Shown here piece by piece: positions 1-64,000 of a stretch of DNA of 64,000 bases (position 1 is its first letter; every line of letters starts with the position of its first letter). Made by a program: the position numbers and the translations under genes. Location of the stretch: the NCBI GenBank assembly GCA_028821605.1, contig JAPPFM010000005.1, positions 1-64,000 of the forward strand, read 5' to 3'. The notes beneath the pieces are model-generated. The model was not told where the DNA came from. It made no database searches and worked only from the letters and a program-made list of their open reading frames with translations. The stretch is from Candidatus Poribacteria bacterium (GTDB lineage: Bacteria > Poribacteria > WGA-4E > WGA-3G).

Positions 1-2
1 AG

Positions 3-596
3 GGCGCGAAATGGTCTGACGACGGTTGGGTGAACGGTGCCGTTGATTTTGATGGTGGTGGTGGACACGTCGTTGTCGATGATACGTTTGAATTGACAAC
101 AACCGCAATTACAGTGATCGCCCGGATCAACGGCTGGAAAACGATAGATTGGTCGGGAATTGTCGTTGGTCGAAGTGATCCAGCATCGTGGTGGATGGGT
201 GTCGCTGCGAACAATACCCTAACTTATGTATGGAACAACAACTCCGCACTGACGTGGAACTGGCAGGGCGCGCCAGAAATCCCGGAAAATAAATGGGCGT
301 TGGTCGCGATAGCAATTGAACCTGACAAAGCAACGAGTTACATTTATCACAGAGATAGTGACAAGCTTGATTCTGAAGTAAATGATATTCCGCACATCGA
401 ACAGACAGTTAAAAATTTGAAGTTCGGATGGGATGAATGTTGTGGTGCCAGATACTTCAAAGGGTTAATTGACGAAGTGATGATCTATGACCGGACGTTG
501 AACGCCGATGACCTCAAAAGGCTGGCAGCTGTTGGGCTGCCTGTCGAGAGTAAAGGTAAACTCGCTATCACTTGGGCAGAACTTAAGAGAGATTAA
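3..596 (+). CDS. LamG-domain protein, 3' part (truncated by window start)
   Basis: The reading frame is open from base 3, so the 5' end lies outside the window; a GTG at 30 is only an internal codon. The visible ~197 residues form a concanavalin A-like jelly roll of the LamG/laminin G type: a GAVDFDGGG-type first strand, an ITVIARI strand, a W-rich middle, a YFKGLIDEVMIYDRTL strand near the end, and a short C-terminal tail containing KLAITWAELK. Such domains bind sugars or proteins on exported bacterial proteins; the ligand cannot be read from the sequence. The C-terminal tail closely matches that of the LamG protein at 43310-44068. The family call is confident, the function is not. Confidence 0.85.
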   Translation, partial: GAKWSDDGWVNGAVDFDGGGGHVVVDDTFELTTTAITVIARINGWKTIDWSGIVVGRSDPASWWMGVAANNTLTYVWNNNSALTWNWQGAPEIPENKWALVAIAIEPDKATSYIYHRDSDKLDSEVNDIPHIEQTVKNLKFGWDECCGARYFKGLIDEVMIYDRTLNADDLKRLAAVGLPVESKGKLAITWAELKRD

Positions 597-628
597 AGTA
601 AATCGTAAGGGTTAGGTAAGTCACATTC

Positions 629-729
629 TATAGTAAAATCTACAATTACTGAGATATTGTGGAGGCGAGGTTTCAAACATCGCCAGGGGCGGTGGAGACC
701 CTGTCCACTTATGTTCAAATTTTACTATA
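629..729. repeat. MITE-like element, TATAGTAAAAT family, copy 1
   Basis: A 101-bp non-coding element bounded by perfect 11-bp terminal inverted repeats, TATAGTAAAAT at 629-639 and ATTTTACTATA at 719-729. The interior contains the GGCGAGG...CGCCAGG hairpin-like motif seen in other copies. The outermost TA could be a TA target duplication, as made by IS630/Tc1-type elements; that is inference. It sits just upstream of the ABC transporter operon. Confidence 0.7.
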
Positions 730-751
730 AACCCAAAGGATAGCCTGCAAT

Positions 752-2497
752 TTGGAAAAAATCCCTTTTAGGCAATATGCCGCACTCCTTTCACAGTACC
801 TGAAACCGCAGTGGATGCGTGTGACCCTACTCGCTGTATTTATGTTGGGTGGGGTCGGTTTAAACCTTGTTAAACCACAGATTCTGCGCTACTTCTTTGA
901 CACAGCAGAAGCAGGGGGAGAGACGCGGAACTTACTGATCGCTGCCGGTCTTCTGTTCATTGCTGTAAGTTTCTTCAGGCAAGTCGTAACGTTAGTCAGC
1001 TCCTACCTTGGGCAAGATGTTGGCTGGCGAGCGACAAATCGGATGCGTGGTGATCTTGCCCACCACTGCCTCCAACTTGACATGCCGTTCCATCATGAAC
1101 ACACGCCTGGTGAAATGGTAGAACGCGTTGACGGAGATACGACGGCTCTCTCAAATTTCTTTTCTGAATTCATACTTCAGGTAATAGGAAGCTTTTTGCT
1201 GCTCGGTGGTGCTCTGGCTTTGGTCATCCGTGAAGATTGGCGTATCGGTATCGCACTGACCGGATTTGTGATAGTTGCTATCCTGATTTACAATCTCACC
1301 CGAAACGTTGCTGTTCCCACTTACACAGCTGAGCGAGAGGGTTACGCCAGACTCTTCGGATTTCTTGAAGAACGGCTAACAGGCGTTGAGGACCTTCGTA
1401 CAAACGGTGGCATCAACTATACAATGGATCGGTTTTACGATGTCAACCGTGATGTGTATGGTCGAGCTGTAAAAGCACACGTGATGGGCGAGGTTTTACG
1501 GATGATTAGCGGCGTTCTACTTGCCTTCGGGCAAGTACTGACGATGGGGATGAGCATCTATCTGTTCAGGGAAGGTGTATTCACAATCGGGACCGTCCTC
1601 CTTGTTATCCAATACATAGTGATGCTGCGTGGTCCGTTGGTCATGATGAACCGTCAGATTAACGATCTCCAACGGGCAACTGCAGGCTTGAAACGGATTG
1701 AAGAATTTTATCGGGTCACCTCAAACATTGTAGATGGAACCGAAGCACTTCCGACCTCAGAAGCACTCGGTATTGAATTTGACGCGGTTACATTCGGGTA
1801 CACCGAAGATGAATCTGTTCTGAAAGATGTTTCCTTCCAATTACAACCCGGCAAGTCACTCGGCTTATTGGGACGCACAGGTAGCGGTAAGACGACAATC
1901 ACCCGTCTCCTATTTCGGTTCTATGAGATTAACATGGGACAGATTCGGATTGGCAACAAACCAATTGAGAATATTCAGTTGGAAGACTTGCGCAACCGGA
2001 TCGGTCTGGTTACACAGGACGTGCAACTTTTCAATGCAACGGTGCGCCAGAACTTGACGCTCTTTGACACAGAAATCTCTGATGACCGGATTTTGTCAGT
2101 GATTGAAGAACTTGGGTTATCCGAATGGTATCAATCGCTGCAAGACGGACTTGATACAATTCTTGAGGGTACCGGGCTTTCCGCAGGCGAAGCGCAGCTG
2201 CTGGCATTTGCCAGGGTCTTCCTTAAAGATCCGAAGATTGTTATCCTTGATGAACCGTCCTCACGACTTGACCCGGCAACAGAACAACGGATTGACAACG
2301 CAGTGCAGCGACTGTTGAAGGGGCGGACGAGCATCATTATTGCGCATCGGCTTGGGACGGTTCAACAGGTGGACGAAATTATGATTCTCGCGGATGGAGA
2401 GATTGAAGAATATGACGAACGAAAGCGGCTCGTCCAAAATCCTGACTCCATCTTCTCGGGACTACTAAAAACTGGACTGGAGGAGATGATCCAATGA
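752..2497 (+). CDS. ABC exporter half-transporter, subunit A (TMD-NBD)
   Basis: A 581-aa half-transporter with an N-terminal six-helix type IV (MsbA-like) membrane domain, about residues 1-320, and a C-terminal ATPase. Motifs: A-loop Tyr in TFGYTEDE, Walker [10 protein letters not shown] near residue 375, Q-loop VTQDVQLF, a signature reading LSAGE instead of LSGGQ near 476, Walker B VILDEP near 500 and H-loop IIAHRL near 530. The start is TTG at 752, with AAAGGA at 735-740 upstream. Its stop overlaps the ATG of the next half-transporter (ATGA), so the two are translationally coupled and very probably a heterodimer in the inner membrane. The substrate is unknown; lipid, peptide or drug export are all possible. 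Confidence 0.9.
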
Positions 2498-4245
2498 CAA
2501 CCGGGCAAGCCTCAATTCGCCTCATGCGTTACCGTCCGCTCCTCTTTCTCGGTACCATTCTGTTCCGTGGATTAGACGATCTAATGCCTTTCGTTGTCGG
2601 GATTATTATGAAGGCATTTTTTGATGCGCTGTCTGGCGAATCGGCAGCTGGTGCCAACCCTTGGACATTTGTTGCGCTCTTCGTTGTTGCCGAATTTGGT
2701 GACCGAGGGGTCCTCATATCCTCAGCGTTCGTGTGGGCGCGTTGGCGATACGCTATTTCAACACTACTCCGAAAAAATCTGATGACATCTATCATGAACA
2801 TGTCCGCGCCACACAGTGTCTCAACAGCCTCTGGCGAAGTGACAAACCGGCTGCGAGATGATGTTGAAGCGATTATAAGCTATCTGGAACAGTACATCCA
2901 TTTGTGGGGCAATCTCATCTTCGCGACGTTAGCAATTATCTGGATGGCTCGGATAGATGCAGCCATAACGGCTATCACGGTTATCCCTGCTATTCTCATT
3001 ATTACAATCGTCAACATGTCAAGGCGGTATATTCAGCGGTATCGCGCAGCACAGCGCGTCGCTACGGAACATTCAACGAACTTCATCAACGAAATGTTCC
3101 AATCCATCTTAGCAGTGAAGGTCGCTGGAACAGAGTCAAATATAATTGCGCACTTCCGGAAATTGAACGATGCGCGCCGCAAGGCAACACTGGTAGATAA
3201 CCTGTTCAATCAACTCCTACGATCCATCAGTTTTAATATGAACGACTTTGCCGCTGGCGTGGTTTTGATTCTGATTGTGGAACAGGTGGCTGCAGGGACG
3301 TTTTCAGTTGGAGACTTCGTGTTGTTCTATGCGTATATTGGTGAAGTTGCGAGAAGTGGATCCCTCATCGGCAGTACAATGGCACAACACCAACGCGCAG
3401 AGGTTTCATTCTCCCGTATGGAACAAACTGTTGAGGAAATGCCAAGAGATGATTTAGTAGCACACACTCCGGTATATCTGCGAGAAAATCAACCGGCACT
3501 TTCTATTCCTCAAAAGACTGAAGCGGATCGGTTAGATGAACTCACGGTTGACGGACTGACCTATCGCTACGACGGCGATGCATCTGGAATTGCTGAGGTT
3601 GATCTGAAAATCCCGGCAGGTTCGTTCACTGTTGTTACCGGACAGATCGGTTCAGGTAAAACGACGCTGGTGCAAGCACTCTTGGGTGTCCTGCCGAAAC
3701 AGTCCGGGGAAATTCGCTGGAACGGCGAAATCGTTGCGGATCCGAAGTCGTTTTTCGTTCCGCCCCGTTGTGCGTACACACCGCAAACGCCGAAACTCTT
3801 CAGCGAAAAATTAAGTGCTAACATTCTCATGGGTTTGCCGTGGGATTGGGATACCCTCAATCAAGCGATTCGGCTCGGTGTCATGGAGCAGGATCTGCCG
3901 ACGCTTGAAGACGGTCTCGAAACCGTTGTTGGACCGCGCGGTGTGAAACTATCCGGCGGACAGATGCAGCGCACTGCGGCAGCACGGATGTTTGTTCGAG
4001 ACTCGGAATTACTCGTTTTTGACGATCTCTCGTCTGGCCTGGACGTAGAGACGGAACAAACCTTATGGGAACGTCTTTTTGAGACGACACGGGCGACGTG
4101 CCTTGTCGTTTCTCATCGGCGACCTGCGCTGCGTCGGGCGGATCAGATTGTTGTTCTAAAAGAGGGTCGCGTTGAGGCAGTCGGAACGTTGGATGAATTA
4201 CTCACCTCCTCCGAAGAGATGCGGAAGTTGTGGGCAAGCGACTGA
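2494..4245 (+). CDS. ABC exporter half-transporter, subunit B (TMD-NBD)
   Basis: A 583-aa partner of the preceding gene, with an N-terminal membrane domain and a C-terminal ATPase. Motifs: A-loop Tyr in LTYRYDGD, Walker [10 protein letters not shown] near residue 385, Q-loop YTPQTPKLF, canonical signature LSGGQ near 487, Walker [10 protein letters not shown] near 507 and H-loop VVSHRR near 540. The usual catalytic glutamate after Walker B is an aspartate. In a heterodimer this site pairs with the partner's non-canonical LSAGE signature, which fits one degenerate and one active ATP site as in TM287/288-type exporters. A hairpin follows at 4261. Confidence 0.9.
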
Positions 4246-4260
4246 AGTTGAGTCGAGCAT

Positions 4261-4285
4261 AAAACCTTGGGAGGTTTTGCTTTAA
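4261..4285 (+). terminator. candidate terminator after the ABC operon
   Basis: A perfect 7-bp stem AAAACCT/AGGTTTT with a TGGG loop at 4261-4278, followed by GCTTTAAG, starts 16 bases after the stop of subunit B. The following T stretch is short, so rho-independent termination is plausible rather than certain. Confidence 0.5.
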
Positions 4286-4594
4286 GTAGTGTCCAAGTAA
4301 TTCCAAAATCTACTATAAAATAACCCAAGTTGCTACTTAAAAGGTTATAGGCAACCAGAGTTATGTAAGTACGCCCTATTTCGTGCAGTCGAGTCTAAGG
4401 AATGCACCATTGTGTGCAGCACCTCCTCTGAGTTTTGTAGGAAACTCCGCCAATATAGTATTGTTCAGATTGGCACAGAACTTGCTGAATCTACATAACA
4501 GACTTTCAATAGCCAGTGTGTAGATCGGTTTGCTTCCACCCCAAAAGTTATGTACGGGTGGCAAGTTGGAGTATAAAATAAAAAAGAGGTTCTT
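4286..4594. other. intergenic region without a recognisable gene
   Basis: It contains an isolated half terminal repeat of the TATAGTAAAA family (TCTACTATAAAATA around 4306-4321). Short open frames on the minus strand look like chance, with no family resemblance. The ribosome-binding site of the WD40 gene (AAAGAGG) lies at its end. Nothing else was recognised. Confidence 0.4.
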
Positions 4595-6487
4595 ATGAAA
4601 ATCAAGGTGTTTTTGGGGCTGATGTTCCTGATTTTTTCAATGTTTCTGTATGTGCCCGACACGACTGCTGAATATGAACCTTATATGCAACTCAGCTTAC
4701 CCGAAGGTGCTAAAGCGCGCCTCAATAAGGGATGGGTACGTGAAATTGCATATTCCCCGGACAGCACGCTTCTTGCGGTAGCGAGCAGCATCGGTATTTG
4801 GATCTATGATGCACAAACCGGTGAAGAACGCAATTTGCTCACGGGGCATCTGGGGCCGGTCAATAGTGTGGTGTTTAGCCCGGATGGAAAAACACTCGCA
4901 AGTGGAAGTAGGGACACGACTGTCCGTCTATGGGATGTCAGCACTGGCACTCCTATACGCACACTCACAGAGCATCTAGGGCCGGTCAATAGTGTGGTGT
5001 TTAGCCCGGATGGAAAAACACTCGCAAGTGGGAGTAAGGATAAAACCGTCCGTCTATGGGATGTCAGCACTGGTAATCCCATGCGGACACTCACAGAGCC
5101 TACGACGAGTCGTGTCTATATCTATAGTGTGTCGTTTAGTCCTGATGGACAGACACTCGCAAGTGGGAGTGATGACAAGACTATCCGTTTATGGGATGTC
5201 AGCACTGGCAATCTCATACGCACACTCACAGGGCATGCGGATGTGGTTTGGCGCATGGCGTTTAGCCCGGATGGAAAAACACTCGCAAGCGGGAGTAGGG
5301 ACAAGACTATCCGTTTATGGGATGTCAACACTGGCAAACCCATACGCACACTCCTCATAGGGCGTACGAGTCGTCCCCATATCTATAGCGTATCGTTTAG
5401 CCCAGATGGAAAAACACTCGCAAGCGGAGATCTTGACCATACTATCCATTTATGGGATGTCAACACTAACCATCCCATAGGCACACTCACAGGGCATACG
5501 GATGCAGTCTATAGCGTGGCGTTTAGCCCGGATGGAAAAACGCTCGCAAGTGGGAGCTGGGACAAGACTATCCGTTTATGGAATGTGAATACAGGCAATC
5601 CTATACGCACACTCACAGGGCACGGGGGTGTGGTCTGGAGCGTATCGTTCAGTCCAGATGGAAAAACACTCGCAAGCGGGATTTATCAGCAAACCCGTTT
5701 ACGGGATGTCAGCACTGGCAAACTCATACGCACGCTCACAAGGCAGAGGGGTGCGGTCAAAAGTGTGGCGTTTAGCCCAGATGGACAGACGCTCGCAAGC
5801 GGAGGTTTTGGCAATAATGGTATCCGTTTACGGGATGTCAGCACTGGCAATCTTCTGCATAGCCTTTCGTCCACAGGGATCCAGAGTGTGTCGTTTAGTT
5901 CGGATGGAAATACACTCGCAAGTGGGACCTATCAGGAAATCCATTTATGGGATGTCAGCACTGGCAAGCCCATACGAACACTCATAGGGCATGGGGATGT
6001 GGTCTGGAGCGTGTCGTTTAGTTCGGATGGAAATACACTCGCAAGTGGGAGCGGGGACAAGACCATCCGTTTATGGGATGTCAGCACTGGTAAGCCGATA
6101 CGCACACTCATAGGGCTTACGGATGCAGTCTATGATGCGGTCTACAGCGTATCGTTCAGCCCAGATGGAAAAACGCTCGCAAGCGGGAGTGGGGACAAGA
6201 CCATCCGTTTATGGGATGTCAGCACTGGCAATCCTATACGCACACTCACAGGGCATACGGATGCGGTCTATAGCGTATCGTTTAGCCCGGGTGGACAGAC
6301 GCTTGCAAGTGGGAGTGAGGACAAGACCATCCGTTTATGGGATGTGAACACAGGTAATCCTATACGCACACTCACAGGGCATACAGATGCGGTCTGGAGC
6401 GTGTCGTTTAGTCCGGATAGTGGTACCCTCTCGAGTGGGAGTCACGACGGCACGATACTCTTGTGGACACTCGCACGGGCAGACTAA
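4595..6487 (+). CDS. secreted WD40-repeat protein, 14 repeats
   Basis: A 630-aa protein with an N-terminal signal peptide (hydrophobic stretch KVFLGLMFLIFSMFLYV, about residues 4-20) followed almost entirely by WD40 repeats. I count 14, most with the pattern SFSPDGKTLASGSxDKTIRLWDVSTG, which fits two seven-bladed beta-propellers. The first repeat is the most divergent. Repeats 8-10 have lost the typical DKT(I/V)RLWD ends (for example QQTRLRDV). The repeats are nearly identical at DNA level. WD40 propellers are interaction scaffolds; the partner is unknown. The ATG at 4595 follows AAAGAGG at a normal distance. The location is probably periplasm or outside the cell. Confidence 0.9.
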   Translation: MKIKVFLGLMFLIFSMFLYVPDTTAEYEPYMQLSLPEGAKARLNKGWVREIAYSPDSTLLAVASSIGIWIYDAQTGEERNLLTGHLGPVNSVVFSPDGKTLASGSRDTTVRLWDVSTGTPIRTLTEHLGPVNSVVFSPDGKTLASGSKDKTVRLWDVSTGNPMRTLTEPTTSRVYIYSVSFSPDGQTLASGSDDKTIRLWDVSTGNLIRTLTGHADVVWRMAFSPDGKTLASGSRDKTIRLWDVNTGKPIRTLLIGRTSRPHIYSVSFSPDGKTLASGDLDHTIHLWDVNTNHPIGTLTGHTDAVYSVAFSPDGKTLASGSWDKTIRLWNVNTGNPIRTLTGHGGVVWSVSFSPDGKTLASGIYQQTRLRDVSTGKLIRTLTRQRGAVKSVAFSPDGQTLASGGFGNNGIRLRDVSTGNLLHSLSSTGIQSVSFSSDGNTLASGTYQEIHLWDVSTGKPIRTLIGHGDVVWSVSFSSDGNTLASGSGDKTIRLWDVSTGKPIRTLIGLTDAVYDAVYSVSFSPDGKTLASGSGDKTIRLWDVSTGNPIRTLTGHTDAVYSVSFSPGGQTLASGSEDKTIRLWDVNTGNPIRTLTGHTDAVWSVSFSPDSGTLSSGSHDGTILLWTLARAD

Positions 6488-6699
6488 CCCCTACACCTTA
6501 CGCTGACTGCAGGCGAATTCACCGCCACGCGAAAGATGCTGATAGGAAAGTAAAGGATTTGGAAGGATGGTATGTAGTTCAGAATCCTTGAAAGCACAAT
6601 TGGAAGAAGACAAACAGCAAGGTTTAAAATATGTTTCACTTTTGCTCTGTCTAAACACATTTCCGCGCAAGAATCTGCCGATTAATTGAGGAAAACAAC

Positions 6700-8232
6700 A
6701 TGAATTCAAATACCGTTCATATACTTGATACTGGCACAGAACTGTTTGTTGATGACGCGCTGATCGCTTCCAAACACGGCGTGACACGCACACTGCATCA
6801 GTGCGTGAAGCACGATGTCCCCGTCCTTGAACCAGATCCCGATAACCCGTGGGAACACGGCGGCCCCGACCAGTCCAGACGCGTACACCTCTACGGCACC
6901 ACGATGTACGATGCGGCGTACGGAAAATATCGTATGTGGTACATGTGTCGTATGGGACCGCATTGGCGGTTTGAAGCGAATGAGATTCCGGGACTTTATA
7001 TTCCACGTACAGATCGAAACCCTTCGACCTATAGAGGAAAGACACACGACGCTTACGGACGCAAGTTCGTCGAAAACGACCGCGGCGACCTTACCTGCTA
7101 TGCAGAGAGCGATGATGGATTGACGTGGACGAAACCGAATCTCGGTCTCTTTGAATTCAATGGAAATCCAAATAACAACATTGTGTGGGACCTCCACGGC
7201 GCGTGCGTCTTCCGTGATGACGATGAACCAGATCCGCAGAGACGGTATAAGATGATCGGTTTTTGTAGACGGTATCGGAACATCTTCTTGCTCATGTCAC
7301 CGGATGGCATCCGATGGGACGACTCAGATTTCCTCGAACCGATTGCGGATCGGGACAACGAAGGCGCGTTCAACGTCATCTACGATAAAAAAACAGATCT
7401 GTTTCGAGCTTATGCCCTCATACGTGGTGACGATAAAGACGCAAGACGTATGATCGCATACACCGAAAGCCCAAGTCTTGAGGGACCCTGGAAACCTCTC
7501 GAACCGATGTTCGGTGCAACGGATGCGGACGACGCAGTTGGTGTACAGAGATACGGTGCTGACCGTGCCGAAATCCACAACATGTCTGGTTTTCTCTATC
7601 ATAATATTTATATTGGTATCCCCGGTGTGTTATATGTGACGGGACCGGGCGCGGCGGAGCATGAGATTCCTGTCGATGGACCTATTGATGCCCAATTCGT
7701 TTATAGTCGAGACGGATTCAATTGGGAGTATCCTGATTCAAATCGAACGCCGATTATCCCACGCGGTGAGAGCGGCACTTTCGACACCGGCATGATTATG
7801 GGAACGGCTATAGAACCGATTATCACCGATGATGAAATCCATTGGTACTATACAGGGACAGAGCACACCCACGGTGCCCAGATGAAGGATAGGCACAAGG
7901 CGATTGGACTTGCGAAGTGGCGATTAGACGGTTTCGTCTCTCTTGATGCCGATGCGGAGAAGGGTGTGGTTGAAACCGTTCCATTGCAGCTTCCGAACGG
8001 TGGGCTTGAAATTAATGCGGATGCAAGTAGCGGTCAGGTCGGTGTTGAAGTGCTAACGGCTGATGGACAGGTTCAATCCGGATTTTCGATTGATGATTGC
8101 GTTCCATTGACAGGCGATGCTATACGGCACTCGGTGCAATGGAAGTCTGGGACACTGGCGGATGCAGAGCAACCGCTGAGATTTCGCTTTGTGCTGAACC
8201 GTGCGAGGTTCTATGCGTTCCGTATTCAGTAG
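6700..8232 (+). CDS. five-bladed-propeller glycoside hydrolase-like protein
   Basis: A 510-aa cytoplasmic-looking protein without a signal peptide. It starts at ATG 6700 after TTGAGGAAA. Its repeated pattern of aromatic blades (KYRMWYMCR, YAESDDGLTWTKPNLG, YKMIGF, SPDGIRWDDSD, FVYSRDGFNWEYP, IHWYYTGTEHTHG) is typical of the arabinanase/levansucrase-like fold seen in GH32/GH43/GH130-type enzymes and in uncharacterised planctomycete and poribacterial proteins. The C-terminal ~90 residues look like a small beta domain. Substrate and catalytic residues cannot be assigned; some relatives may be lectin-like rather than enzymatic. Confidence 0.7.
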   Translation: MNSNTVHILDTGTELFVDDALIASKHGVTRTLHQCVKHDVPVLEPDPDNPWEHGGPDQSRRVHLYGTTMYDAAYGKYRMWYMCRMGPHWRFEANEIPGLYIPRTDRNPSTYRGKTHDAYGRKFVENDRGDLTCYAESDDGLTWTKPNLGLFEFNGNPNNNIVWDLHGACVFRDDDEPDPQRRYKMIGFCRRYRNIFLLMSPDGIRWDDSDFLEPIADRDNEGAFNVIYDKKTDLFRAYALIRGDDKDARRMIAYTESPSLEGPWKPLEPMFGATDADDAVGVQRYGADRAEIHNMSGFLYHNIYIGIPGVLYVTGPGAAEHEIPVDGPIDAQFVYSRDGFNWEYPDSNRTPIIPRGESGTFDTGMIMGTAIEPIITDDEIHWYYTGTEHTHGAQMKDRHKAIGLAKWRLDGFVSLDADAEKGVVETVPLQLPNGGLEINADASSGQVGVEVLTADGQVQSGFSIDDCVPLTGDAIRHSVQWKSGTLADAEQPLRFRFVLNRARFYAFRIQ

Positions 8233-8258
8233 GGACGAGGGGATCTCGCCTCTACATT
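8230..8258. repeat. imperfect palindrome GTAGGGACGAG/CTCGCCTCTAC
   Basis: The short inverted repeat overlaps the stop of the glycosidase-like gene and precedes the protease gene. The two arms (GTAGGGACGAG and CTCGCCTCTAC) pair with mismatches around GGGAT. It resembles other CGAGG/CCTCG palindromes in this window and may be a small dispersed repeat or a processing hairpin between the two genes. Confidence 0.4.
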
Positions 8259-8282
8259 AGAACCATAACAGGAGTTGAGAAA

Positions 8283-8696
8283 ATGAGACATACTACGCAA
8301 ATTGAACTTGAAAATTTATACGATCTGGTTGCTGTAAAGTTAGGCGTTATGAATCCTGAAGATGTGCGAAGCCTTATTGTCGTGGATGCCCTTGTTGATA
8401 CTGGTGCAACGGGTCTTTGCCTACCGACACCACTCATTGAGCAACTCGGGCTCACACCTATTGAAACGAGGCGGGCACGTACCGCTACTGGCATCGTTGA
8501 CCGCGTCCTTTATTCGGAAGTCCAATTTACGATATTGGAACGAACAGGGACGATGCAAATTACCGATCTGCCTGAAGGTTCGCCTGTTCTCGTCGGACAC
8601 ATGGTTTTGGAACATTTAGATCTCTGTGTTGATATAAAAGAGGGGTTAATCTATAATCCAGCACACGATGGCGAATGGATTACAGAGATCCTCTAA
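8283..8696 (+). CDS. retropepsin-like (clan AA) aspartic protease
   Basis: A 137-aa protein. The start chosen is ATG 8283, which has AGGAG at 8270-8274; the longer frame upstream overlaps the previous gene and is unlikely. The catalytic motif is VDTGAT at about residues 38-43 (Asp39), followed by a hydrophobic Psi-loop and a late glycine-containing VLVGHMVLEHLDL segment, the pattern of single-domain retropepsin-like proteases that act as homodimers. The substrate is unknown. The next gene starts 11 bp after its stop, so the two are probably co-transcribed. Confidence 0.8.
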   Translation: MRHTTQIELENLYDLVAVKLGVMNPEDVRSLIVVDALVDTGATGLCLPTPLIEQLGLTPIETRRARTATGIVDRVLYSEVQFTILERTGTMQITDLPEGSPVLVGHMVLEHLDLCVDIKEGLIYNPAHDGEWITEIL

Positions 8697-8707
8697 AGGA
8701 GAAGTGA

Positions 8708-9847
8708 ATGGATACCTTATCGACACACGAGGACTCCCCGGAAAATCGTGTGGACAACCTGTTGAAACTGGAAGTACTTGAAGCGTTTGACCGGACTGCG
8801 TTTGAGCGCGATGGATATTGGGTGTGGGAAGGGATACTAACGGATGCTGCCCGTAAGCAGTGGACAACCAGCTTACAGAAGTTACAACAGATGAACGATG
8901 CGATCCTCATGGATACGGCGTGGAGTGCTATCGACTTTGAGGCGCGGGGGTTTCCGCAGCCTTTGCCAGAACAAATTGCGCCGGCGTTTTTGGCGGCGTG
9001 CTGCGGTGGTTCAGAGCAAATGCCCAGTTTCCTCAGAACCGCTGAGTTGCGTCAATATATGCATACTCAGGGGCTGTTCGGACCGGGCAACGCGTTGGTT
9101 ACATACGGGTTCAAGTCACAAGGTGTCATACCGGAGTACTTTCCTGCAGGATATGACGACTTTATAATGGATGTGACATCTGCTCATCCGCAGATGATGG
9201 CACTCTTCAGGAAACTTTTCGGAGACCGGTTTATACTTGATCACTGCTTCATGCTCAACCGGGCACCGGGTTCAAAAGGGCGCCGGTGGCATGCACACCA
9301 GTATCGGGAGGGACAGTACGAAGTTGAGGACCCAATTGGGACTGGACACGCCCTTACCACTGATTTTCTACAACGGCAGTGTATTCGGACGTTGTGCTAT
9401 CCAGAAGGTGCAACTATCGAGGATGGCGGTGAACTTGCGATTATCCCCGGTGCACATCTCTATCGGATTCCGTACAAATGGAGCACGGAACGACCGGATG
9501 ATGACGCTGCCATGAAAGCGGGCTGGCTGAAAGGCAAAATCCACGCTTTCACAGGGAAGCCGTTGGAAATCGTACACCTCTCACTATCGCCCGGAAGCAT
9601 GGTTTCGTTTGTCCACCACATGCCGCATTATGTTGGCTATCGGAAGCTAGGGATGCCGACCCGGTGGGGACTGCTTATGGCGTATCGAACACCCGACCCA
9701 GAAGCAGATCCAGCCAAATGGACAAATGGGATTCCGACCCATTGGGTGGAACAGGCCGCGGCCCAAGGAAAACTACCCGCTGCGGCACAGCGTGTATTTG
9801 CGGCAGATAATCCCCTTGATGTGCGCTCACAGAGTCATAAAGAATGA
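8708..9847 (+). CDS. phytanoyl-CoA dioxygenase (PhyH) family protein
   Basis: A 379-aa Fe(II)/2-oxoglutarate-dependent oxygenase-like protein of the PhyH family. The start ATG at 8708 has AAGGAG at 8696-8701. Supporting segments are FERDGYWVWEGIL near the N-terminus, RRWHAHQYREG, where an iron-binding His/acid pair may lie, DGGELAIIPGAHLYR (the conserved pre-barrel turn), and SMVSFVHHMPHYV with the distal histidine. The HxD motif is not clear-cut. It is one of three PhyH genes in the window. Members hydroxylate varied small molecules, so the substrate is open. Confidence 0.8.
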   Translation: MDTLSTHEDSPENRVDNLLKLEVLEAFDRTAFERDGYWVWEGILTDAARKQWTTSLQKLQQMNDAILMDTAWSAIDFEARGFPQPLPEQIAPAFLAACCGGSEQMPSFLRTAELRQYMHTQGLFGPGNALVTYGFKSQGVIPEYFPAGYDDFIMDVTSAHPQMMALFRKLFGDRFILDHCFMLNRAPGSKGRRWHAHQYREGQYEVEDPIGTGHALTTDFLQRQCIRTLCYPEGATIEDGGELAIIPGAHLYRIPYKWSTERPDDDAAMKAGWLKGKIHAFTGKPLEIVHLSLSPGSMVSFVHHMPHYVGYRKLGMPTRWGLLMAYRTPDPEADPAKWTNGIPTHWVEQAAAQGKLPAAAQRVFAADNPLDVRSQSHKE

Positions 9848-10061
9848 ATGTTCGTGGCAATCTTGTCGCGTGCCACGAAGAAACCGCTCCCAATGCCGCG
9901 CAAACTCACCAAGCGGACAGTTGAACCCTTTACTTTTTCAGAGACTGAATCTACTGGCGGTGTGATCGGCTTCTCGGAAACTATCTGTTGCGGTGTTGGG
10001 CACACGAGAAAAGAAAACCCAGTGTTAGTAAAACGAATATAGACTTTCGGTCAACTTTCAT
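9835..10061 (-). pseudogene. frameshifted 5' fragment of a trypsin-like lipoprotein gene
   Basis: Reading the minus strand from ATG 10061 gives a lipoprotein signal (MKVDRKSIFVLLTLGFLFSC). One frameshift near codon 21 follows, and then PTPQQIV...GSGFFVARDKIATNIH, which stops in the end of the PhyH gene. This matches the start of the intact protease at 10415-11950 (MKVNRIS...LLSC...ASGFFVAPDKIATNIHV). Similarity even runs upstream of the start codon (CATAAACAGATACC versus CATAAATAGATACC). The copy ends at the catalytic histidine, so it is a broken duplicate of the neighbouring gene. Confidence 0.85.
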
Positions 10062-10414
10062 AAACAGATACCTCTAAACTCAGGGGGATTTAGTTTTAAT
10101 AAATTATCTGGTTGGCTGTTTTTTTTTAAATCCGGTGCGGTTAGGAAACCGCACTATAGGTGTCGATTTAAGATTTTCACGGTATTTTGTAGGAACGTCT
10201 CTACAAATGCCGCCCCTACGGGGCTTTATCTTTTTTTAATTCCCATTTCTACACAGATACCATCCCTACGGGATTGAAGAGGTTTTGAAGGCTTCAAACT
10301 CTCTGTGTAAAGCTCGATTCGGTTGGGAAACCGAACCTACCGGGCCTGGAGGGCCAAAATTGGGTAAAAAAACGGAAAACTAAATAGTCCAGCCTCTAAA
10401 CTGATGACGCACAA
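10062..10414. repeat. intergenic region with several palindromic repeats
   Basis: No gene was seen. It holds palindromes such as GTGCGGTTAGGAAACCGCAC (10133-10152), the related TCGGTTGGGAAACCGA near 10319-10334, and paired CCCTACGGG motifs near 10216 and 10263. These look like short dispersed REP-like units. The region separates the pseudogene from the intact protease gene. Confidence 0.45.
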
Positions 10415-11950
10415 TCACTGTCCCATATCCGATTTTAGTGCTTTAGCCTTTTGAAAATCTGCTTGTGCTGCTTCCTCTTGCCCAAGTGCCTCTTTCGCAC
10501 GTCCGCGATCGTAGTAGATTTCGGCATAATTAGGGTTAATCCGAAGTGCCGCATCAAAATCCTCTATCGCGCCTTCAGCGTTACCGAGGGCAGCTTTGGC
10601 AACACCCCGATTCCCGTAGGCATAAGCATTCTCTGGGTCCAATTGTATTGCTTGTGTGCAGTCCTCAACCGCCGACAGATATAACGACCCTGCCGCTGCC
10701 ATATCTCCCTGATCCGCTTTCGTTTTACCGAGACGGAACCGCGTATATCCGCGATTGATGTACGGCTCGGCATACTCTGGGTATAATCGTATTGCCTGTG
10801 TACAGTCCTCAATCGCTGAAGCATATAATGCCTGCGCGCCTGCTATGTCGCCCTGATTCGCTTTAGATTCACCAAGGGTAGCCTTTGCTATCCCACGATT
10901 GTTATATGGATCCGCAAGTTCTGAATCCAACTCGATAACTTGCGTCCAATCGTGAATCGCGCCTTGATAGTACATCTGTCCTTTCGCTACAGCCCCTTGA
11001 TTTGCTTCAAATTGACCGAGGCGGAACTTGCCACCGGCGCGATTGTGGTAGGCATAGGCATCTTCAGGGTTAAGTTTGATGGCTTGCGTGCTGTCTTCAA
11101 TTCCAGCCTCATATAACTTCCGAGCTTCCTCCAGATTTCCTTGGGCGAATTCGAGATCTCCAAGCGTGAATTTTGCGAGTCCTCGATTGTAGTAAGCATC
11201 TACCTTTTGAGGATTAAGTTTGATGGCTTTATCAAAATCGGCGACTGCTTCGTTATAGTGATTCGCATTGTATTTACGTTGTCCTTGAACGGAGTAGATG
11301 TAGGCACGGATATGCTTTCGCTTACGCCACCGCGTCAAAGGCTCCGCAAGTCTTGAGCGATCAATCAAAGTCCTCAGCGCGTTTGAGGGAATGGCGTAGC
11401 TGTAAGGATCTTCTACGGCAGAAACAACCCCGATGACCCGTCCTTTATTGTTCCAAACTGGACTACCGCTGCTGCCACCAGAAAGACTGATTTTCATTTG
11501 GAGCCATTTGTCGTTACTTCGGACACGATGGACGATGCCTTGCGTGCCTCTGTACTGTCCACCCGGGTAGCCTGTGGCAATCACTGCGTCCCCTACTTTA
11601 ACAGCATCACTATTGCCAAGTAGAAACGGTATGCCCTCACCTATCACTTTTAAGACAGCGAGATCGTTTTTAACATCGAACGCTGTTACACCCTCAACAC
11701 GCCAGACTTTCTGCTTGTTAGGCGATTTTATGAAAACGGAACCGGGATGCGCAATAACGTGAATGTTCGTCGCAATTTTGTCTGGTGCCACGAAGAAACC
11801 GCTGGCAGCTCCAAATCTACCTTCTACACGGACGACCGTAAAATCGATTTCTTTTTCAGGAAATTCAATAATCTGTTGGGGAGCCCGCGCGCAGGAAAGC
11901 AGGAAACTCAAAAAGAGCAAACCCAGTAAAGATATTCTGTTCACTTTCAT
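10415..11950 (-). CDS. trypsin-like serine protease with TPR repeats, lipoprotein
   Basis: A 511-aa protein. The N-terminal signal with lipobox LLSC (cysteine near residue 20) predicts a lipoprotein. Residues ~40-200 form a trypsin-like (S1C/HtrA-type) domain with catalytic His in ATNIHV, Asp in NDLAVLKV and Ser in GGSSGSPVW. The rest is a series of TPR units (NPQKVDAYYNRGLAKFTLG, NPEDAYAYHNRAG, DSELADPYNNRGIAK, YPEYAEPYINRGYT, DPENAYAYGNRGVAK, NPNYAEIYYDRGRAKEALG). Several have a longer second helix containing AxxLYxxAIEDCTQAI. No PDZ domain is visible; the TPRs may present substrate or partners. A good promoter lies at 12133-12161. Confidence 0.9.
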   Translation of the reverse strand: MKVNRISLLGLLFLSFLLSCARAPQQIIEFPEKEIDFTVVRVEGRFGAASGFFVAPDKIATNIHVIAHPGSVFIKSPNKQKVWRVEGVTAFDVKNDLAVLKVIGEGIPFLLGNSDAVKVGDAVIATGYPGGQYRGTQGIVHRVRSNDKWLQMKISLSGGSSGSPVWNNKGRVIGVVSAVEDPYSYAIPSNALRTLIDRSRLAEPLTRWRKRKHIRAYIYSVQGQRKYNANHYNEAVADFDKAIKLNPQKVDAYYNRGLAKFTLGDLEFAQGNLEEARKLYEAGIEDSTQAIKLNPEDAYAYHNRAGGKFRLGQFEANQGAVAKGQMYYQGAIHDWTQVIELDSELADPYNNRGIAKATLGESKANQGDIAGAQALYASAIEDCTQAIRLYPEYAEPYINRGYTRFRLGKTKADQGDMAAAGSLYLSAVEDCTQAIQLDPENAYAYGNRGVAKAALGNAEGAIEDFDAALRINPNYAEIYYDRGRAKEALGQEEAAQADFQKAKALKSDMGQ

Positions 11951-12132
11951 AAATAGATACCGTAAAGAAAGGATAGAGGAGAAAACGCTGTTACAAACAC
12001 ATCCGACTGTGCAGATGGCATTTGGGAATATGGCAGCGAGGTTCTAAAACGCAACTCCCACTTCCGAATCTCAAAAGTGTTATGACTTAGAATGGATACC
12101 CAATTAGGTTTTCAGCAGGCGTCCTGCTATCT

Positions 12133-12161
12133 ATTATAACCTACATCTGTTGTCTCGTCAA
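12133..12161 (-). promoter_or_regulatory. sigma70-like promoter for the trypsin/TPR gene
   Basis: On the minus strand: TTGACG (12156-12161), 17-bp spacer, TATAAT (12133-12138). Five of six and six of six bases match consensus. The predicted start near 12126 gives a ~175-base leader before ATG 11950. Confidence 0.75.
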
Positions 12162-12362
12162 GTTTCTCGAAGTTGTAAAATCGAGATGGGCCTGTTTCAT
12201 TTTCATCATTAGTTGCGAACTATTTCGCTTTTCGTAAAAGAAATATGAATTTTTCGGAGAACAGAGGGTTAAATGTTTTCAGAGGATTCTACAAAGGATT
12301 TTTAGTAGTGCTTATTTGGCTAAAAATGGGAAAACTAAGTATCAACAGAAACCATAAAAAAT

Positions 12363-12403
12363 TTGACATTTACTCCTAAAATATGTTAAAATACTTAACA
12401 TAT
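12363..12403 (+). promoter_or_regulatory. promoter-like site overlapped by a 9-bp inverted repeat
   Basis: TTGACA at 12363-12368, 17-bp spacer, TTAAAA at 12386-12391. A perfect inverted repeat ATATGTTAA/TTAACATAT (12381-12389 and 12395-12403) covers the -10 region, as an operator would. No plus-strand gene follows; the site lies beside the right end of the first tnpB element and could be an orphaned promoter. Confidence 0.45.
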
Positions 12404-12458
12404 ATAGATTCTAAATAGGTTTATCAGATGTTTTACCTATCGCTTACCACATTGATAT

Positions 12459-12531
12459 GTCAAGGCACCCACACGCTAAAGCGTGGGGAAACCTGTGCTT
12501 CGTAGACAACAGCGACTTCTGAGAAGTCGAC
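12459..12531 (-). ncRNA. candidate right-end / guide-RNA (omega RNA) region of tnpB element 1
   Basis: Directly 3' of the tnpB stop on the minus strand are two hairpins. One has a perfect 7-bp stem CGACTTC/GAAGTCG (12513-12529). The other is CACGC-TTTA-GCGTG (read on the minus strand) at 12472-12485 with extra CCC/GGG pairs. It is followed by TTGAC at the element's edge (12459-12463, minus). In characterised TnpB systems the guide scaffold covers the 3' end of tnpB and the element's right end, so this is where an omega RNA is expected. The exact limits are inferred. Confidence 0.55.
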
Positions 12532-13683
12532 TTACACTGTCTCCACAGAGGGACCCAAGGCGGCCCTCAAGATGTTTATCGCAGCGTTTACGTCCCTATC
12601 GTGGTGTGAACCACATTCGGGGCATGTCCACTGCCTATCAGAGAGAGAAAGGTTATCGTTTTTATGTCCGCAATCCGAACACGGTTTCGTGGTCGCCGTC
12701 CACTGTCCAACTTGAAAGAACTCGCGCTTATGTTTTTGACACTTATACTTCAATATCTCAACAAACTGTCCGAAAGCAAGGTCGGAGACTTTACGTCCCC
12801 ACAAGCGTTTCATACCCTCAAGGTTCAGCGTCTCTATGGCAATCGTATCAAACCTTTTGCACAGGTCGGTAGCAACCTTGTAGTGCCAGTCCTTGCGTTG
12901 GTTGGCTATAGGTTTCCGATACAATCGCGCAAGTCGTCTGACACAACGCCAATAGTTGTTAGAACCTTTGACTTTACGCGAAAGGCTTTTGCTCAGTGTT
13001 CGGAGTTCTTTCAAGGCGTGTTTCAAAAATTGTGGCGATTGTTTCTTTTCGCCGGTGCTGAGTGTGAGATATGTCTCCATCCCGAAGTCTATCCCTACGC
13101 TCTCACCTGTAGCAGAATAGGGTTCGGTGGTAGAGGTGTCTGTAACCACGTAAAGCCAATAGGTTCCAACACGATCGCGAAGGATTTGGATATAGCAAAC
13201 TTTACCGTCCCAGTCGCGGTGGTGGTGGAAAGAGAACCAACGTTTGTTGAATTTCAAGGTTTGAGTGGATTCGTCCCACGCTTTGAAAGAGAGACGAACA
13301 CGCCCTTCTTCAAGAAGATACGCCGATTGGAACTTCGCAGAACGATAGCGGTCTTTACGTTTAAACTTTGGAAGTCCGCCAAGTCCGTCAAAGAAACGGT
13401 CGTAGGTGATGTGGATACGGATAATCACTTCGTCAAGCGTGTCGCGAGGAATCCACGCCCAATGTTGATGCGTCCTTTGGAGCAAGTTCGTCAAGTGTGG
13501 TTGCAGGCGGAAACGCCCCGCATATTTCCCGTATCTACGGTAATATCGCTGTTCCAACTTCAGAAAGTGGTTATGCACCTCCGCAAGGTCATCAAGCATA
13601 TTGCCGAGACGCACATTCTTGGGATGTTCGCGCAGTTGGAACTTATACGTTTTTCGGCTCTTTTTCTTTTTTCGTTTTTTCAT
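12532..13683 (-). CDS. tnpB: TnpB, RNA-guided nuclease of an IS200/IS605-type element (copy 1)
   Basis: A 383-aa protein with a very basic N-terminus (MKKRKKKKSRK). The RuvC-like nuclease residues are all present: Asp in VGIDFGMETYL, Glu in AIETLNLEGM and Asp in the HDRDVNAA motif near residues 361-367. A zinc ribbon with CSDC and CPEC lies between the last two. Length and motifs are normal for an active protein. No tnpA gene is next to it, so the element is solitary (IS1341-like) and could move only with help. It differs clearly from the second TnpB at 22037. Promoter and structured leader are at 13694-13814. Confidence 0.93.
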   Translation of the reverse strand: MKKRKKKKSRKTYKFQLREHPKNVRLGNMLDDLAEVHNHFLKLEQRYYRRYGKYAGRFRLQPHLTNLLQRTHQHWAWIPRDTLDEVIIRIHITYDRFFDGLGGLPKFKRKDRYRSAKFQSAYLLEEGRVRLSFKAWDESTQTLKFNKRWFSFHHHRDWDGKVCYIQILRDRVGTYWLYVVTDTSTTEPYSATGESVGIDFGMETYLTLSTGEKKQSPQFLKHALKELRTLSKSLSRKVKGSNNYWRCVRRLARLYRKPIANQRKDWHYKVATDLCKRFDTIAIETLNLEGMKRLWGRKVSDLAFGQFVEILKYKCQKHKREFFQVGQWTATTKPCSDCGHKNDNLSLSDRQWTCPECGSHHDRDVNAAINILRAALGPSVETV

Positions 13684-13693
13684 GGTCTATCTC

Positions 13694-13781
13694 GTATCTC
13701 GCTTTTATCCCCTTACGAATGGGAGGAAACCAGCACGCCACCAAGCGGTGACGCTCGTAATACTGGTTTCCTACGAGATAC
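13694..13781 (-). ncRNA. structured 5' leader of tnpB copy 1
   Basis: On the minus strand the expected transcript starts with GTATCTCG, which pairs with CGAGATAC just before the start codon (outer stem, 13774-13781 with 13694-13701). Nested inside are GGAAACCAG/CTGGTTTCC (13763-13771 with 13725-13733) and a 7-bp stem CGTCACC/GGTGGCG with loop GCTT (13736-13753). An AAGGGGAT motif sits between the inner and outer stems. The same architecture occurs before tnpB copy 2, with compensatory base changes. Confidence 0.7.
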
Positions 13782-13785
13782 ATAT

Positions 13786-13814
13786 AGTAAACCACAATTT
13801 ACTGAGAATGGCAA
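13786..13814 (-). promoter_or_regulatory. promoter of tnpB copy 1
   Basis: On the minus strand: TTGCCA (13809-13814), 17-bp spacer, TTTACT (13786-13791). It is weaker than the matching promoter of copy 2 but at the same distance from the structured leader. Confidence 0.5.
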
Positions 13815-13849
13815 GTGTTTTTTCAAAAAAAACGCTGTGGTCTTACACA

Positions 13850-13900
13850 CGAGGGCGGATTTTCCTCCCCCGCCTAAAGGCAGGGGTTTCCAATCCGTAA
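13850..13900 (-). repeat. left-end block of tnpB element 1
   Basis: A block containing GCCTTTAGGC flanked by CCC/GGGG pairs, then CTCGTGTGTAAGACC, is shared with the upstream region of the second tnpB (21830-21890). It is read here as the conserved left end of the element. The outer boundary beyond 13900 could not be fixed. Confidence 0.5.
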
Positions 13901-14151
13901 ACTTAGATGAAAATTGCCTCTGCACGTTCATCGGTCTTGGTGTCGTGCTGATTGGCATTTCCATGTGTCACACAGGGGTGGGCTTATGAGTAGCGGATAA
14001 AACGTTTCCGAATTACACAATATAACGCCCATCGCTGAACAGCACACAACGAGATTTCGGTGAGGGTGTTTTCTTTTTTAAACGACAACAACGTAGTGGA
14101 ACGATGCGCGCAGACCAATCATTTAAAAAAATCCTTAAAAGAGGAGAAAAG

Positions 14152-16302
14152 ATGCGTTACAGAGCCGTCCTTTTGATATTCGCGGTGATCGCTGCGATGA
14201 ATCTAAATGCCGAAGCCATCAAAGAAATCAAACCACTGTTCACCCAAGAAACAATCGAAATCGATGGACACCTCAACGAGGAACCTTGGATAGAGACACA
14301 AGTCATCGACGACTTTACACAACAATCTCCCGATGAAGGGCAACCAACTACTGAACGTACAGAAGTTCGTATGCTGTATGACGCAGAAAAACTTTACATC
14401 GGGTTTGAGTGCTACGACTCGGAACCTGAAAAAATCGTTGCGAACGAAATGCGCCGCGATGGGAGACTTTGGCAAAACGATAATGTTTATATTATGCTTG
14501 ACACCTACGGCGATAAGCGGCAGTGCTTCTTCTTTCGGACGAATGCGCTTGGTGCGTTGTCAGACACGGCAGTCACTGATGGTGGCGAAAACCTCAACGG
14601 GAGTTGGGACTGTATCTGGGAAGCTGCTGGGCAACAACACGAGAGAGGGTGGACAGTCGAAATCGCGATTCCCTTTAATCAGTTACGGTTCAAAAAAGAC
14701 GATTCGATGGTTTGGGGTGTAAATTTCGGACGCAACATTGCAAGGCTTAATCAAACAACGCAGTGGATTCAGGTGCCGCGAAGTCAAAGTTGGCCCGGGA
14801 CATACCATCCAATATATCAAGGCAAACTAACCGGGCTTCACGGTATTGCGTCGCCATCGTATTTTAATGTAAAACCGTATCTTCTCGGCGGTTTGGGACG
14901 GAATCTTGATGATGAAAATTGGCAGCGTACTACCGAAGGCGACATCGGATTGGACATGAAATACGGTGTTACCTCGAACCTGACCCTGGATTTGACACTG
15001 AATACCGATTTTGCACAAGTAGAGGCGGACCAAGAGGAAGTTAACCTCACACGGTTTAGTCTTTATTTTCCAGAGCGGCGTGATTTTTTCCTTGAGGGTA
15101 GCGGACTGTTTGCATTTGGTGCAGGGATTGGAGACTTCGGTCCACCACCTTTATCGGTTTTTTATAGCCGCCGCATCGGTATTGAAGACGAGAAACAGGT
15201 TCGGCTGCTTGGCGGTGGCAAACTGACAGGAAAGGTCGGAGCATACAGTGTAGGCGCGCTCAATATGACGACTGCTGCCTCAGAGGAATCACCCATGACG
15301 AACTTCTCTGTGCTAAGAATGCAGCGTGATATTCTCAGCGATTCAAGCGTCGGCTTTATCCTCACGAACCGACAAAGCGATGTTAGTGATTATCATCGCA
15401 ACGGTGGGATAGACCTATTTTTCAGACCTCATGATCAGTGGCGGATGCGCGCGATGAGCGTTGGCAGCTGGTCTCCAGATCCAGATGAACGTGATTTCGC
15501 TTGGTATCTCTCTAATGACTGGCGCAACGACCATTTTCACGTTAATGCTTCTTACCTCGACATCGGTCCCCAATTTACAAGTAAGATGGGATTTATGCAT
15601 CGAAGGGACATTCGGTCGTTAATGTTGAATGCTGATTATGAAGTCCAAGTCAGGCGGTATGGTATACGGGATGTCGGTGCAGGTCTCTCCGGTGGTTATC
15701 TACTGGATCACGATAACACACCCATCGGTTGGGACTTCGGGATCAGCGCGGATATGATTCGGAATTCAGACGACGGGCTGAATCTTGATTTCCGACGGTT
15801 TTTCGACCGTGTCGATGAATCTTTTAGTATCGATGATGCTGAGATTCCTGCTGGCGATTACGAGATGAATCAGGTTTCGCTAAGAGGGTTCACCGAGAGC
15901 AGCAGACCGTTTGCTGTATTCGGCCGTGTGGAGTATGGGGACTACTTTCACGGTAACCGCGTGGGGTTCAGCATTGATAGTCAGTGGCGCATGACTTATC
16001 AACTCGCCATCGAAACCCGTTATCAACGCAACTGGATTCAATTACCCGAAATTGATTTGTTGACAACAAACGTTGTTGGCGCGAGGATTAGTTATGCGTT
16101 AAACACACGGTTTTTTACGAAACTGTACACACAGTGGAATGACAGCGCAGAACGGGCAAGCGCGAATTTTTTGCTCAATTACATCTACCGTCCCGGAAGC
16201 GATTTTTATCTTGTGTATGACCAAGGATGGGATACATCGGACGGTTTCCAAGCGCATGAATGGACAGTGTTGAGTAAGTTTACTTACCTGTTTAGTCTAT
16301 AA
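14152..16302 (+). CDS. exported protein with CBM9-like N-terminus and DUF5916-type beta-barrel
   Basis: A 716-aa protein. The start chosen is ATG 14152, which has GAGGAG at 14141-14146 and is followed directly by a signal peptide (RAVLLIFAVIAAMNLNAEA). Residues ~30-215 match the carbohydrate-binding family 9-like fold (IDGHLNEEPWIE, LYIGFECYD, FFFRTNALG, GWTVEIAIPFNQLRF). The rest has the alternating amphipathic strands of an outer-membrane barrel (LDMKYGVTSNLTLDLTLNTDFAQVEADQ, LYFPERRDFFLEGSGLFAFG) and ends in an aromatic-rich strand, TYLFSL. This layout is typical of DUF5916 proteins. The ligand is unknown; an outer-membrane carbohydrate-related role is inferred. Confidence 0.8.
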   Translation: MRYRAVLLIFAVIAAMNLNAEAIKEIKPLFTQETIEIDGHLNEEPWIETQVIDDFTQQSPDEGQPTTERTEVRMLYDAEKLYIGFECYDSEPEKIVANEMRRDGRLWQNDNVYIMLDTYGDKRQCFFFRTNALGALSDTAVTDGGENLNGSWDCIWEAAGQQHERGWTVEIAIPFNQLRFKKDDSMVWGVNFGRNIARLNQTTQWIQVPRSQSWPGTYHPIYQGKLTGLHGIASPSYFNVKPYLLGGLGRNLDDENWQRTTEGDIGLDMKYGVTSNLTLDLTLNTDFAQVEADQEEVNLTRFSLYFPERRDFFLEGSGLFAFGAGIGDFGPPPLSVFYSRRIGIEDEKQVRLLGGGKLTGKVGAYSVGALNMTTAASEESPMTNFSVLRMQRDILSDSSVGFILTNRQSDVSDYHRNGGIDLFFRPHDQWRMRAMSVGSWSPDPDERDFAWYLSNDWRNDHFHVNASYLDIGPQFTSKMGFMHRRDIRSLMLNADYEVQVRRYGIRDVGAGLSGGYLLDHDNTPIGWDFGISADMIRNSDDGLNLDFRRFFDRVDESFSIDDAEIPAGDYEMNQVSLRGFTESSRPFAVFGRVEYGDYFHGNRVGFSIDSQWRMTYQLAIETRYQRNWIQLPEIDLLTTNVVGARISYALNTRFFTKLYTQWNDSAERASANFLLNYIYRPGSDFYLVYDQGWDTSDGFQAHEWTVLSKFTYLFSL

Positions 16303-16370
16303 GTGAGCGTATCACGTTAAACACAGATTCTCTGTTCATTTTTTACGCGGATCGGGTATAATAATAACAA

Positions 16371-16484
16371 GACCTACGTAAATTGAGAAAATATCGGACA
16401 TTCAGACGCAAAAAATCGGTAACGTATTTAAACCCCCTAAATCCCCCTTATCAGGGGGACTTTAAGAGGAAATGCGTAAGTCCT
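16371..16484. repeat. MITE-like element, TAGGACTTACGCA family, copy 1
   Basis: The outer ends GACCTACGTA (16371) and TGCGTAAGTC (to 16482) are imperfect inverted repeats of the same family as the better copy at 21624-21756. Inside is a 6-bp hairpin CCCCCT/AGGGGG (16443-16458). It lies between the CBM9-like gene and the unknown 162-aa gene. Confidence 0.5.
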
Positions 16485-16561
16485 AAATAAGTATAAAATA
16501 GAGTGTTTCGTTTTTGGTAAGGATTTCATCAAACAACAATCAAGAAAAAGGAGTTCGACCC

Positions 16562-17050
16562 ATGCGAAAACAACAAATTGCAGCGAGTTACCAAAACTTC
16601 CACGTCATTTCCCACGATTTGGACGAGACAGGTGACCTTAAAGCTGAATGTAAGGCACAATTGGGTGAAGGCGTTCGGCTTGCTGACTGGAACGACATCC
16701 TCGCCTATTATCGAGAAGGCGGCTCGTTGGAGGATTTCATCGAGGCTCTTGAGATACCGCTTGAGTATGTTACGCCTGAAGATACGGATCCGCTACCGAA
16801 TACCTACTATCGCGTTTCGATGAACGGCGAGCTGCGATGGGAGGGAGATCGCCACTATTTCTTTACACGGCACGACCACACCAAGCGGGCAGATTTTTTG
16901 TCCCACAACGACATTGATAATTACCACCTGACGCTGGGTTCCTGGTTCGGTAAGGGCGGTTTTGCGCTCTGCTACGGAGACCCGGATAGCACTGTGCCAC
17001 CGCCAGAACCAGATACCACCGAACCGGTGCAGACATCGGGCGGCGGCTGA
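16562..17050 (+). CDS. hypothetical protein with Pro/Thr-rich GGG-ending tail
   Basis: A 162-aa protein not matched to any family. The start chosen is ATG 16562 (AAGGAG at about 16546-16551); a TTG at 16514 would only add a poorly coding stretch. The N-terminal half is acidic and probably helical (DLDETGDLKAECKAQLGEG, DWNDILAYYREGGSLEDFIEALEI). The middle is rich in aromatics and histidines (HYFFTRHDHTKRADFL, DNYHLTLGSWFGKGGFALCYG). The end is a disordered-looking PPPEPDTTEPVQTSGGG tail. It has no signal peptide and no membrane segment. A GGCTGA microsatellite begins at its stop codon. Confidence 0.6.
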   Translation: MRKQQIAASYQNFHVISHDLDETGDLKAECKAQLGEGVRLADWNDILAYYREGGSLEDFIEALEIPLEYVTPEDTDPLPNTYYRVSMNGELRWEGDRHYFFTRHDHTKRADFLSHNDIDNYHLTLGSWFGKGGFALCYGDPDSTVPPPEPDTTEPVQTSGGG

Positions 17051-17065
17051 GGCTGAGGCTGAGGC
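17044..17065. repeat. short GGCTGA tandem repeat at a stop codon
   Basis: Three GGCTGA units plus a partial one follow the GGCGGC codons at the end of the 162-aa gene. The first unit supplies the TGA stop. Confidence 0.6.
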
Positions 17066-17154
17066 AGCTAATGCAGTGGCGGTGCCATTGCTCGTTTTTT
17101 GCTCGGTAAGTACGTTTACATAGCGTACCTATCGGGCTATTTTAATCAGAAATG

Positions 17155-17355
17155 TGGGTAGGCGAGGATACAATCCTCGCCAGCGGGGGCGAGCGTTGCT
17201 TTTAGGGAGGCGAGGATACTAGCGGAAATCCGCAGAAACACCCAAGCAATCCGCAGAAATACCCAGGCAAAACACCCCAAGCAAAAACTCCCTCGCCAGC
17301 GGCGGTGGGGAGTTTGTTCCCTGACGAACTGTAACATATTTTCGGATTTTACTAT
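17155..17355. repeat. composite palindromic repeat region
   Basis: It contains the palindrome GGCGAGGATACAATCCTCGCC (17161-17181), two adjacent copies of a CCGCAGAAAxACCCAxGCAA motif (17230-17272), and a right-hand ATTTTACTATA end of the TATAGTAAAA family near 17345-17355 with no clear left end. It looks like nested or degraded small elements. No gene is seen between 17051 and 17647. Confidence 0.5.
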
Positions 17356-17463
17356 AAAGAACACCCAATGAAACCAAATACCCCATTTATGTCGTACTAT
17401 GAAAGAGGATTTCACCCTTTTTAAAATTTACATGGGGGCATATCAGTTTTGATATTCCGCATT

Positions 17464-17581
17464 TATAGTAAAACCTACAATTAATTAGACATTGCAGAAG
17501 AGCGAGGTTACAAACCTCGCCAGCGGTAGTGAGGTGTTTTGTGTTTTCCAAAGTGCCCTCTTATTTTTCGGTTTTACTATA
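17464..17581. repeat. MITE-like element, TATAGTAAAA family, copy 2
   Basis: 118 bp with perfect 12-bp terminal inverted repeats TATAGTAAAACC (17464-17475) and GGTTTTACTATA (17570-17581). The interior carries a GCGAGGTTACAAACCTCGC palindrome (17502-17520). It is the same family as 629-729. Confidence 0.75.
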
Positions 17582-17647
17582 ACTCAACTCTAATTGTGGG
17601 TATCAAAACAAAGCATACTTTCAAAATTCAAAAGGAAATTGGTAAAG

Positions 17648-18214
17648 ATGATAGAACCAGATAACTTTGCATGCCACAATGTTCACTTGGAGACTAAACG
17701 CCTGAAACTTCGCCCCTTTAAGGATGCCGATTTTGATATTGCTGTCCCTTTCTACAGAGATCCCGAATTTCTAAACGCGATTGAGGAATCTCCGCCTGAC
17801 GAACCTGTGACAAAGGAGTATCTCAAAAAAGCAGGTAAATTCATGAGGGATAGCGGATTTCTGTTTGCAATCGTGGAAAAGGCGAGTGGACGCCCCATTG
17901 GCGAGGTATGTCTGCAATGGATGAACTTGGAACGGGCGAAGATTGCCGGAGAAAAAATAATGCGTCTACCTATTGCGATTTGGGACAAGACCTTGTGGGG
18001 CAAAGGCTACGGGAAAGAGGTCGTGCGATGCTTGATGGCGCATGCGTTTGAAAAACTGGAAATCGATCGGTTCTGTCCGGTGGACGTTCCGGTGGACAAT
18101 GTTCGTTCACAAGCGTTATGGCGGTCGCTTGGACTAAGTGTTTCACGAGAAGCGGACGGCGGGAAGATGTTGGACTATGAGATCACACGCGCAGAATATG
18201 AGAAAATTAACTGA
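17648..18214 (+). CDS. GNAT family N-acetyltransferase (RimJ/RimL-like)
   Basis: A 188-aa protein. ATG 17648 was preferred because the upstream TTG extension is not domain-like; AAGGA lies at 17632-17635. The family signature is the acetyl-CoA-binding stretch LWGKGYGKEVV near residue 120, preceded by ETKRLKLRPFKDADFD at the N-terminus and followed by VPVDNVRSQALWRSLGL, as in RimJ/RimL-type enzymes that acetylate ribosomal or other N-termini or small amines. The substrate is unknown. The next gene begins 40 bp downstream on the same strand. Confidence 0.85.
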   Translation: MIEPDNFACHNVHLETKRLKLRPFKDADFDIAVPFYRDPEFLNAIEESPPDEPVTKEYLKKAGKFMRDSGFLFAIVEKASGRPIGEVCLQWMNLERAKIAGEKIMRLPIAIWDKTLWGKGYGKEVVRCLMAHAFEKLEIDRFCPVDVPVDNVRSQALWRSLGLSVSREADGGKMLDYEITRAEYEKIN

Positions 18215-18254
18215 AGTGGTGCTCGAATAGAATCCTAAATCAAAGGAGTTTCCG

Positions 18255-19604
18255 ATGTTCAGCACACAACTCGCGCAGCGTGCGGCAGAGAACAATCCGA
18301 TCCGTGTCGGGATCATCGGTGCAGGAAAATTTGGTGCCGGGTTGGTCGCGCAGCTTTCACAAATGCAAGGCATGGTGGCAAGTGCGATTGCAGACATCAA
18401 TCTGGAACATGCTATAAACGCATACAAGGTCAGTAACGTCCCATCCGACGTAATCCAACAGACACGAAATGTCAACGCGATGAATGATGCTATCCGCAGC
18501 GGTAGACGCGCAGTTACCCAAGACGGGATGCACATTATCCAGTCTGACCTGATCGATGTGGTTGTGGAAGCGACCGGCATTCCAGAAGTCGGTGCGCGAA
18601 TGGCGTACCATACCCTCATGCATCGGAAGCATCTGGTGATGGTTAACGTTGAAACGGATGTCACCGTCGGTCCTTTCCTCAGACGCTTAGCGGACAATGC
18701 TGGTGTTGTCTATACGCTCGTCGATGGCGACCAACCCGGTGTGACGATGAATATGGTTGAGTGGGCAAAAACACTCGGTTTTGAGATCGTTGCTGCGGGA
18801 CGCGGTACGGTGTTCTATGATGACGACCGTATCGGGATACCAGATACCGTTCCACAACGGTTCGGATTCAGTGAAGAATTGATTGAGCGGCGCACAATCA
18901 ACTTCAAGATGTTCAATTCGTTCCGAGATGGATCGAAGGCACAGATTGAGATGACTTCCTTGGCGAACATGGCAGGACTACCACCGGACGTGCGCGGCAT
19001 GCACGAACCGTCGGTAAACATTTCGGACATCGCCGAGGTCTTCAGTTTAAAAGAAGAAGGCGGCATTCTGAGCCGCCACGGTGTTGTTGAACTCGCAAAT
19101 AGTATTGCCACGGATGGCAAGACGATGTTAGACAATCCACTTCGGATGGGGGTATTCGTCGTTATTCGGACGGATCATCCATTCACCCAAGAAGACCTCG
19201 CCAGTTACAACCTGCATCCGGGGGGTAATGGCAAGAACTACCTCCTCTATCGTCCGTATCACCTCGTAGCTGTTGAAGCACCGATTTCGATCGCGAAAGC
19301 TGCGCTTTACGGGCAACCGACAGGCACACCACTTCCGACACCCGTCGCTGACGTTATTACGGTTGCTAAACGCGACCTGAAAGCGGGTGAAATACTTGAT
19401 GGCAGCGGTGGGTATACTGTCAATGGACTAATTGAGAAGGTGGACATCGCACGTGCCAAGAATCTGCTTCCCCTCGGTCTATCGGACAACGCCAGATTAA
19501 AATGCGATGTTTCTCAAGGGGAAGCGATCTCTTATGATATGGTAACGTTAGATGAGGACTCCTTCGTTCTCAACCTTCGCCGCCTCCAAGACGCAACTGT
19601 TTGA
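18255..19604 (+). CDS. NAD(P)-dependent dehydrogenase with C-terminal SAF domain (COG4091, homoserine dehydrogenase-like)
   Basis: A 449-aa protein with AAAGGAG just before ATG 18255. It has an N-terminal Rossmann fold (VGIIGAGKFGAGL, residues ~15-28), a catalytic part with DVVVEATGIPEVGARMA and HLVMVNVETDVTVGP, and a C-terminal SAF domain (AKRDLKAGEILDGSGGYTVNGLIE, residues ~370-395). This is the architecture of the 'predicted homoserine dehydrogenase with SAF domain' group. Several of that group act in sugar-acid or branched-sugar catabolism rather than in threonine synthesis, so the substrate is left open. Confidence 0.85.
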   Translation: MFSTQLAQRAAENNPIRVGIIGAGKFGAGLVAQLSQMQGMVASAIADINLEHAINAYKVSNVPSDVIQQTRNVNAMNDAIRSGRRAVTQDGMHIIQSDLIDVVVEATGIPEVGARMAYHTLMHRKHLVMVNVETDVTVGPFLRRLADNAGVVYTLVDGDQPGVTMNMVEWAKTLGFEIVAAGRGTVFYDDDRIGIPDTVPQRFGFSEELIERRTINFKMFNSFRDGSKAQIEMTSLANMAGLPPDVRGMHEPSVNISDIAEVFSLKEEGGILSRHGVVELANSIATDGKTMLDNPLRMGVFVVIRTDHPFTQEDLASYNLHPGGNGKNYLLYRPYHLVAVEAPISIAKAALYGQPTGTPLPTPVADVITVAKRDLKAGEILDGSGGYTVNGLIEKVDIARAKNLLPLGLSDNARLKCDVSQGEAISYDMVTLDEDSFVLNLRRLQDATV

Positions 19605-19632
19605 CAAGCGGTCCGTGAAACGTTCCGATAGG

Positions 19633-20655
19633 TTATGCCCACGGATGCAGCACGACTTTACCGCACTCTCCGGTCGCCTGTAATTCCCACGCCTCCTGTA
19701 CGTCACGCATCGGGAAGGTGTGTGTGATAAATGTGTCCAAAGTTTCAGGTGAATCTTGGATTACCTTCATTAATTTTGGATAGACACCAAGGTTGTAGTG
19801 CCAATTCCCACGTAGGACTAATCCCTTCCGAATCATGTCTCGACTCGCTGCGAGTGGAAATTCTCCACCTTCACCGACGAACGTGACTTGTCCCTTTCTG
19901 CGGGCTGCGTCTACCATCAACCGGTGCGCTGCTGATGCACCTGAGCAGTCCACTGCCTTGTCAATCCCGACACCGTCCGTTAAATCCCGAATTTGATCGA
20001 GAATATCTTCGTTAGTCGGGTCCAAGACGACCTCTGCACCCAACTTTTTCGCGAGTTCAGCACGATACGGATGACTCTCTACACCGATGACGCGCGCGCC
20101 GCGATAGTGAGCATTGATAATCCCGCCAAGTCCGACGGGACCTAAGCCGGTTACCATGACCGTATCCAATGAATTGACCTGCATCTGCTCCATGGCACCG
20201 AACGTCGGTCCAAGTCCACAGCATGCCATCCCAGCGTGTTCATAACTGACACCCTCTGGAATCGGACATAACATATCCTCCATTTTGTGCATATACTGTG
20301 CATAAGTTGCCGAAGCCACTTCTTCTCCAACGAGATCCCGGATACTTGGACGACTGCCTCCCATACAGTGGATGTGCTCACCAATGACACACATTTGACA
20401 TTTACCACAAGTGTTCTGTGGTTGAACAACGACGCGGTCCCCTACTTTGACGCGGCCGGGTTGTGCGACTTCCACAACTTCGCCAGCGGCTTCGTGACCA
20501 AAACCTTCACCGGTGCCCCCATGTATGAACCCTTTATATTCCGTACACATTGGGACGGCATGGATTTTGACGACAGCGATATCTCCACCAGCGCGGGGAT
20601 CCGGTTTTTCAACGATGCCCCCTTTTTGATCACCGAACATTGCTGCAACCTGCAT
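19633..20655 (-). CDS. zinc-dependent medium-chain alcohol dehydrogenase
   Basis: A 340-aa MDR-family enzyme. GHEAAGEVVEV (residues ~53-63) carries the catalytic-zinc His/Glu signature. The structural zinc site is seen as four cysteines in NTCGKCQMCVIGEHIHC. The NAD(P)-binding stretch is VTGLGPVGLGG near residue 170. It oxidises an alcohol or polyol; the substrate is unknown. The start ATG at 20655 lacks an obvious ribosome-binding site. It is convergent with the COG4091 gene; their stops lie 28 bp apart. Confidence 0.9.
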   Translation of the reverse strand: MQVAAMFGDQKGGIVEKPDPRAGGDIAVVKIHAVPMCTEYKGFIHGGTGEGFGHEAAGEVVEVAQPGRVKVGDRVVVQPQNTCGKCQMCVIGEHIHCMGGSRPSIRDLVGEEVASATYAQYMHKMEDMLCPIPEGVSYEHAGMACCGLGPTFGAMEQMQVNSLDTVMVTGLGPVGLGGIINAHYRGARVIGVESHPYRAELAKKLGAEVVLDPTNEDILDQIRDLTDGVGIDKAVDCSGASAAHRLMVDAARRKGQVTFVGEGGEFPLAASRDMIRKGLVLRGNWHYNLGVYPKLMKVIQDSPETLDTFITHTFPMRDVQEAWELQATGECGKVVLHPWA

Positions 20656-20821
20656 AAAGCGTATAAAACCGAGACTCTCCGCATCCTCGACAAAGGTTTA
20701 CGAGGCTTGCATCGCGAAGAGAAAAGGTTCTCCTCCTTCCTAAAATGTGTTAATACCATAGCATACGTGATGAAATCTATCAAGGTAAATTGATGGGAGC
20801 ATTGAAGACAAAATTATAGCG

Positions 20822-21571
20822 TTATCCTCGCCTTAAAAGATCGGCTAAAGGCGTATACTCGCTGTTTTGAGATAATTCCGTAATAACAGCGTTTCCGCTA
20901 CGCTTGAAGAACTTGTATGCCCTTCCATCAGGTGCTGAGGTGAGGATACGGTAGTTTTCCCCAACGATCTCAATCGCTGCGTTATTATCACAAGCGATTC
21001 CGATACCACCGCGTTTTGCGATCATCTGTGAGAAGGAGGTTTCTCGCTTCTCAACGTGATAATGCGGACAGTAGACTGCATTGATGAATCCAAGTCCCGT
21101 GACGCGGATATAGTCCCAGTCGGCGTTGCTGTAGAAAGAACTGGAATCGCTATGTCCGTATCTAAACCAGCAGATCGCGCCGGCACTGAGCCCCGATAGA
21201 ACGGTGCCGCGGGACGCAGCCTCCGTCAATACGGTATCTAATCCCAATCGTCGCCATAACTTCATCATCTTGTAGGTATTCCCACCCCCAACATAGACAA
21301 GGTCCGAATCCAATACCAACGCGGACATCTCCTCAAACGCTGGTGGATTTTGAATGAGCGTGAGCGTGCGCGTCTGGCATCCAAGATGTTCACCGTAAAC
21401 CTTCTCAAAAGTATCAATGTATCCAGGCGCGTCACTGCTGGCGGTTGGAATGAAGAGTGCCTTCGGTCGTGTTTTACCGGTCAATTCAACAATGCGTTTG
21501 TCAATCGCAACGGTTTCCATTTCTCTAATTTCTCCGCCACCAATTGCGACAATTTTCGGTTCTGTTTTCAT
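20822..21571 (-). CDS. peptidase E / cyanophycinase-like (S51) hydrolase
   Basis: A 249-aa protein of the class I glutamine amidotransferase-like fold. The nucleophile elbow GLSAGAICWF (Ser near residue 128) and VYVGGGNTYKMM before it are hallmarks of the S51 family (dipeptidase E, cyanophycinase). The N-terminal IVAIGGGEI strand also fits. It probably cleaves Asp-X dipeptides or isoaspartyl peptides in the cytoplasm. The start ATG 21571 has GAGGGA upstream. Confidence 0.85.
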   Translation of the reverse strand: MKTEPKIVAIGGGEIREMETVAIDKRIVELTGKTRPKALFIPTASSDAPGYIDTFEKVYGEHLGCQTRTLTLIQNPPAFEEMSALVLDSDLVYVGGGNTYKMMKLWRRLGLDTVLTEAASRGTVLSGLSAGAICWFRYGHSDSSSFYSNADWDYIRVTGLGFINAVYCPHYHVEKRETSFSQMIAKRGGIGIACDNNAAIEIVGENYRILTSAPDGRAYKFFKRSGNAVITELSQNSEYTPLADLLRRG

Positions 21572-21623
21572 AAATTATCCCTCTAACGATTTCTTACCGT
21601 TTCACCTCCGAATGTTAACAACA

Positions 21624-21756
21624 TAGGACTTACGCAAAATCAGAGAATAGGTCTATCATGACGCAATCGGTGCGATTAGGGGATTTAGTCTGGGAATAGA
21701 CTAAATCCATTCCTTGTATTACATTCCGCACCTACCGGGGAAATGCGTAAGTTCTA
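21624..21756. repeat. MITE-like element, TAGGACTTACGCA family, copy 2
   Basis: 133 bp with 13-bp terminal inverted repeats, TAGGACTTACGCA (21624-21636) and TGCGTAAGTTCTA (21744-21756), 12 of 13 matching. The core has a perfect 11-bp hairpin GGATTTAGTCT/AGACTAAATCC (21681-21691 and 21698-21708). Confidence 0.7.
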
Positions 21757-21829
21757 CAATAACAACTTCGAGAAAAACTTTCAAGCACATTCAGAAATTT
21801 AACTACATTTTCACCAGATTAAACGAGCA

Positions 21830-21890
21830 GGAAACCTCGCCTTTTAAGGCGGGGAGGACTGCTCGCTCTCGTGTGTTAGACCGTAGCGTT
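21830..21890 (+). repeat. left-end block of tnpB element 2
   Basis: The hairpin CGCCTT/AAGGCG (21838-21851) within CCTCGCC...GGCGGGG, followed by CTCGTGTGTTAGACC, is shared with the mirrored block at 13850-13900. It is read as the conserved left end of the IS200/IS605-type element. Confidence 0.5.
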
Positions 21891-21905
21891 TTTGATAAAA
21901 AACAC

Positions 21906-21934
21906 TTGACTTTTTTGGGAAAATATGGTCTAAT
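21906..21934 (+). promoter_or_regulatory. promoter of tnpB copy 2
   Basis: TTGACT (21906-21911), 17-bp spacer, TCTAAT (21929-21934): five of six matches in each box. The predicted start near 21941 falls inside the first arm of the structured leader. Confidence 0.65.
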
Positions 21935-21937
21935 ATA

Positions 21938-22027
21938 CGTATCACGTCGGAAACCAGCATGACAAGCGTAGCCTCTCGGTTACGTGCTGGTTTCCTCCCA
22001 CTTGTCAGGGGATAAACGCGTGATACG
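21938..22027 (+). ncRNA. structured 5' leader of tnpB copy 2
   Basis: Three nested stems. The outer is CGTATCACG/CGTGATACG (21938-21946 with 22019-22027), the middle GGAAACCAGCA/TGCTGGTTTCC (21949-21959 with 21985-21995), and the inner CGTAGCC/GGTTACG with loop TCTC (21967-21973 with 21978-21984). AGGGGAT at 22007-22013 lies between the middle and outer stems; ATG follows 9 bases after the outer stem. The layout is the same as upstream of tnpB copy 1, with compensatory changes. Confidence 0.7.
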
Positions 22028-22036
22028 TGAACGTCC

Positions 22037-23308
22037 ATGAGATTAACCTTTAAGTATCCTGTGTATCCTACGCAAACACAGGAACAAACATTGTTAGGGT
22101 GGTTTGACCACTTGTGTGAACTTCAGAATTCTGCGCGCAATAATCGCAAGTTTGCGCACGAAGAAGAAGGTCGTTTTGTTTCGCGATATGACCAGGAACA
22201 ACTTTTGAAGGTTGCTCGTGAGAAATATGACGACTTTCGTGAAGTGCCTCAAGATTTTCAAGTATCCGTCCTCAAACGAGTTGATAAGGCGTTTGATGCG
22301 TTCCGTAAGCGGTGTCGCGAAGGAGCAGAGAAAAAAGGGTATCCTCGTTTCAAAACGCGTGTCCGTTCTCTAACATGGTGCTTGCGAAAGCAGAAACTCA
22401 AGACGGGTGAACGTGTTCGCCAAAATCCGATAATAGAAACCGATTTTAGACACAATCGCTTAAAAGTGCCAAAGTTGGGTGAAGTGAAAATCTATATGCA
22501 CCGCCCACTTCAAGGTGACCCCAAAGAGGTAACAATCGTCAAAAAAGCGTCGGGGTGGTATGCACATATTACCTGTGAATTCCCTAATACTCCGAAAGTT
22601 GAACCAACTGACGCTATTGCAGTTGATGTTGGCACGACACACTACCTGACGACTTCTGCAGGCGAAAAAGAGGACAATCCGCGCTGGTATCGTCAAGCAG
22701 AAGGGGTACTACGAAAACACTCCAAAGACTTCTCTCGAAAGAAAAAAGGTAGCCAGCGTTGGCAGAAACAACAACACAAACTCGCAATGCACCATGAGCG
22801 AACCGCAAACAAACGCAAAGATTTTATCGGTAAATTGGTTTTCAAACTGTTTCATCATCAGAAAAACAACGTCCTTATTACCGAAGACCTCAGCGTTTCT
22901 AACATGGTTCAGAACAAACACCTCAGTAAGAGCATTTCCGATGCGTCTTGGGCAACCTTCTTTCAGTGGTGTGGAAACATAGCCGAAAGAGACGGTTTCC
23001 ATTTCCACCAAGTTGACCCCAAGAACACCTCGCAAATCTGCTCCTGTTGTGGTATTAAATCGCCAAAGAAACTTGCGTTGGCGATCCGAACTTTTGAGTG
23101 TCAGTCTTGTGGCATGTCTTTAGACCGAGACCATAACGCTGCACTGAACATACTTTATAGGGCAGCTGCTGCCCTTCGTGGAGAGCGGTGGGTTACTACC
23201 CTCGACGAAGCGAGAAACAATCCGAATGAAGCGTTTGGCTCTAAAAACCCCAATCAGTTATCGCTGTTTGACGGTTTGACACAAGTCTCGCGCTTTAGCG
23301 CGGGGTAG
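22037..23308 (+). CDS. tnpB: TnpB, RNA-guided nuclease of an IS200/IS605-type element (copy 2)
   Basis: A 423-aa protein with the N-terminal MRLTFKYPVYPTQTQEQTL helix-turn-helix-type start. The RuvC residues are Asp in AVDVGTTHYL, Glu in LITEDLSVSNM and Asp in LDRDHNAALNI, with zinc-ribbon cysteines CSCC and CQSC between them. All key residues are kept, so it looks functional. No tnpA is nearby. The 3' end of the gene overlaps the element's right-end hairpin. In characterised members TnpB uses an RNA from the right end to cut the donor site and keep the element in the genome; here that role is inferred. Confidence 0.93.
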   Translation: MRLTFKYPVYPTQTQEQTLLGWFDHLCELQNSARNNRKFAHEEEGRFVSRYDQEQLLKVAREKYDDFREVPQDFQVSVLKRVDKAFDAFRKRCREGAEKKGYPRFKTRVRSLTWCLRKQKLKTGERVRQNPIIETDFRHNRLKVPKLGEVKIYMHRPLQGDPKEVTIVKKASGWYAHITCEFPNTPKVEPTDAIAVDVGTTHYLTTSAGEKEDNPRWYRQAEGVLRKHSKDFSRKKKGSQRWQKQQHKLAMHHERTANKRKDFIGKLVFKLFHHQKNNVLITEDLSVSNMVQNKHLSKSISDASWATFFQWCGNIAERDGFHFHQVDPKNTSQICSCCGIKSPKKLALAIRTFECQSCGMSLDRDHNAALNILYRAAAALRGERWVTTLDEARNNPNEAFGSKNPNQLSLFDGLTQVSRFSAG

Positions 23309-23313
23309 TTGAC
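23287..23313 (+). ncRNA. right-end hairpin / expected omega RNA 3' end of tnpB element 2
   Basis: The hairpin CGCGC-TTTA-GCGCG (23289-23302) lies within the last tnpB codons, and TTGAC (23309-23313) follows the stop directly. The first element ends in the same way (hairpin with TTTA loop, then TTGAC). The guide portion would be the flanking bases just after this point. Confidence 0.5.
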
Positions 23314-23378
23314 CAAATAATTGTGGTAAAATGAAAGAGGAACACATAAAAGCGTCCATAACATTTTAAGGAGGAAGG

Positions 23379-24134
23379 ATGGCATCTGAACAGACAGGTT
23401 TGACCCCTGCGCAAAAAAGGTTCTACGAAGAAAACGGGTATCTCGTCCTTGAAAGTGTCTTTGCGCCTGAAGAGTGTGAACGCTTCGTTAAACACGTGGA
23501 AGACCTTCACGCTGGACGCAAGCATCTTGAAGGTTTTTTCCAACAGGATAAATACGGCGCAAGGACCTTTAATCAGCATCTCTACGACCCGCGCGTATTG
23601 GATTTACTTATCGATGCTCGTTTACATAAGCCGCTTACAGACTGTTTTGGCGGCGAACCGGAAGGGATTCAAACGATGCATTTTTTTGAAGGATCCGAGC
23701 ATCCGCTGCATCAAGACCAGTACTATCTACCGGATTGTATGTCGGCATGGATTGCGATGGTTCGTGTTGATGAAGACAACGGACCGCTGATAGTTCAGCC
23801 CGGTTCACACAGAGGCAGGTTGATTACAAAGAGCGATGTGCCTATGACATTGCAACCGGGAGAGACGTACGAGCTACAGCAGCACAATCGCTATTTTCCT
23901 GCGGTCAAACAAGTCTTTCGCGAAAATGGTAAAGACGCAGTCCAGGTCATGGTAAATCCGGGAGATGTCGTTCTGTTTGATGGGAAACTGATTCATGGTG
24001 GCGCGAAAGTCTTAAAACCCGGCACGCGTAGGCACGCATTAGCATGTCATTATATCCCTTATGCCTCCGAAAACTGGGAACGGGATTGGCCACGGTTCTC
24101 ATTTGATGGCAGCCGGCGGATTCATTATCAGTAA
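23379..24134 (+). CDS. phytanoyl-CoA dioxygenase (PhyH) family protein
   Basis: A 251-aa Fe(II)/2-oxoglutarate oxygenase-like protein. AAGGAGGAAGG precedes ATG 23379. The iron-binding HxD is clear in HPLHQDQYYLP (near residue 105) and the distal His in KLIHGGAKVL (near residue 208); RHALACHYIPY follows with the expected Arg. FYEENGYLVLESVFAPEECERF at the start is the typical N-terminal motif. The substrate is unknown. It lies between the second tnpB element and the metalloprotease array. Confidence 0.88.
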   Translation: MASEQTGLTPAQKRFYEENGYLVLESVFAPEECERFVKHVEDLHAGRKHLEGFFQQDKYGARTFNQHLYDPRVLDLLIDARLHKPLTDCFGGEPEGIQTMHFFEGSEHPLHQDQYYLPDCMSAWIAMVRVDEDNGPLIVQPGSHRGRLITKSDVPMTLQPGETYELQQHNRYFPAVKQVFRENGKDAVQVMVNPGDVVLFDGKLIHGGAKVLKPGTRRHALACHYIPYASENWERDWPRFSFDGSRRIHYQ

Positions 24135-24169
24135 AGTCGGAGTCGCAATTTGAAAAAAGAAATTGAGAA

Positions 24170-24198
24170 TTGACCTTCCACAACTTGTGTGTTATCCT
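24170..24198 (+). promoter_or_regulatory. promoter-like site before metalloprotease 1
   Basis: TTGACC (24170-24175), 17-bp spacer, TATCCT (24193-24198). Matches are five and four of six. It lies about 85 bases upstream of the first metalloprotease start. Confidence 0.45.
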
Positions 24199-24283
24199 TA
24201 AATGACTAACGCTTTAGCAATTGGCAACGCCTGAATGTCTCCAAACGGAAAAAGACAACGAAATAAAATAAGGAGAAGAGATA

Positions 24284-26908
24284 ATGCGACACCTATTGAC
24301 TTTTTGGATCTGTTTAATCCTAATAAGCGGTTATTGCCTATCAGTTTCTGCGCAGGAAGCAGCACAACCCGCAAAACCAGTAGCACAGGCAGCACCCGCA
24401 AAAAAGAAAAAAGAGTTTGAAGATTTTTCAAAAGTTACTGAAGATAGCAAAAGCTACCAAGGTTTTTTCAAACTATACGAGAAAAAAGAGAATCTCTATT
24501 GTGAAATACAACCCTCACAATTAGATAAACCTTTTCTGTGCATGATTAGTCTTTCACGCGGTTTGGCGAGAGGACGCCTTATTTCTGGGATGACGATGGA
24601 AGAGTGGCTGCTCGTCTGGCGGCGTGTCGGTGACAAGGTGCACCTCGTGCGAAAAAACGTGCGTTTTCGCGCTGATAAAGGGACACCGACCGCACAATCC
24701 GTTGACTACAGCTATAGCGATTCTGTGCTATTCTCTCTCAAGATTGAAAGTATACACCCCCAACGAGGGAGTCTATTGGTGAATATCTCGCCTGTCTTTA
24801 TGTCTGACCTACCACCTTTAGCAGGTAGTATTGGCGGAGGTGCTCGTTTTGACAAAACGCGTAGCACTTGGGGAACAATCAAGGCATTCCCAAAGAACGT
24901 TGAATTGAGAGTTGAAGCGGTGTACGCATCAAACAGCAATATAACAACAGTTCCTGACAGTCGTGGTATCCAGTTGACCTTGCACTATAGTCTCGCCGAA
25001 CTTCCATCAAACAGCTACCGCCCGCGACTCGCTGACGACCGCGTCGGGCATTTCATGACAACGGTCAAGGACTACTCGCTTCAAACCAGCGATGCACCGT
25101 ATATTCGTTACGTCAACCGGTGGCATTTGGAAAAAGCAGACAAAAAAGCGAAACTCTCACCGCCGATGGATCCCATTATCTTTTACATAGAAAAAACAGT
25201 CCCACATCGTTTCCGTCCGCACATTCGTCAAGGGATCCTGGAGTGGAACAAGGCGTTTGAAAAAGCAGGATTTGTTGACGCAATTGAAGCACGGATTCAA
25301 CAAGATTATGAGGATTGGGACCCGGAAGACGCACGGTATAACACGATCCGCTGGGTTGTTGATGCGGGTTTCGCTATCGGTCCGTCCCGCGTGAATCCAT
25401 TGACAGGTCAGATATTGGATGCCGATATCCTTATCAGTGACGGTTTCATCAGATCCTGGCAGCGGGAGTATTCAACGTACTTTGATGAACTTGATTATGA
25501 ACGGGACCACCCGATGGATCACTCTTCACGGTTCCATTGTCAGATGGCATCCGGCTTGGCACGCCAGATGGGATTCATGGCGAGTGTTCTACAAGCGCGG
25601 GGCGTGGTCGGTGAAGACGGTGAGGTGCCGGAAGCGTTTATCGGTCAAGCACTTAAAGCACTGACAATGCACGAAGTTGGACATACATTGGGACTGCGGC
25701 ATAACTTTAAAGCGAGTACGATACATTCGCTTGATGACTTGAACAAGAAAAGCGATGAAGCACTCCTCGGTTCCGTGATGGAGTATGACGCTGTGAATAT
25801 TGCCCCTGAAGGTAAAAAACAGGGCGATTACTATACAACAACAATTGGACCCTGGGATTACTGGGTGATCGAGTACGCTTATAAACCGATCAATGCGAGT
25901 AACCCTGAAGGTGAATTAAAGGAGTTGGGCGAGATCGCTTCCCGTGTCGCAACACCAGGATTAACGTATGGCACAGACGGCGATGCGTCCTCGTATCAAT
26001 ATAGGGATTTGGATCCGCTGGTCAATCGGTGGGACCTAGGTTCGGATCCGCTCGATTTTGCCAAACAACGTCGCGAGATTGTCGTTGAACTCTGGGACAA
26101 GATTGCTGACAAAGTTGCAAAAGAAGGGATGGGTTATCAGCGTGTCAGGCGCGCCTTCGGGTCACTGCTCGGTGAACACGGTTATTCCATGTACCTTGCG
26201 AGCCGTTATATCGGCGGGCAGTATCACCATCGCGATCATCGTGGCGATGAGAATGGACGTTTACCGTTCGTGCCTGTTCCAGCGGCAAAGCAACGCGAGG
26301 CACTTGAGTTCCTCAAAGAACATGCGCTCTCGGACAAAGCCTTCGATTTTCCTCCTGATTTACTCAACAGTCTCGCTGTCACACGCTGGAGCGACTGGGG
26401 CTCCGGGACCGGGGGGTCTACACGTTTGGATTATCCGGTGCATACTGTCATCCTGCGCAACCAGACCCGTATCTTGGGACGCTTGCTCTATCCGAACGTT
26501 CTCGCGCGGATTCAGGATACAGAGTTGAAGTTTCCTAAGGGTGAAGACGCGTTCACACTGCCAGAACTCTTCTCAGGTATTACGGATGCGGTTTGGGTAG
26601 AACTTGATAGGAATGTCGGAGAAAAGCAGTGGTCGAATACCGATGCATTCATCTCCAGTTTCCGTAGAGCACTGCAACGTGAACACCTGAAGCAACTCAT
26701 CAAACTGATACTGGATGCGGATAGTGGAACGCCTGAGGATGCGAGATCGCTTGCTCGGCATCATCTCGGACAAATCAACACTCGGATACAAGGCGTGCTT
26801 CAAAACGCTCAAGGGAGACTTGACGACTATAGCTTGGCACACCTCCAAGAGTCGCAAGTCCGAGTCGCGAAGGCGTTGGATGCCAGTTTCCAAGTCCAGA
26901 AGCGTTAA
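24284..26908 (+). CDS. secreted zinc metalloprotease, DUF4953/DUF5117-type (paralogue 1)
   Basis: An 874-aa protein with a signal peptide (LLTFWICLILISGYCLSVSAQ). It has a variable Ala/Pro/Lys linker, then the DUF5117-like N-terminal part (FSKVTEDSKSYQGFFKLYEKKENLYCEI). The metzincin-type zinc site HEVGHTLGLRHN starts at residue 463 and is followed by a SVMEY Met-turn-like motif near residue 502. It is therefore a gluzincin/metzincin-like peptidase working outside the cytoplasm. AAGGAG precedes ATG 24284. It is the first of three close paralogues in a row, all same strand and nearly the same length. Confidence 0.88.
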   Translation: MRHLLTFWICLILISGYCLSVSAQEAAQPAKPVAQAAPAKKKKEFEDFSKVTEDSKSYQGFFKLYEKKENLYCEIQPSQLDKPFLCMISLSRGLARGRLISGMTMEEWLLVWRRVGDKVHLVRKNVRFRADKGTPTAQSVDYSYSDSVLFSLKIESIHPQRGSLLVNISPVFMSDLPPLAGSIGGGARFDKTRSTWGTIKAFPKNVELRVEAVYASNSNITTVPDSRGIQLTLHYSLAELPSNSYRPRLADDRVGHFMTTVKDYSLQTSDAPYIRYVNRWHLEKADKKAKLSPPMDPIIFYIEKTVPHRFRPHIRQGILEWNKAFEKAGFVDAIEARIQQDYEDWDPEDARYNTIRWVVDAGFAIGPSRVNPLTGQILDADILISDGFIRSWQREYSTYFDELDYERDHPMDHSSRFHCQMASGLARQMGFMASVLQARGVVGEDGEVPEAFIGQALKALTMHEVGHTLGLRHNFKASTIHSLDDLNKKSDEALLGSVMEYDAVNIAPEGKKQGDYYTTTIGPWDYWVIEYAYKPINASNPEGELKELGEIASRVATPGLTYGTDGDASSYQYRDLDPLVNRWDLGSDPLDFAKQRREIVVELWDKIADKVAKEGMGYQRVRRAFGSLLGEHGYSMYLASRYIGGQYHHRDHRGDENGRLPFVPVPAAKQREALEFLKEHALSDKAFDFPPDLLNSLAVTRWSDWGSGTGGSTRLDYPVHTVILRNQTRILGRLLYPNVLARIQDTELKFPKGEDAFTLPELFSGITDAVWVELDRNVGEKQWSNTDAFISSFRRALQREHLKQLIKLILDADSGTPEDARSLARHHLGQINTRIQGVLQNAQGRLDDYSLAHLQESQVRVAKALDASFQVQKR

Positions 26909-26956
26909 AGGCTTGTACGTTTCGGTTAGGACTTTCATAAAACCCGACTATTTTTT

Positions 26957-26977
26957 GGCGGGGTTGCAAACCCCGCC
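26957..26977. repeat. GGCGGGGTT/AACCCCGCC hairpin
   Basis: A perfect 9-bp inverted repeat with loop GCA in the 120-bp gap between metalloproteases 1 and 2. There is no T run after it on the plus strand. A disrupted relative (GGCGGGG...CCCCGCC with a longer loop) follows metalloprotease 3 at 33248-33289. Confidence 0.6.
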
Positions 26978-27028
26978 GACCTCAGCAAGTTTTCGCTTGT
27001 CAGCTGCACCCAAAATAAGGAGAAAAAT

Positions 27029-29650
27029 TTGATGCGATGCCAATTAATTTTTTGGCTCTGTTTAACGCTAATAAGCAGTTATTGCCTTTCGGTCGCTGCT
27101 CAGGAAGCAGCACAACCCGCAAAACCCACAACACAGGAAACACCTAAAAAAACAAAAAAAGAGTTCCAAGATTTCGCAAAGGTAACTGAAGACAGCAAAA
27201 GCTACGAAGGCTTTTTCAAACTATACCAGAAGAAAGAGAACCTCTATTGCGAGATACAACCTGCACAACTGAACCAGCCTTTTTTATTTCTGATTACGAT
27301 TTCAGGCGGTATGGGGAACAACTTCCTCGCCGCAGGAGAGATCTGGGATCAGTGGCTGCTTGCCTGGCGACGTGTCGGCGACAATGTGCATCTTGTGCGA
27401 AAAAATACCCGTTTCCGCGCGGATAAAGGGACACCGACCGCACAAGCCGTTGCGTATGGTTATAGTGACTCTGTGCTGTTCTCTCTTAAGATTGAAAGTA
27501 TTCATCCACAACGGAAAAGCCTGTTGGTAAATATTTCACCGGTTTTCATATCCGATCTACCCCCCTTAGCACGCTATATTGGTGGTGGTTTCGACAGAAC
27601 GCGTAGCACTTGGGGAAAAATCAAGACGTTCCCAAAGAATGTCGAGTTGAAAGTCAAAGCCGTCTACACATCAACACGCTACATAGAGGCTGTCCCCGAC
27701 AGTCGTGGGATTCAGTTGACGCTGCATTACAGCCTCGCGAAACTCCCAGAAAATAACTATCGTCCTCGGTTGGCTGACGACCGGCTTGGGCACTTTATGA
27801 CAGCGATCAAAGACTATTCACTTCAAACCAGCGATGCCCCCTTCACCCGCTATGTCCAGCGATGGCATCTGGAGAAGGCAGACAAAAAAGCGAAACTCTC
27901 ACCCCCGAAAAAACCGATTATCTTTTACATCGAGAAAACGGTGCCACACCGCTACCGTCCCTACATCCGACAAGGGATTCTCGAATGGAACAAGGCGTTT
28001 GAAAAGGCAGGCTTTGTCGATGCGATTGAGGCACGCATTCAACAAGATTATGAAGATTGGGACCCCGAAGACGCACGCTATAATACGATCCGTTGGATTG
28101 TCGGTGCAACTTTTGGGTATGGTCCATCCCGCGTGAATCCACTAACAGGCGAGATACTGGATGCCGATATCCTTTTGGGTGACGGCTGGATCAGATACTG
28201 GCAGCAAGATTACGGGACTTTCTTCGATAAGCTGGCGCATGAACGTGATCATCCGATGGATCACACTTCACACTTTCGGTGTCAGATGTCATCCGGCTTG
28301 GCACATCAGATGAACCTCATGGCGAGTGTGTTGCAAGCACGTGGTTTGACAGATGAAGGCGGTGAACCATCAGAAGTTTATGTCAGGGAAGCAATGAAAT
28401 TATTGGTGATGCATGAAGTAGGACATACGTTAGGGTTACGTCACAACTTTAAAGCGAGTACAATACTCTCCCTTGAAGAACTGAACACGAAAAAAGACGA
28501 ACCCCTCTACGGTTCCGTCATGGAATACGAAGCCGTGAATATCGCTCCCGAAGGCGAAAAGCAAGGACATTTCTTTTCACCGACAGTCGGTCCTTGGGAT
28601 GACTGGGTGATCGAGTATGCCTATAAACCGATCGACGCAAGCAAACCTGAAGATGAATTGGAAGCGTTGGGTAAAATCGCTTCCCGTGTCGCAGCACCGG
28701 AACTCACTTACGGCACAGATGAAGATGTTTACGGCTATCAATACCGTAATCTGGATCCGCTGGTAAATCTTTGGGATCTGGGTGCCGACCCATTTGAGTT
28801 CGCCAAACAACGGCGCGAGATCATCGTTAAACTTTGGGAGAAAATTGCGGACAAGGTTATAAAAGAGGGGATGGGCTATCAACGGGTCCGGCGAGCCTTC
28901 GAGACCCTACTCTATGAACATGAGAGTGCGATGTATCTCGCAAGTCGCTATATCGGCGGGCAGTATCACCATCGCGATCACCGCGGCGATGAAAATGGAC
29001 GTTTACCCTTCGTGCCTGTTCCGGCGGAGAAACAACGCGAAGCACTCCAATTCCTGAAAGAACACGCTCTCTCAGACAGTGCTTTTGATTTCCCACCCGA
29101 CCTACTTAACAGTCTTGCCGTCACGCGTTGGAGTGATTGGGGGTCAAGTAGCGGTGGCTTCACACGTTTGGACTACCCCGTGCATCAGGTCATTCTGTGG
29201 AATCAAACCTTTATCTTGGAACGACTGCTTTATCCGAATGTTCTGGCGCGGATTCAGGACACAGAGTTGAAGTTTGCTAAGGGTGAGACTGCGTTCACAC
29301 TGCCCGAACTCTTTTCAGGCATCACGGATGCGGTCTGGGTAGAACTGGATCGGAATGTCGGCGAAAAACAATGGTCGAATACGGATGCGTTTATCTCCAG
29401 TTTCCGGCGCGGGCTGCAGCGGGAACATCTCAAGCAGCTTATCAAACTGGTGTTGGATGCCGACAGTGGCACCCCCGAAGATGCGCGATCCCTCGCACGC
29501 CTGCATCTCGAAGAAATCAATACGCAGATACAGCGTGTCCTTCAAAACGCTCAAGGGAGACTCGATGATTACAGTTTGGCACACCTCGAAGACTCGCAAG
29601 TTCGGGTTTCAAAGGCTCTGGATGCGAGTTTCCAAGTCCAGAAACGTTAG
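27029..29650 (+). CDS. secreted zinc metalloprotease, DUF4953/DUF5117-type (paralogue 2)
   Basis: An 873-aa protein with a signal peptide and an Ala/Lys/Pro linker like paralogue 1. The zinc motif HEVGHTLGLRHN starts at residue 462 and SVMEYEAVN follows. AAGGAGAAA precedes ATG 27029. Among the three copies it is the most divergent around residues 90-110 (GGMGNNFLAAGEIWDQWLL instead of a TMxEWLL segment), which may alter substrate preference. A dockerin-like scrap follows directly downstream. Confidence 0.88.
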   Translation: MMRCQLIFWLCLTLISSYCLSVAAQEAAQPAKPTTQETPKKTKKEFQDFAKVTEDSKSYEGFFKLYQKKENLYCEIQPAQLNQPFLFLITISGGMGNNFLAAGEIWDQWLLAWRRVGDNVHLVRKNTRFRADKGTPTAQAVAYGYSDSVLFSLKIESIHPQRKSLLVNISPVFISDLPPLARYIGGGFDRTRSTWGKIKTFPKNVELKVKAVYTSTRYIEAVPDSRGIQLTLHYSLAKLPENNYRPRLADDRLGHFMTAIKDYSLQTSDAPFTRYVQRWHLEKADKKAKLSPPKKPIIFYIEKTVPHRYRPYIRQGILEWNKAFEKAGFVDAIEARIQQDYEDWDPEDARYNTIRWIVGATFGYGPSRVNPLTGEILDADILLGDGWIRYWQQDYGTFFDKLAHERDHPMDHTSHFRCQMSSGLAHQMNLMASVLQARGLTDEGGEPSEVYVREAMKLLVMHEVGHTLGLRHNFKASTILSLEELNTKKDEPLYGSVMEYEAVNIAPEGEKQGHFFSPTVGPWDDWVIEYAYKPIDASKPEDELEALGKIASRVAAPELTYGTDEDVYGYQYRNLDPLVNLWDLGADPFEFAKQRREIIVKLWEKIADKVIKEGMGYQRVRRAFETLLYEHESAMYLASRYIGGQYHHRDHRGDENGRLPFVPVPAEKQREALQFLKEHALSDSAFDFPPDLLNSLAVTRWSDWGSSSGGFTRLDYPVHQVILWNQTFILERLLYPNVLARIQDTELKFAKGETAFTLPELFSGITDAVWVELDRNVGEKQWSNTDAFISSFRRGLQREHLKQLIKLVLDADSGTPEDARSLARLHLEEINTQIQRVLQNAQGRLDDYSLAHLEDSQVRVSKALDASFQVQKR

Positions 29651-29660
29651 ACAGACGCTT

Positions 29661-29744
29661 TTCGGTAAAGATTCACTGGATGTTGACGGCGATGGTGCTG
29701 TCAACATCCTCGATTTCGTCCGAGTTTTTTCAACCGATAACTGA
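29661..29744 (+). pseudogene. orphan dockerin-like EF-hand fragment
   Basis: The frame reads GKDSLDVDGDGAVNILDFVRVFSTDN and then stops. The DVDGDGAVNILD core is a dockerin/EF-hand calcium loop as in the WD40-cohesin protein at 35822. It is out of frame with the metalloprotease upstream, which ends 10 bases earlier, and has no start of its own, so it is a remnant. Confidence 0.6.
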
Positions 29745-29785
29745 CAACGGATAACTCGTGTGGGAAGGGTTTCTTGGGGAAACGG

Positions 29786-29799
29786 CCAAGCAAAACACC
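29786..29799. repeat. CCAAGCAAAACACC dispersed motif
   Basis: One of several short copies of a sequence that recurs near 17230-17283, 33255-33274 and 35741-35795. Confidence 0.5.
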
Positions 29800-29834
29800 T
29801 CGCACCGAGGGTATGTAGGTAATTCTAAAGATAC

Positions 29835-29863
29835 CTGACACTGTTTAGGTTTTGCAGTATAAT
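29835..29863 (+). promoter_or_regulatory. sigma70-like promoter of hicB
   Basis: CTGACA (29835-29840), 17-bp spacer, TATAAT (29858-29863). Matches are five and six of six. The predicted start near 29870 lies 60 bases before ATG 29930. Confidence 0.7.
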
Positions 29864-29929
29864 AAACCCTACATAAGATGGAAATAGCGGATGCACTTTT
29901 TGTTGAACATGACAAAATGGAGGCGAAGG

Positions 29930-30250
29930 ATGCCGAAGCAAAAGAGATACAAAGATGGGCTTACATCTAAAAAAGCAACACAAACCTATACGACTCTTAT
30001 TCGGCAAAGTGAGGGATGGTGGATCGGCTGGATATTGGAAATTCCAGGTGTTACCTGTCAAGGACGAACGAAGAGTGAATTATTAGATACGTTGCAAATA
30101 ACGCTTCGCGAAATCTTAGAAGATGAAACGCTTAAAGTGTCCCGCCTAACTGAAAGTGAGGTTGAGGAGGTAAAGACTTCTGATATTTTGGAATTCGGCG
30201 TGCCGGATCAAATCAAAGGTGGATTTGAGGAAGTAAGTATCGCCCTATGA
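29930..30250 (+). CDS. HicB-like antitoxin without partner
   Basis: A 106-aa protein. ATG 29930 was chosen because GGAGG (29919-29923) precedes it; the longer frame adds 13 unlikely residues. The HicB signature is clear: TTLIRQSEGWWIGWILEIPGVTCQGRTKSELLDTL, the partially degraded RNase H-like fold of HicB proteins. A normal hicA toxin gene is missing. Instead a 12-codon frame overlaps the stop (ATGA) and ends at once. It could now be a stand-alone regulator or a decaying toxin-antitoxin locus. Confidence 0.82.
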   Translation: MPKQKRYKDGLTSKKATQTYTTLIRQSEGWWIGWILEIPGVTCQGRTKSELLDTLQITLREILEDETLKVSRLTESEVEEVKTSDILEFGVPDQIKGGFEEVSIAL

Positions 30251-30285
30251 AACTCTGTAAGGAATTAGGAATCCCGCGGATATAA
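30247..30285 (+). pseudogene. 12-codon remnant overlapping hicB
   Basis: ATG 30247 overlaps the hicB TGA. The frame encodes MKLCKELGIPRI and stops. Many hicA partner genes begin with MKL and start in such an overlap, so this may be what is left of hicA. The link is inference from position and length only. Confidence 0.35.
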
Positions 30286-30582
30286 CCTGACTGAATATAC
30301 TACTCTATTTTTCCTTCTTGAGAATAATCCGCAGCGTTTAAATCGAACTTACGTTCCAGAAGTTTCTACAATCTTGTTCATCCTTGAATCCTATAAATCC
30401 TGATTCAGACAACTGACACGACACACCCACCAATCAACTCCCACCTAACCTTCATATTATGCACGTTTTCTATGCAAAAAAAGTGTCTTTTATAGTAAAA
30501 TGCGAAAATATGTGGGCAGTTGATTAGTCAGCGAAGGAAATACGCAGATTTAGGTTTTACCATAAAATAAGGAGAAAATACA
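30286..30582. other. intergenic region before metalloprotease 3
   Basis: No gene is seen. Apart from the TATAGTAAAA-family copy at 30491-30564, nothing was recognised. Confidence 0.4.
30491..30564. repeat. MITE-like element, TATAGTAAAA family, short copy
   Basis: The left end TATAGTAAAAT (30491) and right end GGTTTTACCATA (30553-30564) are inverted with a mismatch. The 74-bp length is shorter than other copies. The right end lies directly before the ribosome-binding site of metalloprotease 3, so it is probably part of that gene's leader. Confidence 0.55.
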
Positions 30583-33198
30583 ATGCAACGCCAATTGACT
30601 TTTTGGCTCTGTTTAATTCTAATCAGCAGTTGTTCCCTGCCGATATTCGCACAGGAATCTGCAAAACCCGCAACACAAGAAGCACCCGAGAAACCGAAAA
30701 AAGAATTTCCAGACTTCTCGAAAGTAACTGAAGACAGCAAAAGCTACCAAGGTTTTTTCAAACTATACCAGAAAAAAGAGAACCTTTATTGTGAGATACA
30801 ACCCTCACAATTGAACCAGCCCTTTTTATGCATGATTAGTCTTGCGCGCGGCTTAGGGAGAGGAACCCTTATCTCTGGGATGACGATGGATGAGTGGCTG
30901 CTCGTCTGGCGACGCGTTGGCGATAACGTGCATCTCATGCGAAAAAATGTGCGTTTCCGCGCTGATAAAGGGACACCGACCGCACAAGCCGTTGAGTATG
31001 GTTATAGTGACTCTGTACTATTTTCTCTCAAGATTGAAAGTATCCATCCACAACGGAAAAGCCTTTTGGTAAACATCTCTCCGGTTTTTGTATCCGATCT
31101 ACCACCTTTGGCACGTAGGATCGCTCCAGATGCGCGCTTCGACAGAACGCGCAGCACTTGGGGAAAAATCAAGACGTTTCCAAAGAATGTGGAGTTGAAA
31201 GTTAACGCGGCGTACACCTCGGCGAGTTATATAGAAACTGTGCCCGACAGTCGTGGGATTCAGTTGACCCTACACTATAGCCTTGCGAAACTTCCATCGA
31301 ACAACTACCGTCCTCGGTTGGCTGATGACCGACTTGGACACTTTATGACAACGGTCAAAGACTACTCGCTTCAAACCAGCGATGCGCCGTATATTCGTTA
31401 CGTTAATCGCTGGCATTTGGAGAAAGCCGACAAAAAAGCGAAACTTTCACCGCCAATGGATCCAATCATCTTTTACATTGAGAAAACGGTGCCGCATCGG
31501 TTTCGTCCGTACATTCGCCAAGGAATCCTGGAATGGAACAAGGCATTTGAAAAGGCAGGCTTTGTCGATGCAATTGAGGCACGCATTCAACAAGATTACG
31601 AGGATTGGGACCCCGAGGATGCCCGGTATAACACGATCCGCTGGGTTGTTGACGCAGGCTTCGCGATTGGTCCGTCCCGCGTGAACCCATTGACAGGACA
31701 GATACTGGATGCCGATATTCTTATCAGCGACGTTTTTATCAGAAGTTGGCAGCGACAGTATAAAACGTACTTTGATGAGTTAGCGCATGAGCGCGATCAT
31801 CCGATGGATCACACCTCACACTTTCAGTGTCAGCTGGCATCCGGGTTGACACGTCAGATGGGGTTCATGGCGAGCGTCTTGCAGGCACGCGGTTTGACGG
31901 ACGAAGACGGTGAATTACCAGAAGAATTTATCGGCGAGGCATTGAAAACACTGACGATGCATGAGGTCGGTCACACATTGGGATTACGCCACAATTTTAA
32001 ATCGAGTACGATATACTCTCTTGACGATCTGAACGACAAAACAGACGAGGCAACCGTCGGTTCCGTCATGGATTACTGGGGTGTGAATGTTGCCCCCGAA
32101 GGTAAAGAACAGGGACACTACTATACGCCGACGGTTGGTCCTTGGGATTATTGGGTCGTCGAGTATGCCTATAAACCGATTGCTGCAAGTAACCCTGAAG
32201 GTGAACTGGAAGCATTGGGCAAAATCGCGTCCCGTGTCGCAACACCGGAACTTACCTACGGAACAGATGGCGACGTTTACAGCTATCAATACCGTAATCT
32301 GGATCCGCTGGTAAATGTTTGGGATCTGGGTGCCGACCCGCTTGAGTTTGCCAAACAACGGCGAGAAATTGTCGTCAACCTTTGGGACAAAATTGCAGAT
32401 AAGGTCACAAAAGAGGGGATGGGCTATCAACGGGTCCGCCAGGCATTTGGGAGATTGCTTGGTGAACATGCGAATGCGATGTACTTTGCAAGCCGATATA
32501 TCGGTGGGCAGTATCACCATCGCGACCATCGCGGTGATGAAAATGGACGTTTACCTTTTGTGCCGGTTCCCGCAGCGAAACAACGCGAGGCACTTGAGTT
32601 CCTCAAAGAACACGCCCTCTCGGACAAAGCCTTTGATTTCTCGGCTGACCTACTCAACAGTCTTGCTGTCACGCGTTGGAGTGATTGGGGATCAAGTAGT
32701 GGGAGTTCTACGCGTTTGGATTATCCGGTGCATCAGATCATTCTGAACAATCAAACCTTTATCTTGGGACGTCTGCTTTATCCGAATGTTCTGGCGCGGA
32801 TTCAGGACACAGAGTTGAAGTTTCCTAAGGGTGAAGATGTGTTCACACTGCCAGAACTCTTTTCAGGGATCACGGACGCGGTTTGGGTAGAACTCGATCG
32901 AAATGTCGGCGAAAAGCAGTGGTCGAATACCGATGCGTTTATCTCCAGTTTCCGGCGCGGTTTGCAGCGGGAACACCTCAAGCAGCTTATCAAACTGGTG
33001 CTGGAGGCTGATAGTGGCACCCCCGAAGATGCGCGATCCCTCGCACGCCTGCATCTCGAGGAAATCAACACGCAGATACAACGTGTTCTTCAAAACGCTC
33101 AAGGCAGACTTGATGATTATAGCTTGGCGCACCTCAAAGAGTCGCAAGTCCGAGTCGCGAAGGCTCTGGATGCGAGTTTCCAAGTTCAGAAACGTTAA
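30583..33198 (+). CDS. secreted zinc metalloprotease, DUF4953/DUF5117-type (paralogue 3)
   Basis: An 871-aa protein with a signal peptide (LTFWLCLILISSCSLPIFAQ) and the same body as paralogues 1 and 2. The zinc motif HEVGHTLGLRHN starts at residue 460. The Met-turn-like stretch reads SVMDYWGVN instead of SVMEYxAVN. AAGGAGAAA precedes ATG 30583. Its 3' flank (TTAGGACTT, then GGCGGGG) resembles that of paralogue 1, so the duplication covered downstream DNA as well. Confidence 0.88.
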   Translation: MQRQLTFWLCLILISSCSLPIFAQESAKPATQEAPEKPKKEFPDFSKVTEDSKSYQGFFKLYQKKENLYCEIQPSQLNQPFLCMISLARGLGRGTLISGMTMDEWLLVWRRVGDNVHLMRKNVRFRADKGTPTAQAVEYGYSDSVLFSLKIESIHPQRKSLLVNISPVFVSDLPPLARRIAPDARFDRTRSTWGKIKTFPKNVELKVNAAYTSASYIETVPDSRGIQLTLHYSLAKLPSNNYRPRLADDRLGHFMTTVKDYSLQTSDAPYIRYVNRWHLEKADKKAKLSPPMDPIIFYIEKTVPHRFRPYIRQGILEWNKAFEKAGFVDAIEARIQQDYEDWDPEDARYNTIRWVVDAGFAIGPSRVNPLTGQILDADILISDVFIRSWQRQYKTYFDELAHERDHPMDHTSHFQCQLASGLTRQMGFMASVLQARGLTDEDGELPEEFIGEALKTLTMHEVGHTLGLRHNFKSSTIYSLDDLNDKTDEATVGSVMDYWGVNVAPEGKEQGHYYTPTVGPWDYWVVEYAYKPIAASNPEGELEALGKIASRVATPELTYGTDGDVYSYQYRNLDPLVNVWDLGADPLEFAKQRREIVVNLWDKIADKVTKEGMGYQRVRQAFGRLLGEHANAMYFASRYIGGQYHHRDHRGDENGRLPFVPVPAAKQREALEFLKEHALSDKAFDFSADLLNSLAVTRWSDWGSSSGSSTRLDYPVHQIILNNQTFILGRLLYPNVLARIQDTELKFPKGEDVFTLPELFSGITDAVWVELDRNVGEKQWSNTDAFISSFRRGLQREHLKQLIKLVLEADSGTPEDARSLARLHLEEINTQIQRVLQNAQGRLDDYSLAHLKESQVRVAKALDASFQVQKR

Positions 33199-33247
33199 AT
33201 AATCTTATATTTTTCGTTAGGACTTCCGTAAAACCCATATATCTGCT

Positions 33248-33289
33248 GGCGGGGTGTTTTGCTTGGGTGTTTCCTTAAGTAGCCCCGCC
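33248..33289. repeat. GGCGGGG...CCCCGCC element with inserted motif
   Basis: The arms GGCGGGG (33248-33254) and CCCCGCC (33283-33289) enclose TGTTTTGCTTGGGTGTTTCC (33255-33274). It looks like the 26957 hairpin with the dispersed motif set into its loop. Confidence 0.55.
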
Positions 33290-33388
33290 AATCTTATGAT
33301 GTATGCGTAATAGCGAATGCAAATTTGACTGTAGATTGGGATTCCATCCTACTGTCGGAAGCCCCGTAAAAAGAAGGTAGGAAAACAG

Positions 33389-34321
33389 ATGGAAATTTTA
33401 CAATATACTGCCGATATGCAAGCACCCGTAACACAACTTTATAACCGACTGACCGCCGATATTCCGCATTGCTACCCAGTAAAGGCGGAAGAACTCGCTA
33501 CTGCAATACGCGGGGTTACCACCGGTAAAGTTAATAAAAAAGAAGGTGGACTTGATTCCGAAACCGCCTTTGTTGCAATGGTGAACGGTGCTGTGCAAGC
33601 GTTTATTCATATCGGCATCGGTCAAGTCTGGAATCACGAGGAAAGGAAAGAGAACGCTGGTATTATTCGGTTTCTTGGTTACGAACGCGGGGCGCGGCAA
33701 GTTGGGCAAGCCGTGCTTGAAAAGGCGGAAGATTATCTGAAAACTTATGATATTTCTCAGATCTTCGCCTTTTCACAGGACTATCGGTATCGTTTCTATC
33801 ACTTTGAACACGCCTATCTATCGGACGCGCTTGATCAAGTTCAAGGACTCCTTGGATATAATGGATACCACCGTTCCAATGGCGAGGTCTTTCTGGATTG
33901 GGAAGACTATTCCGTTACACCGGTTCCTTCAAGTCTGCCGGTAACGCTTTCCATCGACTGGAAGGACGGACGTGGCCAACTCCCGAATTGTACTGTACTC
34001 GCCCACCAAAACGACGAACAAGTTGGTATCTGTGTGTCCCTCTGTGGTGGTGAGTTCTCAAGCCACGCCGATGCACAAAACTGGCTTCATACTGTCTGGC
34101 TCGGTATTGAAGACGATTTTCAGGGACAAGGGTTGGGACGCTATCTGCTCCAATACGCACTGCAAGAGATGAAGAAGATCGGATACCAACATGCAGCGAT
34201 TAGTACTGCCTGGGATAACCATCGCGCGTTCCTTTTTTACAGCAACTGCGGTTATCGGACCGTAGATTGGACTTATGAATTCGCCAAAAACCTCTCCGAA
34301 GCACCGACAGAAAAGTGGTAG
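33389..34321 (+). CDS. GNAT family N-acetyltransferase (tandem paralogue 1)
   Basis: A 310-aa protein. The C-terminal half has the acetyl-CoA site FQGQGLGRYLLQYAL near residues 245-259 and the downstream AFLFYSNCGYRTVDW strand, both standard GNAT features. The N-terminal half (VGQAVLEKAEDYLKTYD, AFVAMVNGAVQAFIHIG) may be a second, degenerate GNAT fold. AAGGTAGG precedes ATG 33389. The closest relative is the next gene. The substrate is unknown. Confidence 0.82.
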   Translation: MEILQYTADMQAPVTQLYNRLTADIPHCYPVKAEELATAIRGVTTGKVNKKEGGLDSETAFVAMVNGAVQAFIHIGIGQVWNHEERKENAGIIRFLGYERGARQVGQAVLEKAEDYLKTYDISQIFAFSQDYRYRFYHFEHAYLSDALDQVQGLLGYNGYHRSNGEVFLDWEDYSVTPVPSSLPVTLSIDWKDGRGQLPNCTVLAHQNDEQVGICVSLCGGEFSSHADAQNWLHTVWLGIEDDFQGQGLGRYLLQYALQEMKKIGYQHAAISTAWDNHRAFLFYSNCGYRTVDWTYEFAKNLSEAPTEKW

Positions 34322-34391
34322 CCCGAGACTCAGACAATCAGCGCGACCTTAACCGCAGCATCCTCATAGGTTCAATTTAGTGTATAGGTTC

Positions 34392-34589
34392 CGTAGGTTG
34401 GGTTGAACGGTGTTAAAAATCAAAGGTAGGTCTTTCAAAATACATCAAACCTAATATACGCGCATAGACATAGAGAAACTTAGTTTCCGTTGGGTTTCGC
34501 TATTTCCTTGATTGATAGAACGGTATAGGGTGGTAAATGTGCTTGGGTGTCCGTATCGCTTTTCTCGGTTCCACTCAACCCAACCTACG
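34392..34589. repeat. inverted-repeat-bounded element CGTAGGTTGGGTTGA
   Basis: Perfect 15-bp inverted repeats CGTAGGTTGGGTTGA (34392-34406) and TCAACCCAACCTACG (34575-34589) bound ~170 bp without a gene. A small mobile or REP-type element is likely. It lies between the two paralogous GNAT genes; the rest of 34322-34726 shows nothing else. Confidence 0.6.
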
Positions 34590-34726
34590 ATGCTATGATG
34601 CGTTTTTTCTAAAATTGACACCCATTGATCTTAACCACAGTATCCCATTCCCCGTTTTCTGGGTGGAAGTGATGTCGAAACAATTCTGCTGTGGGAGACT
34701 CCAGAAAAAGGAGAGTAGAAGAACAG

Positions 34727-35647
34727 ATGGAAATTCTCCAATATACGTCCGACATGCAAGCACCTGTGACACAATTTTATAACCGTCTAATTGCTAATGT
34801 CCCGCACTGTTATCCAGTAACGGAGGAAGAATTTGCCATTGTACTACGCGGGGTTACGACTGGTAAAGCGGACAAAAACGATGTTGGATTTGGACTCGAT
34901 TCCGAAACTGCCTTCGTCGCAATAAGAGAAGGTGCAGTGCAGGCGTTTATTCACGTCGGGCTCACTCAGATTAGAGAAGAAAACGTAGGTATTATTCGGT
35001 TCTTGGGCTACGAACGTGGGGCACGGCGCGCTGGACAAGCCGTGCTTGAAAAGGCGGAAACCTATCTGAAAATGTTTAATGTAACCCGAATTTCCGCTTT
35101 CCGATCCCAGGGTCGGTATCGTTTCTATCATTTTGAATACGCTTTTTTATCAGACGCGCTTGATCAAGTTCAAGGACTCCTTGGGTTCAACGGATACCAC
35201 CGTTCCAACGGATGGGTTTTTTTAGACTGGGAAAACTACGATGTTACACCAATATCGGCACCTATACCGGTAACACTTTCTGTAGAGTGGAAGGACGAAC
35301 GCGGACAACGTCCAGATAGCGTCGTAAAAGCCTATAGCGGCGATGAAGAGATTGGCTTATGTACATCCGTTTCTGGTGGTGAGTATTCGAGCCACCCTAA
35401 TGCCCAAGACTGGTTCCATACGGTTTATCTTGAGATTGAAGATGAGTTTCAAGGACAAGGGTTAGGACGTTACCTGCTTCAATACGCACTTCAAGAGATG
35501 AAGAAAATCGGATACCGGCACGCAACAATCAGTACGGGTTGGGATGATTACCGCGCACTTCTCTTTTACAGCAACTGCGGTTATCGGGTTGTGGATTGGA
35601 CATACACCTATGAAAAAGTGCTCTCTGAACCGCCAACGCACAAGTAG
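34727..35647 (+). CDS. GNAT family N-acetyltransferase (tandem paralogue 2)
   Basis: A 306-aa protein. ATG 34727 was chosen to match the paralogue's start (MEILQYT) and has AAAGGAGAG upstream; the longer frame adds 12 codons including that site. It shares the whole layout with 33389-34321, including FQGQGLGRYLLQYAL and LLFYSNCGYRVVDW. The two are tandem duplicates that have diverged mainly in the middle. Confidence 0.82.
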   Translation: MEILQYTSDMQAPVTQFYNRLIANVPHCYPVTEEEFAIVLRGVTTGKADKNDVGFGLDSETAFVAIREGAVQAFIHVGLTQIREENVGIIRFLGYERGARRAGQAVLEKAETYLKMFNVTRISAFRSQGRYRFYHFEYAFLSDALDQVQGLLGFNGYHRSNGWVFLDWENYDVTPISAPIPVTLSVEWKDERGQRPDSVVKAYSGDEEIGLCTSVSGGEYSSHPNAQDWFHTVYLEIEDEFQGQGLGRYLLQYALQEMKKIGYRHATISTGWDDYRALLFYSNCGYRVVDWTYTYEKVLSEPPTHK

Positions 35648-35740
35648 TTAAGTTGTTGGGCTTCACAACATCTACCCACGCAAATAGGTCGTAGAAGAGC
35701 AAAACTCACTGTAGAAATAAAATATTACTGCCCAACTTGG

Positions 35741-35795
35741 GGAAATCCGCAGAAACCCCCAAGCAAAGACACCAAGCAAAACACCTACGTCTACA
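35741..35795. repeat. GAAACCCCCAAGCAAAG / CCAAGCAAAACACC dispersed motif
   Basis: Copies of the same short sequence found at 17230-17283, 29786-29799 and 33255-33274, placed just beyond the 3' end of the WD40-cohesin gene. Confidence 0.5.
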
Positions 35796-35821
35796 TTTGT
35801 ATCTTTATTCTGTAACTCGCG

Positions 35822-37861
35822 TTACTTTAAGATGACCATTTTACGTAGAAGAGATATATTATCCGTCTGTAGTTGATAAAAATAGACACCTGTCGCCACG
35901 TGTTCACCTACATCGTTCCGACCGTCCCAATAGGCTGCTCGACTGTGGGTGGTGTAGTATCCCGCTGGTTGATGCCCTAATGTTAAATGTCGGATAGTCG
36001 TGCCGCGTGTATCGTAAATGATGATTTGTACGTCGCTCGGATTCGCCAATTGATACGGTATCCACGTCTCCGGGTTGAATGGGTTCGGATAGTTGGGCAA
36101 TAGTATCGTTTCTTCGGGAGTTAACACCACCAAGAGTTGTTCTAAAAAGCGAATACCTCTCTGCGATGTTACATCTGTCAGGTTTAGGTGTTGTGCTTGT
36201 GTAATCCAACCTTGCACATCGGCAATGCTGAGCATTGCAAGTGTTTGTGGAGGGAAAGAAAATGGAGCTCCAGCATTATTCCCAAAAGCACCAGCTATCT
36301 TGACTAAGTCCACAATATCAACTACACCATCCCCGTTGACATCCGCCTCGTTCTCCCCGGTCCTCCCAAAGTTTGCACTGATAAGTACCAAATCTTGGAT
36401 ATTCACTACACCGTCATTGTTGATATCTTCGGCGCGGTATACAGGTTCAATTACCTCGCTATCTTTTACCGTATCATCTCCCACTGTGCCATTTTCAATA
36501 CAAGGGAACAAACGCTCCCCCTCTGGATCAACAAAAGAGGCCTGGGATAGGAAAAACCTTGATGCTTTGGCATCAACAACCTGAAATGTAATTGTCGCAA
36601 GCGTACCATCACCGTTTTTGCCCTCGGCACCTGCTGATGCCAACGTTACATAATTTTCCCCAACATCCGGTGCTGTAAAGAACGTTCCATCAGACAGATA
36701 ATCGCTATTGGCACTTGAAAAATAGATGAGGGCATCCGGGTCAAACACCACGGTTGCCTGATAACCTGCTACGTTTTCCCCACCTGCAATATTAAGGGAG
36801 ACGGTGATTTGTTCCCCAATAGTTGATGGTTGCACTGAAGCGGGAGAAATACTTACAACAGCGGATGTAGTGGCAGATGCTGTGAGATCCCATAGGTGAA
36901 TACTTGCATCACCATTCCAGCCTCCACTTGCGAGAATGCTACCATCAGGACTAAATGTTACACTATTGACTTCTCCCTCAAATCCTGCAAGGATGGCTTT
37001 GAACTGTCCAGATGCGATATCCCATAAACGCACCGTGCCATCCCGACTCCCACTTGCGAGAATGCTACCATTAGGACTAAATGCTACACTATGAACTCTC
37101 TCTGTATGCCCTATGAGTGTGTCTTTAAGCTGTCTTGATGCCACATCCCACAAATATACCTTCTTGTCATTATACCGTTCTCCGCCACAACTTGCGAGAA
37201 TGCTACCATCAGGGCTAAACGCTACGCACCAGACTTCCTCCGCATATCCTGTGAAAATGGTTTTGAGCTGTCTCGATGCCACATCCCATAAACGCACCGT
37301 GCCATCATAGCTCCCACTTGCGAGTGTGCTACCATCAGGGCTAAATGCTATACTATTGACCCCCGCCGTATGCTCTGTGAAGATAGTTTTGGTCTGCCCT
37401 GATGCTACATCCCATAAACGCACCGTATGGTCCTTATATCCACCTCCACTTGCGAGTGTGCTGGCATCAGGGCTGAATGCTATACTATTGACCCCCGCCC
37501 TGTGCCCTGTGAGAGTAGATTTGAGCTGTCTTGATGCCACATCCCACAAATATATCTTCTTGTCATTATTCCCGCTCCCACTATTTGCGAGTATGCTGCC
37601 ATCAGGGCTAAATACAACATTCGAGGACAGTTGTGTATCCGGGGCGAGGGTGGCTTTGAGCTGTCTTGATGCCACATCCCACAAAAATACTTTCTTGAAA
37701 CCAGTATTTGCGAGTGTGCTGCCATCAGGACTAAATGATAAACTACTGATCCCTTCCTGATGTCCTGGGAGGATAGCCTTCAGTCGTGGGTAATTTGCGG
37801 CGAAGGTACTGCTCGAAAATAAGGTCAGAAGTATGAGTAGACTCACTATTGTTTTTATCAT
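35822..37861 (-). CDS. secreted WD40 - cohesin - dockerin protein with FlgD-like C-terminal tail
   Basis: A 679-aa protein. ATG 37861 was chosen because a signal peptide (MIKTIVSLLILLTLFSSSTFAAN) starts there after GAAAGGA. In order it has about eight WD40 repeats (AFSPDGSTLASGSYDGTVRLWDVAS type, ~25-320); a cohesin-like domain (VSISPASVQPSTIGEQITVSLNI ... GYQATVVFDPDALIY, ~325-450); two dockerin/EF-hand loops (DINNDGVVNIQDLV, DVNGDGVVDIVDLV); and a C-terminal Ig-like segment with NYPNPFNPETWIPYQL and ATGVYFYQLQT, the FlgD/type IX-like sorting end. It is probably displayed on or released from the cell surface. Confidence 0.9.
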   Translation of the reverse strand: MIKTIVSLLILLTLFSSSTFAANYPRLKAILPGHQEGISSLSFSPDGSTLANTGFKKVFLWDVASRQLKATLAPDTQLSSNVVFSPDGSILANSGSGNNDKKIYLWDVASRQLKSTLTGHRAGVNSIAFSPDASTLASGGGYKDHTVRLWDVASGQTKTIFTEHTAGVNSIAFSPDGSTLASGSYDGTVRLWDVASRQLKTIFTGYAEEVWCVAFSPDGSILASCGGERYNDKKVYLWDVASRQLKDTLIGHTERVHSVAFSPNGSILASGSRDGTVRLWDIASGQFKAILAGFEGEVNSVTFSPDGSILASGGWNGDASIHLWDLTASATTSAVVSISPASVQPSTIGEQITVSLNIAGGENVAGYQATVVFDPDALIYFSSANSDYLSDGTFFTAPDVGENYVTLASAGAEGKNGDGTLATITFQVVDAKASRFFLSQASFVDPEGERLFPCIENGTVGDDTVKDSEVIEPVYRAEDINNDGVVNIQDLVLISANFGRTGENEADVNGDGVVDIVDLVKIAGAFGNNAGAPFSFPPQTLAMLSIADVQGWITQAQHLNLTDVTSQRGIRFLEQLLVVLTPEETILLPNYPNPFNPETWIPYQLANPSDVQIIIYDTRGTTIRHLTLGHQPAGYYTTHSRAAYWDGRNDVGEHVATGVYFYQLQTDNISLLRKMVILK

Positions 37862-37896
37862 AAAGTGTCCTTTCTTTGAAATTGATTCAGATAATT

Positions 37897-38580
37897 TTAA
37901 CATACCTTCAACCGTAACATCTCATTCCCTGTTCTCTGGAAATGATACGGGACGCGTTCCACTGTGCAAATAATTCCATCCTTTTCAAGTTCGTCAATAA
38001 CGGGTGATAAGAAAGGCGAGGGGTTGCTGTTCACATCAACGATAGGAAAAATTCTCACCTCAGTTCCGATACGAAGCAGTTCCCGTACAGCATCAAGATG
38101 GAACGCCAAATCTCTGTTTGCTGAGTAGAAAAAGAGGAGATGTGCGGAAAGCACGAGGTCGAAATGACCGTCGAGGAAAGGTAAATTGGGGAGCGAAGCG
38201 TCTATGTATCGTCCTTGCTGCTTGCCGCTCTCGAAATCTCGGCAGAACGCGTCCATTGCCTGCATTCTGACTTCTGCCAATTCATCAACAGACGAGAATT
38301 TTGTCCAGACGAATTTGTCCCGGTTCTGGCGAGCTTGTGCGATGACATCGTCGTAGGTTTCCTGGATGCGTTGACGCAATTCCGCCTCAGAATACCGATA
38401 AATTGGATCGACCGAGACTATCGGTGTCTCACGTTGGTGCATCCAGAAATTGAAAGACGCGGGACCATCACCTACACCAACAATGTCCCGCGCCAAGTCG
38501 TCCTCGGAGAGGTTGAACATATCAAGGTATTCGTCATACGACCTACCCCACGGCACGATGTCTTTGTAATGGAAATCCAT
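37897..38580 (-). CDS. SAM-dependent methyltransferase-like protein
   Basis: A 227-aa protein. The fold is suggested by DIVGVGDGPASFNFWM (a degenerate glycine motif I), VSVDPIYRY (motif II acid) and LPFLDGHFDLVLSAHLLFFYS (motifs IV/V). No known specificity. Its ATG overlaps the TAA of the PhyH gene upstream (TAATG), so the two are translationally coupled and probably act on the same substrate. Confidence 0.75.
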   Translation of the reverse strand: MDFHYKDIVPWGRSYDEYLDMFNLSEDDLARDIVGVGDGPASFNFWMHQRETPIVSVDPIYRYSEAELRQRIQETYDDVIAQARQNRDKFVWTKFSSVDELAEVRMQAMDAFCRDFESGKQQGRYIDASLPNLPFLDGHFDLVLSAHLLFFYSANRDLAFHLDAVRELLRIGTEVRIFPIVDVNSNPSPFLSPVIDELEKDGIICTVERVPYHFQRTGNEMLRLKVC

Positions 38581-39623
38581 TATTGCGCAGCCCCGGCGCT
38601 GATTTCTTGTAGCACTGCCACTGCCCGCTGTGCCAATTCGGTTGTAGCGTCACGCTTGATTGCCCGGTTTAAGTGTAGGATGGCGCGTTCATCTCCATCT
38701 TTTGCCAACTCCAATGCTTCCTCAAACCCTTTGTTCCCGTAACTGAAATCTCTTGGCAGCACCGTCAGGTCATGGGCTTTCCAATAATACTTCAGTTCAT
38801 CGGACTCCCAATTGCGGTAGACATCTTCCCACTTAAGGGAGTTGAATAGGTTCAGGTGCGGTTCAAGCATGTGCTCAGCAATGGGGTCATCAACCGCCTG
38901 ATAACGGTTGTCGAGTGACACGCGTAGCCGATCCTCGGTCAAATTCGGTAGTGCCTTGTGGATGGTCAAAGCGGGGAAGATGAGCGTGTCGCCGACTTCA
39001 TAGTTCGTGGAATGCCATTCACCAGACAATTCGTCCTCCCTAACGCATAGACTGCCAGCACCGAGTGAAAAGTGGTGCTCCATGACCTTATTGACTTTAT
39101 GCGAACCGGGGAGGACTGCCAAGCCTCCCAACTCTATCGGGCAATCTCCGACAGGTGCCCAACAGGTATAGGTTTGGAAATTCCCTTGGAAGTGGACGAA
39201 GTCTTGGTGTATCGGTGTTGTATGTGCGGTGTACTTAGGAAACCAGAGGCGCGCAATCTTCTGCGGATGCGGCAGCACCTCTCTACCGATAATTTTCTCC
39301 ACCATATCGACGACTTCGGACCAGTGTCCGGAACGGTGGAACGCTTGTAATTTATACACCGCGTGGTATACATCCGTGTATTCGGGATCGCCCTCGGTAC
39401 ACTGGGTGGAAATATCGGCGATGCCGTCCATTGGGTCGGTCCCCGCGACGAGCCAACCGCCTTCCTGCATTGTCGTTAGCATCTCTCGCCGCAACGCCCA
39501 GAGTTTGTCGGGATCTTGCAGCTTCTTGAAGAAGAGGTACCCTTCTTCCGAGATCCGGTGACGCAATTTTCCCGGATCATTCATCGCATCGTTTGATACG
39601 CGAAGTTCTTTCAAGGTTTCCAT
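38580..39623 (-). CDS. phytanoyl-CoA dioxygenase (PhyH) family protein
   Basis: A 347-aa oxygenase-like protein. The HxD iron site is HTTPIHQDFVHFQGN (near residue 135), the turn GGLAVLPGSHKV follows, and the distal His is in LTIHKALPN with RVSLDNRYQ (Arg binding 2-oxoglutarate) after it. AAGGAG precedes ATG 39623. The C-terminal ~60 residues (GFEEALELAKDGDERAILHLNRAIKRD) add a helical segment not usual for the family. It is coupled to the methyltransferase downstream. Confidence 0.88.
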   Translation of the reverse strand: METLKELRVSNDAMNDPGKLRHRISEEGYLFFKKLQDPDKLWALRREMLTTMQEGGWLVAGTDPMDGIADISTQCTEGDPEYTDVYHAVYKLQAFHRSGHWSEVVDMVEKIIGREVLPHPQKIARLWFPKYTAHTTPIHQDFVHFQGNFQTYTCWAPVGDCPIELGGLAVLPGSHKVNKVMEHHFSLGAGSLCVREDELSGEWHSTNYEVGDTLIFPALTIHKALPNLTEDRLRVSLDNRYQAVDDPIAEHMLEPHLNLFNSLKWEDVYRNWESDELKYYWKAHDLTVLPRDFSYGNKGFEEALELAKDGDERAILHLNRAIKRDATTELAQRAVAVLQEISAGAAQ

Positions 39624-39640
39624 CTGACTTCTCCTTGGAT

Positions 39641-40072
39641 CTACCCATGTTGGTGTCCATTCTGTGACGGAGGCGGTTCATTGAAAGGGATACCTTTCGC
39701 CTCGGCTGCGAGTCGGCGTTTATTCCAGGCGGCGATAACTTCATATACCTCTGCCCGCCCCTGCTCTATACCTTGTTCGATGCCTTGTTCTTTGGCTTTC
39801 TCAAGGCTTTGTGCGTGTTCAGCACGCCATTCGTTAAAACGTCTTAGCATGATATCCACTCCTTCTTTGAAAATAATGAACGCAATTGCGACTCGATTAA
39901 AAACCGGGGACGTTGCGTCTAACTTTCTTAACATCTGCAGGACACCGTTCCATCCGACGACAAGTTCGTAGAGACATATTCCGATGATATAGAGAAGTCC
40001 TAACACCGTGTAAGTAATGATTGCACTTTCTGCGTCTCGGACGGTAAATAAGGATCCCCGTTTTTTTTCCAT
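39641..40072 (-). CDS. small membrane protein with EQG repeats
   Basis: A 143-aa protein of no recognised family. It has one strong membrane segment (AIITYTVLGLLYIIGICLYELVV, ~17-39) and a weaker hydrophobic stretch (VAIAFIIFKEGVDIML). A charged helical part has repeats KEQGIEQGIEQGRAEVYEVI, and a Pro-rich end follows. The EQGIEQG pattern also occurs at the ends of unrelated small proteins and nucleases. The start lacks a clear ribosome-binding site. It lies 17 bp upstream of the PhyH gene, possibly in one operon. Confidence 0.6.
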   Translation of the reverse strand: MEKKRGSLFTVRDAESAIITYTVLGLLYIIGICLYELVVGWNGVLQMLRKLDATSPVFNRVAIAFIIFKEGVDIMLRRFNEWRAEHAQSLEKAKEQGIEQGIEQGRAEVYEVIAAWNKRRLAAEAKGIPFNEPPPSQNGHQHG

Positions 40073-40172
40073 AGATCGGTTCTTTGTCTTTCTTCTTGGT
40101 TAGGTGGTAACTTTGGATATTTATAGTATAGCATATACGAAACGAGAAATTCAATTTTTTAAGCTTTCCAAT

Positions 40173-40997
40173 TTATTTGCCTCTATTTTTCTGAAGCCAA
40201 TCGACGGCGAAGTCAACGACGGAGCGTTGCGGCATGAGTTGACACTCTGCGATGCCCACTTTGCCGTGTTGAACCACTTTTCCTGCATCAGATCGTATAA
40301 AATCCTTACCGAGGTGATCGAAATCTGAATCATCTACATCGATATCTTCAAAGGTAGTCCATGTCCTTGAACCCGCCTGTGAGATCGGGGCACCCTCCCG
40401 GACGACGCGTTTGGTTGGGAAGTCCGCTCGGTATTCCGCGAGATGTATGGATGTATTGCTCGAATGATCGACACCGAGGAGCAGGACAAAACCGTGCAAG
40501 TCATAGATTCTGGCAAGCGGTGAGTGTTCACCAAAGCCATAAGCTAAAGAGTGGTTACTTATGATGGACGATGTTTGAGGACCGCGTGCACAAAAGGAAC
40601 TCTGTGGATGCGCGCTGCGGAGCACGTCTTTTTGTTTTCGGAACGTTTCGGCAATTTTGCCCATTGAACGCGTAGGGGTTAAATCGGGATCGTAGGCAGG
40701 CATCGTCTTGCGTATTGTTTGCCACCATGCTTCAGGCACAGGCGGATTTTCCCATTGGCTCGGATCGCTGAGGTTGGTTGAGTGGGTTGGCATCACAAGC
40801 GTTCCCGTTTCCCTCAAGACCTCCTGAAGCGCGATGATCACAGCAACGGCACCGCCGCAGACCCATCCCATCGCGCTTAACGATGAATGGACGAGTAAGA
40901 CCATCCCCTTTTTGATACCGAGTGCCTTAAAATCCGCCCGCAGCGATTCCACTGTGGCGAGTGTTTCCGTCTTTTGAACCACTTGACCTTCAGGCAT
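40173..40997 (-). CDS. AAC(3)-family aminoglycoside N-acetyltransferase-like protein
   Basis: A 274-aa protein of the Antibiotic_NAT (AAC(3)/YokD/FrbF) family. Signature parts are LGIKKGMVLLVHSSLSAMGWVCGGAVAVI, TLVMPTHSTNLSDPSQW, FRKQKDVLRSAHPQSSFCARG and HGFVLLLGVDHSSNTSIHLAEYRADFP. Chromosomal members often acetylate substrates other than drugs, so resistance is not implied. ATG 40997 was preferred to a TTG at 41003, which overlaps the stop of the small gene upstream. GGAG is 10 bases away. Confidence 0.88.
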   Translation of the reverse strand: MPEGQVVQKTETLATVESLRADFKALGIKKGMVLLVHSSLSAMGWVCGGAVAVIIALQEVLRETGTLVMPTHSTNLSDPSQWENPPVPEAWWQTIRKTMPAYDPDLTPTRSMGKIAETFRKQKDVLRSAHPQSSFCARGPQTSSIISNHSLAYGFGEHSPLARIYDLHGFVLLLGVDHSSNTSIHLAEYRADFPTKRVVREGAPISQAGSRTWTTFEDIDVDDSDFDHLGKDFIRSDAGKVVQHGKVGIAECQLMPQRSVVDFAVDWLQKNRGK

Positions 40998-40999
40998 TG

Positions 41000-41209
41000 T
41001 CAACTATCTCCGTCTTTTGATTTTCTCAGTTTCATTGCTGCATCACTGATCTCCTCCACGCTCTTTTCAACCCACAGTTTCCTCTGCCATTTGGTGTAAT
41101 CAAACCGAGAACGCATAACCAACGCAATGAATTTTTCAGCCTGGATGTCACCCAAAGCTTCCGTAAGAGCCTTTAAGCCTTCTACTTTGAGTTGTTCATC
41201 TGTTACCAT
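41000..41209 (-). CDS. hypothetical 69-aa protein
   Basis: ATG 41209 has GGAG nine bases upstream; the longer frame adds only ten residues. Sequence: MVTDEQLKVEGLKALTEALG, then AEKFIALVMRSRFDYTKWQRKLW. It is all-helical in appearance and similar in style to small antitoxin-like or regulatory proteins, but no family can be named. Its stop overlaps or abuts the start of the AAC(3)-like gene, so the two are co-expressed. Confidence 0.6.
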   Translation of the reverse strand: MVTDEQLKVEGLKALTEALGDIQAEKFIALVMRSRFDYTKWQRKLWVEKSVEEISDAAMKLRKSKDGDS

Positions 41210-41254
41210 GGAATATACTCCTACTCTAACACAAGCCACCTATTTACTTACATA

Positions 41255-41330
41255 GCACTCCGCTGGAGTGCAGGACGTTGATATACCTTTTTCTATTCTC
41301 ACTGCGAAGCAATTCCACCCCTCTGGGGTG
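41255..41330. repeat. two adjacent perfect hairpins
   Basis: GCACTCC-GCT-GGAGTGC (41255-41271) and CACCCC-TCT-GGGGTG (41316-41330), about 45 bases apart in the gap between the 69-aa gene and a methyltransferase. Neither is followed by a T run on the plus strand, so they are more likely palindromic repeats than terminators. Confidence 0.55.
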
Positions 41331-41415
41331 AGGAAAGTGTCTGAAAACTGTGTTGAAACGCTCAAAATCCGTTAGTAGCAACTTGGATTACTCTAATACA
41401 ACATTCTCAAGCATT

Positions 41416-42294
41416 TTATTTTGTGCCTATCGCGAGGATATGCGAACTCATGCCGAGTATTGACGGTTCTGCTTCAACCTTCCGAATTAAATCTAAAACT
41501 ATAGCGCGCTGGTCAGAGTCTGCCCAATAACTTTCAATCGACCTAAAAAGCCACGTTGGTCCTTGTACAGCAAGTGTCGTCTGATGCTGGAAACCTGCTT
41601 CGACCACTTCAGAACCGAGTTCTTCCGGACGGTGGAGATATGCATCCGTAAAAAATTCTAAATTCTTAGTTGGGTTCTGATGATAACCCATCTCGAGGTC
41701 ATTTTGAACGATGTTTCTTAAGACCAAGTTGCCCAATCGGTCTTTGCAGAAAAAATCGAGTAGAGAGGCGAACCGCGAGATACCGGCAGCAACCATAATG
41801 CCACCGTCCCTTACAACACGATACGCTTCTCTCAGTGCCAGCAGCCGTTCATTTTTATCAATCAGATGATAGAGCGGTCCCAATAGCAGAACAGCGTTCG
41901 CAGATGCTGACGAAAAACGCAGTTCCCGCGCATCACCGAGCGATACACTGGCGATCGGGTGTTCTGGCTGTTGACTGGAGGCTTCTTTCGCTTGCTCAAT
42001 ATGTAAATCCACAGGGTCTACGAGGTGGACTTCATAACCCGCCTTTGCTAACCAGCAGGCATAGGGACCCGATCCACCACCAATGTCCAAAACGACTGCG
42101 GGTGGATCGGGTAAATAGCGGGTGATAATCTCTTGTGTCCGCGCAAATTCTATCTGTCCTCTAACATCCTTTTTAAGTCTTTCCGATTCTTTCGTCTGCC
42201 TATAGAACGAAAGAATCTCATCTGAAAATTTATACAATTTTTTATTCCTTGTTTGGGTGTAGTAGAATTCTCGGAATACCAAGGCGTTAATCAA
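41416..42294 (-). CDS. class I SAM-dependent methyltransferase
   Basis: A 292-aa protein. Motif I is VVLDIGGGSGPYACWLA (near residue 67), motif II VHLVDPVD, and motif IV NAVLLLGPLYHLIDKNERL. The rest follows the class I fold. The start is uncertain: the frame opens with a TTG at 42294 without a clear ribosome-binding site, and another TTG lies ~20 codons in. Substrate unknown. A second, unrelated methyltransferase gene lies immediately upstream. Confidence 0.82.
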   Translation of the reverse strand: MINALVFREFYYTQTRNKKLYKFSDEILSFYRQTKESERLKKDVRGQIEFARTQEIITRYLPDPPAVVLDIGGGSGPYACWLAKAGYEVHLVDPVDLHIEQAKEASSQQPEHPIASVSLGDARELRFSSASANAVLLLGPLYHLIDKNERLLALREAYRVVRDGGIMVAAGISRFASLLDFFCKDRLGNLVLRNIVQNDLEMGYHQNPTKNLEFFTDAYLHRPEELGSEVVEAGFQHQTTLAVQGPTWLFRSIESYWADSDQRAIVLDLIRKVEAEPSILGMSSHILAIGTK

Positions 42295-42369
42295 GTGGCG
42301 AAGCGATGCCTATTTTCTTCAGTCCACTTTTGCCGCTTTATCCTACATAGTCTTACTATATCAAGCACC

Positions 42370-43140
42370 TCAATATTTAGCAACATGAACAGCCCCTTCC
42401 GCCGGATGATGCCATGTAAGTTGGACTTCAGAAAATCCTGCTTCTTGAAGGATACGGGCTTGTGTCTGCGGTGACAGTGTAATATCGTAATTCCACTCAG
42501 CACTATCACCACCTGGAAGCTTCGCAATCCACCTATCGTACCAATAGAGTGTGCTTTTCTCCCCTTTAAGTGTGTTGGTCTGATCGCCTTCTATGTAGAT
42601 GCCAGTCGCTCGCAAAGCCTTTCTTACCTCTTTGTAGATATCGACTTTTTTCTCTGGAAGGAAGTGATGCATGGTCAATGTAGAAATAGCGTAGTCATAC
42701 GCATGATGTCCAAACGTAAGTTCCAATAAAGAGCCTTGCTGTAATTTCAATTGTTCGGTTTTATTAGCGAATTTCGCGTGGAGCTGCTTAAGCATGTTTG
42801 GTGCTCTATCAACCGCTGTAACTTTGGCATTGGGTGCCCTTTTAAAAACAAATTCAAGTTGAATCCCCGTCCCGCAACCGAGATCCAGAATCTCAATTGG
42901 TGCCTCTGTCTGTGGTATCTGAAGGGCAACAGCCTGATAGAACGGGTCATCCGGTTCCGCGCCAAACTTTTGATCCCAGATATCAGCGGTTGAATTGAAG
43001 AATCCAGGAAGCTCTTCAATACCATCAGCTGTCCATTCAGGCACATCATCACCCACCGGTCCAGGGGCGATTTGTAGTTGTGCCGCTCGCCTCAGAAATT
43101 CATCGTTTATGACTTGCTTTTGGTATTCGTCCTTCGGCAC
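42370..43140 (-). CDS. class I SAM-dependent methyltransferase
   Basis: A 256-aa protein. Motif I is IEILDLGCGTGIQLEFVF (near residue 80), motif II VTAVDRAPNML, and motif IV YDYAISTLTMHHF. The HHF stretch and the ARILQEAGFSEVQLTWHH end are common in small-molecule methyltransferases. It is not closely similar to the 41416 gene. Substrate unknown. Confidence 0.85.
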   Translation of the reverse strand: MPKDEYQKQVINDEFLRRAAQLQIAPGPVGDDVPEWTADGIEELPGFFNSTADIWDQKFGAEPDDPFYQAVALQIPQTEAPIEILDLGCGTGIQLEFVFKRAPNAKVTAVDRAPNMLKQLHAKFANKTEQLKLQQGSLLELTFGHHAYDYAISTLTMHHFLPEKKVDIYKEVRKALRATGIYIEGDQTNTLKGEKSTLYWYDRWIAKLPGGDSAEWNYDITLSPQTQARILQEAGFSEVQLTWHHPAEGAVHVAKY

Positions 43141-43185
43141 ATTAGCACCTCATCCAATGTTCTATTCATTTTGAATTTTAGTTTA

Positions 43186-43256
43186 GGTTCGTAGTAGTGC
43201 GATTTATCGCACGTGTGTAGGTTAACAACGGACAATGAATTGCCCTACTACGAACC
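43186..43256. repeat. palindromic element GGTTCGTAGTAG with inner hairpin
   Basis: The arms GGTTCGTAGTAG (43186-43197) and CTACTACGAACC (43245-43256) are perfect inverted repeats, with a nested TGCGAT-TT-ATCGCA hairpin (43198-43211). A related GTGCGATGAATCGCACGACTAC lies near 59114-59135. Confidence 0.6.
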
Positions 43257-43309
43257 AAAGCATCCCCTAATTTTGAAAGCGGATAAAACACTCGCCATTT
43301 CAAAACCGA

Positions 43310-44068
43310 TTATCGAATCTGTTTTACCCATGCCCACGTTATCGCCAGCTTATCTTTCGGGTTAACGGAAAGTGGTTCGAGGTCCAGGGCGTTGGTGACA
43401 TCAACATAATTCGGTTTTCCAAATCCGCCGTTACCATCATTTCCGTTTTTGGTATTATCGTTGGCATTACCTTCATCGAAAGTGTAGTGTGCGTTCAGAC
43501 CCTTTTCATCACCGTTGAGTACGTTCATCATGAATTCATTAATCTCTTCCTCGGTCCGAGCGACTTCCCAGATACGGATTTCATCAATGGCTCCTGTACA
43601 GAACCAATTTTGACTATCGCCGACACCGATATACAGCGAAGCGTCGGTTGCTGCTAATTCCTTTGCCTCGAACGGTAAGGCACCCTTTTCTTCTCCATCA
43701 ATATACGTTCGCATCTCTTTCCCGTCCCAGACACCCGCGACATGCTGCCATTCATTCGGCTCCAATCCAGGGACATCAAGGATTTTCGTGCCGGGCCAGA
43801 GGACAAATCGCAATCCGTTTCCATTTTGGACGATCTCTGGAAAGATGTAATCCCTTTTGCCGCCCCAATCCTTTGCAAGGCACTCCCCGACAGGTTTGCT
43901 CATGTTCATCCACGCTTCTATCGTTATCGCGTTTTTGGGATTCAAGCTGTCACTGTTTGGGACTTCAATCGCTGTTTTGCCATCTAATTCCAATGCCAGA
44001 TTTTTTGCCCAAAGTGTGCAAGGCATTACCAGCCCAATAACGAGGATCAGAAAAAATAGCACTTTCAT
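43310..44068 (-). CDS. secreted LamG-domain protein
   Basis: A 252-aa protein with a signal peptide (MKVLFFLILVIGLVMPCTLWA). One LamG/concanavalin-like domain (ALELDGKTAIEVPNSDSLNPKNAITIEAWMNM, WQHVAGVWDGKEMRTYIDGEEKG, GAIDEIRIWEVARTEEEI) is followed by a short C-terminal tail DKLAITWAWVKQIR. The tail matches the end of the LamG protein at the window start. AGAGGAG precedes ATG 44068. It is the last gene of a four-gene minus-strand run starting at 46234. Confidence 0.88.
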   Translation of the reverse strand: MKVLFFLILVIGLVMPCTLWAKNLALELDGKTAIEVPNSDSLNPKNAITIEAWMNMSKPVGECLAKDWGGKRDYIFPEIVQNGNGLRFVLWPGTKILDVPGLEPNEWQHVAGVWDGKEMRTYIDGEEKGALPFEAKELAATDASLYIGVGDSQNWFCTGAIDEIRIWEVARTEEEINEFMMNVLNGDEKGLNAHYTFDEGNANDNTKNGNDGNGGFGKPNYVDVTNALDLEPLSVNPKDKLAITWAWVKQIR

Positions 44069-44082
44069 GATTTGTTTCTCCT

Positions 44083-44979
44083 CTATGATGCCAGATCGTC
44101 AAGCATCTGACGGATGTTGTGTTCACCACTATCAATAAATAGCGGTGCTAAAGGACCTCTACCGTGTAAGGTTTGAAGTAAGGTATCAATCTGTATCATA
44201 CGCTGTTGCGGCGTGCGGCATCTGAGCCACTTTTGAACAAATTCACGCGCAGGTCTTGGGTTACCCGTCCTCAGTGAACGGACACTTTTACGCCACGTCT
44301 GCCATTTGAAGGTATATTCACAATTTGGACATTCGAGTTTCTCATCTTTCTTTTTTAGACTCTTGCGATAATCCCGCCACCGGCGTTTGTAGCCGCAGGC
44401 TGTACATTCTATATTGCCGTGCTGATGAAGCGCAACTGCTTGACACTTCGGACATTGCAACTCAGGACTGGATTTCCGCATTCTGACAGTGCGTTCCATT
44501 GCGGGTGGATCTGGTCTACGGACAAGGTTAAGGCAGTGCGGACAGGGTAAAAGGACACGGGTTCTCACCGATTGATTGTAGGCTTCCTTGGACCATGTTT
44601 TACCACAGGCACATCGCAACCCAACTTCTTTGTATAGAACAGCGCGACAGTCAAAACATCGGGGGGTGTCTCGGAGTGCTTGACGGCAGTCGCGCCAGAG
44701 GAGCCGTCCGGTGCAGTGGGGGCAGTGGAACCAGTGTTCGTGCGTTCCACCTTCGCCGGAACTAAAGAGCGGATCAATCCGACGTGTAATCTTCGTGCTG
44801 CATTGTGGACAAGGCACACGCCCGCCTCGATAAACATCAGCAACTGTAGCGATGTCCGTACACCGTGCGTAAAGTTCCCAACCGACATCGTGTAGTAGCA
44901 AATCATCATAGATACCGAGCCGAGCATATCGGTAAAGTTGGCGGATTTTGATGGGTTTTACGCGGGGTGCCCAATTCAT
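44083..44979 (-). CDS. multi-zinc-ribbon protein
   Basis: A 298-aa protein with no known family. After an N-terminal helical region (~1-50) come repeated Cx2C knuckles: CPQC (57-60), CPHC, CFDC, CACG, CPHC, CPKC, CTAC and CPNC. They are arranged as four or five zinc ribbons. Several ribbons are followed by a short helix of the form W(R/S/Q)xxxR or Y (LLWRDCRQAL, KTWSKEAYNQS, RRWRDYRKSL, FKWQTWRKSV). The C-terminus is helical. No catalytic motif is seen. The repeated ribbon plus basic helix suggests nucleic-acid or protein binding (inference). Confidence 0.7.
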   Translation of the reverse strand: MNWAPRVKPIKIRQLYRYARLGIYDDLLLHDVGWELYARCTDIATVADVYRGGRVPCPQCSTKITRRIDPLFSSGEGGTHEHWFHCPHCTGRLLWRDCRQALRDTPRCFDCRAVLYKEVGLRCACGKTWSKEAYNQSVRTRVLLPCPHCLNLVRRPDPPAMERTVRMRKSSPELQCPKCQAVALHQHGNIECTACGYKRRWRDYRKSLKKKDEKLECPNCEYTFKWQTWRKSVRSLRTGNPRPAREFVQKWLRCRTPQQRMIQIDTLLQTLHGRGPLAPLFIDSGEHNIRQMLDDLAS

Positions 44980-45002
44980 AGGGGTTTCCTTTGAATTTCG
45001 AT

Positions 45003-45203
45003 TTACGAGATCAGTGCAGCGTACTTCATCGCTTCTTGGACATCAGCAGCCTTCAATTCCGGATAATCCTCAATAACCTCCTCAACTGACCGACCATTGG
45101 CTAATAATTTGAGAATTACGCTGACCGTGATTCGGGTGCCTCGAATCACAGGTTGCCCAAGACAAATTTTTGGATTAATTTGAATTCGATTCAGTTTTTC
45201 CAT
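45003..45203 (-). CDS. DUF433-type antitoxin-like protein
   Basis: A 66-aa protein with the full DUF433 pattern: RIQINPKICLGQPVIRGTRITVSVILKLLANGRSVEEVIEDYPELKAADVQEAMKYA. These winged-helix-like proteins are usually antitoxins for PIN-like (DUF5615) toxins encoded next to them. No such toxin gene is beside it; the gene sits between the Gfo/Idh and zinc-ribbon genes with 11- and 23-bp gaps. Confidence 0.85.
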   Translation of the reverse strand: MEKLNRIQINPKICLGQPVIRGTRITVSVILKLLANGRSVEEVIEDYPELKAADVQEAMKYAALIS

Positions 45204-45214
45204 TTCTATCTCTA

Positions 45215-46234
45215 CTATGCTGGAATTTGAACGACTTCTCCGGTTTCGATGCTACGGCTAATCGCTTCCAAGACGCGCATGTTCTGGTAGGAATCTTCGA
45301 GGCTTGAGTGTGGCTGCGTTCCCGCTTGCAGCGACTGTGCCCAATGTTGCATCTCTTCGAGATAACCGGGTCTGCCAATACCGTGATATGCGGTATTGAG
45401 GGTCCATTCTTCAGTTGGTGTATCGGCATAACCACCACCTTCGCCGAGCCATGTCGGCATACGGTAACGGCGCAACTTGCGTGTCTCCAATACCTGAATC
45501 GCCTGATTTCCGGTACCTTTGATAAAAACCATTGCTTCTAAAACCGGACCGGTGCCGAGCGTCATCGTACCGATACCACCGTTCTCGTAACGCAGATTCA
45601 CGGACATGGAGACGGTACTCGATGCGGCATCAACCGTGCCCATTGCGAAAACCTCGCTGACCTGTCCCATAAAGAAACGCATGCAATCGGTCGGATGGAT
45701 CACCTGATCAAGCATGAAGGACCAGGCAAAGGGCGATCCTGCCTCGCTTAGACGGGGACCTGGTGCGAGATACCGGGTATGATATTGGCACGGTATACCG
45801 AACTCATCTTCGTCCATCAACTGCTTAGCGATCCGATTCGCCGGGGCATGTCGCCACATGGTGCCGACCATACCTGTTTTACCGCTCTCAATAGAGGCAT
45901 CAACCAACATCTTCGCGCCTTCAGCGGTGGTCGCGGGCGGCTTCTCGGTATAAATATGATACCCCTCTCGGAGGCACTCAATACCGATGTCGCGATGTAA
46001 TTTATCCTCCGGTCTGCCCACAACAGCCACGGCATAGAGGTCTTCATTTTTAAACATCTCATTGTAATCGGTGTAATGACGGAGTGCGCCGAACCTTCGA
46101 GCGTTCGATGCTGCCTTCTCTTCAACGAGATCACAGGTGGCAACGAATTCAAATTCCGGCACCATCGGTATACACTGTTGCAATTGCGACGACATACCAC
46201 CACAACCAATAAAAGCAATTCGGATTTTATCCAT
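45215..46234 (-). CDS. Gfo/Idh/MocA family oxidoreductase
   Basis: A 339-aa NAD(P)-dependent sugar or inositol dehydrogenase-like enzyme. The Rossmann motif is IRIAFIGCGGMSSQL at the start, EKPPATTAEGAKMLVDA (near residue 97) is the family's EKP motif, and FMLDQVIHPTDCMRFFMG contains the conserved DxxxH-type region. Substrate unknown. AAGGAAAA precedes ATG 46234; the gene's leader and first codons are duplicated 120 bp upstream. Confidence 0.9.
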   Translation of the reverse strand: MDKIRIAFIGCGGMSSQLQQCIPMVPEFEFVATCDLVEEKAASNARRFGALRHYTDYNEMFKNEDLYAVAVVGRPEDKLHRDIGIECLREGYHIYTEKPPATTAEGAKMLVDASIESGKTGMVGTMWRHAPANRIAKQLMDEDEFGIPCQYHTRYLAPGPRLSEAGSPFAWSFMLDQVIHPTDCMRFFMGQVSEVFAMGTVDAASSTVSMSVNLRYENGGIGTMTLGTGPVLEAMVFIKGTGNQAIQVLETRKLRRYRMPTWLGEGGGYADTPTEEWTLNTAYHGIGRPGYLEEMQHWAQSLQAGTQPHSSLEDSYQNMRVLEAISRSIETGEVVQIPA

Positions 46235-46425
46235 TTTTTAATTTTCCTTGCGGTTCGTTTAGGCGGGTTGTGTGAGGAATCGCCCTCTCCGTATATCCGC
46301 CTACGCCGTTGTTGCAGGCTACACACTTTTGTGTTTCAACAACGCATTATCCATTTTTTAATTTTCCTTGCGGTTCGTTTAGGCGGGTTGTGTGAAGGAT
46401 TGCTCTCTCCGCATATCCGCCTACT
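46226..46425. repeat. 120-bp-period tandem duplication of the Gfo/Idh leader
   Basis: The stretch CCATTTTTTAATTTTCCTTG (46231-46250) and its continuation through CGGTTCGTTTAGGCGGG recur at 46351 onward. The copies differ slightly after TTGTGTGA. Each contains an AGGCGG...CCGCCT hairpin. The upstream copy keeps the ribosome-binding site and an ATG that starts an 11-codon frame (46319-46354, minus: MDNALLKHKSV). Confidence 0.75.
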
Positions 46426-46430
46426 TTGAC

Positions 46431-46997
46431 CTATTCAAAAAGCTGCGCAACCCGACAGGAAAATCCAGGCACGACATCCTCACCAGTAAGTGTGTCCGCA
46501 CCCGTAAACACCTTAATGTCTGTTTCAGAACGATATACTGTTACTGTTTTCATGACAGATTCAACAACCCATACCATTTGAGTTCCTGCCTCCAGATAAG
46601 CTTGTACCTTTTCAGTGACACGCCACTGAACATCTGTTGGTGAGATGACTTCAACAGCAAAATCCGGTGGCATTGGAGATCCTTTACTCTCATCTTCAGG
46701 TAGGCGCGCGGTTGAAATAAACGCGACATCCGGTTTCATTCCGCGTTCTCCGACTTTAAATCCTGCTTCTACATACACATCCCCTAACTGATTTTCACTT
46801 ACGTATGTAAATAAATAGTGGGTGATTCTCGCACTAATTTTACCATGTCCTAATGACGGAGACGACATCGGCACTAATTCTCCTTTAACGTATTCATACC
46901 CCTCTATATCGCGTGCCAGAAATTCCTCCACTGTCATCGTAGTAGGTTCGGGCGGGTATATTTCTTGCGCGACTTCTGAAACTTCCTGTAAATCCAT
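46431..46997 (-). CDS. Uma2 family (DUF820) restriction-endonuclease-fold protein
   Basis: A 188-aa protein. The PD-(D/E)xK-type pattern of Uma2 proteins is present: MTVEEFLARDIEGYEYVKGELVPM, GMKPDVAFIS, FAVEVISPTDVQWRVTEKVQAYLEAGTQMVWVV. AAGGAGG precedes ATG 46997. Biological role unknown for the family. It lies 20 bp downstream of the HAD gene, which suggests one transcript. Confidence 0.88.
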   Translation of the reverse strand: MDLQEVSEVAQEIYPPEPTTMTVEEFLARDIEGYEYVKGELVPMSSPSLGHGKISARITHYLFTYVSENQLGDVYVEAGFKVGERGMKPDVAFISTARLPEDESKGSPMPPDFAVEVISPTDVQWRVTEKVQAYLEAGTQMVWVVESVMKTVTVYRSETDIKVFTGADTLTGEDVVPGFSCRVAQLFE

Positions 46998-47017
46998 TTT
47001 CCGTTCCTCCTTACGGA

Positions 47018-47737
47018 CTATGTTATCCCCAACAAGTCTGCCAGCTCGTTAAAATCGTTGGCGACGAGGTCAGAGGGGTGCGCGTTTACGCCTTGAACTC
47101 CACCAGGTCCATATTCTAAAGGACGCGGCACCAGGGCAGTTTGAAAACCGACCGCCTGTGAGGCTCGAAGATCACCAGGGTGTGCGGCTACCATCATAAC
47201 TTCACCGGGGGACAAACCAAGCAGGGAAGCGGCGGTTTGGTAAACTTCGGGATCCGGTTTGTAATGCCCTGTTAATTCGGCAGACAGGATACAATCCCAC
47301 GGCAGTCCCCCAAATTTCGCCATGTTGGTCAGCAAGGCAACGTTGCCGTTAGAGAGCGTGGCGATGATATACTGCTTGCGGAGCCGTCTCAAACCGCTGA
47401 CTGCATCGGGCCACGGTTTGAGCCGATGCCAGACCCGATTCAGATGATCTTTATCGGTTTCGTTTAAGCCGACGATTTCAAATTCGTCAAGAAGACTATC
47501 CAAGATGAGCCGATGTAGTGCGTCAATGTTTTGCCACGGCAATTCGCCGCGTCGGACCCTATCCATCGCGGGACCGTATCCAGAGCGCCATTTCAAGGCG
47601 AATTGCGCCCAATCAATATCAATACCGTGGATATTTCCAAATTCTTCACCTTCGGCAACAATTGAACCGTACCAATCTACAACCGTGCCAAACACATCAA
47701 AGGTGAGTGCTTTGATTTTGGATTGCTCGCTTTGCAT
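47018..47737 (-). CDS. haloacid dehalogenase type II-like HAD hydrolase
   Basis: A 239-aa protein. The HAD nucleophile Asp14 is in LTFDVFGTVVDW, the motif II Ser in ATLSNGNVALL, the Lys in GHYKPDPEVYQ and the acidic motif in VAAHPGDLRAS. The DxFGT start and general spacing are those of (S)-2-haloacid dehalogenases. Many relatives act on other phosphate or halogen substrates, so the activity is only probable. Confidence 0.85.
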   Translation of the reverse strand: MQSEQSKIKALTFDVFGTVVDWYGSIVAEGEEFGNIHGIDIDWAQFALKWRSGYGPAMDRVRRGELPWQNIDALHRLILDSLLDEFEIVGLNETDKDHLNRVWHRLKPWPDAVSGLRRLRKQYIIATLSNGNVALLTNMAKFGGLPWDCILSAELTGHYKPDPEVYQTAASLLGLSPGEVMMVAAHPGDLRASQAVGFQTALVPRPLEYGPGGVQGVNAHPSDLVANDFNELADLLGIT

Positions 47738-47887
47738 CGTCCTATCCCTTTCTGTCGTTCAAAATTTACCAAGAAGAATGGCTCATTCTTTTTTTAACGC
47801 AAGTCACATCATAAACCAACTTATCTCAATTGTCCATTGAATTGTTTTATCAGACGTGAAGATTGACGCTATCATGGAAACGTCCGT

Positions 47888-47927
47888 AAAAAAAAGCACT
47901 CTGACGTGAAGTCGGACGCCAGAGTGC
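47888..47927 (-). terminator. rho-independent terminator of the sigma-factor gene
   Basis: On the minus strand, the stem GCACTCTG/CAGAGTGC (47920-47927 and 47896-47903) is followed directly by eight T residues (47888-47895). It lies 40 bases after the sigma-factor stop. Confidence 0.85.
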
Positions 47928-47966
47928 AAAGAGGGTTTATATGTTTAAAACCTAAGGACCTATATC

Positions 47967-48557
47967 TCATAAGCTTGTCCTGTAGGGTGCCAAAAATTTC
48001 CGGAGTTGTCGAATCGCTGCGTTCTTGCGCGAGGCAACAGTCCCAATCGGACATTCGAGGATCGTCGCGACTTCTTGATAAGACAATCCTTGAACCTCTG
48101 TCATCCGAAACACCACTTGGTGTTCCTTCGACAACTTATCAATCGCAGACTGAATCGCCTCGTAGGTCTCTTTAGCAATGAGCAGTGCCTCCGGAGAATA
48201 ACGTGTATCCGCTATAGCGACAGCGATAGGATGAGAGTTTTCATCTTCATCACTATAGACGGCATCCAATGATTCAATCTGGGGTGTCCTTTGCTCTGTC
48301 GCCAATTGTTTTAAACAGACGTTCTTGGCGATATGATAAAGGAACGTCCTGAATTTGGCAATCGGGCGGTACGTTGGTACACAACGCCACAGCCGCAGGA
48401 ACGTCTCTTGACAAAGGTCCTCCGCGAGTGTTTGGTTTTTGACAAATCGATAGATAAAATTTAAAGTGTTTGCGTAATGTCGCTCCGTTAAAATTCGGAA
48501 TGCATCTCTGTTTCCATCTTTCACAGAGAGCATCAACTGTTCGTCAGTGTGTAACAT
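47967..48557 (-). CDS. ECF-type RNA polymerase sigma factor
   Basis: A 196-aa protein. ATG 48557 was chosen: GGAGGAG lies six bases upstream. Region 2 is AFRILTERHYANTLNFIYRFVKNQTLAEDLCQETFLRLW, with the -10-binding helix PIAKFRTFLYHIAKNVCL. Region 4 is KLSKEHQVVFRMTEVQGLSYQEVATILECPIGTVASRKNAAIRQLR. No anti-sigma gene follows; the next gene downstream is the HAD hydrolase, after a strong terminator. Confidence 0.92.
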   Translation of the reverse strand: MLHTDEQLMLSVKDGNRDAFRILTERHYANTLNFIYRFVKNQTLAEDLCQETFLRLWRCVPTYRPIAKFRTFLYHIAKNVCLKQLATEQRTPQIESLDAVYSDEDENSHPIAVAIADTRYSPEALLIAKETYEAIQSAIDKLSKEHQVVFRMTEVQGLSYQEVATILECPIGTVASRKNAAIRQLRKFLAPYRTSL

Positions 48558-48583
48558 GCTTGTCTCCTCCAAAGAGGAGCTTC

Positions 48584-48808
48584 TCAAGCGAAGGCGCGCA
48601 ACCCTCCTTCCATGCGATAACGGAGGATGCCTGCTTGTTCACTCCTCTGTCCGTGCCTTCCCCATAATCGAGCTCTGGTCCAACAACGAAACACATTGGC
48701 AATTTTGAATGCCTGTGTCTTCAGGGAGATCACGTCTCCCAAAGTACAGTCTCGTTCATCTCCAGCGTGAGGCGTTGCCTCCGTTAAACACAAAACGTAC
48801 TGACGCAT
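48584..48808 (-). CDS. small ORF upstream of the sigma factor
   Basis: A 74-residue frame starting at ATG 48808 with AGGAG eight bases upstream. The product (MRQYVLCLTEATPHAGDERD...) matches no family, is rich in Arg and Cys and could be a leader ORF whose translation affects the sigma-factor gene 27 bases further on. Coding status is uncertain. Confidence 0.35.
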   Translation of the reverse strand: MRQYVLCLTEATPHAGDERDCTLGDVISLKTQAFKIANVFRCWTRARLWGRHGQRSEQAGILRYRMEGGLRAFA

Positions 48809-48991
48809 TATGAAACTCCTTTCTAACTTATTCGTCAGGTAGGGACAGCGTTTGATGCCCCTTTTTCGATCAATAAAAAAGATTTGCTAATGGTTTAACC
48901 CATGTAATCAGAAATAATTCATTTAAAATTCAAAAAAATTATATTTTCACCTTAATAACCCCAATTTTCTGGAGTATACGCTGCGTTTTCT

Positions 48992-50107
48992 TTATATTTC
49001 TGGCTGAAAAGGCTCCAGTGACAGTGAGGGTTTTCCTGTTGTGATCAGTTCACCGATGAGTTGCCCCGTGATCGGTGCGAGAAGAATGCCGTTTTTGAAA
49101 TGTCCAGATGCCAAGACGACGTTGTCATACCCCGGCAAGTAGCCGAGAAGCGGTCCTTTTCTTACATAAGGACGCAAACCTGCCCACGTTTGCACGAAAG
49201 TGCTGTTCGCGAGTTGTGGCGCGATGGCAACTCCTGCGTCAATCATCTGCTTGGCACCGTCCACTGTTGCGGTTTTGTCATAACCGACAAATTCGACGGT
49301 GGCACCGAGTAGAATTTTACCATCGGCTCTCGGTACGACGTAAATGCCGAGTCCATCAACGATGTGCTGGAAAGGCGGCGGCATCGCTTCAACGAGGACG
49401 ATCTGTCCCTTCGCGGGTCCAATCTGTATCGGCACGTCAAGTTGGGCAATCAGCGCACCTGCCCAGCATCCGGCAGCAATCACGAACGTGTCCGCGTATA
49501 AGGTTTCGCCGTTCACGACGACCCCGACAACGCGATTTCCATCGTTTTTACTGTCTCGGACAAAATCGGTGACAGGATTGCCTACTTGGAATTCCGCGCC
49601 GTGTTTTGCTGCGCCCTTTGCGAGTGCTGTCACCATCTTCGGGTTGCGGACTTGTGCATCTTCAGGAAACAGAACGGCACCAGCAATAGATTTCGAGAGT
49701 GCTGGCTCCAACTCCCTTGCTTGTTCGGCTGTCAAGACTTCCGTTGAAAAACCGCGTTTCACGCGCCGGTCTGCGAGACCAATTAACCCCGCCGCCTCAG
49801 CCTGATTGAAGAATACGGATAGGGTCCCAGATTGGATGAACTCAATATCTATCTGGGTCTCTGTACGGAGTTCCTCCGCTAAGGACGGATACAACTCAAG
49901 ACTCGCGCGGCAGAGCGTTGGATACGGTTCATGTGTTGACGCGTGTGAGGTTAAAATTCCTGCACCTGCCCATGAAGCCTCCGTACCCACAGCGTGCGCT
50001 TTGTCAATCACCAAGGGTTTCACGCCTCGCTTAGCAAGATCGTAAGCGATGGCACACCCGATAATCCCTCCACCAATAATGATGACATCGGCGTGATTTT
50101 GATTCAA
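48992..50107 (-). CDS. ThiO-like FAD-dependent amino-acid (glycine) oxidase
   Basis: A 371-aa protein. The TTG at 50107 was chosen because GGAGG lies five bases upstream and the FAD motif follows at once. DVIIIGGGIIGCAIAYDLAKRGVKPLVIDK is the N-terminal dinucleotide fold, GTEASWAGAGILTSHAS the conserved FAD-contacting loop, and WAGLRPYVRKGPLLGYLPGYDNVVLASGHFKNGILLAPITG the C-terminal signature of ThiO/DadA. Glycine oxidase supplies the imine for thiamine thiazole; no other thiamine gene is in view. Confidence 0.85.
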   Translation of the reverse strand: MNQNHADVIIIGGGIIGCAIAYDLAKRGVKPLVIDKAHAVGTEASWAGAGILTSHASTHEPYPTLCRASLELYPSLAEELRTETQIDIEFIQSGTLSVFFNQAEAAGLIGLADRRVKRGFSTEVLTAEQARELEPALSKSIAGAVLFPEDAQVRNPKMVTALAKGAAKHGAEFQVGNPVTDFVRDSKNDGNRVVGVVVNGETLYADTFVIAAGCWAGALIAQLDVPIQIGPAKGQIVLVEAMPPPFQHIVDGLGIYVVPRADGKILLGATVEFVGYDKTATVDGAKQMIDAGVAIAPQLANSTFVQTWAGLRPYVRKGPLLGYLPGYDNVVLASGHFKNGILLAPITGQLIGELITTGKPSLSLEPFQPEI

Positions 50108-50249
50108 GTTTTCCTCCACTTTACCCCAAAATTGCAACAATTTAGTTTAGCACATTGTTGGGTCGCCTGTCAATCTCACTTGCCAAATGCCAATTTGACT
50201 ACTTATACACATTTTCGGATGCACTTATTCTGACAATGCAGATTGCAAC

Positions 50250-50278
50250 TTGAAATTTCGGCGGATTCGGTGTATAAT
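50250..50278 (+). promoter_or_regulatory. sigma70-like promoter before the vertex-protein gene
   Basis: TTGAAA (50250-50255), 17-bp spacer, TATAAT (50273-50278). Matches are five and six of six. It reads toward 50378 and probably serves the two-gene unit of vertex protein and 5-formyl-THF cyclo-ligase. Confidence 0.7.
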
Positions 50279-50377
50279 TACTACAAACATTATCAAGCGA
50301 ACTATCTCAAATTCGGTGGTGCAGGAAAAAGTAGATTAGCACAAAAACCTCGCCCAACATGAAAGGTCTTTTATTAC

Positions 50378-50665
50378 ATGATCCTTGGAAAAGTGACTGG
50401 GACAATCGTCGCGACGCAGAAAGATGAAAAATTGATCGGAAGCAAGCTGATGGTTGTCCAAGATGTAAACCTGGACGGAGACGTTGATCGGAAATATACA
50501 GTCGCTGTAGATGCAGTAGGTGCTGGTATCGGTGAAATTGTCCTTATCGCCACCGGTAGTTCCGCTCGACAGACCGCAGTGACGAGCAATAAACCGGTTG
50601 ACGCTGTAATCATGGCGATTGTTGATACCGTGGAAGTCGCTGGAAAAGTCAGGTATCAAAAGTAG
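50378..50665 (+). CDS. EutN/CcmL-type bacterial microcompartment vertex protein
   Basis: A 95-aa protein with the full EutN/CcmL pattern: MILGKVTGTIVATQKDEKLIGSKLMVVQDV at the N-terminus, then YTVAVDAVGAGIGEIVLIATGSSAR and PVDAVIMAIVDTVEV. Such proteins form pentamers that cap the vertices of microcompartment shells. No hexameric BMC-domain shell protein, signature enzyme or other microcompartment gene is in the 64 kb. It is five bases upstream of a folate gene, in one transcript. Whether it supports a shell encoded elsewhere cannot be told from here. Confidence 0.92.
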   Translation: MILGKVTGTIVATQKDEKLIGSKLMVVQDVNLDGDVDRKYTVAVDAVGAGIGEIVLIATGSSARQTAVTSNKPVDAVIMAIVDTVEVAGKVRYQK

Positions 50666-50670
50666 GAACG

Positions 50671-51246
50671 ATGAAGATCGCGACCGAACGGAAACGCGTC
50701 CGCACTGAAACACTCCGCCGTCGCGAGGCACTCACCTCAGAAGAGAGGGCAAGGCTCAGCCAGCGTATCGTTAATTCCGTTTCACGCTGGATACAGCGTG
50801 AGGGTTTCGATTCCGTGATGCTCTACCTGAGTATGAGAAGCGAGGTTGAAACCACCGATCTGCTTGAAGGGTTACTTAATTCAGGCAAGCAGATTTGCGC
50901 CCCAACGGTAAATACCGAACAGGTAAAACTCACACCAAGGCGGGTTCAGAATCCGAAAACAGAACTGGTCCGTCATCGCTACGGCATGTTGGAACCTAAG
51001 GACGCATGTCCAATTTTCCCGACTGAACACCTTCAACTCATCGTGGTTCCCGGTATCGCCTTCGATCGAAAGGGATATCGTCTCGGCTACGGCAAGGGTT
51101 TCTATGACCGATTCCTCACGAAATGCCCGCACGCCATCCCTATTGGATTAGCATATCAGATACAGGTTGTAGAAGATACGTTTCCACAAGCGTGGGATGT
51201 CCCTGTTCAACACATCTTCACAGAGACGGGTAGGATAGCGATTTAA
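50671..51246 (+). CDS. 5-formyltetrahydrofolate cyclo-ligase
   Basis: A 191-aa protein converting 5-formyl-THF to 5,10-methenyl-THF with ATP. Motifs: RVRTETLRRREALTSEERA at the start, LYLSMRSEVETTDLL, and the signature VVPGIAFDRKGYRLGYGKGFYDRFL near residues 127-151. Length is normal. Its stop abuts the stop of the convergent ComEA-like gene (TAATTA). Confidence 0.92.
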   Translation: MKIATERKRVRTETLRRREALTSEERARLSQRIVNSVSRWIQREGFDSVMLYLSMRSEVETTDLLEGLLNSGKQICAPTVNTEQVKLTPRRVQNPKTELVRHRYGMLEPKDACPIFPTEHLQLIVVPGIAFDRKGYRLGYGKGFYDRFLTKCPHAIPIGLAYQIQVVEDTFPQAWDVPVQHIFTETGRIAI

Positions 51247-51633
51247 TTATTTGACATCAACGAAAGGTCTCAATTTCTCCAGCGTCTTTGCACCAATCCC
51301 CTTGACTTTCTGGAGGGCATCCACACTGGTAAAGTTACCGTTCTGCGACCGATAGTCGACAATTCTTTGTGCCGTTCCCGCGCCGATATTTGGAAGGGTT
51401 TGGAGTTCCTCGGCAGAGGCGGTGTTGATATTAAGAAGCGCGGGTTTATCCGGTGTTACTTGGCTTTGTGGACGTTCCTCATTTGGACCAACGATCAGAT
51501 CTGGTTTTCCGAGGAAGATCGCAGGTGCGAACCGTCTCACACCCCAAAAACCGGTCCCGACTAAAATTAGTATCACGAGAAAAATGACAGCCTTCCAATA
51601 ATGGCGTTCAATAGTATCCGATACGTGATTCAT
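51247..51633 (-). CDS. ComEA-like helix-hairpin-helix DNA-binding protein
   Basis: A 128-aa protein. ATG 51633 was chosen (AAGGAA seven bases upstream). One N-terminal membrane segment (AVIFLVILILVGTGFWGV), a ~40-residue linker, then the tandem helix-hairpin-helix domain LLNINTASAEELQTLPNIGAGTAQRIVDYR...DALQKVKGIGAKTLEKLRPFV. ComEA proteins bind DNA at the membrane during natural transformation. No other competence gene is in view. Confidence 0.88.
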   Translation of the reverse strand: MNHVSDTIERHYWKAVIFLVILILVGTGFWGVRRFAPAIFLGKPDLIVGPNEERPQSQVTPDKPALLNINTASAEELQTLPNIGAGTAQRIVDYRSQNGNFTSVDALQKVKGIGAKTLEKLRPFVDVK

Positions 51634-51680
51634 TTCTATTTTCCTTAAGAAACAACATTCCACGCGACATCAATGATAAC

Positions 51681-52220
51681 TTAATCAAAATATTCGTCTT
51701 CGCTAAACTTCGTCCACGATTCAAATATGGGGAAAGGTCGAGGGAAATTGTCATTGTCAATATTTAACTTGAACCGAATCCTTTTGCTGTCGAAAAGGTT
51801 TCGGACCGAAATGGAGACTCCTGAGGTTTCAATGCAGTTGTCGCACTGGGTGGGGAGTATTTGTACCGAACGCGGTGCCTCAAAATAAATTCTATATTCC
51901 GAACCAGCCTTTTCAACGCGATAATCGTCCGCTAAAATCTCCCACTCACTCAAAGCAGTATTGCCTTCGGCGTACTGCGCCCACAAACTGACACCACTAA
52001 AGAAATCAAGAATAATGCCTTTTCTTTTCGTTGCGTCTTTAGACGGATCGAATTGCCGAAATGAACGACCTTTCAGTGCTGCCTTTATTTCCTCTTCTTC
52101 TTGCATACTTACCGGTTGCAGCGGATTGAGACACGAAGAGAGCATCAGACATATAAACGCAAGCGTGAAAGGCATAAGGTGTATTTTTGTGTTCGCATTG
52201 AAGGTTTTATGGTGACGCAT
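51681..52220 (-). CDS. hypothetical lipoprotein
   Basis: A 179-aa protein. A signal peptide with lipobox (FICLMLSSC, Cys near residue 30) predicts lipid attachment. The mature part is predicted beta-rich with one CDNC pair (near residue 125). No family is recognised. An internal ATG (MPFTLAF) could be the real start. It is followed by the ComEA-like gene after 17 bp without obvious functional link. Confidence 0.65.
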   Translation of the reverse strand: MRHHKTFNANTKIHLMPFTLAFICLMLSSCLNPLQPVSMQEEEEIKAALKGRSFRQFDPSKDATKRKGIILDFFSGVSLWAQYAEGNTALSEWEILADDYRVEKAGSEYRIYFEAPRSVQILPTQCDNCIETSGVSISVRNLFDSKRIRFKLNIDNDNFPRPFPIFESWTKFSEDEYFD

Positions 52221-52376
52221 GTTTTGTCCTCCGATTTTTTAACTAAATTGTAGCGTTAATCGAATCGTTTTATCCACAGAAAACGGGTCGTGCGTATTGC
52301 AGTATTTGGATTATACTTGATATGGAAATCCGCCTCTGCTAAAATAGGCGGTGAATTCACGATTGGAGAAAATATT

Positions 52377-53405
52377 ATGCAGGAGATTGTTGTAGATTCA
52401 GCGAGATTACACGATTTCGCCCGGACGCTTTGTGAAAAAGCAGGGTTACGTTCGGAAGACGGGGAGACGATCGCGAAACATCAGGTGCTAACCGATCTGC
52501 GCGGTGTGCATTCACACGGCACACGTGCCTTGCCGGGTTACCTCAACCTTATCCTTGATGGGAAGATGAACGCACAACCCGACCTCCGCATCGCGACAGA
52601 GGGTCCAAGCTTCGCTGTCGTTGACGGAGATAATGGGATGGGTCATCTGGCAAGCACGCTGGCAATGGAGACAGCGATAGCAAAGGCGAAAACGACAGGC
52701 ATCGCTGCTGTAGGGGTTCGCAATGCTGGACATTTCGGTGCAGCCGCATGCTACGCAATTATGGCGGCATCGAACCAGATGATCGGATTTTCGACAACAA
52801 ACACAGGGGGAGCCTCTATTGTCGCTCCGGGTGGTGCAGAAGCGGTGGTCGCCAACAACGCGATGAGTTACGCCTTGCCGATCGGTGACGGGCATCCGAT
52901 CGTGTTAGACATGGCGTGTGGGGTATCGGCGTGGGGAAAGATAGGTACGCTACGAATGTATGGTAAACCGATTCCAGAAGGGTGGCTCATAGATGAGACG
53001 GGTCAACCTACCAGCGATCCAGATAAGGGACGCTTCCTTGCACCGGCAGCGGGACCGAGAGGTTATGGATTGGCACTCATTATGGGCATTTTAGCGGGTC
53101 CTCTCAGTGGTGGTTTGATGGCTTGCAATAAATCAGGCGATCCGTCTGAACACTTCTTCTTCGCTATGGATGTTGCGAGTTTCACAGACTACGACGGCTA
53201 TGTTGCGGAAATCCAACGGGGTATAGATAAGATTCACGCTTCAAAAACGGCAGAAGGCGTGGAACAGGCATACCTCCCCGGCGAAATTGAGTGGAATAAC
53301 TACGACAATTACCTTGAGAATGGCATTCCCATTCATGTAGACCATTTACGAGGCCTCGCAGGCATCGCTGACAAGTTAGATGTTCCTATCTGTTGGGAGT
53401 GGTAG
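52377..53405 (+). CDS. Ldh family (malate/L-lactate-type) oxidoreductase
   Basis: A 342-aa NAD(P)-dependent dehydrogenase of the COG2055 family, which differs from Rossmann-type lactate dehydrogenases. ATG 52377 was chosen because TTGGAGAAA precedes it; the longer frame runs through the leader. Hallmarks: LTDLRGVHSHGTRALPGYL, GHLASTLAMETAIAKAKTTGIAAVGVRNAGHFGAAACYA, and MACGVSAWGKIGTLRMYGKPIPEGW. Members reduce 2-oxoacids such as oxaloacetate, ureidoglycolate or sulfolactate precursors; the substrate is not determined here. Confidence 0.9.
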   Translation: MQEIVVDSARLHDFARTLCEKAGLRSEDGETIAKHQVLTDLRGVHSHGTRALPGYLNLILDGKMNAQPDLRIATEGPSFAVVDGDNGMGHLASTLAMETAIAKAKTTGIAAVGVRNAGHFGAAACYAIMAASNQMIGFSTTNTGGASIVAPGGAEAVVANNAMSYALPIGDGHPIVLDMACGVSAWGKIGTLRMYGKPIPEGWLIDETGQPTSDPDKGRFLAPAAGPRGYGLALIMGILAGPLSGGLMACNKSGDPSEHFFFAMDVASFTDYDGYVAEIQRGIDKIHASKTAEGVEQAYLPGEIEWNNYDNYLENGIPIHVDHLRGLAGIADKLDVPICWEW

Positions 53406-53469
53406 AAAACGGGCGATAACAGGTCAACGCCTCAATCTGTAATTAAAATTAGAGGGGAAAGGGTACACT

Positions 53470-54966
53470 ATGGCAGAAACGAAAGAAACTGTATCAGGCG
53501 GCACACTCCCCGATTGGGAGGTCGAAGATTTACCTGCACCACCGAAGTACCAATTTGGAAAAGCGTTTCGGAGTATCTTAGGTCCCGGCATCATCGCCTT
53601 AGGAGGTTCAATCGGTAGTGGTGAGTGGTTGCTCGGTCCTGCGATTACCGCACAATACGGTGGTAGATTGCTTTGGATTGCAACAATCGCTATCCTGCTT
53701 CAGGTGATCCTGAACACAGAGGCGATCCGTTATACGCTCTACACGGGTGAACCGATGTTGAGCGGTTACATGCGCTGTAAACCCGGCGCGCCTTTCTGGG
53801 CTTCTTTCTATTCGTCGGTTAACTTTTTTGGGATCTGGCCCGGTTGGGCGATGACGGCCGCGACGGCACTCGCTGCCGCGTGGCTCGGCTATATGCCACA
53901 AGACGTAGATAGCGGGACCGTGCGCCTGTTCGCATATCTCATCTTTTTTCTCTGCTTGGGGATTGTGCTATTCGGTGGAAAGATCTACAATGCCCTTGAG
54001 AAGGTGCAGCTTTTCATGGTCATCTGGATCATCAGTTACCTCGTTGTCATCGATCTGTTTATGGTTCCACCGAGTGTGTGGTGGGATGCCATCAAAGGTT
54101 TCTTTAGCTTCGGAGCACTTCCTGCACCAGGTCCCGATGGACAGGTTAATTGGCTGTTGCTTGGGGCTTTCGCTGCCTACGCCGGAAGTGGAGGTTTAGG
54201 CAATGTCACCATCACGAATTACGTGCGCGACAAAGGATGGGGAATGAGTAGTCTCGTCGGGGCGATCCCATCAATGATCGGCGGACAAAACGTGACACTC
54301 TCACACTGGGGCAAAGTCTTTCGCATCACACCCCAAAATCTGACGCGATTTAAAGAATGGTGGAAATATGTCCGTTTCGAGCAGTACGGTATTTGGATGC
54401 TTGGATGTTTTGTCGGTATTGCGCTGCCTGCGATGCTCACAATAGCATTTGTGCCTGCTGGACAGGAGATGGACCAATGGGCAGCGGCAGGCTTCCAAGC
54501 GGACGGACTCGCAGCAAAAGGTGGTAGAGTGATGTGGTATCTCACACTGCTGTGTGGTTTCTGGGTGCTGTTCTCGACCCAACTCGGTGGTGTAGACGGT
54601 GTGCCCCGGACGTATACCGATATTATATGGACAGGGTTGAAACGGGTACGAAACTTGGGTGAACACAACGCAAAATGGATCTACTATCCTATTCTCGGTG
54701 TCTATATTATTTGGGGCATCGTTGCGATGTACCTCGCGAAACCGTTCTTTATGATCTTGGTATCGGCAACGATTGGCGGGTATCTGCTCGTGTTTTCGGC
54801 GATACACACGCTCTATGTGAACCGAAAATTCTTACCACCAGAAATACAAGCACCGTTGTGGAAACAGATTGGGTTGGTATTGTGCGCAGGATATTATTCG
54901 ATCTTCGGAACGATTACCGTTTATCAGAAAGTACTTGTGCCTTATGTTTTCCCGATTTTTGGGTAA
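53470..54966 (+). CDS. Nramp-like transporter
   Basis: A 498-aa membrane protein with about eleven helices. The first helix SILGPGIIALGGSIGSGEWLLG corresponds to the Nramp GPGxxxxxxxxDPGN motif, but the metal-binding DPGN is replaced by GSGE. The helix-6 MPHN-type motif is also absent (AYAGSGGLGNVTITNY). It is in the LeuT/APC fold and widely annotated as Nramp-family, yet a classical Mn/Fe substrate is doubtful. GAGGGGAAAGGG precedes ATG 53470. The gene is 64 bp downstream of the Ldh gene and may be co-transcribed. Confidence 0.65.
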   Translation: MAETKETVSGGTLPDWEVEDLPAPPKYQFGKAFRSILGPGIIALGGSIGSGEWLLGPAITAQYGGRLLWIATIAILLQVILNTEAIRYTLYTGEPMLSGYMRCKPGAPFWASFYSSVNFFGIWPGWAMTAATALAAAWLGYMPQDVDSGTVRLFAYLIFFLCLGIVLFGGKIYNALEKVQLFMVIWIISYLVVIDLFMVPPSVWWDAIKGFFSFGALPAPGPDGQVNWLLLGAFAAYAGSGGLGNVTITNYVRDKGWGMSSLVGAIPSMIGGQNVTLSHWGKVFRITPQNLTRFKEWWKYVRFEQYGIWMLGCFVGIALPAMLTIAFVPAGQEMDQWAAAGFQADGLAAKGGRVMWYLTLLCGFWVLFSTQLGGVDGVPRTYTDIIWTGLKRVRNLGEHNAKWIYYPILGVYIIWGIVAMYLAKPFFMILVSATIGGYLLVFSAIHTLYVNRKFLPPEIQAPLWKQIGLVLCAGYYSIFGTITVYQKVLVPYVFPIFG

Positions 54967-55095
54967 AACGCTATACAGTTCCTATGGGGTAGGTACAAGA
55001 CCTACCCCTACGTATAGGTTGCCGATTTTTGGGTAAAACGCTATACAGTTCCTATGGGGTAGGTACAAGACCTACCCCTACGTATAGGTTGCCGA
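54952..55095. repeat. exact tandem duplication of a 70-bp unit
   Basis: The sequence from CCGATTTTTGGG (54952) through GGTTGCCGA is repeated exactly with a 70-bp period (next copy from 55022). It spans the end of the Nramp-like gene and the end of the convergent cobA-hemD gene. Each unit contains the hairpin GGGGTAGGT/ACCTACCCC (54986-55008 and 55056-55078), suited to two-way termination. Confidence 0.85.
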
Positions 55096-56586
55096 CACAA
55101 TTGCTGCCACAAGGCTCTTGACGGAGGCTTCCTTTGCCATTACGTCAACGTGAACGCCATGTTCCACTGCTGTTTTCTGTGTTGTCGGACCGATCACAGC
55201 GACCTTGACATCGGCGAGTAGGACTGTAGGTTGGTGTGCGGGGAACATCTCTAAGAAGTTCGTAACCGTTGAGGAACTGGTGAAGGTGACGAAGTCTATG
55301 CTGCCGTTTAGGAGTTCCGCTTCAATTGCCTCTCGGTTTTCGCCCAGTACCCTGACGGTATCGTAGAGCGGCACATTATCGACCTGTGCTCCTTTCTCGC
55401 GCAAAGCATCAGGGAGATCAGCAGTGGCGATTTTTGCACGCGGCAGGAGGATTTTCTTCCCGCATACATCCCCTATTTCAACGGCGATCGCACTTCCACG
55501 GGCGTTGGAGGGGACAAAATCGGGGTGGATACCGATGTCGTTGAGGGCTTCCACCGTTTTCGATCCAACCGCGCAGACGCTGCTTTCGCCGAATGCTCGT
55601 GCATCCTTGCCCTTTTCTCGTAAACTCTCATAGAAAATCTCTACAGCATTGACACTCGTGAAGATAACCCAATCGTATTCGTTGGGAGAAGGCACGTCTA
55701 CACCTTCAATAGGTTGAATCTTTATCGTGGGGAATTGGATGACTTCGGCACCGTTTGCTTCTAAAAGATCCGCGAATTCGCTTGCCTGTGCGCGGGCGCG
55801 CGTGACAAGGATCCGTTTTCCGAAGAGCGGTTTGGTATCGAACCATCGGAGCTGTTCGCGGAGCCTGTTCACTTCACCGACAACAATAAGTGCCGGACTT
55901 TTGAGTTGGGCTGTCTCTACTTTTTGCACAATATCGGTAAGGGTGCCTTGGATGACGTGCTGTTGCGGTGTCGTTCCAACGCGGACTAAACTGACAGGTG
56001 TTTCCGGATCTCTACCGTGCGTTATCAGTCGTTCTGCAATCTGGCGAAGGTGTGCAACCCCCATATAGACAACGAGCGTATCTACGGCTGTGGCAAGTTG
56101 TTCCCAATCGATATTTGAATCTGGGCGCAGTGCAGCGGAATGCCCCGTAACAAAAGCGACTGACGAGGCATAGCCGCGATGCGTGACGGGGATACCAGCA
56201 TAAGCAGATGCAGCAACCGCAGAAGTAATACCGGGAACAATCTCAAATGGAATGTTTGCTTCGGTGAGCGCGATCGCCTCTTCTCCGCCTCGCCCGAAGA
56301 TATATGGGTCTCCCCCCTTGAGACGAACAACGATTTTGCCAGTTTTCGCGTGCTCAACCAGCAAATGATTGAGTTCATCTTGGCGGGTCGCTCTGACCCT
56401 CGGATCGGGTGCTTGGATTTTTTCGGTGTGCACGGGACAATGTTCCAGCAACGCCTCATTGAGCAGTAGATCATAGATGACGACATCGGCGCGTTGAAGG
56501 CATTCCACGCCTTTGAGGGTGATAAGTTTTCTATCCCCCGGACCTGCCCCTACGATATAGACCATACCCGTGCTCGGTTCGTTCAT
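55078..56586 (-). CDS. cobA-hemD: fused uroporphyrinogen-III C-methyltransferase / uroporphyrinogen-III synthase
   Basis: A 502-aa two-domain enzyme. Residues 1-~245 are the SAM-dependent methyltransferase (VYIVGAGPGDRKLITLKGVECLQRADVVIYD, RLKGGDPYIFGRGGEE, VPGITSAVAASAYAGIPVTHR), which makes precorrin-2. Residues ~255-502 are HemD (GKRILVTRARAQASEFADLL, DWVIFTSVNAVEIF, VDFVTFTSSSTVTNFLEM-like strands), which closes the tetrapyrrole ring. Its start overlaps the hemC stop (ATGA), so hemC and this gene are coupled. The last few codons lie in the tandem repeat. Confidence 0.93.
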   Translation of the reverse strand: MNEPSTGMVYIVGAGPGDRKLITLKGVECLQRADVVIYDLLLNEALLEHCPVHTEKIQAPDPRVRATRQDELNHLLVEHAKTGKIVVRLKGGDPYIFGRGGEEAIALTEANIPFEIVPGITSAVAASAYAGIPVTHRGYASSVAFVTGHSAALRPDSNIDWEQLATAVDTLVVYMGVAHLRQIAERLITHGRDPETPVSLVRVGTTPQQHVIQGTLTDIVQKVETAQLKSPALIVVGEVNRLREQLRWFDTKPLFGKRILVTRARAQASEFADLLEANGAEVIQFPTIKIQPIEGVDVPSPNEYDWVIFTSVNAVEIFYESLREKGKDARAFGESSVCAVGSKTVEALNDIGIHPDFVPSNARGSAIAVEIGDVCGKKILLPRAKIATADLPDALREKGAQVDNVPLYDTVRVLGENREAIEAELLNGSIDFVTFTSSSTVTNFLEMFPAHQPTVLLADVKVAVIGPTTQKTAVEHGVHVDVMAKEASVKSLVAAIVSATYT

Positions 56587-57509
56587 TTGTCGCTCTCCTG
56601 CGCTTCCAACAGTTCAGTCGCCCCACTATTCTTGAGTTTTTCGGCGACGACCCAACCTAAGTGTTTCGCTGCGCCTGGCGTTCCTGTGGCACGCTCCATA
56701 ATGCGTACGCTACCTTCTGGATGACAGACCGTCCCGACGAGTGAGAGTTTACCATCAGTATGCTTGGCATACGCGCCAATCGGTACTTGACATCCACCAC
56801 CGAGGCTTTCCAAAATGGCTCTTTCAGCGGTGATTTCTGCTGTTGCACGGTGGTTGTTTAAAGGCGAGATCAGTTTTTCAACCCGGTCATCCGCTTCCCG
56901 TGTTTCAATCGCGAGTGCCCCCTGTCCAACTGCTGGGACCATCTGTTCTATATCAAAAAATTGTGTAATAATCTCCGGTTTGAGAAGACGCTTAATGCCA
57001 GCGGCGGCGAGGATAATTCCGTCAAGATCGGTTTCATGAAGTTTGAGTAATCGGGTATCGACGTTGCCGCGGACATCAACAACTTGCACGTCTGGACGGA
57101 GGCAGAGGAGTTGTGCTTTTCGGCGTGGGCTTGTGGTGCCGATTTTCGCTCCTTTCGGCAGGCTTTCTAAGGGGAGTCCTGTGGCGGTGATAAGCACATC
57201 GCGTGGATCTTCTCGTGCGGGAATAGCAGCAATACAGAGTCCTGCTGGTAATTCTGTCGGAAGATCTTTCAAACTATGAACAGCGAGGTCAATGTCTCCA
57301 GCTAAGAGCGCATTTTCTATCTCTTTGGTAAAAACGCCTTTGCCCAGTCCAACCAACGAGCGATTTTGAATCGTGTCGCCCGTGGTTTTGATGACCTTGA
57401 GGTGGACCTCAATATCCGAAAAATGGCGTTCTAATTGATTTTTGACGAATTGCGACTGCCAAAGTGCAAGCTGACTACCACGTGTCCCGATTGTAAGCGA
57501 GTTGTGCAT
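56583..57509 (-). CDS. hemC: hydroxymethylbilane synthase (porphobilinogen deaminase)
   Basis: A 308-aa protein that polymerises four porphobilinogens. Motifs: IGTRGSQLALWQSQFVKNQL at the N-terminus, VHSLKDLPTELP with the catalytic Asp region, and the dipyrromethane cofactor cysteine in GGGCQVPIGAYA near residue 240. Length is normal. It overlaps cobA-hemD by four bases (ATGA). Confidence 0.95.
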   Translation of the reverse strand: MHNSLTIGTRGSQLALWQSQFVKNQLERHFSDIEVHLKVIKTTGDTIQNRSLVGLGKGVFTKEIENALLAGDIDLAVHSLKDLPTELPAGLCIAAIPAREDPRDVLITATGLPLESLPKGAKIGTTSPRRKAQLLCLRPDVQVVDVRGNVDTRLLKLHETDLDGIILAAAGIKRLLKPEIITQFFDIEQMVPAVGQGALAIETREADDRVEKLISPLNNHRATAEITAERAILESLGGGCQVPIGAYAKHTDGKLSLVGTVCHPEGSVRIMERATGTPGAAKHLGWVVAEKLKNSGATELLEAQESDK

Positions 57510-57517
57510 TTTTTTTT

Positions 57518-57610
57518 AGTTGTCGGTTGTCGGTTGTCAGTTGTCAGAAGAGTGGTTATCGGTATCCCTCTAAAACCGACTACTCTCACTGTGAGGTAAA
57601 CTGACAACTA
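57518..57610. repeat. AGTTGTCAG-family element at the hemA 3' end
   Basis: The left side has an array of GTTGTCGG/GTTGTCAG octamers (57518-57547) and the right side the inverted CTGACAACTA (57601-57610), whose last CTA is the hemA stop codon read on the minus strand. The interior (TCTCACTGTGAGGTAAACT) reappears inverted at 62286-62310. Confidence 0.6.
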
Positions 57611-58897
57611 TTCATCGCTAACATCCAAAGCAAACAACTCCCGCAAGGCTTGAACATATTGTCCATGATTCGCATCACCATCATTAACGGCACAACGAAG
57701 GTTCTCCATGGGATGGTGGAGCAGTTTTTTAACGATTGCCTGGGTCATAGAGGCGACAGCTGCTTCTTGCTGATCAGAGAGTGTTGCCTTGTAGAAACAC
57801 GCTTGCAATTCGGTATCAGCGATCTGACGGAACTGCTGATGGAGTGCCTTAATCGTAGGATTGACTTGGAAGATTTGTAATTGGTCGTAGAACCGTTTGG
57901 CTTCTTCGGTGACGATCTGCTCTGCGCGGGTGGCTTCCTGTTGTCTATCCTTGAGATTAGAGGCAACAACAGCCTCCAGATCGTCTATATTGTAGAGGAA
58001 AGCAGAGTCAAGTTTACTCACATCTGGTTCAACGTCGCGGGGCACGGCAATGTCAATGAGGAACATATAACGGTGCTTTCGTTTCCGCATGATGGCAGCG
58101 AGGGGTTTGCGTTTGATGAGGTAATCGGGGGCATTGGTGGAACTAATGACGATATCGACATCAATGAGGAAATCAAGGTTACTATTGTAAGCGAGGGGTG
58201 TTCCGTTAAATTTCTCGGCGACTTTAACTGCACGCTCATAAGTCCTATTTGCGACAATGACGTTGGAGACCCCATTTGCCACGAGATGCTTTGCTGTGAG
58301 TTCGCTCATTTCGCCTGCCCCGATAATTGCGACGGTCTTACCCTCAAGCGTATTGAAAATCTTTTTGGCGAGTTCAACGGCGGCATAACTAATAGAAACA
58401 GCACCTGTAGTGATTGTTGTCTCGGAACGGATGCGTTTGCCAACGCTGAAAGCTTTAGTGAAAAGACGATTGAGAACCGTCCCCGTGCTACCTGACGCAC
58501 GAGAGAAGTCGTAAGCGGCTTTGATTTGTCCCAGTATTTGGGATTCACCGACGACCATAGAATCAAGGCTCGATGTCACCCTGAAGAGATGCTGGATCGT
58601 CTCCAAGTTATGGTGGACATAACTCCATTTCTTGAGCGATTCCATGTCAATCTGATGGTAACGGGAGAGGAATTCGACCAATATCTTGGCAGCTGCATGG
58701 GCACTTTGCACGGAGTTGGCGACCGCATAGATCTCTACCCGGTTGCAAGTAGAAAGAATGACGGCTTCTTGAACCTGATCAGATTCACGAAGGTGCTGGA
58801 GGGATTCAGTAAGTTGTTCTTCGGAAAACGCCAATCTTTCCCTGAATTCAATGGGGGCGACATGATGGCTGGTTCCGACGGAAACGATTTGGTTCAT
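57608..58897 (-). CDS. hemA: glutamyl-tRNA reductase
   Basis: A 429-aa protein that reduces glutamyl-tRNA to glutamate-1-semialdehyde, the first step of the C5 tetrapyrrole route. Motifs: VSVGTSHHVAPIEFRERLAF, the catalytic cysteine in LSTCNRVEIYAV, the tRNA/quaternary motif VVGESQILGQIKAAYDF, the NADPH fold VAIIGAGEMSELTAKHL, and a C-terminal dimerisation helix. ATG 58897 was preferred to a TTG four codons upstream, although its AAAGGA is very close. A near-perfect promoter lies ~50 bp upstream. Confidence 0.95.
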   Translation of the reverse strand: MNQIVSVGTSHHVAPIEFRERLAFSEEQLTESLQHLRESDQVQEAVILSTCNRVEIYAVANSVQSAHAAAKILVEFLSRYHQIDMESLKKWSYVHHNLETIQHLFRVTSSLDSMVVGESQILGQIKAAYDFSRASGSTGTVLNRLFTKAFSVGKRIRSETTITTGAVSISYAAVELAKKIFNTLEGKTVAIIGAGEMSELTAKHLVANGVSNVIVANRTYERAVKVAEKFNGTPLAYNSNLDFLIDVDIVISSTNAPDYLIKRKPLAAIMRKRKHRYMFLIDIAVPRDVEPDVSKLDSAFLYNIDDLEAVVASNLKDRQQEATRAEQIVTEEAKRFYDQLQIFQVNPTIKALHQQFRQIADTELQACFYKATLSDQQEAAVASMTQAIVKKLLHHPMENLRCAVNDGDANHGQYVQALRELFALDVSDE

Positions 58898-58948
58898 TCC
58901 TTTTACCAAAGAATCTAAAAACGTGAAATATGCTCATGCGTTTGACAA

Positions 58949-58977
58949 ATTATATCACATATCAGCGGTTGTGTCAA
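58949..58977 (-). promoter_or_regulatory. consensus sigma70 promoter of hemA
   Basis: On the minus strand: TTGACA (58972-58977), exactly 17 bp, TATAAT (58949-58954); all 12 box bases match consensus. The start is expected near 58942, ~45 bases from ATG. A 7-bp inverted repeat TTTGACA/TGTCAAA (58941-58947 and 58972-58978) frames the promoter from -35 to the start site and could be an operator. Confidence 0.85.
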
Positions 58978-59113
58978 ATTTAGAACTGAGATTAGGCGGG
59001 ATCATTTAGTTTTCTCTTTTGTAGCGTCCATTTTTAGTTTGCGCCCTATACACACACAGACTAACAGTCTATGCTACAAGGGTTCATTGCCCGTTCTACA
59101 CAACTTTAAGACG

Positions 59114-59135
59114 TGCGATGAATCGCACGACTACA
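59114..59135. repeat. GTGCGATGAATCGCAC palindrome
   Basis: A small palindrome followed by GACTAC; similar to the inner part of the 43186-43256 element. It lies in the gap between hemA and the HemX-like gene. Confidence 0.45.
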
Positions 59136-59188
59136 AACGGACTTACTCGTAGTTGGGAATCACTATAAATTCTTAAAACTAAATGTCC

Positions 59189-60031
59189 CTAACGATATGT
59201 ATGCATGCTGTCTAAAAAGAGGTCAACGCCAACGTAAGTGCAGAGGACGGCAACGAATCCGAGGATCGCGGCGTATGCTGCTCTTCGTCCGTGCCATCCC
59301 CAAAACTGGCGGAGACCGATTTGGACGACATAGATGAACCACGTCACGAAGGTGGAGATGACCTTTGCATCAAGCCATCTCCACGGGACATCTCGGATAT
59401 ATTGGGTCCAAAGGCTGCCGACGATAACGCCCATTGTGAGCAGAATTACACCGAGAATTGTGCAGCGATACCCAAGCTCATCGGAAGTCCCGAGAGAAGG
59501 AAGGAGATTGTCAAGGAGTGCGTCCGTCTTCTGGCGAATCTTCCGCTCCGTCATCAGGTACATCAGCCCAAATCCAAACGCGGCGATAAACGCTGCATAG
59601 GCGAGGAAAATAAGTGTGGTATGCGCCAGAAGCCAATAGTTTTGCAACGGTTCCGGGAGTGCAGCGGTGTGCGTGGCGAAACTATACGAAATGAGGATAG
59701 CAATGAATGCAACAGGCATCACAAAACTACCGAGTGTGCGGAGATGCGTCAAACGCACGATGATGAGATAGATGAGTGTGATTGCCCATGCAAAGAAGGC
59801 AGTGGAGTCGGTCCAGTGCGTCATCGGAAAATGCCCTTGTTGGAGCCACCAGAGCGCGATAAAGAGGGTCAGAAAAGCAAAACCGATGCTGGTGCTCCAA
59901 AAAGCGATTCGTTCAATTGTCGGACGGATCACCGCCGCTCCGGATCTGTTGCCGATAGCCAGCGAAAGGGTTTGAAAAATGCTCGCTGCTAAGTATATTA
60001 GAAGGGTGAGGAGAAACAGAAAATTTATCAT
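59189..60031 (-). CDS. HemX/CcsA-like cytochrome c assembly membrane protein
   Basis: A 280-aa protein with about eight membrane helices. The CcsA/CcmC-type region is seen in GSLWTQYIRDVPWRWLDAKVISTFVTWFIYV near residues 205-235, a variant of the WxxxWGxxWxWD heme-handling motif, with conserved histidines in other helices (FATHTAALPEPLQNYWLLAHTT). In Gram-positive bacteria HemX lies beside hemA and tunes its level. Here hemA is the next gene downstream on the strand, which favours the same role over cytochrome c maturation. Confidence 0.8.
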   Translation of the reverse strand: MINFLFLLTLLIYLAASIFQTLSLAIGNRSGAAVIRPTIERIAFWSTSIGFAFLTLFIALWWLQQGHFPMTHWTDSTAFFAWAITLIYLIIVRLTHLRTLGSFVMPVAFIAILISYSFATHTAALPEPLQNYWLLAHTTLIFLAYAAFIAAFGFGLMYLMTERKIRQKTDALLDNLLPSLGTSDELGYRCTILGVILLTMGVIVGSLWTQYIRDVPWRWLDAKVISTFVTWFIYVVQIGLRQFWGWHGRRAAYAAILGFVAVLCTYVGVDLFLDSMHTYR

Positions 60032-60098
60032 ACGCTGTACTTTTTGAAACCATCAGGGCACACAGCAGGTGAATAATATGCCTCTCCGTTAGTCTTTT

Positions 60099-60962
60099 TC
60101 ATTCGTTTTCATTTTCGCTGTTGACGAGTTGTGCCTGAAGGCGTTCTAACTCAGCCTCCACAGCCTGTCGCCGTTCCGTTTCCTCTCTGGCGAGTCTTTC
60201 TGCCACCTGTCGCCGTTCTGCTTCTTCTCTGGCGAGTCTTTCTGCCACCTGTCGCCGTTCTGCTTCTTCTTCTATCAACGTTTCTGCTGACACTCGTAGG
60301 TGATGTTCTTCCATGGAAGTTGTAATAGCGGTGCCATCAGGAAGATACGGACGCAAAAGCCGCAGCTCCCACTCCTCATGCAGCTCCCAGCGAAAATAAA
60401 GATTTAATGACGCACTGAACAAACCATCATCAGCATCTTCTTCAATCTCAACGATGTCCCCTAATGCATCCCGTCGCCACCCCCGAAATTCTATAGGGCG
60501 ATTCATATCGGGTTGATGAATGAAATACTCCGCAACCCCCATATCGCGCAGATACACCTCAACTTTTTCATGCCGGTCCTCAGACGCTGTTGTATCTGAA
60601 AGGAACTCAAAAACTGCTGTAGGGACGGTGCCTTCTGCCCAAGTATAAAAACTCCTTCGTAACGGAAGTTTCGCGGCACCGAGGGCGACATACACATCGG
60701 GAGCGACGACCTTTCTGATATCGCCTTCTCGGTAATAGATAAAGTTGTCCATACCGACATGGATATGCGGGTGCGCCTGAAAATATCGTAAGAACTGGTC
60801 AAATAAGCTATGCATCTGCATCCCATGAAATTCGCCTGCTGGCATAGGTTCATCGTCCTCATAAGGGTAGCCTTGGATGTAAACGGTCGGTCTTCCACTC
60901 GCTTTTGGAAAGACAGGCATATACTTTCTTTGCTTGAGCTCAAAATCGTTTAGCGTATTCAT
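60099..60962 (-). CDS. Uma2 family endonuclease-like protein with coiled-coil tail
   Basis: A 287-aa protein. The Uma2 core is in residues ~1-205 (IRKVVAPDVYVALGAAK, TAVFEFLSDTTASEDRHEKVEVYLRDMGVAEYFIHQP). The C-terminal ~80 residues are a coiled coil with a repeated ERRQVAERLAREEA unit (three copies, 14 residues each). It lies between the precorrin-2 dehydrogenase and HemX-like genes but has no known link to heme synthesis. Confidence 0.85.
   Translation of the reverse strand: MNTLNDFELKQRKYMPVFPKASGRPTVYIQGYPYEDDEPMPAGEFHGMQMHSLFDQFLRYFQAHPHIHVGMDNFIYYREGDIRKVVAPDVYVALGAAKLPLRRSFYTWAEGTVPTAVFEFLSDTTASEDRHEKVEVYLRDMGVAEYFIHQPDMNRPIEFRGWRRDALGDIVEIEEDADDGLFSASLNLYFRWELHEEWELRLLRPYLPDGTAITTSMEEHHLRVSAETLIEEEAERRQVAERLAREEAERRQVAERLAREETERRQAVEAELERLQAQLVNSENENE
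60163..60272. repeat. 42-bp tandem repeat in the Uma2 coiled coil
   Basis: Three units coding for E-E-A-E-R-R-Q-V-A-E-R-L-A-R; the last is slightly diverged. They are nearly identical at DNA level, so copy number may vary between strains. Confidence 0.75.
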
Positions 60963-61081
60963 GATTTTCTTCCTTTGCCTATCGGGACAGGGATGTCACT
61001 CATCCACGTAAGATGGTTAAAGCAGTTCTCAACCGTTTTGAAAATCTTTAAAAAAACGCGCTTTTTCGTTTCTGGGCAATT

Positions 61082-62257
61082 TTAACAACCCTTGTCCGCT
61101 TTGTCAAGCAGTTTGGCGGTAAAGGTGTTGGCGCGTTCCAAGTTGCCGTTCCGAACCCAGTTGAAAAGGCATTCGGCAGAACATTCAGGATTTGTGAGAC
61201 CGAGACAGCATGTTGTAGGAGGGGTTTGTAACCCCGATACCGCATCTTCAACGGTATTGATGAGTGTTTCAAAGAAATCGGCACGCTTTTTAGGCGTTGG
61301 AAAAGCCTTGAGAATCTCAGAGCGGCGTGTTCCAAGGAATTCAATAAATGCACCGTAACCGCTGTTTTCAAACCGGTTTGCGAGTTTTTTATGCAGGCGT
61401 TTCACCTTGTCAATGCTTGCGCTGCTCCGAGCCGATATACTGATTATTAGATTGTCATCTATTATGAGTTCAGGAGTGAAGTGGGTGCCAGCATCTGGTT
61501 CATCAAGGTATTCTCGAATGAAAGTACCTTCACTTCCATAAGACGCGCTTACAGCAAAAGATTTATCTGCAATCACAAGGAATGCATCTTCAAAGTGATG
61601 CGGTTCCATTTCGTCGGGTGTCGGACCTAACACAGACGCACCACACTGATGTAGCAATGAGATACGGCGTTCAATTTCTGGCGTTCTTTCTTCACAGAAG
61701 ACGATACATGTGCGATTTTCCAATAGGAGATAGACTGGATAGGGCAGTCCCTGATTTTCGATCGGTACCGGTTCGCCATCTTCGTATCCGAGTGTGTATA
61801 ACGAAGTGGCGTTCAGCATCTGCTCAAGATATTCACGGATACGGCGACTCGTCGCTGGGCTTTTGCCACTCGTTGAGATGCTCAGCATGAGGTCGCCATC
61901 GGTTACGACAGAAGCAGCGGCAAAGGTGCATTGGGGGATAACATCAACAACATTGACTAAGTGAATTTTATTTTTTTCGTGCGCTTCTGTGAAAACAGCA
62001 CTATTAATATCAGTGAAATCGGTGGCTGCACAGACGAGAAAATAGCCTTCTGTATCGCCAGATTTCAGCTGCCGCTTGTGCCAGCGGATTGTGCCGATAT
62101 CTGAAAGGAAGGTTAGTAATTCCGTTGCGTCTGGACTGATTACGGTGACATCGCCACCACTGAGCAGCATAGCGACGACTTTCCGCTCCGCGACGGTGCC
62201 ACCACCGACAACGAGGCATTTCCGGTCCTGAAGGTTTATGTATGAAGGATAAAACAT
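61082..62257 (-). CDS. internally duplicated precorrin-2 dehydrogenase / siroheme synthase-like protein
   Basis: A 391-aa protein, about twice the usual CysG-N/Met8p length. Residues ~1-150 are a standard precorrin-2 dehydrogenase (MFYPSYINLQDRKCLVVGGGTVAERKVVAML, CTFAAASVVTDGDLMLSISTSGKSPATSRRIREYLEQML). Residues ~160-320 repeat the same order in degenerate form (PVYLLLENRTCIVFCEERTPEIERRISLL, FTPELIIDDNLIISISARSSASIDKVKRLHKKL), without the GxGxxxA loop. A C-terminal helical part (EILKAFPTPKKRADFFETLI) resembles the CysG dimerisation domain, and a Cys cluster TTCCLGLTNPECSAEC follows. It supplies the sirohydrochlorin branch after cobA. Confidence 0.85.
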   Translation of the reverse strand: MFYPSYINLQDRKCLVVGGGTVAERKVVAMLLSGGDVTVISPDATELLTFLSDIGTIRWHKRQLKSGDTEGYFLVCAATDFTDINSAVFTEAHEKNKIHLVNVVDVIPQCTFAAASVVTDGDLMLSISTSGKSPATSRRIREYLEQMLNATSLYTLGYEDGEPVPIENQGLPYPVYLLLENRTCIVFCEERTPEIERRISLLHQCGASVLGPTPDEMEPHHFEDAFLVIADKSFAVSASYGSEGTFIREYLDEPDAGTHFTPELIIDDNLIISISARSSASIDKVKRLHKKLANRFENSGYGAFIEFLGTRRSEILKAFPTPKKRADFFETLINTVEDAVSGLQTPPTTCCLGLTNPECSAECLFNWVRNGNLERANTFTAKLLDKADKGC

Positions 62258-62263
62258 CTTAAT

Positions 62264-62310
62264 GGTTGTCAGCCGTCAGTTGTTAGTTTGCCTCGCAGTG
62301 AGAGTTAAGA
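62264..62310. repeat. AGTTGTCAG-family element, inverted copy
   Basis: GGTTGTCAGCCGTCAGTTG (62264-62282) followed by AGTTTGCCTCGCAGTGAGAG (62286-62305). The latter is the inverted counterpart of 57584-57602. It lies between polyprenyl synthase and the precorrin-2 dehydrogenase gene. Confidence 0.55.
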
Positions 62311-62354
62311 GGGGTTTTGGTTAATCAAGCCTTTCTTTAACCGAAAACTATCCG

Positions 62355-63338
62355 TCATGACTCGCGTGAAACGACGTGGTCTGCGAGTTCTGCTAAGGCG
62401 GTCCGGGCAGGTGTTTCAGGAAAGATTGCTAACGCTGCTTTGGCGCGGTCAGCGTAGCCTTGGGCAACTTTCAGACAATGAGGCTCAACACCGTAGCGTT
62501 GGAACAGAGATTCGACAAAAGCGATTGCCTCGGTTTCATCCGTGTCAGGGTGCAGCATTTTTTCAAGCATCTGCTTCTCACTGTCATTGCAGACCGTTCG
62601 CGCATAGATAATAGGAAATGTGAGTTTTCCCTCGCGGAGGTCACCGAACGCATCTTTCCCCAACTTATCAGAATCTTCTGTGAAATCAAGCAGGTCATCC
62701 ACAATCTGGAAAGCGGTTCCGATCTGTTGTCCATAGACTGTGAGTGCCTCGATCTGCTGTGTATCTGTTGGGTTTCCGAGATGCGCACCAAGGGTGCAGG
62801 ACGCAGCGATCAGTTTGCCGGTTTTGAAACTGATAATCTTGAGGTACTCGTCTTCGGAGATGTCAAAATCACCGCTCTTATATGCGTGTATAACCTCACC
62901 TTCACACATCGCCTGCGTCGTATCGGCGAGGATCGCCATCGCTGGATCATCAGAGCGGCGAGCCACAAGCATAGAAAGGACCCGGGCATGCAGGTAATCT
63001 CCGACGAGGACAGCGACCTTATTACCCCATTTCGTCTGTAACGTTTCACGCCCACGGCGGATCGCAGCTTCGTCAAGTACATCGTCATGAACGAGCGATG
63101 CAACATGGATGAGTTCCACAACAGCAGCAAGTGTGTGTGCATCGCTGCCTTGATAGCCGCAGACTTTGGCAGAAAGCACAACGAGAATCGGACGGAGTCG
63201 TTTACCGCCACCCTCTACAACATGTTGGACCGCCAGGTCAACAAAAGTGTATTCGCTCGCGGTATGCTCGGTGAGTTTCGCTTCAATAGCACTGAGGTCG
63301 TCGGCAATTAATTCAACAATTTGATCGAAGTTGGACAT
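62355..63338 (-). CDS. polyprenyl diphosphate synthase (trans-isoprenyl, IspB-like)
   Basis: A 327-aa protein building long-chain prenyl diphosphates for quinone or heme side chains. The first aspartate-rich motif LVHDDVLDEA is at residues 82-91 and the second QIVDDLLDF near residue 213-221; GGGKRLRPILVVLSAKVCGY is the substrate-binding stretch. Chain length cannot be fixed from motifs alone. Its place in a heme cluster would suit a quinone or heme-prenylation role. Confidence 0.92.
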   Translation of the reverse strand: MSNFDQIVELIADDLSAIEAKLTEHTASEYTFVDLAVQHVVEGGGKRLRPILVVLSAKVCGYQGSDAHTLAAVVELIHVASLVHDDVLDEAAIRRGRETLQTKWGNKVAVLVGDYLHARVLSMLVARRSDDPAMAILADTTQAMCEGEVIHAYKSGDFDISEDEYLKIISFKTGKLIAASCTLGAHLGNPTDTQQIEALTVYGQQIGTAFQIVDDLLDFTEDSDKLGKDAFGDLREGKLTFPIIYARTVCNDSEKQMLEKMLHPDTDETEAIAFVESLFQRYGVEPHCLKVAQGYADRAKAALAIFPETPARTALAELADHVVSRES

Positions 63339-63359
63339 AATGTAATGGTTTTCGGTTTT

Positions 63360-63486
63360 AATAGTTGTCAGTTTTCAGTACGATTTTTCTGCGAAAAATC
63401 TTTCAGTTATCGCTTAAGAACTTGTAATGGTTACCTTTCCTGTTCCTGCCACAAGAGACCTCTTTAACTGATAATTGACAACTATT
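63360..63486. repeat. AGTTGTCAG-family element between hemL and polyprenyl synthase
   Basis: 127 bp with perfect 11-bp terminal inverted repeats AATAGTTGTCA (63360-63370) and TGACAACTATT (63476-63486). The right end overlaps the hemL stop codon (63485-63487). No gene inside. Confidence 0.7.
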
Positions 63487-64000
63487 AAGAGAGATTCGTC
63501 AGTACCTGTGTTGCGGCTTCAATGGTTGCGTTGATATCCTCGTCGGAGTGGACTAAGGAGACAAATCCTGCCTCAAATTGGGACGGGGCAACATAGATGC
63601 CACGCTCTACGAGTCCCCAAAAATATTGCTGGTAACGTTCAGTATCCGCTGTGCGGGCACCATCAGCATCCGTGACGGTTTCCGATGTAAAGTAGAGCAT
63701 CAACATCGACCCGACTCGACTATGCCACGCATCAATGCCGTGTTTTTGGGTTACCTCAGCGAGACCTTCCGCGAGAGCAGCCGCACTGCTTTCGAGGTGT
63801 TCATAAACCCCCGGTTCAGCGAGCTTTTTCAGGGTTGTTATCCCTGCGGTAACGGCTAACGGATTGCCGGACAGTGTCCCTGCCTGATAGACATCGCCTT
63901 CCGGTGCCACACACCTCATGATGTCCTGTTTTCCACCGTACGCTCCAACAGGCAAACCACCCCCGATAATCTTTCCTAAACAGGTCATATCAGGCGTAAC
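63485..64000 (-). CDS. hemL: glutamate-1-semialdehyde 2,1-aminomutase, 3' part (truncated by window end)
   Basis: The frame is open to base 64000, so the N-terminal part is missing; an internal ATG at 63988 is not the start. The visible 171 residues begin [23 protein letters not shown], which holds the PLP-binding lysine, and continue with [20 protein letters not shown] and a C-terminal domain ending in TNLS. This enzyme follows HemA and makes 5-aminolevulinate. It is the outermost hem gene seen and lies upstream of the others on the same strand. Confidence 0.93.

Follow-up and report, generated by a model that had tools for sequence, protein, structure and literature searches.

A pseudoknotted, covarying 5' leader of poribacterial tnpB genes with a duplicated outer-stem strand that suggests a translational switch

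TnpB is the ancestor of Cas12 and has been studied as a compact editor. In the genome of a member of the Candidatus Poribacteria, a group of sponge-associated bacteria, two tnpB genes are each preceded by a similar sequence that can form several stems, which raises the question of what such a sequence might do between the promoter and the start codon of a gene of this kind. The window examined here is the whole stretch of 64,000 nucleotides that was analysed (contig JAPPFM010000005.1 of assembly GCA_028821605.1, positions 1 to 64,000), for which a first-pass annotation had suggested three roles for the stems: control of TnpB expression, a second RNA, or a DNA hairpin at the left end of the element that is read by a transposase. 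Expression control proved to be the best supported of the three, given the fixed spacing of the leader to both promoter and start codon and the presence of a duplicated strand at the start site, and the leader is best read, from comparative sequence, as a new class of 5'-UTR RNA switch that would gate TnpB translation.

The gene that follows the better studied leader, tnpB copy 2 (22037-23308, plus strand), encodes a protein of 423 amino acids (NCBIfam guided_TnpB, 1.5e-80) with the Pfam domains OrfB_IS605 and Cas12f1-like_TNB, and with DED-like RuvC motifs that look intact by eye. The second gene, tnpB copy 1 (12532-13683, minus strand), encodes 383 amino acids (IS200_TnpB, 6.3e-66; guided_TnpB, 3.8e-65). 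The two proteins are 27% identical, and the two leaders are 78% identical in DNA. Element ends were mapped as the positions at which similarity stops between copies that are 99-100% identical and lie at different sites (L117/L118, L125/L126 and L134/L135), and these ends carry CTTTAG-loop hairpins of their own, the left one outside the promoter and the right one past tnpB. Homologues of an IPL-like inverted repeat in the window (21824-21865, plus strand; loop CTTTTAAGG), of the kind found in IS200/IS605-type elements, occur at the mapped left ends of the near-identical copies, and in the window this hairpin lies outside the tnpB promoter and apart from the leader. On the other side, a stretch at 23287-23313 (plus strand) with a hairpin at 23287-23304 (CTCGCGC TTTA GCGCGGG) resembles the mapped right ends of related elements; it is probably the 3' part of the omegaRNA, and the element likely terminates there at TTGAC. 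The protein domains and the terminal hairpins place the leader in an IS200/IS605-type tnpB element. Y1 transposases are encoded at other sites of the genome, so that elements carrying tnpB only may move in trans. Directly upstream of the tnpB element lies a MITE-like inverted repeat (21629-21757; ACTTACGCA ... TGCGTAAGT), and three large open reading frames of about 870 codons are found in series at 24284-26908, 27029-29650 and 30583-33198, the first two sharing long stretches of 76-80% DNA identity and the third being equal in size.

The leader of tnpB copy 2 occupies 21937-22036, and that of tnpB copy 1 occupies 13688-13783 on the minus strand. As the first-pass annotation had stated, a promoter with 17-nucleotide spacing lies upstream of tnpB copy 2 (21906-21934, plus strand; -35 box TTGACT at 21906-21911, -10 box TCTAAT at 21929-21934), and the same stems precede tnpB copy 1. 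The promoter of tnpB copy 1 reads TTGCCA, 17 nucleotides, TTTACT (13786-13814, minus strand). The three stems that had been described as nested are indeed present (termed here P1, P2 and P3); they do not form a simple nested set, because they are joined by a 7-base-pair pseudoknot, which had been overlooked along with a short additional helix (P4) and a tandem duplication of the 3' strand of P1. In the leader of tnpB copy 2, all on the plus strand, the outer stem P1 pairs 21937-21946 with 22019-22028 and ends 8 nucleotides before the gene start at 22037. P2, an inverted repeat that displays covariation, pairs 21949-21959 with 21985-21995. Between the 5' strands of P2 and P3 lies pseudoknot strand a (TGACAAG, 21960-21966), which forms 7 base pairs with strand b (CTTGTCA, 22001-22007), located just 3' of P2; this inverted repeat likewise covaries. 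P3 is a covarying hairpin at 21967-21984 (CGTAGCC TCTC GGTTACG; stem 21967-21973/21978-21984), and P4 (CCC/GGG, 21997-21999/22008-22010) is a more tentative helix that brackets pseudoknot strand b.

The 3' strand of P1 is duplicated in tandem with a 7-nucleotide period, and the 5' strand, P1a (TATCACG, 21940-21946, the helix extending from 21937), is able to pair with either copy. Strand copy 1 (CGTGATA, 22019-22025) is its partner in P1, and strand copy 2 (CGTGAAC, 22026-22032), at the ribosome-binding site, is an alternative partner that has decayed to 5-6 base pairs. In the leader of tnpB copy 1 (minus strand), P1a lies at 13774-13780 (TATCTCG), P2 at 13761-13771/13725-13735, the pseudoknot at 13754-13760/13713-13719 and P3 at 13736-13753, and both 3' copies (13695-13701 and 13688-13694) read CGAGATA, matching TATCTCG. 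The compensatory differences that had been pointed out between the two leaders, from CAC/GTG to CTC/GAG in P1 and from A-T to C-G in P3, were confirmed.

The distribution of this architecture was determined first within the genome and then across its phylum. A descriptor search for the whole architecture upstream of the genome's tnpB matches, with dinucleotide shuffles as the control, recovered it at 21 of 29 genes and in none of 87 shuffles; together with the covariation in the large alignment, this argues that the architecture is not a product of chance. A covariance model found 22 leaders in the source genome. Of 85 genomes from the phylum it matched 47, among them all those examined from the same genus, with up to 42 copies per genome. 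Among 132 distinct leaders, tnpB lies directly downstream in 121, and the remaining 11 are mostly found at contig ends or ahead of decayed remnants. Leaders without an intact downstream tnpB that represent decayed element remnants are seen at L068, L077, L078 and L133 (1895-1978). When 84,980 species genomes were scanned for the DNA pattern, 88 stretches came back, almost all of them poribacterial; the three from other organisms (L164, L180, L205) were dismissed as chance, and the covariance model matches none of them. The same fold and duplication, built from unrelated sequence, occur in other poribacterial genera and families that the model does not match (G019, G023, G028, G040, G047). A second leader type, with a P2 resembling GCGGTGG and the start codon in or next to strand copy 2, was observed at L041, L045, L047, L048, L262, L372, L381 and L383, and is probably a distinct subfamily that needs a model of its own. 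In one genus (G028), a third short P1a-matching stretch, GGTGAC, lies upstream of the two copies (L356, L357, L358, L360, L361 and L363).

Within the phylum, the leader is absent where tnpB appears by eye to follow tnpA in an operon, and it is also absent from L053, whose tnpB lies, by eye, behind a serine recombinase (IS607-type) and which serves as a natural negative control. Among upstream regions of tnpB genes from two other phyla, one of 53 testable genes scored, with a GC-rich, low-scoring and chance-like fold. One genome from another phylum (G261) displayed more than 100 tnpB candidates at first look.

Covariation was already evident in the first 12 leaders, in which both members of 16 of 40 pairs had changed and 96% of cells were paired, as against 33-46% after the 3' partners were slid. 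All column pairs were subsequently scored across 106 distinct leaders with an APC-corrected G statistic, in our own implementation of the R-scape idea, against two phylogenetic nulls of 100 simulations each; the alignment is limited to leaders that our parser could read (113 of 132). The top twelve pairs exceeded every simulation under both nulls, and comprise four pairs of the pseudoknot (K1-K4), P1a with strand copy 1, P1a with strand copy 2, the two strand copies with each other, three pairs of P2 and two of P3. The 7-base-pair pseudoknot is the most strongly covarying part of the leader. At the most variable position of P1, the pairing with strand copy 2 is found in all four Watson-Crick combinations (CG 31, AT 30, GC 28, TA 12); this base has changed approximately 25 times on the TnpB tree, and the bases of P1a, copy 1 and copy 2 agree there in 100 of 106 leaders. 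GU pairs outnumber AC mismatches over all helices (117 versus 35) and in P3 (71 versus 0), which indicates that it is the sense strand that folds. The three pairs of P4 are formed in 102-103 of the 106 type A leaders and are nearly invariant, with no covariation support in that alignment; support for P4 comes from the type B leaders, in which it reads ACCG/CGGT. The original description of a structured, covarying RNA leader was strongly supported, the covariation being upheld in this larger alignment.

The position of the structure relative to the gene is similarly constrained. The end of the -10 box lies 5 nucleotides from P1 in 93 and 6 nucleotides in 9 of the 106 leaders, and both promoter hexamers have at most two mismatches in 100 of them. 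Given a promoter at so fixed a distance, the first transcribed base should be that of P1a or an immediate neighbour, and the consensus promoter 5-6 nucleotides before P1 in 102 of 106 leaders makes it unlikely that the structure falls outside the transcript. At the other end, the first in-frame start codon lies exactly 7 nucleotides past the end of the model in 100 of 121 leaders, and 5-8 nucleotides past it in 110. A covarying structure is thereby found between the promoter and the start codon of a single gene family, as would be expected of a structured, cis-regulatory 5' leader. The fold, the pseudoknot, both pairings of P1, the spacing to promoter and start codon, and the association with tnpB are all established by comparison of sequences.

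The element of this architecture that bears most directly on function is the second partner of P1a. Nearly all leaders carry exactly two copies of the P1 3' strand; among the aligned type A leaders none with three was seen, and one has a single copy. Strand copy 2 coincides with the ribosome-binding site in type A, and in type B and more distant leaders it contains or overlaps the start codon, the copies not always being adjacent. In type B leaders of the source genome (L041, L045, L048) and in leaders from other genera (L381, L383), unrelated sequence splits the two copies, and both match P1a. At L041, for example, P1a is TTACATCGTG and copy 1 is CACGATGTAA, followed by AGGAAA and then by copy 2, CACGATGTA, the ATG of which is the start of the gene. 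An explanation in which P1 merely extends into copy 2 was rejected, the outermost extension pair being kept in only 53 of 106 leaders. Copy 2 is imperfect in a minority of leaders (CGTGAAA or CGTGAAC), including that of tnpB copy 2 in the window (5-6 base pairs). Among 35 leaders of sequence types outside the model, 29 have at least two partners for P1a, compared with 7% of controls in which P1a was swapped and 14% of those in which the tails were shuffled. A single 6-base-pair partner for a foreign P1a arises by chance in 34% of cases. Because the construction supplies one partner from the outset, 83% is more fairly set against about one third, and individual short second copies in the distant types are weak evidence alone.

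Taken as a whole, the leader is probably a 5'-terminal mRNA element that works as a bistable switch of tnpB translation, and its two mutually exclusive, conserved pairings, one of them at the initiation site, are what the comparison of leaders offers for such a mechanism. P2, P3, the pseudoknot and probably P4 would form a pseudoknotted domain that is closed by P1. Pairing of P1a with copy 1 would leave the start region freer, and would correspond to an ON state; pairing with copy 2, which excludes the first, would cover the ribosome-binding site in type A and the start codon in type B, block initiation, and correspond to an OFF state. Energy calculations, in which the pseudoknot strands were held unpaired, give model values that illustrate plausibility only: the copy-1 pairing is predicted to be favoured by a mean of 3.8 kcal/mol, with 44 of 106 leaders within 3 kcal/mol. 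In type A, the predicted mean accessibility of the stretch that runs from copy 2 up to the start codon differs only modestly, at 0.54 in the copy-1 register versus 0.40 in the copy-2 register, and that of the type B AUG is 0.09-0.45, or partly free, in the copy-1 register and 0.00, or fully buried, in the copy-2 register. These predictions, like the imperfect second copies and the lack of a strong Shine-Dalgarno sequence in type A leaders, count against the switch. That the switch acts on translation is our inference from this arrangement.

Some factor, perhaps TnpB or its ribonucleoprotein, would bias the balance between the pairings, and the transcript would be diverted from translation to the supply of omegaRNA. 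TnpB derives its guide RNA from the mRNA that encodes it (PMC10278001), so that a single transcript has to serve both translation and the supply of guides, in competition with each other, and autogenous control is attractive as a hypothesis for that reason. It is possible, and we put this forward tentatively, that the pseudoknotted domain senses TnpB, either free or as a ribonucleoprotein, and shifts P1 from copy 1 to copy 2, turning translation off and leaving the transcript as an omegaRNA precursor. Leader identity is 0.74, 0.73 and 0.77 for pairs with TnpB identity below 35%, of 35-60% and above 60%, respectively (Mantel r 0.18); the leader hardly tracks the protein. This speaks against a TnpB that recognises its leader tightly within each clade, and still leaves room for recognition of a shape that leaders have in common. 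Between the sequence of the pseudoknot or P1 and that of the 3' omegaRNA or promoter region, coupling displayed no consistent excess over swapped controls.

The same near-independence from TnpB identity would suit a sensed entity that is common to all TnpBs, and hence a small-molecule riboswitch for a host metabolite. Such a riboswitch is unlikely, in that Rfam riboswitches produce no match in the window at gathering score or in the element region up to E 10, little unpaired sequence is common to the leader types (GGGGATAAA of type A is missing from the others), and the downstream gene is solely tnpB. Somewhat less improbable is a constitutive 5'-end element, in which a stable pseudoknot guards the tnpB/omegaRNA transcript against RNases, or holds translation at a uniformly low level, with no switching; the fold is very stable and the inferred transcription start falls at or close to the beginning of P1, but this explanation does not account for the fact that P1a has kept, through some 25 base changes, a further partner that lies at the start codon or spans it. 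The duplication itself might instead be passive, with slippage homogenising a tandem 7-nucleotide repeat in which only the pairing of P1a with copy 1 is functional. The direct adjacency and 7-nucleotide periodicity of the type A copies are in keeping with slippage, which nonetheless appears quite improbable, given that the number of copies so rarely departs from two and that at L041, L045, L048, L381 and L383 each copy fits P1a despite the unrelated sequence between them.

The two remaining explanations would remove the leader from the control of its own mRNA. A structured 5' small RNA is reported to arise from IS200 tnpA transcripts in Salmonella (PMC12594629), and a trans-acting RNA, be it a second guide-like RNA or a small RNA, might likewise be cut from the leader. 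No positive evidence for it emerged: no guide position reaches flanking DNA, matches to the pseudoknot and P1 sequences are not clearly in excess in the rest of the element, and P1a is tied to the start codon, so that we regard it as distinctly improbable. Least probable, and very remote in our estimation, is a DNA hairpin at the transposon's left end that is recognised by a Y1 transposase. The leader does lie close to the left end, Y1 transposases are available elsewhere in the genome, and folding of the sense strand is compatible with single-stranded DNA as well as RNA; the mapped ends, however, possess separate IPL and IPR hairpins of which the left one is outside the promoter, and the leader is locked in position to promoter and start codon instead.

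Rfam returned no match at gathering threshold over the whole window, and only unrelated sub-threshold matches to E 10 within 21780-23360. Like the omegaRNA of TnpB, the leader is a structured RNA of the same element; the omegaRNA is located at the 3' end and carries a guide, whereas the leader is located at the 5' end with no guide position, in an element that keeps its own 3' hairpin. Identity with the omegaRNA was rejected on the leader's position between promoter and ATG and on the separately mapped right end. The HEARO or IscB omegaRNA is likewise structured and immediately precedes the gene of an OMEGA nuclease; it is a guide RNA with the guide at its 5' end, whereas in the leader a promoter abuts the structure, and an IscB-type 5' guide RNA was rejected on geometry, position and the lack of an Rfam match. 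HDV-like ribozymes and other pseudoknotted RNAs, such as preQ1-II, share with the leader a hairpin inserted in a pseudoknot loop. The leader differs from them in a P2 of 8, 9 or 11 base pairs, in a P3 tetraloop without room for P1.1, and again in the absence of an Rfam match; an HDV-like ribozyme, with its fixed 7-base-pair P1, P1.1 pseudoknot and catalytic C, does not fit a leader whose equivalent helix spans 8-11 base pairs and whose P3 ends in a tetraloop.

Post-transcriptional repression of an insertion-sequence protein through its 5' UTR has precedents in the IS200 tnpA leader and in IS10, which are directed at a transposase, while the poribacterial leader would be directed at TnpB. We know of no pseudoknot or duplicated P1 strand in those leaders. 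Nety et al. noted that TnpA is controlled in this way, through the structure of its mRNA and through antisense RNA (PMC10278001), and Hfq blocks the ribosome-binding site of IS10 (PMC5006887). A cis-inhibitory region in the AmaTnpB mRNA (nucleotides 825-875) lies within the coding sequence and inhibits DNA cleavage (PMC10278001); this too is a TnpB mRNA that acts in cis, and it differs from the role in start-site access proposed for the leader. Searches of the open-access literature for TnpB with riboswitch, leader or autoregulation found no description of such a leader, and found no paper treating Poribacteria together with TnpB; control of TnpB by a leader of this kind seems to be new.

This large leader family, with 22 copies in this genome and up to 42 in a single genome, provides a concrete and testable object for the study of how an element limits the expression of its TnpB. 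It further offers a clean case in which three-way covariation is enough to reveal both states of a putative switch, and engineering may find in it an expression platform. If the leader does sense TnpB, it would be the first switch dedicated to the expression of an OMEGA nuclease.
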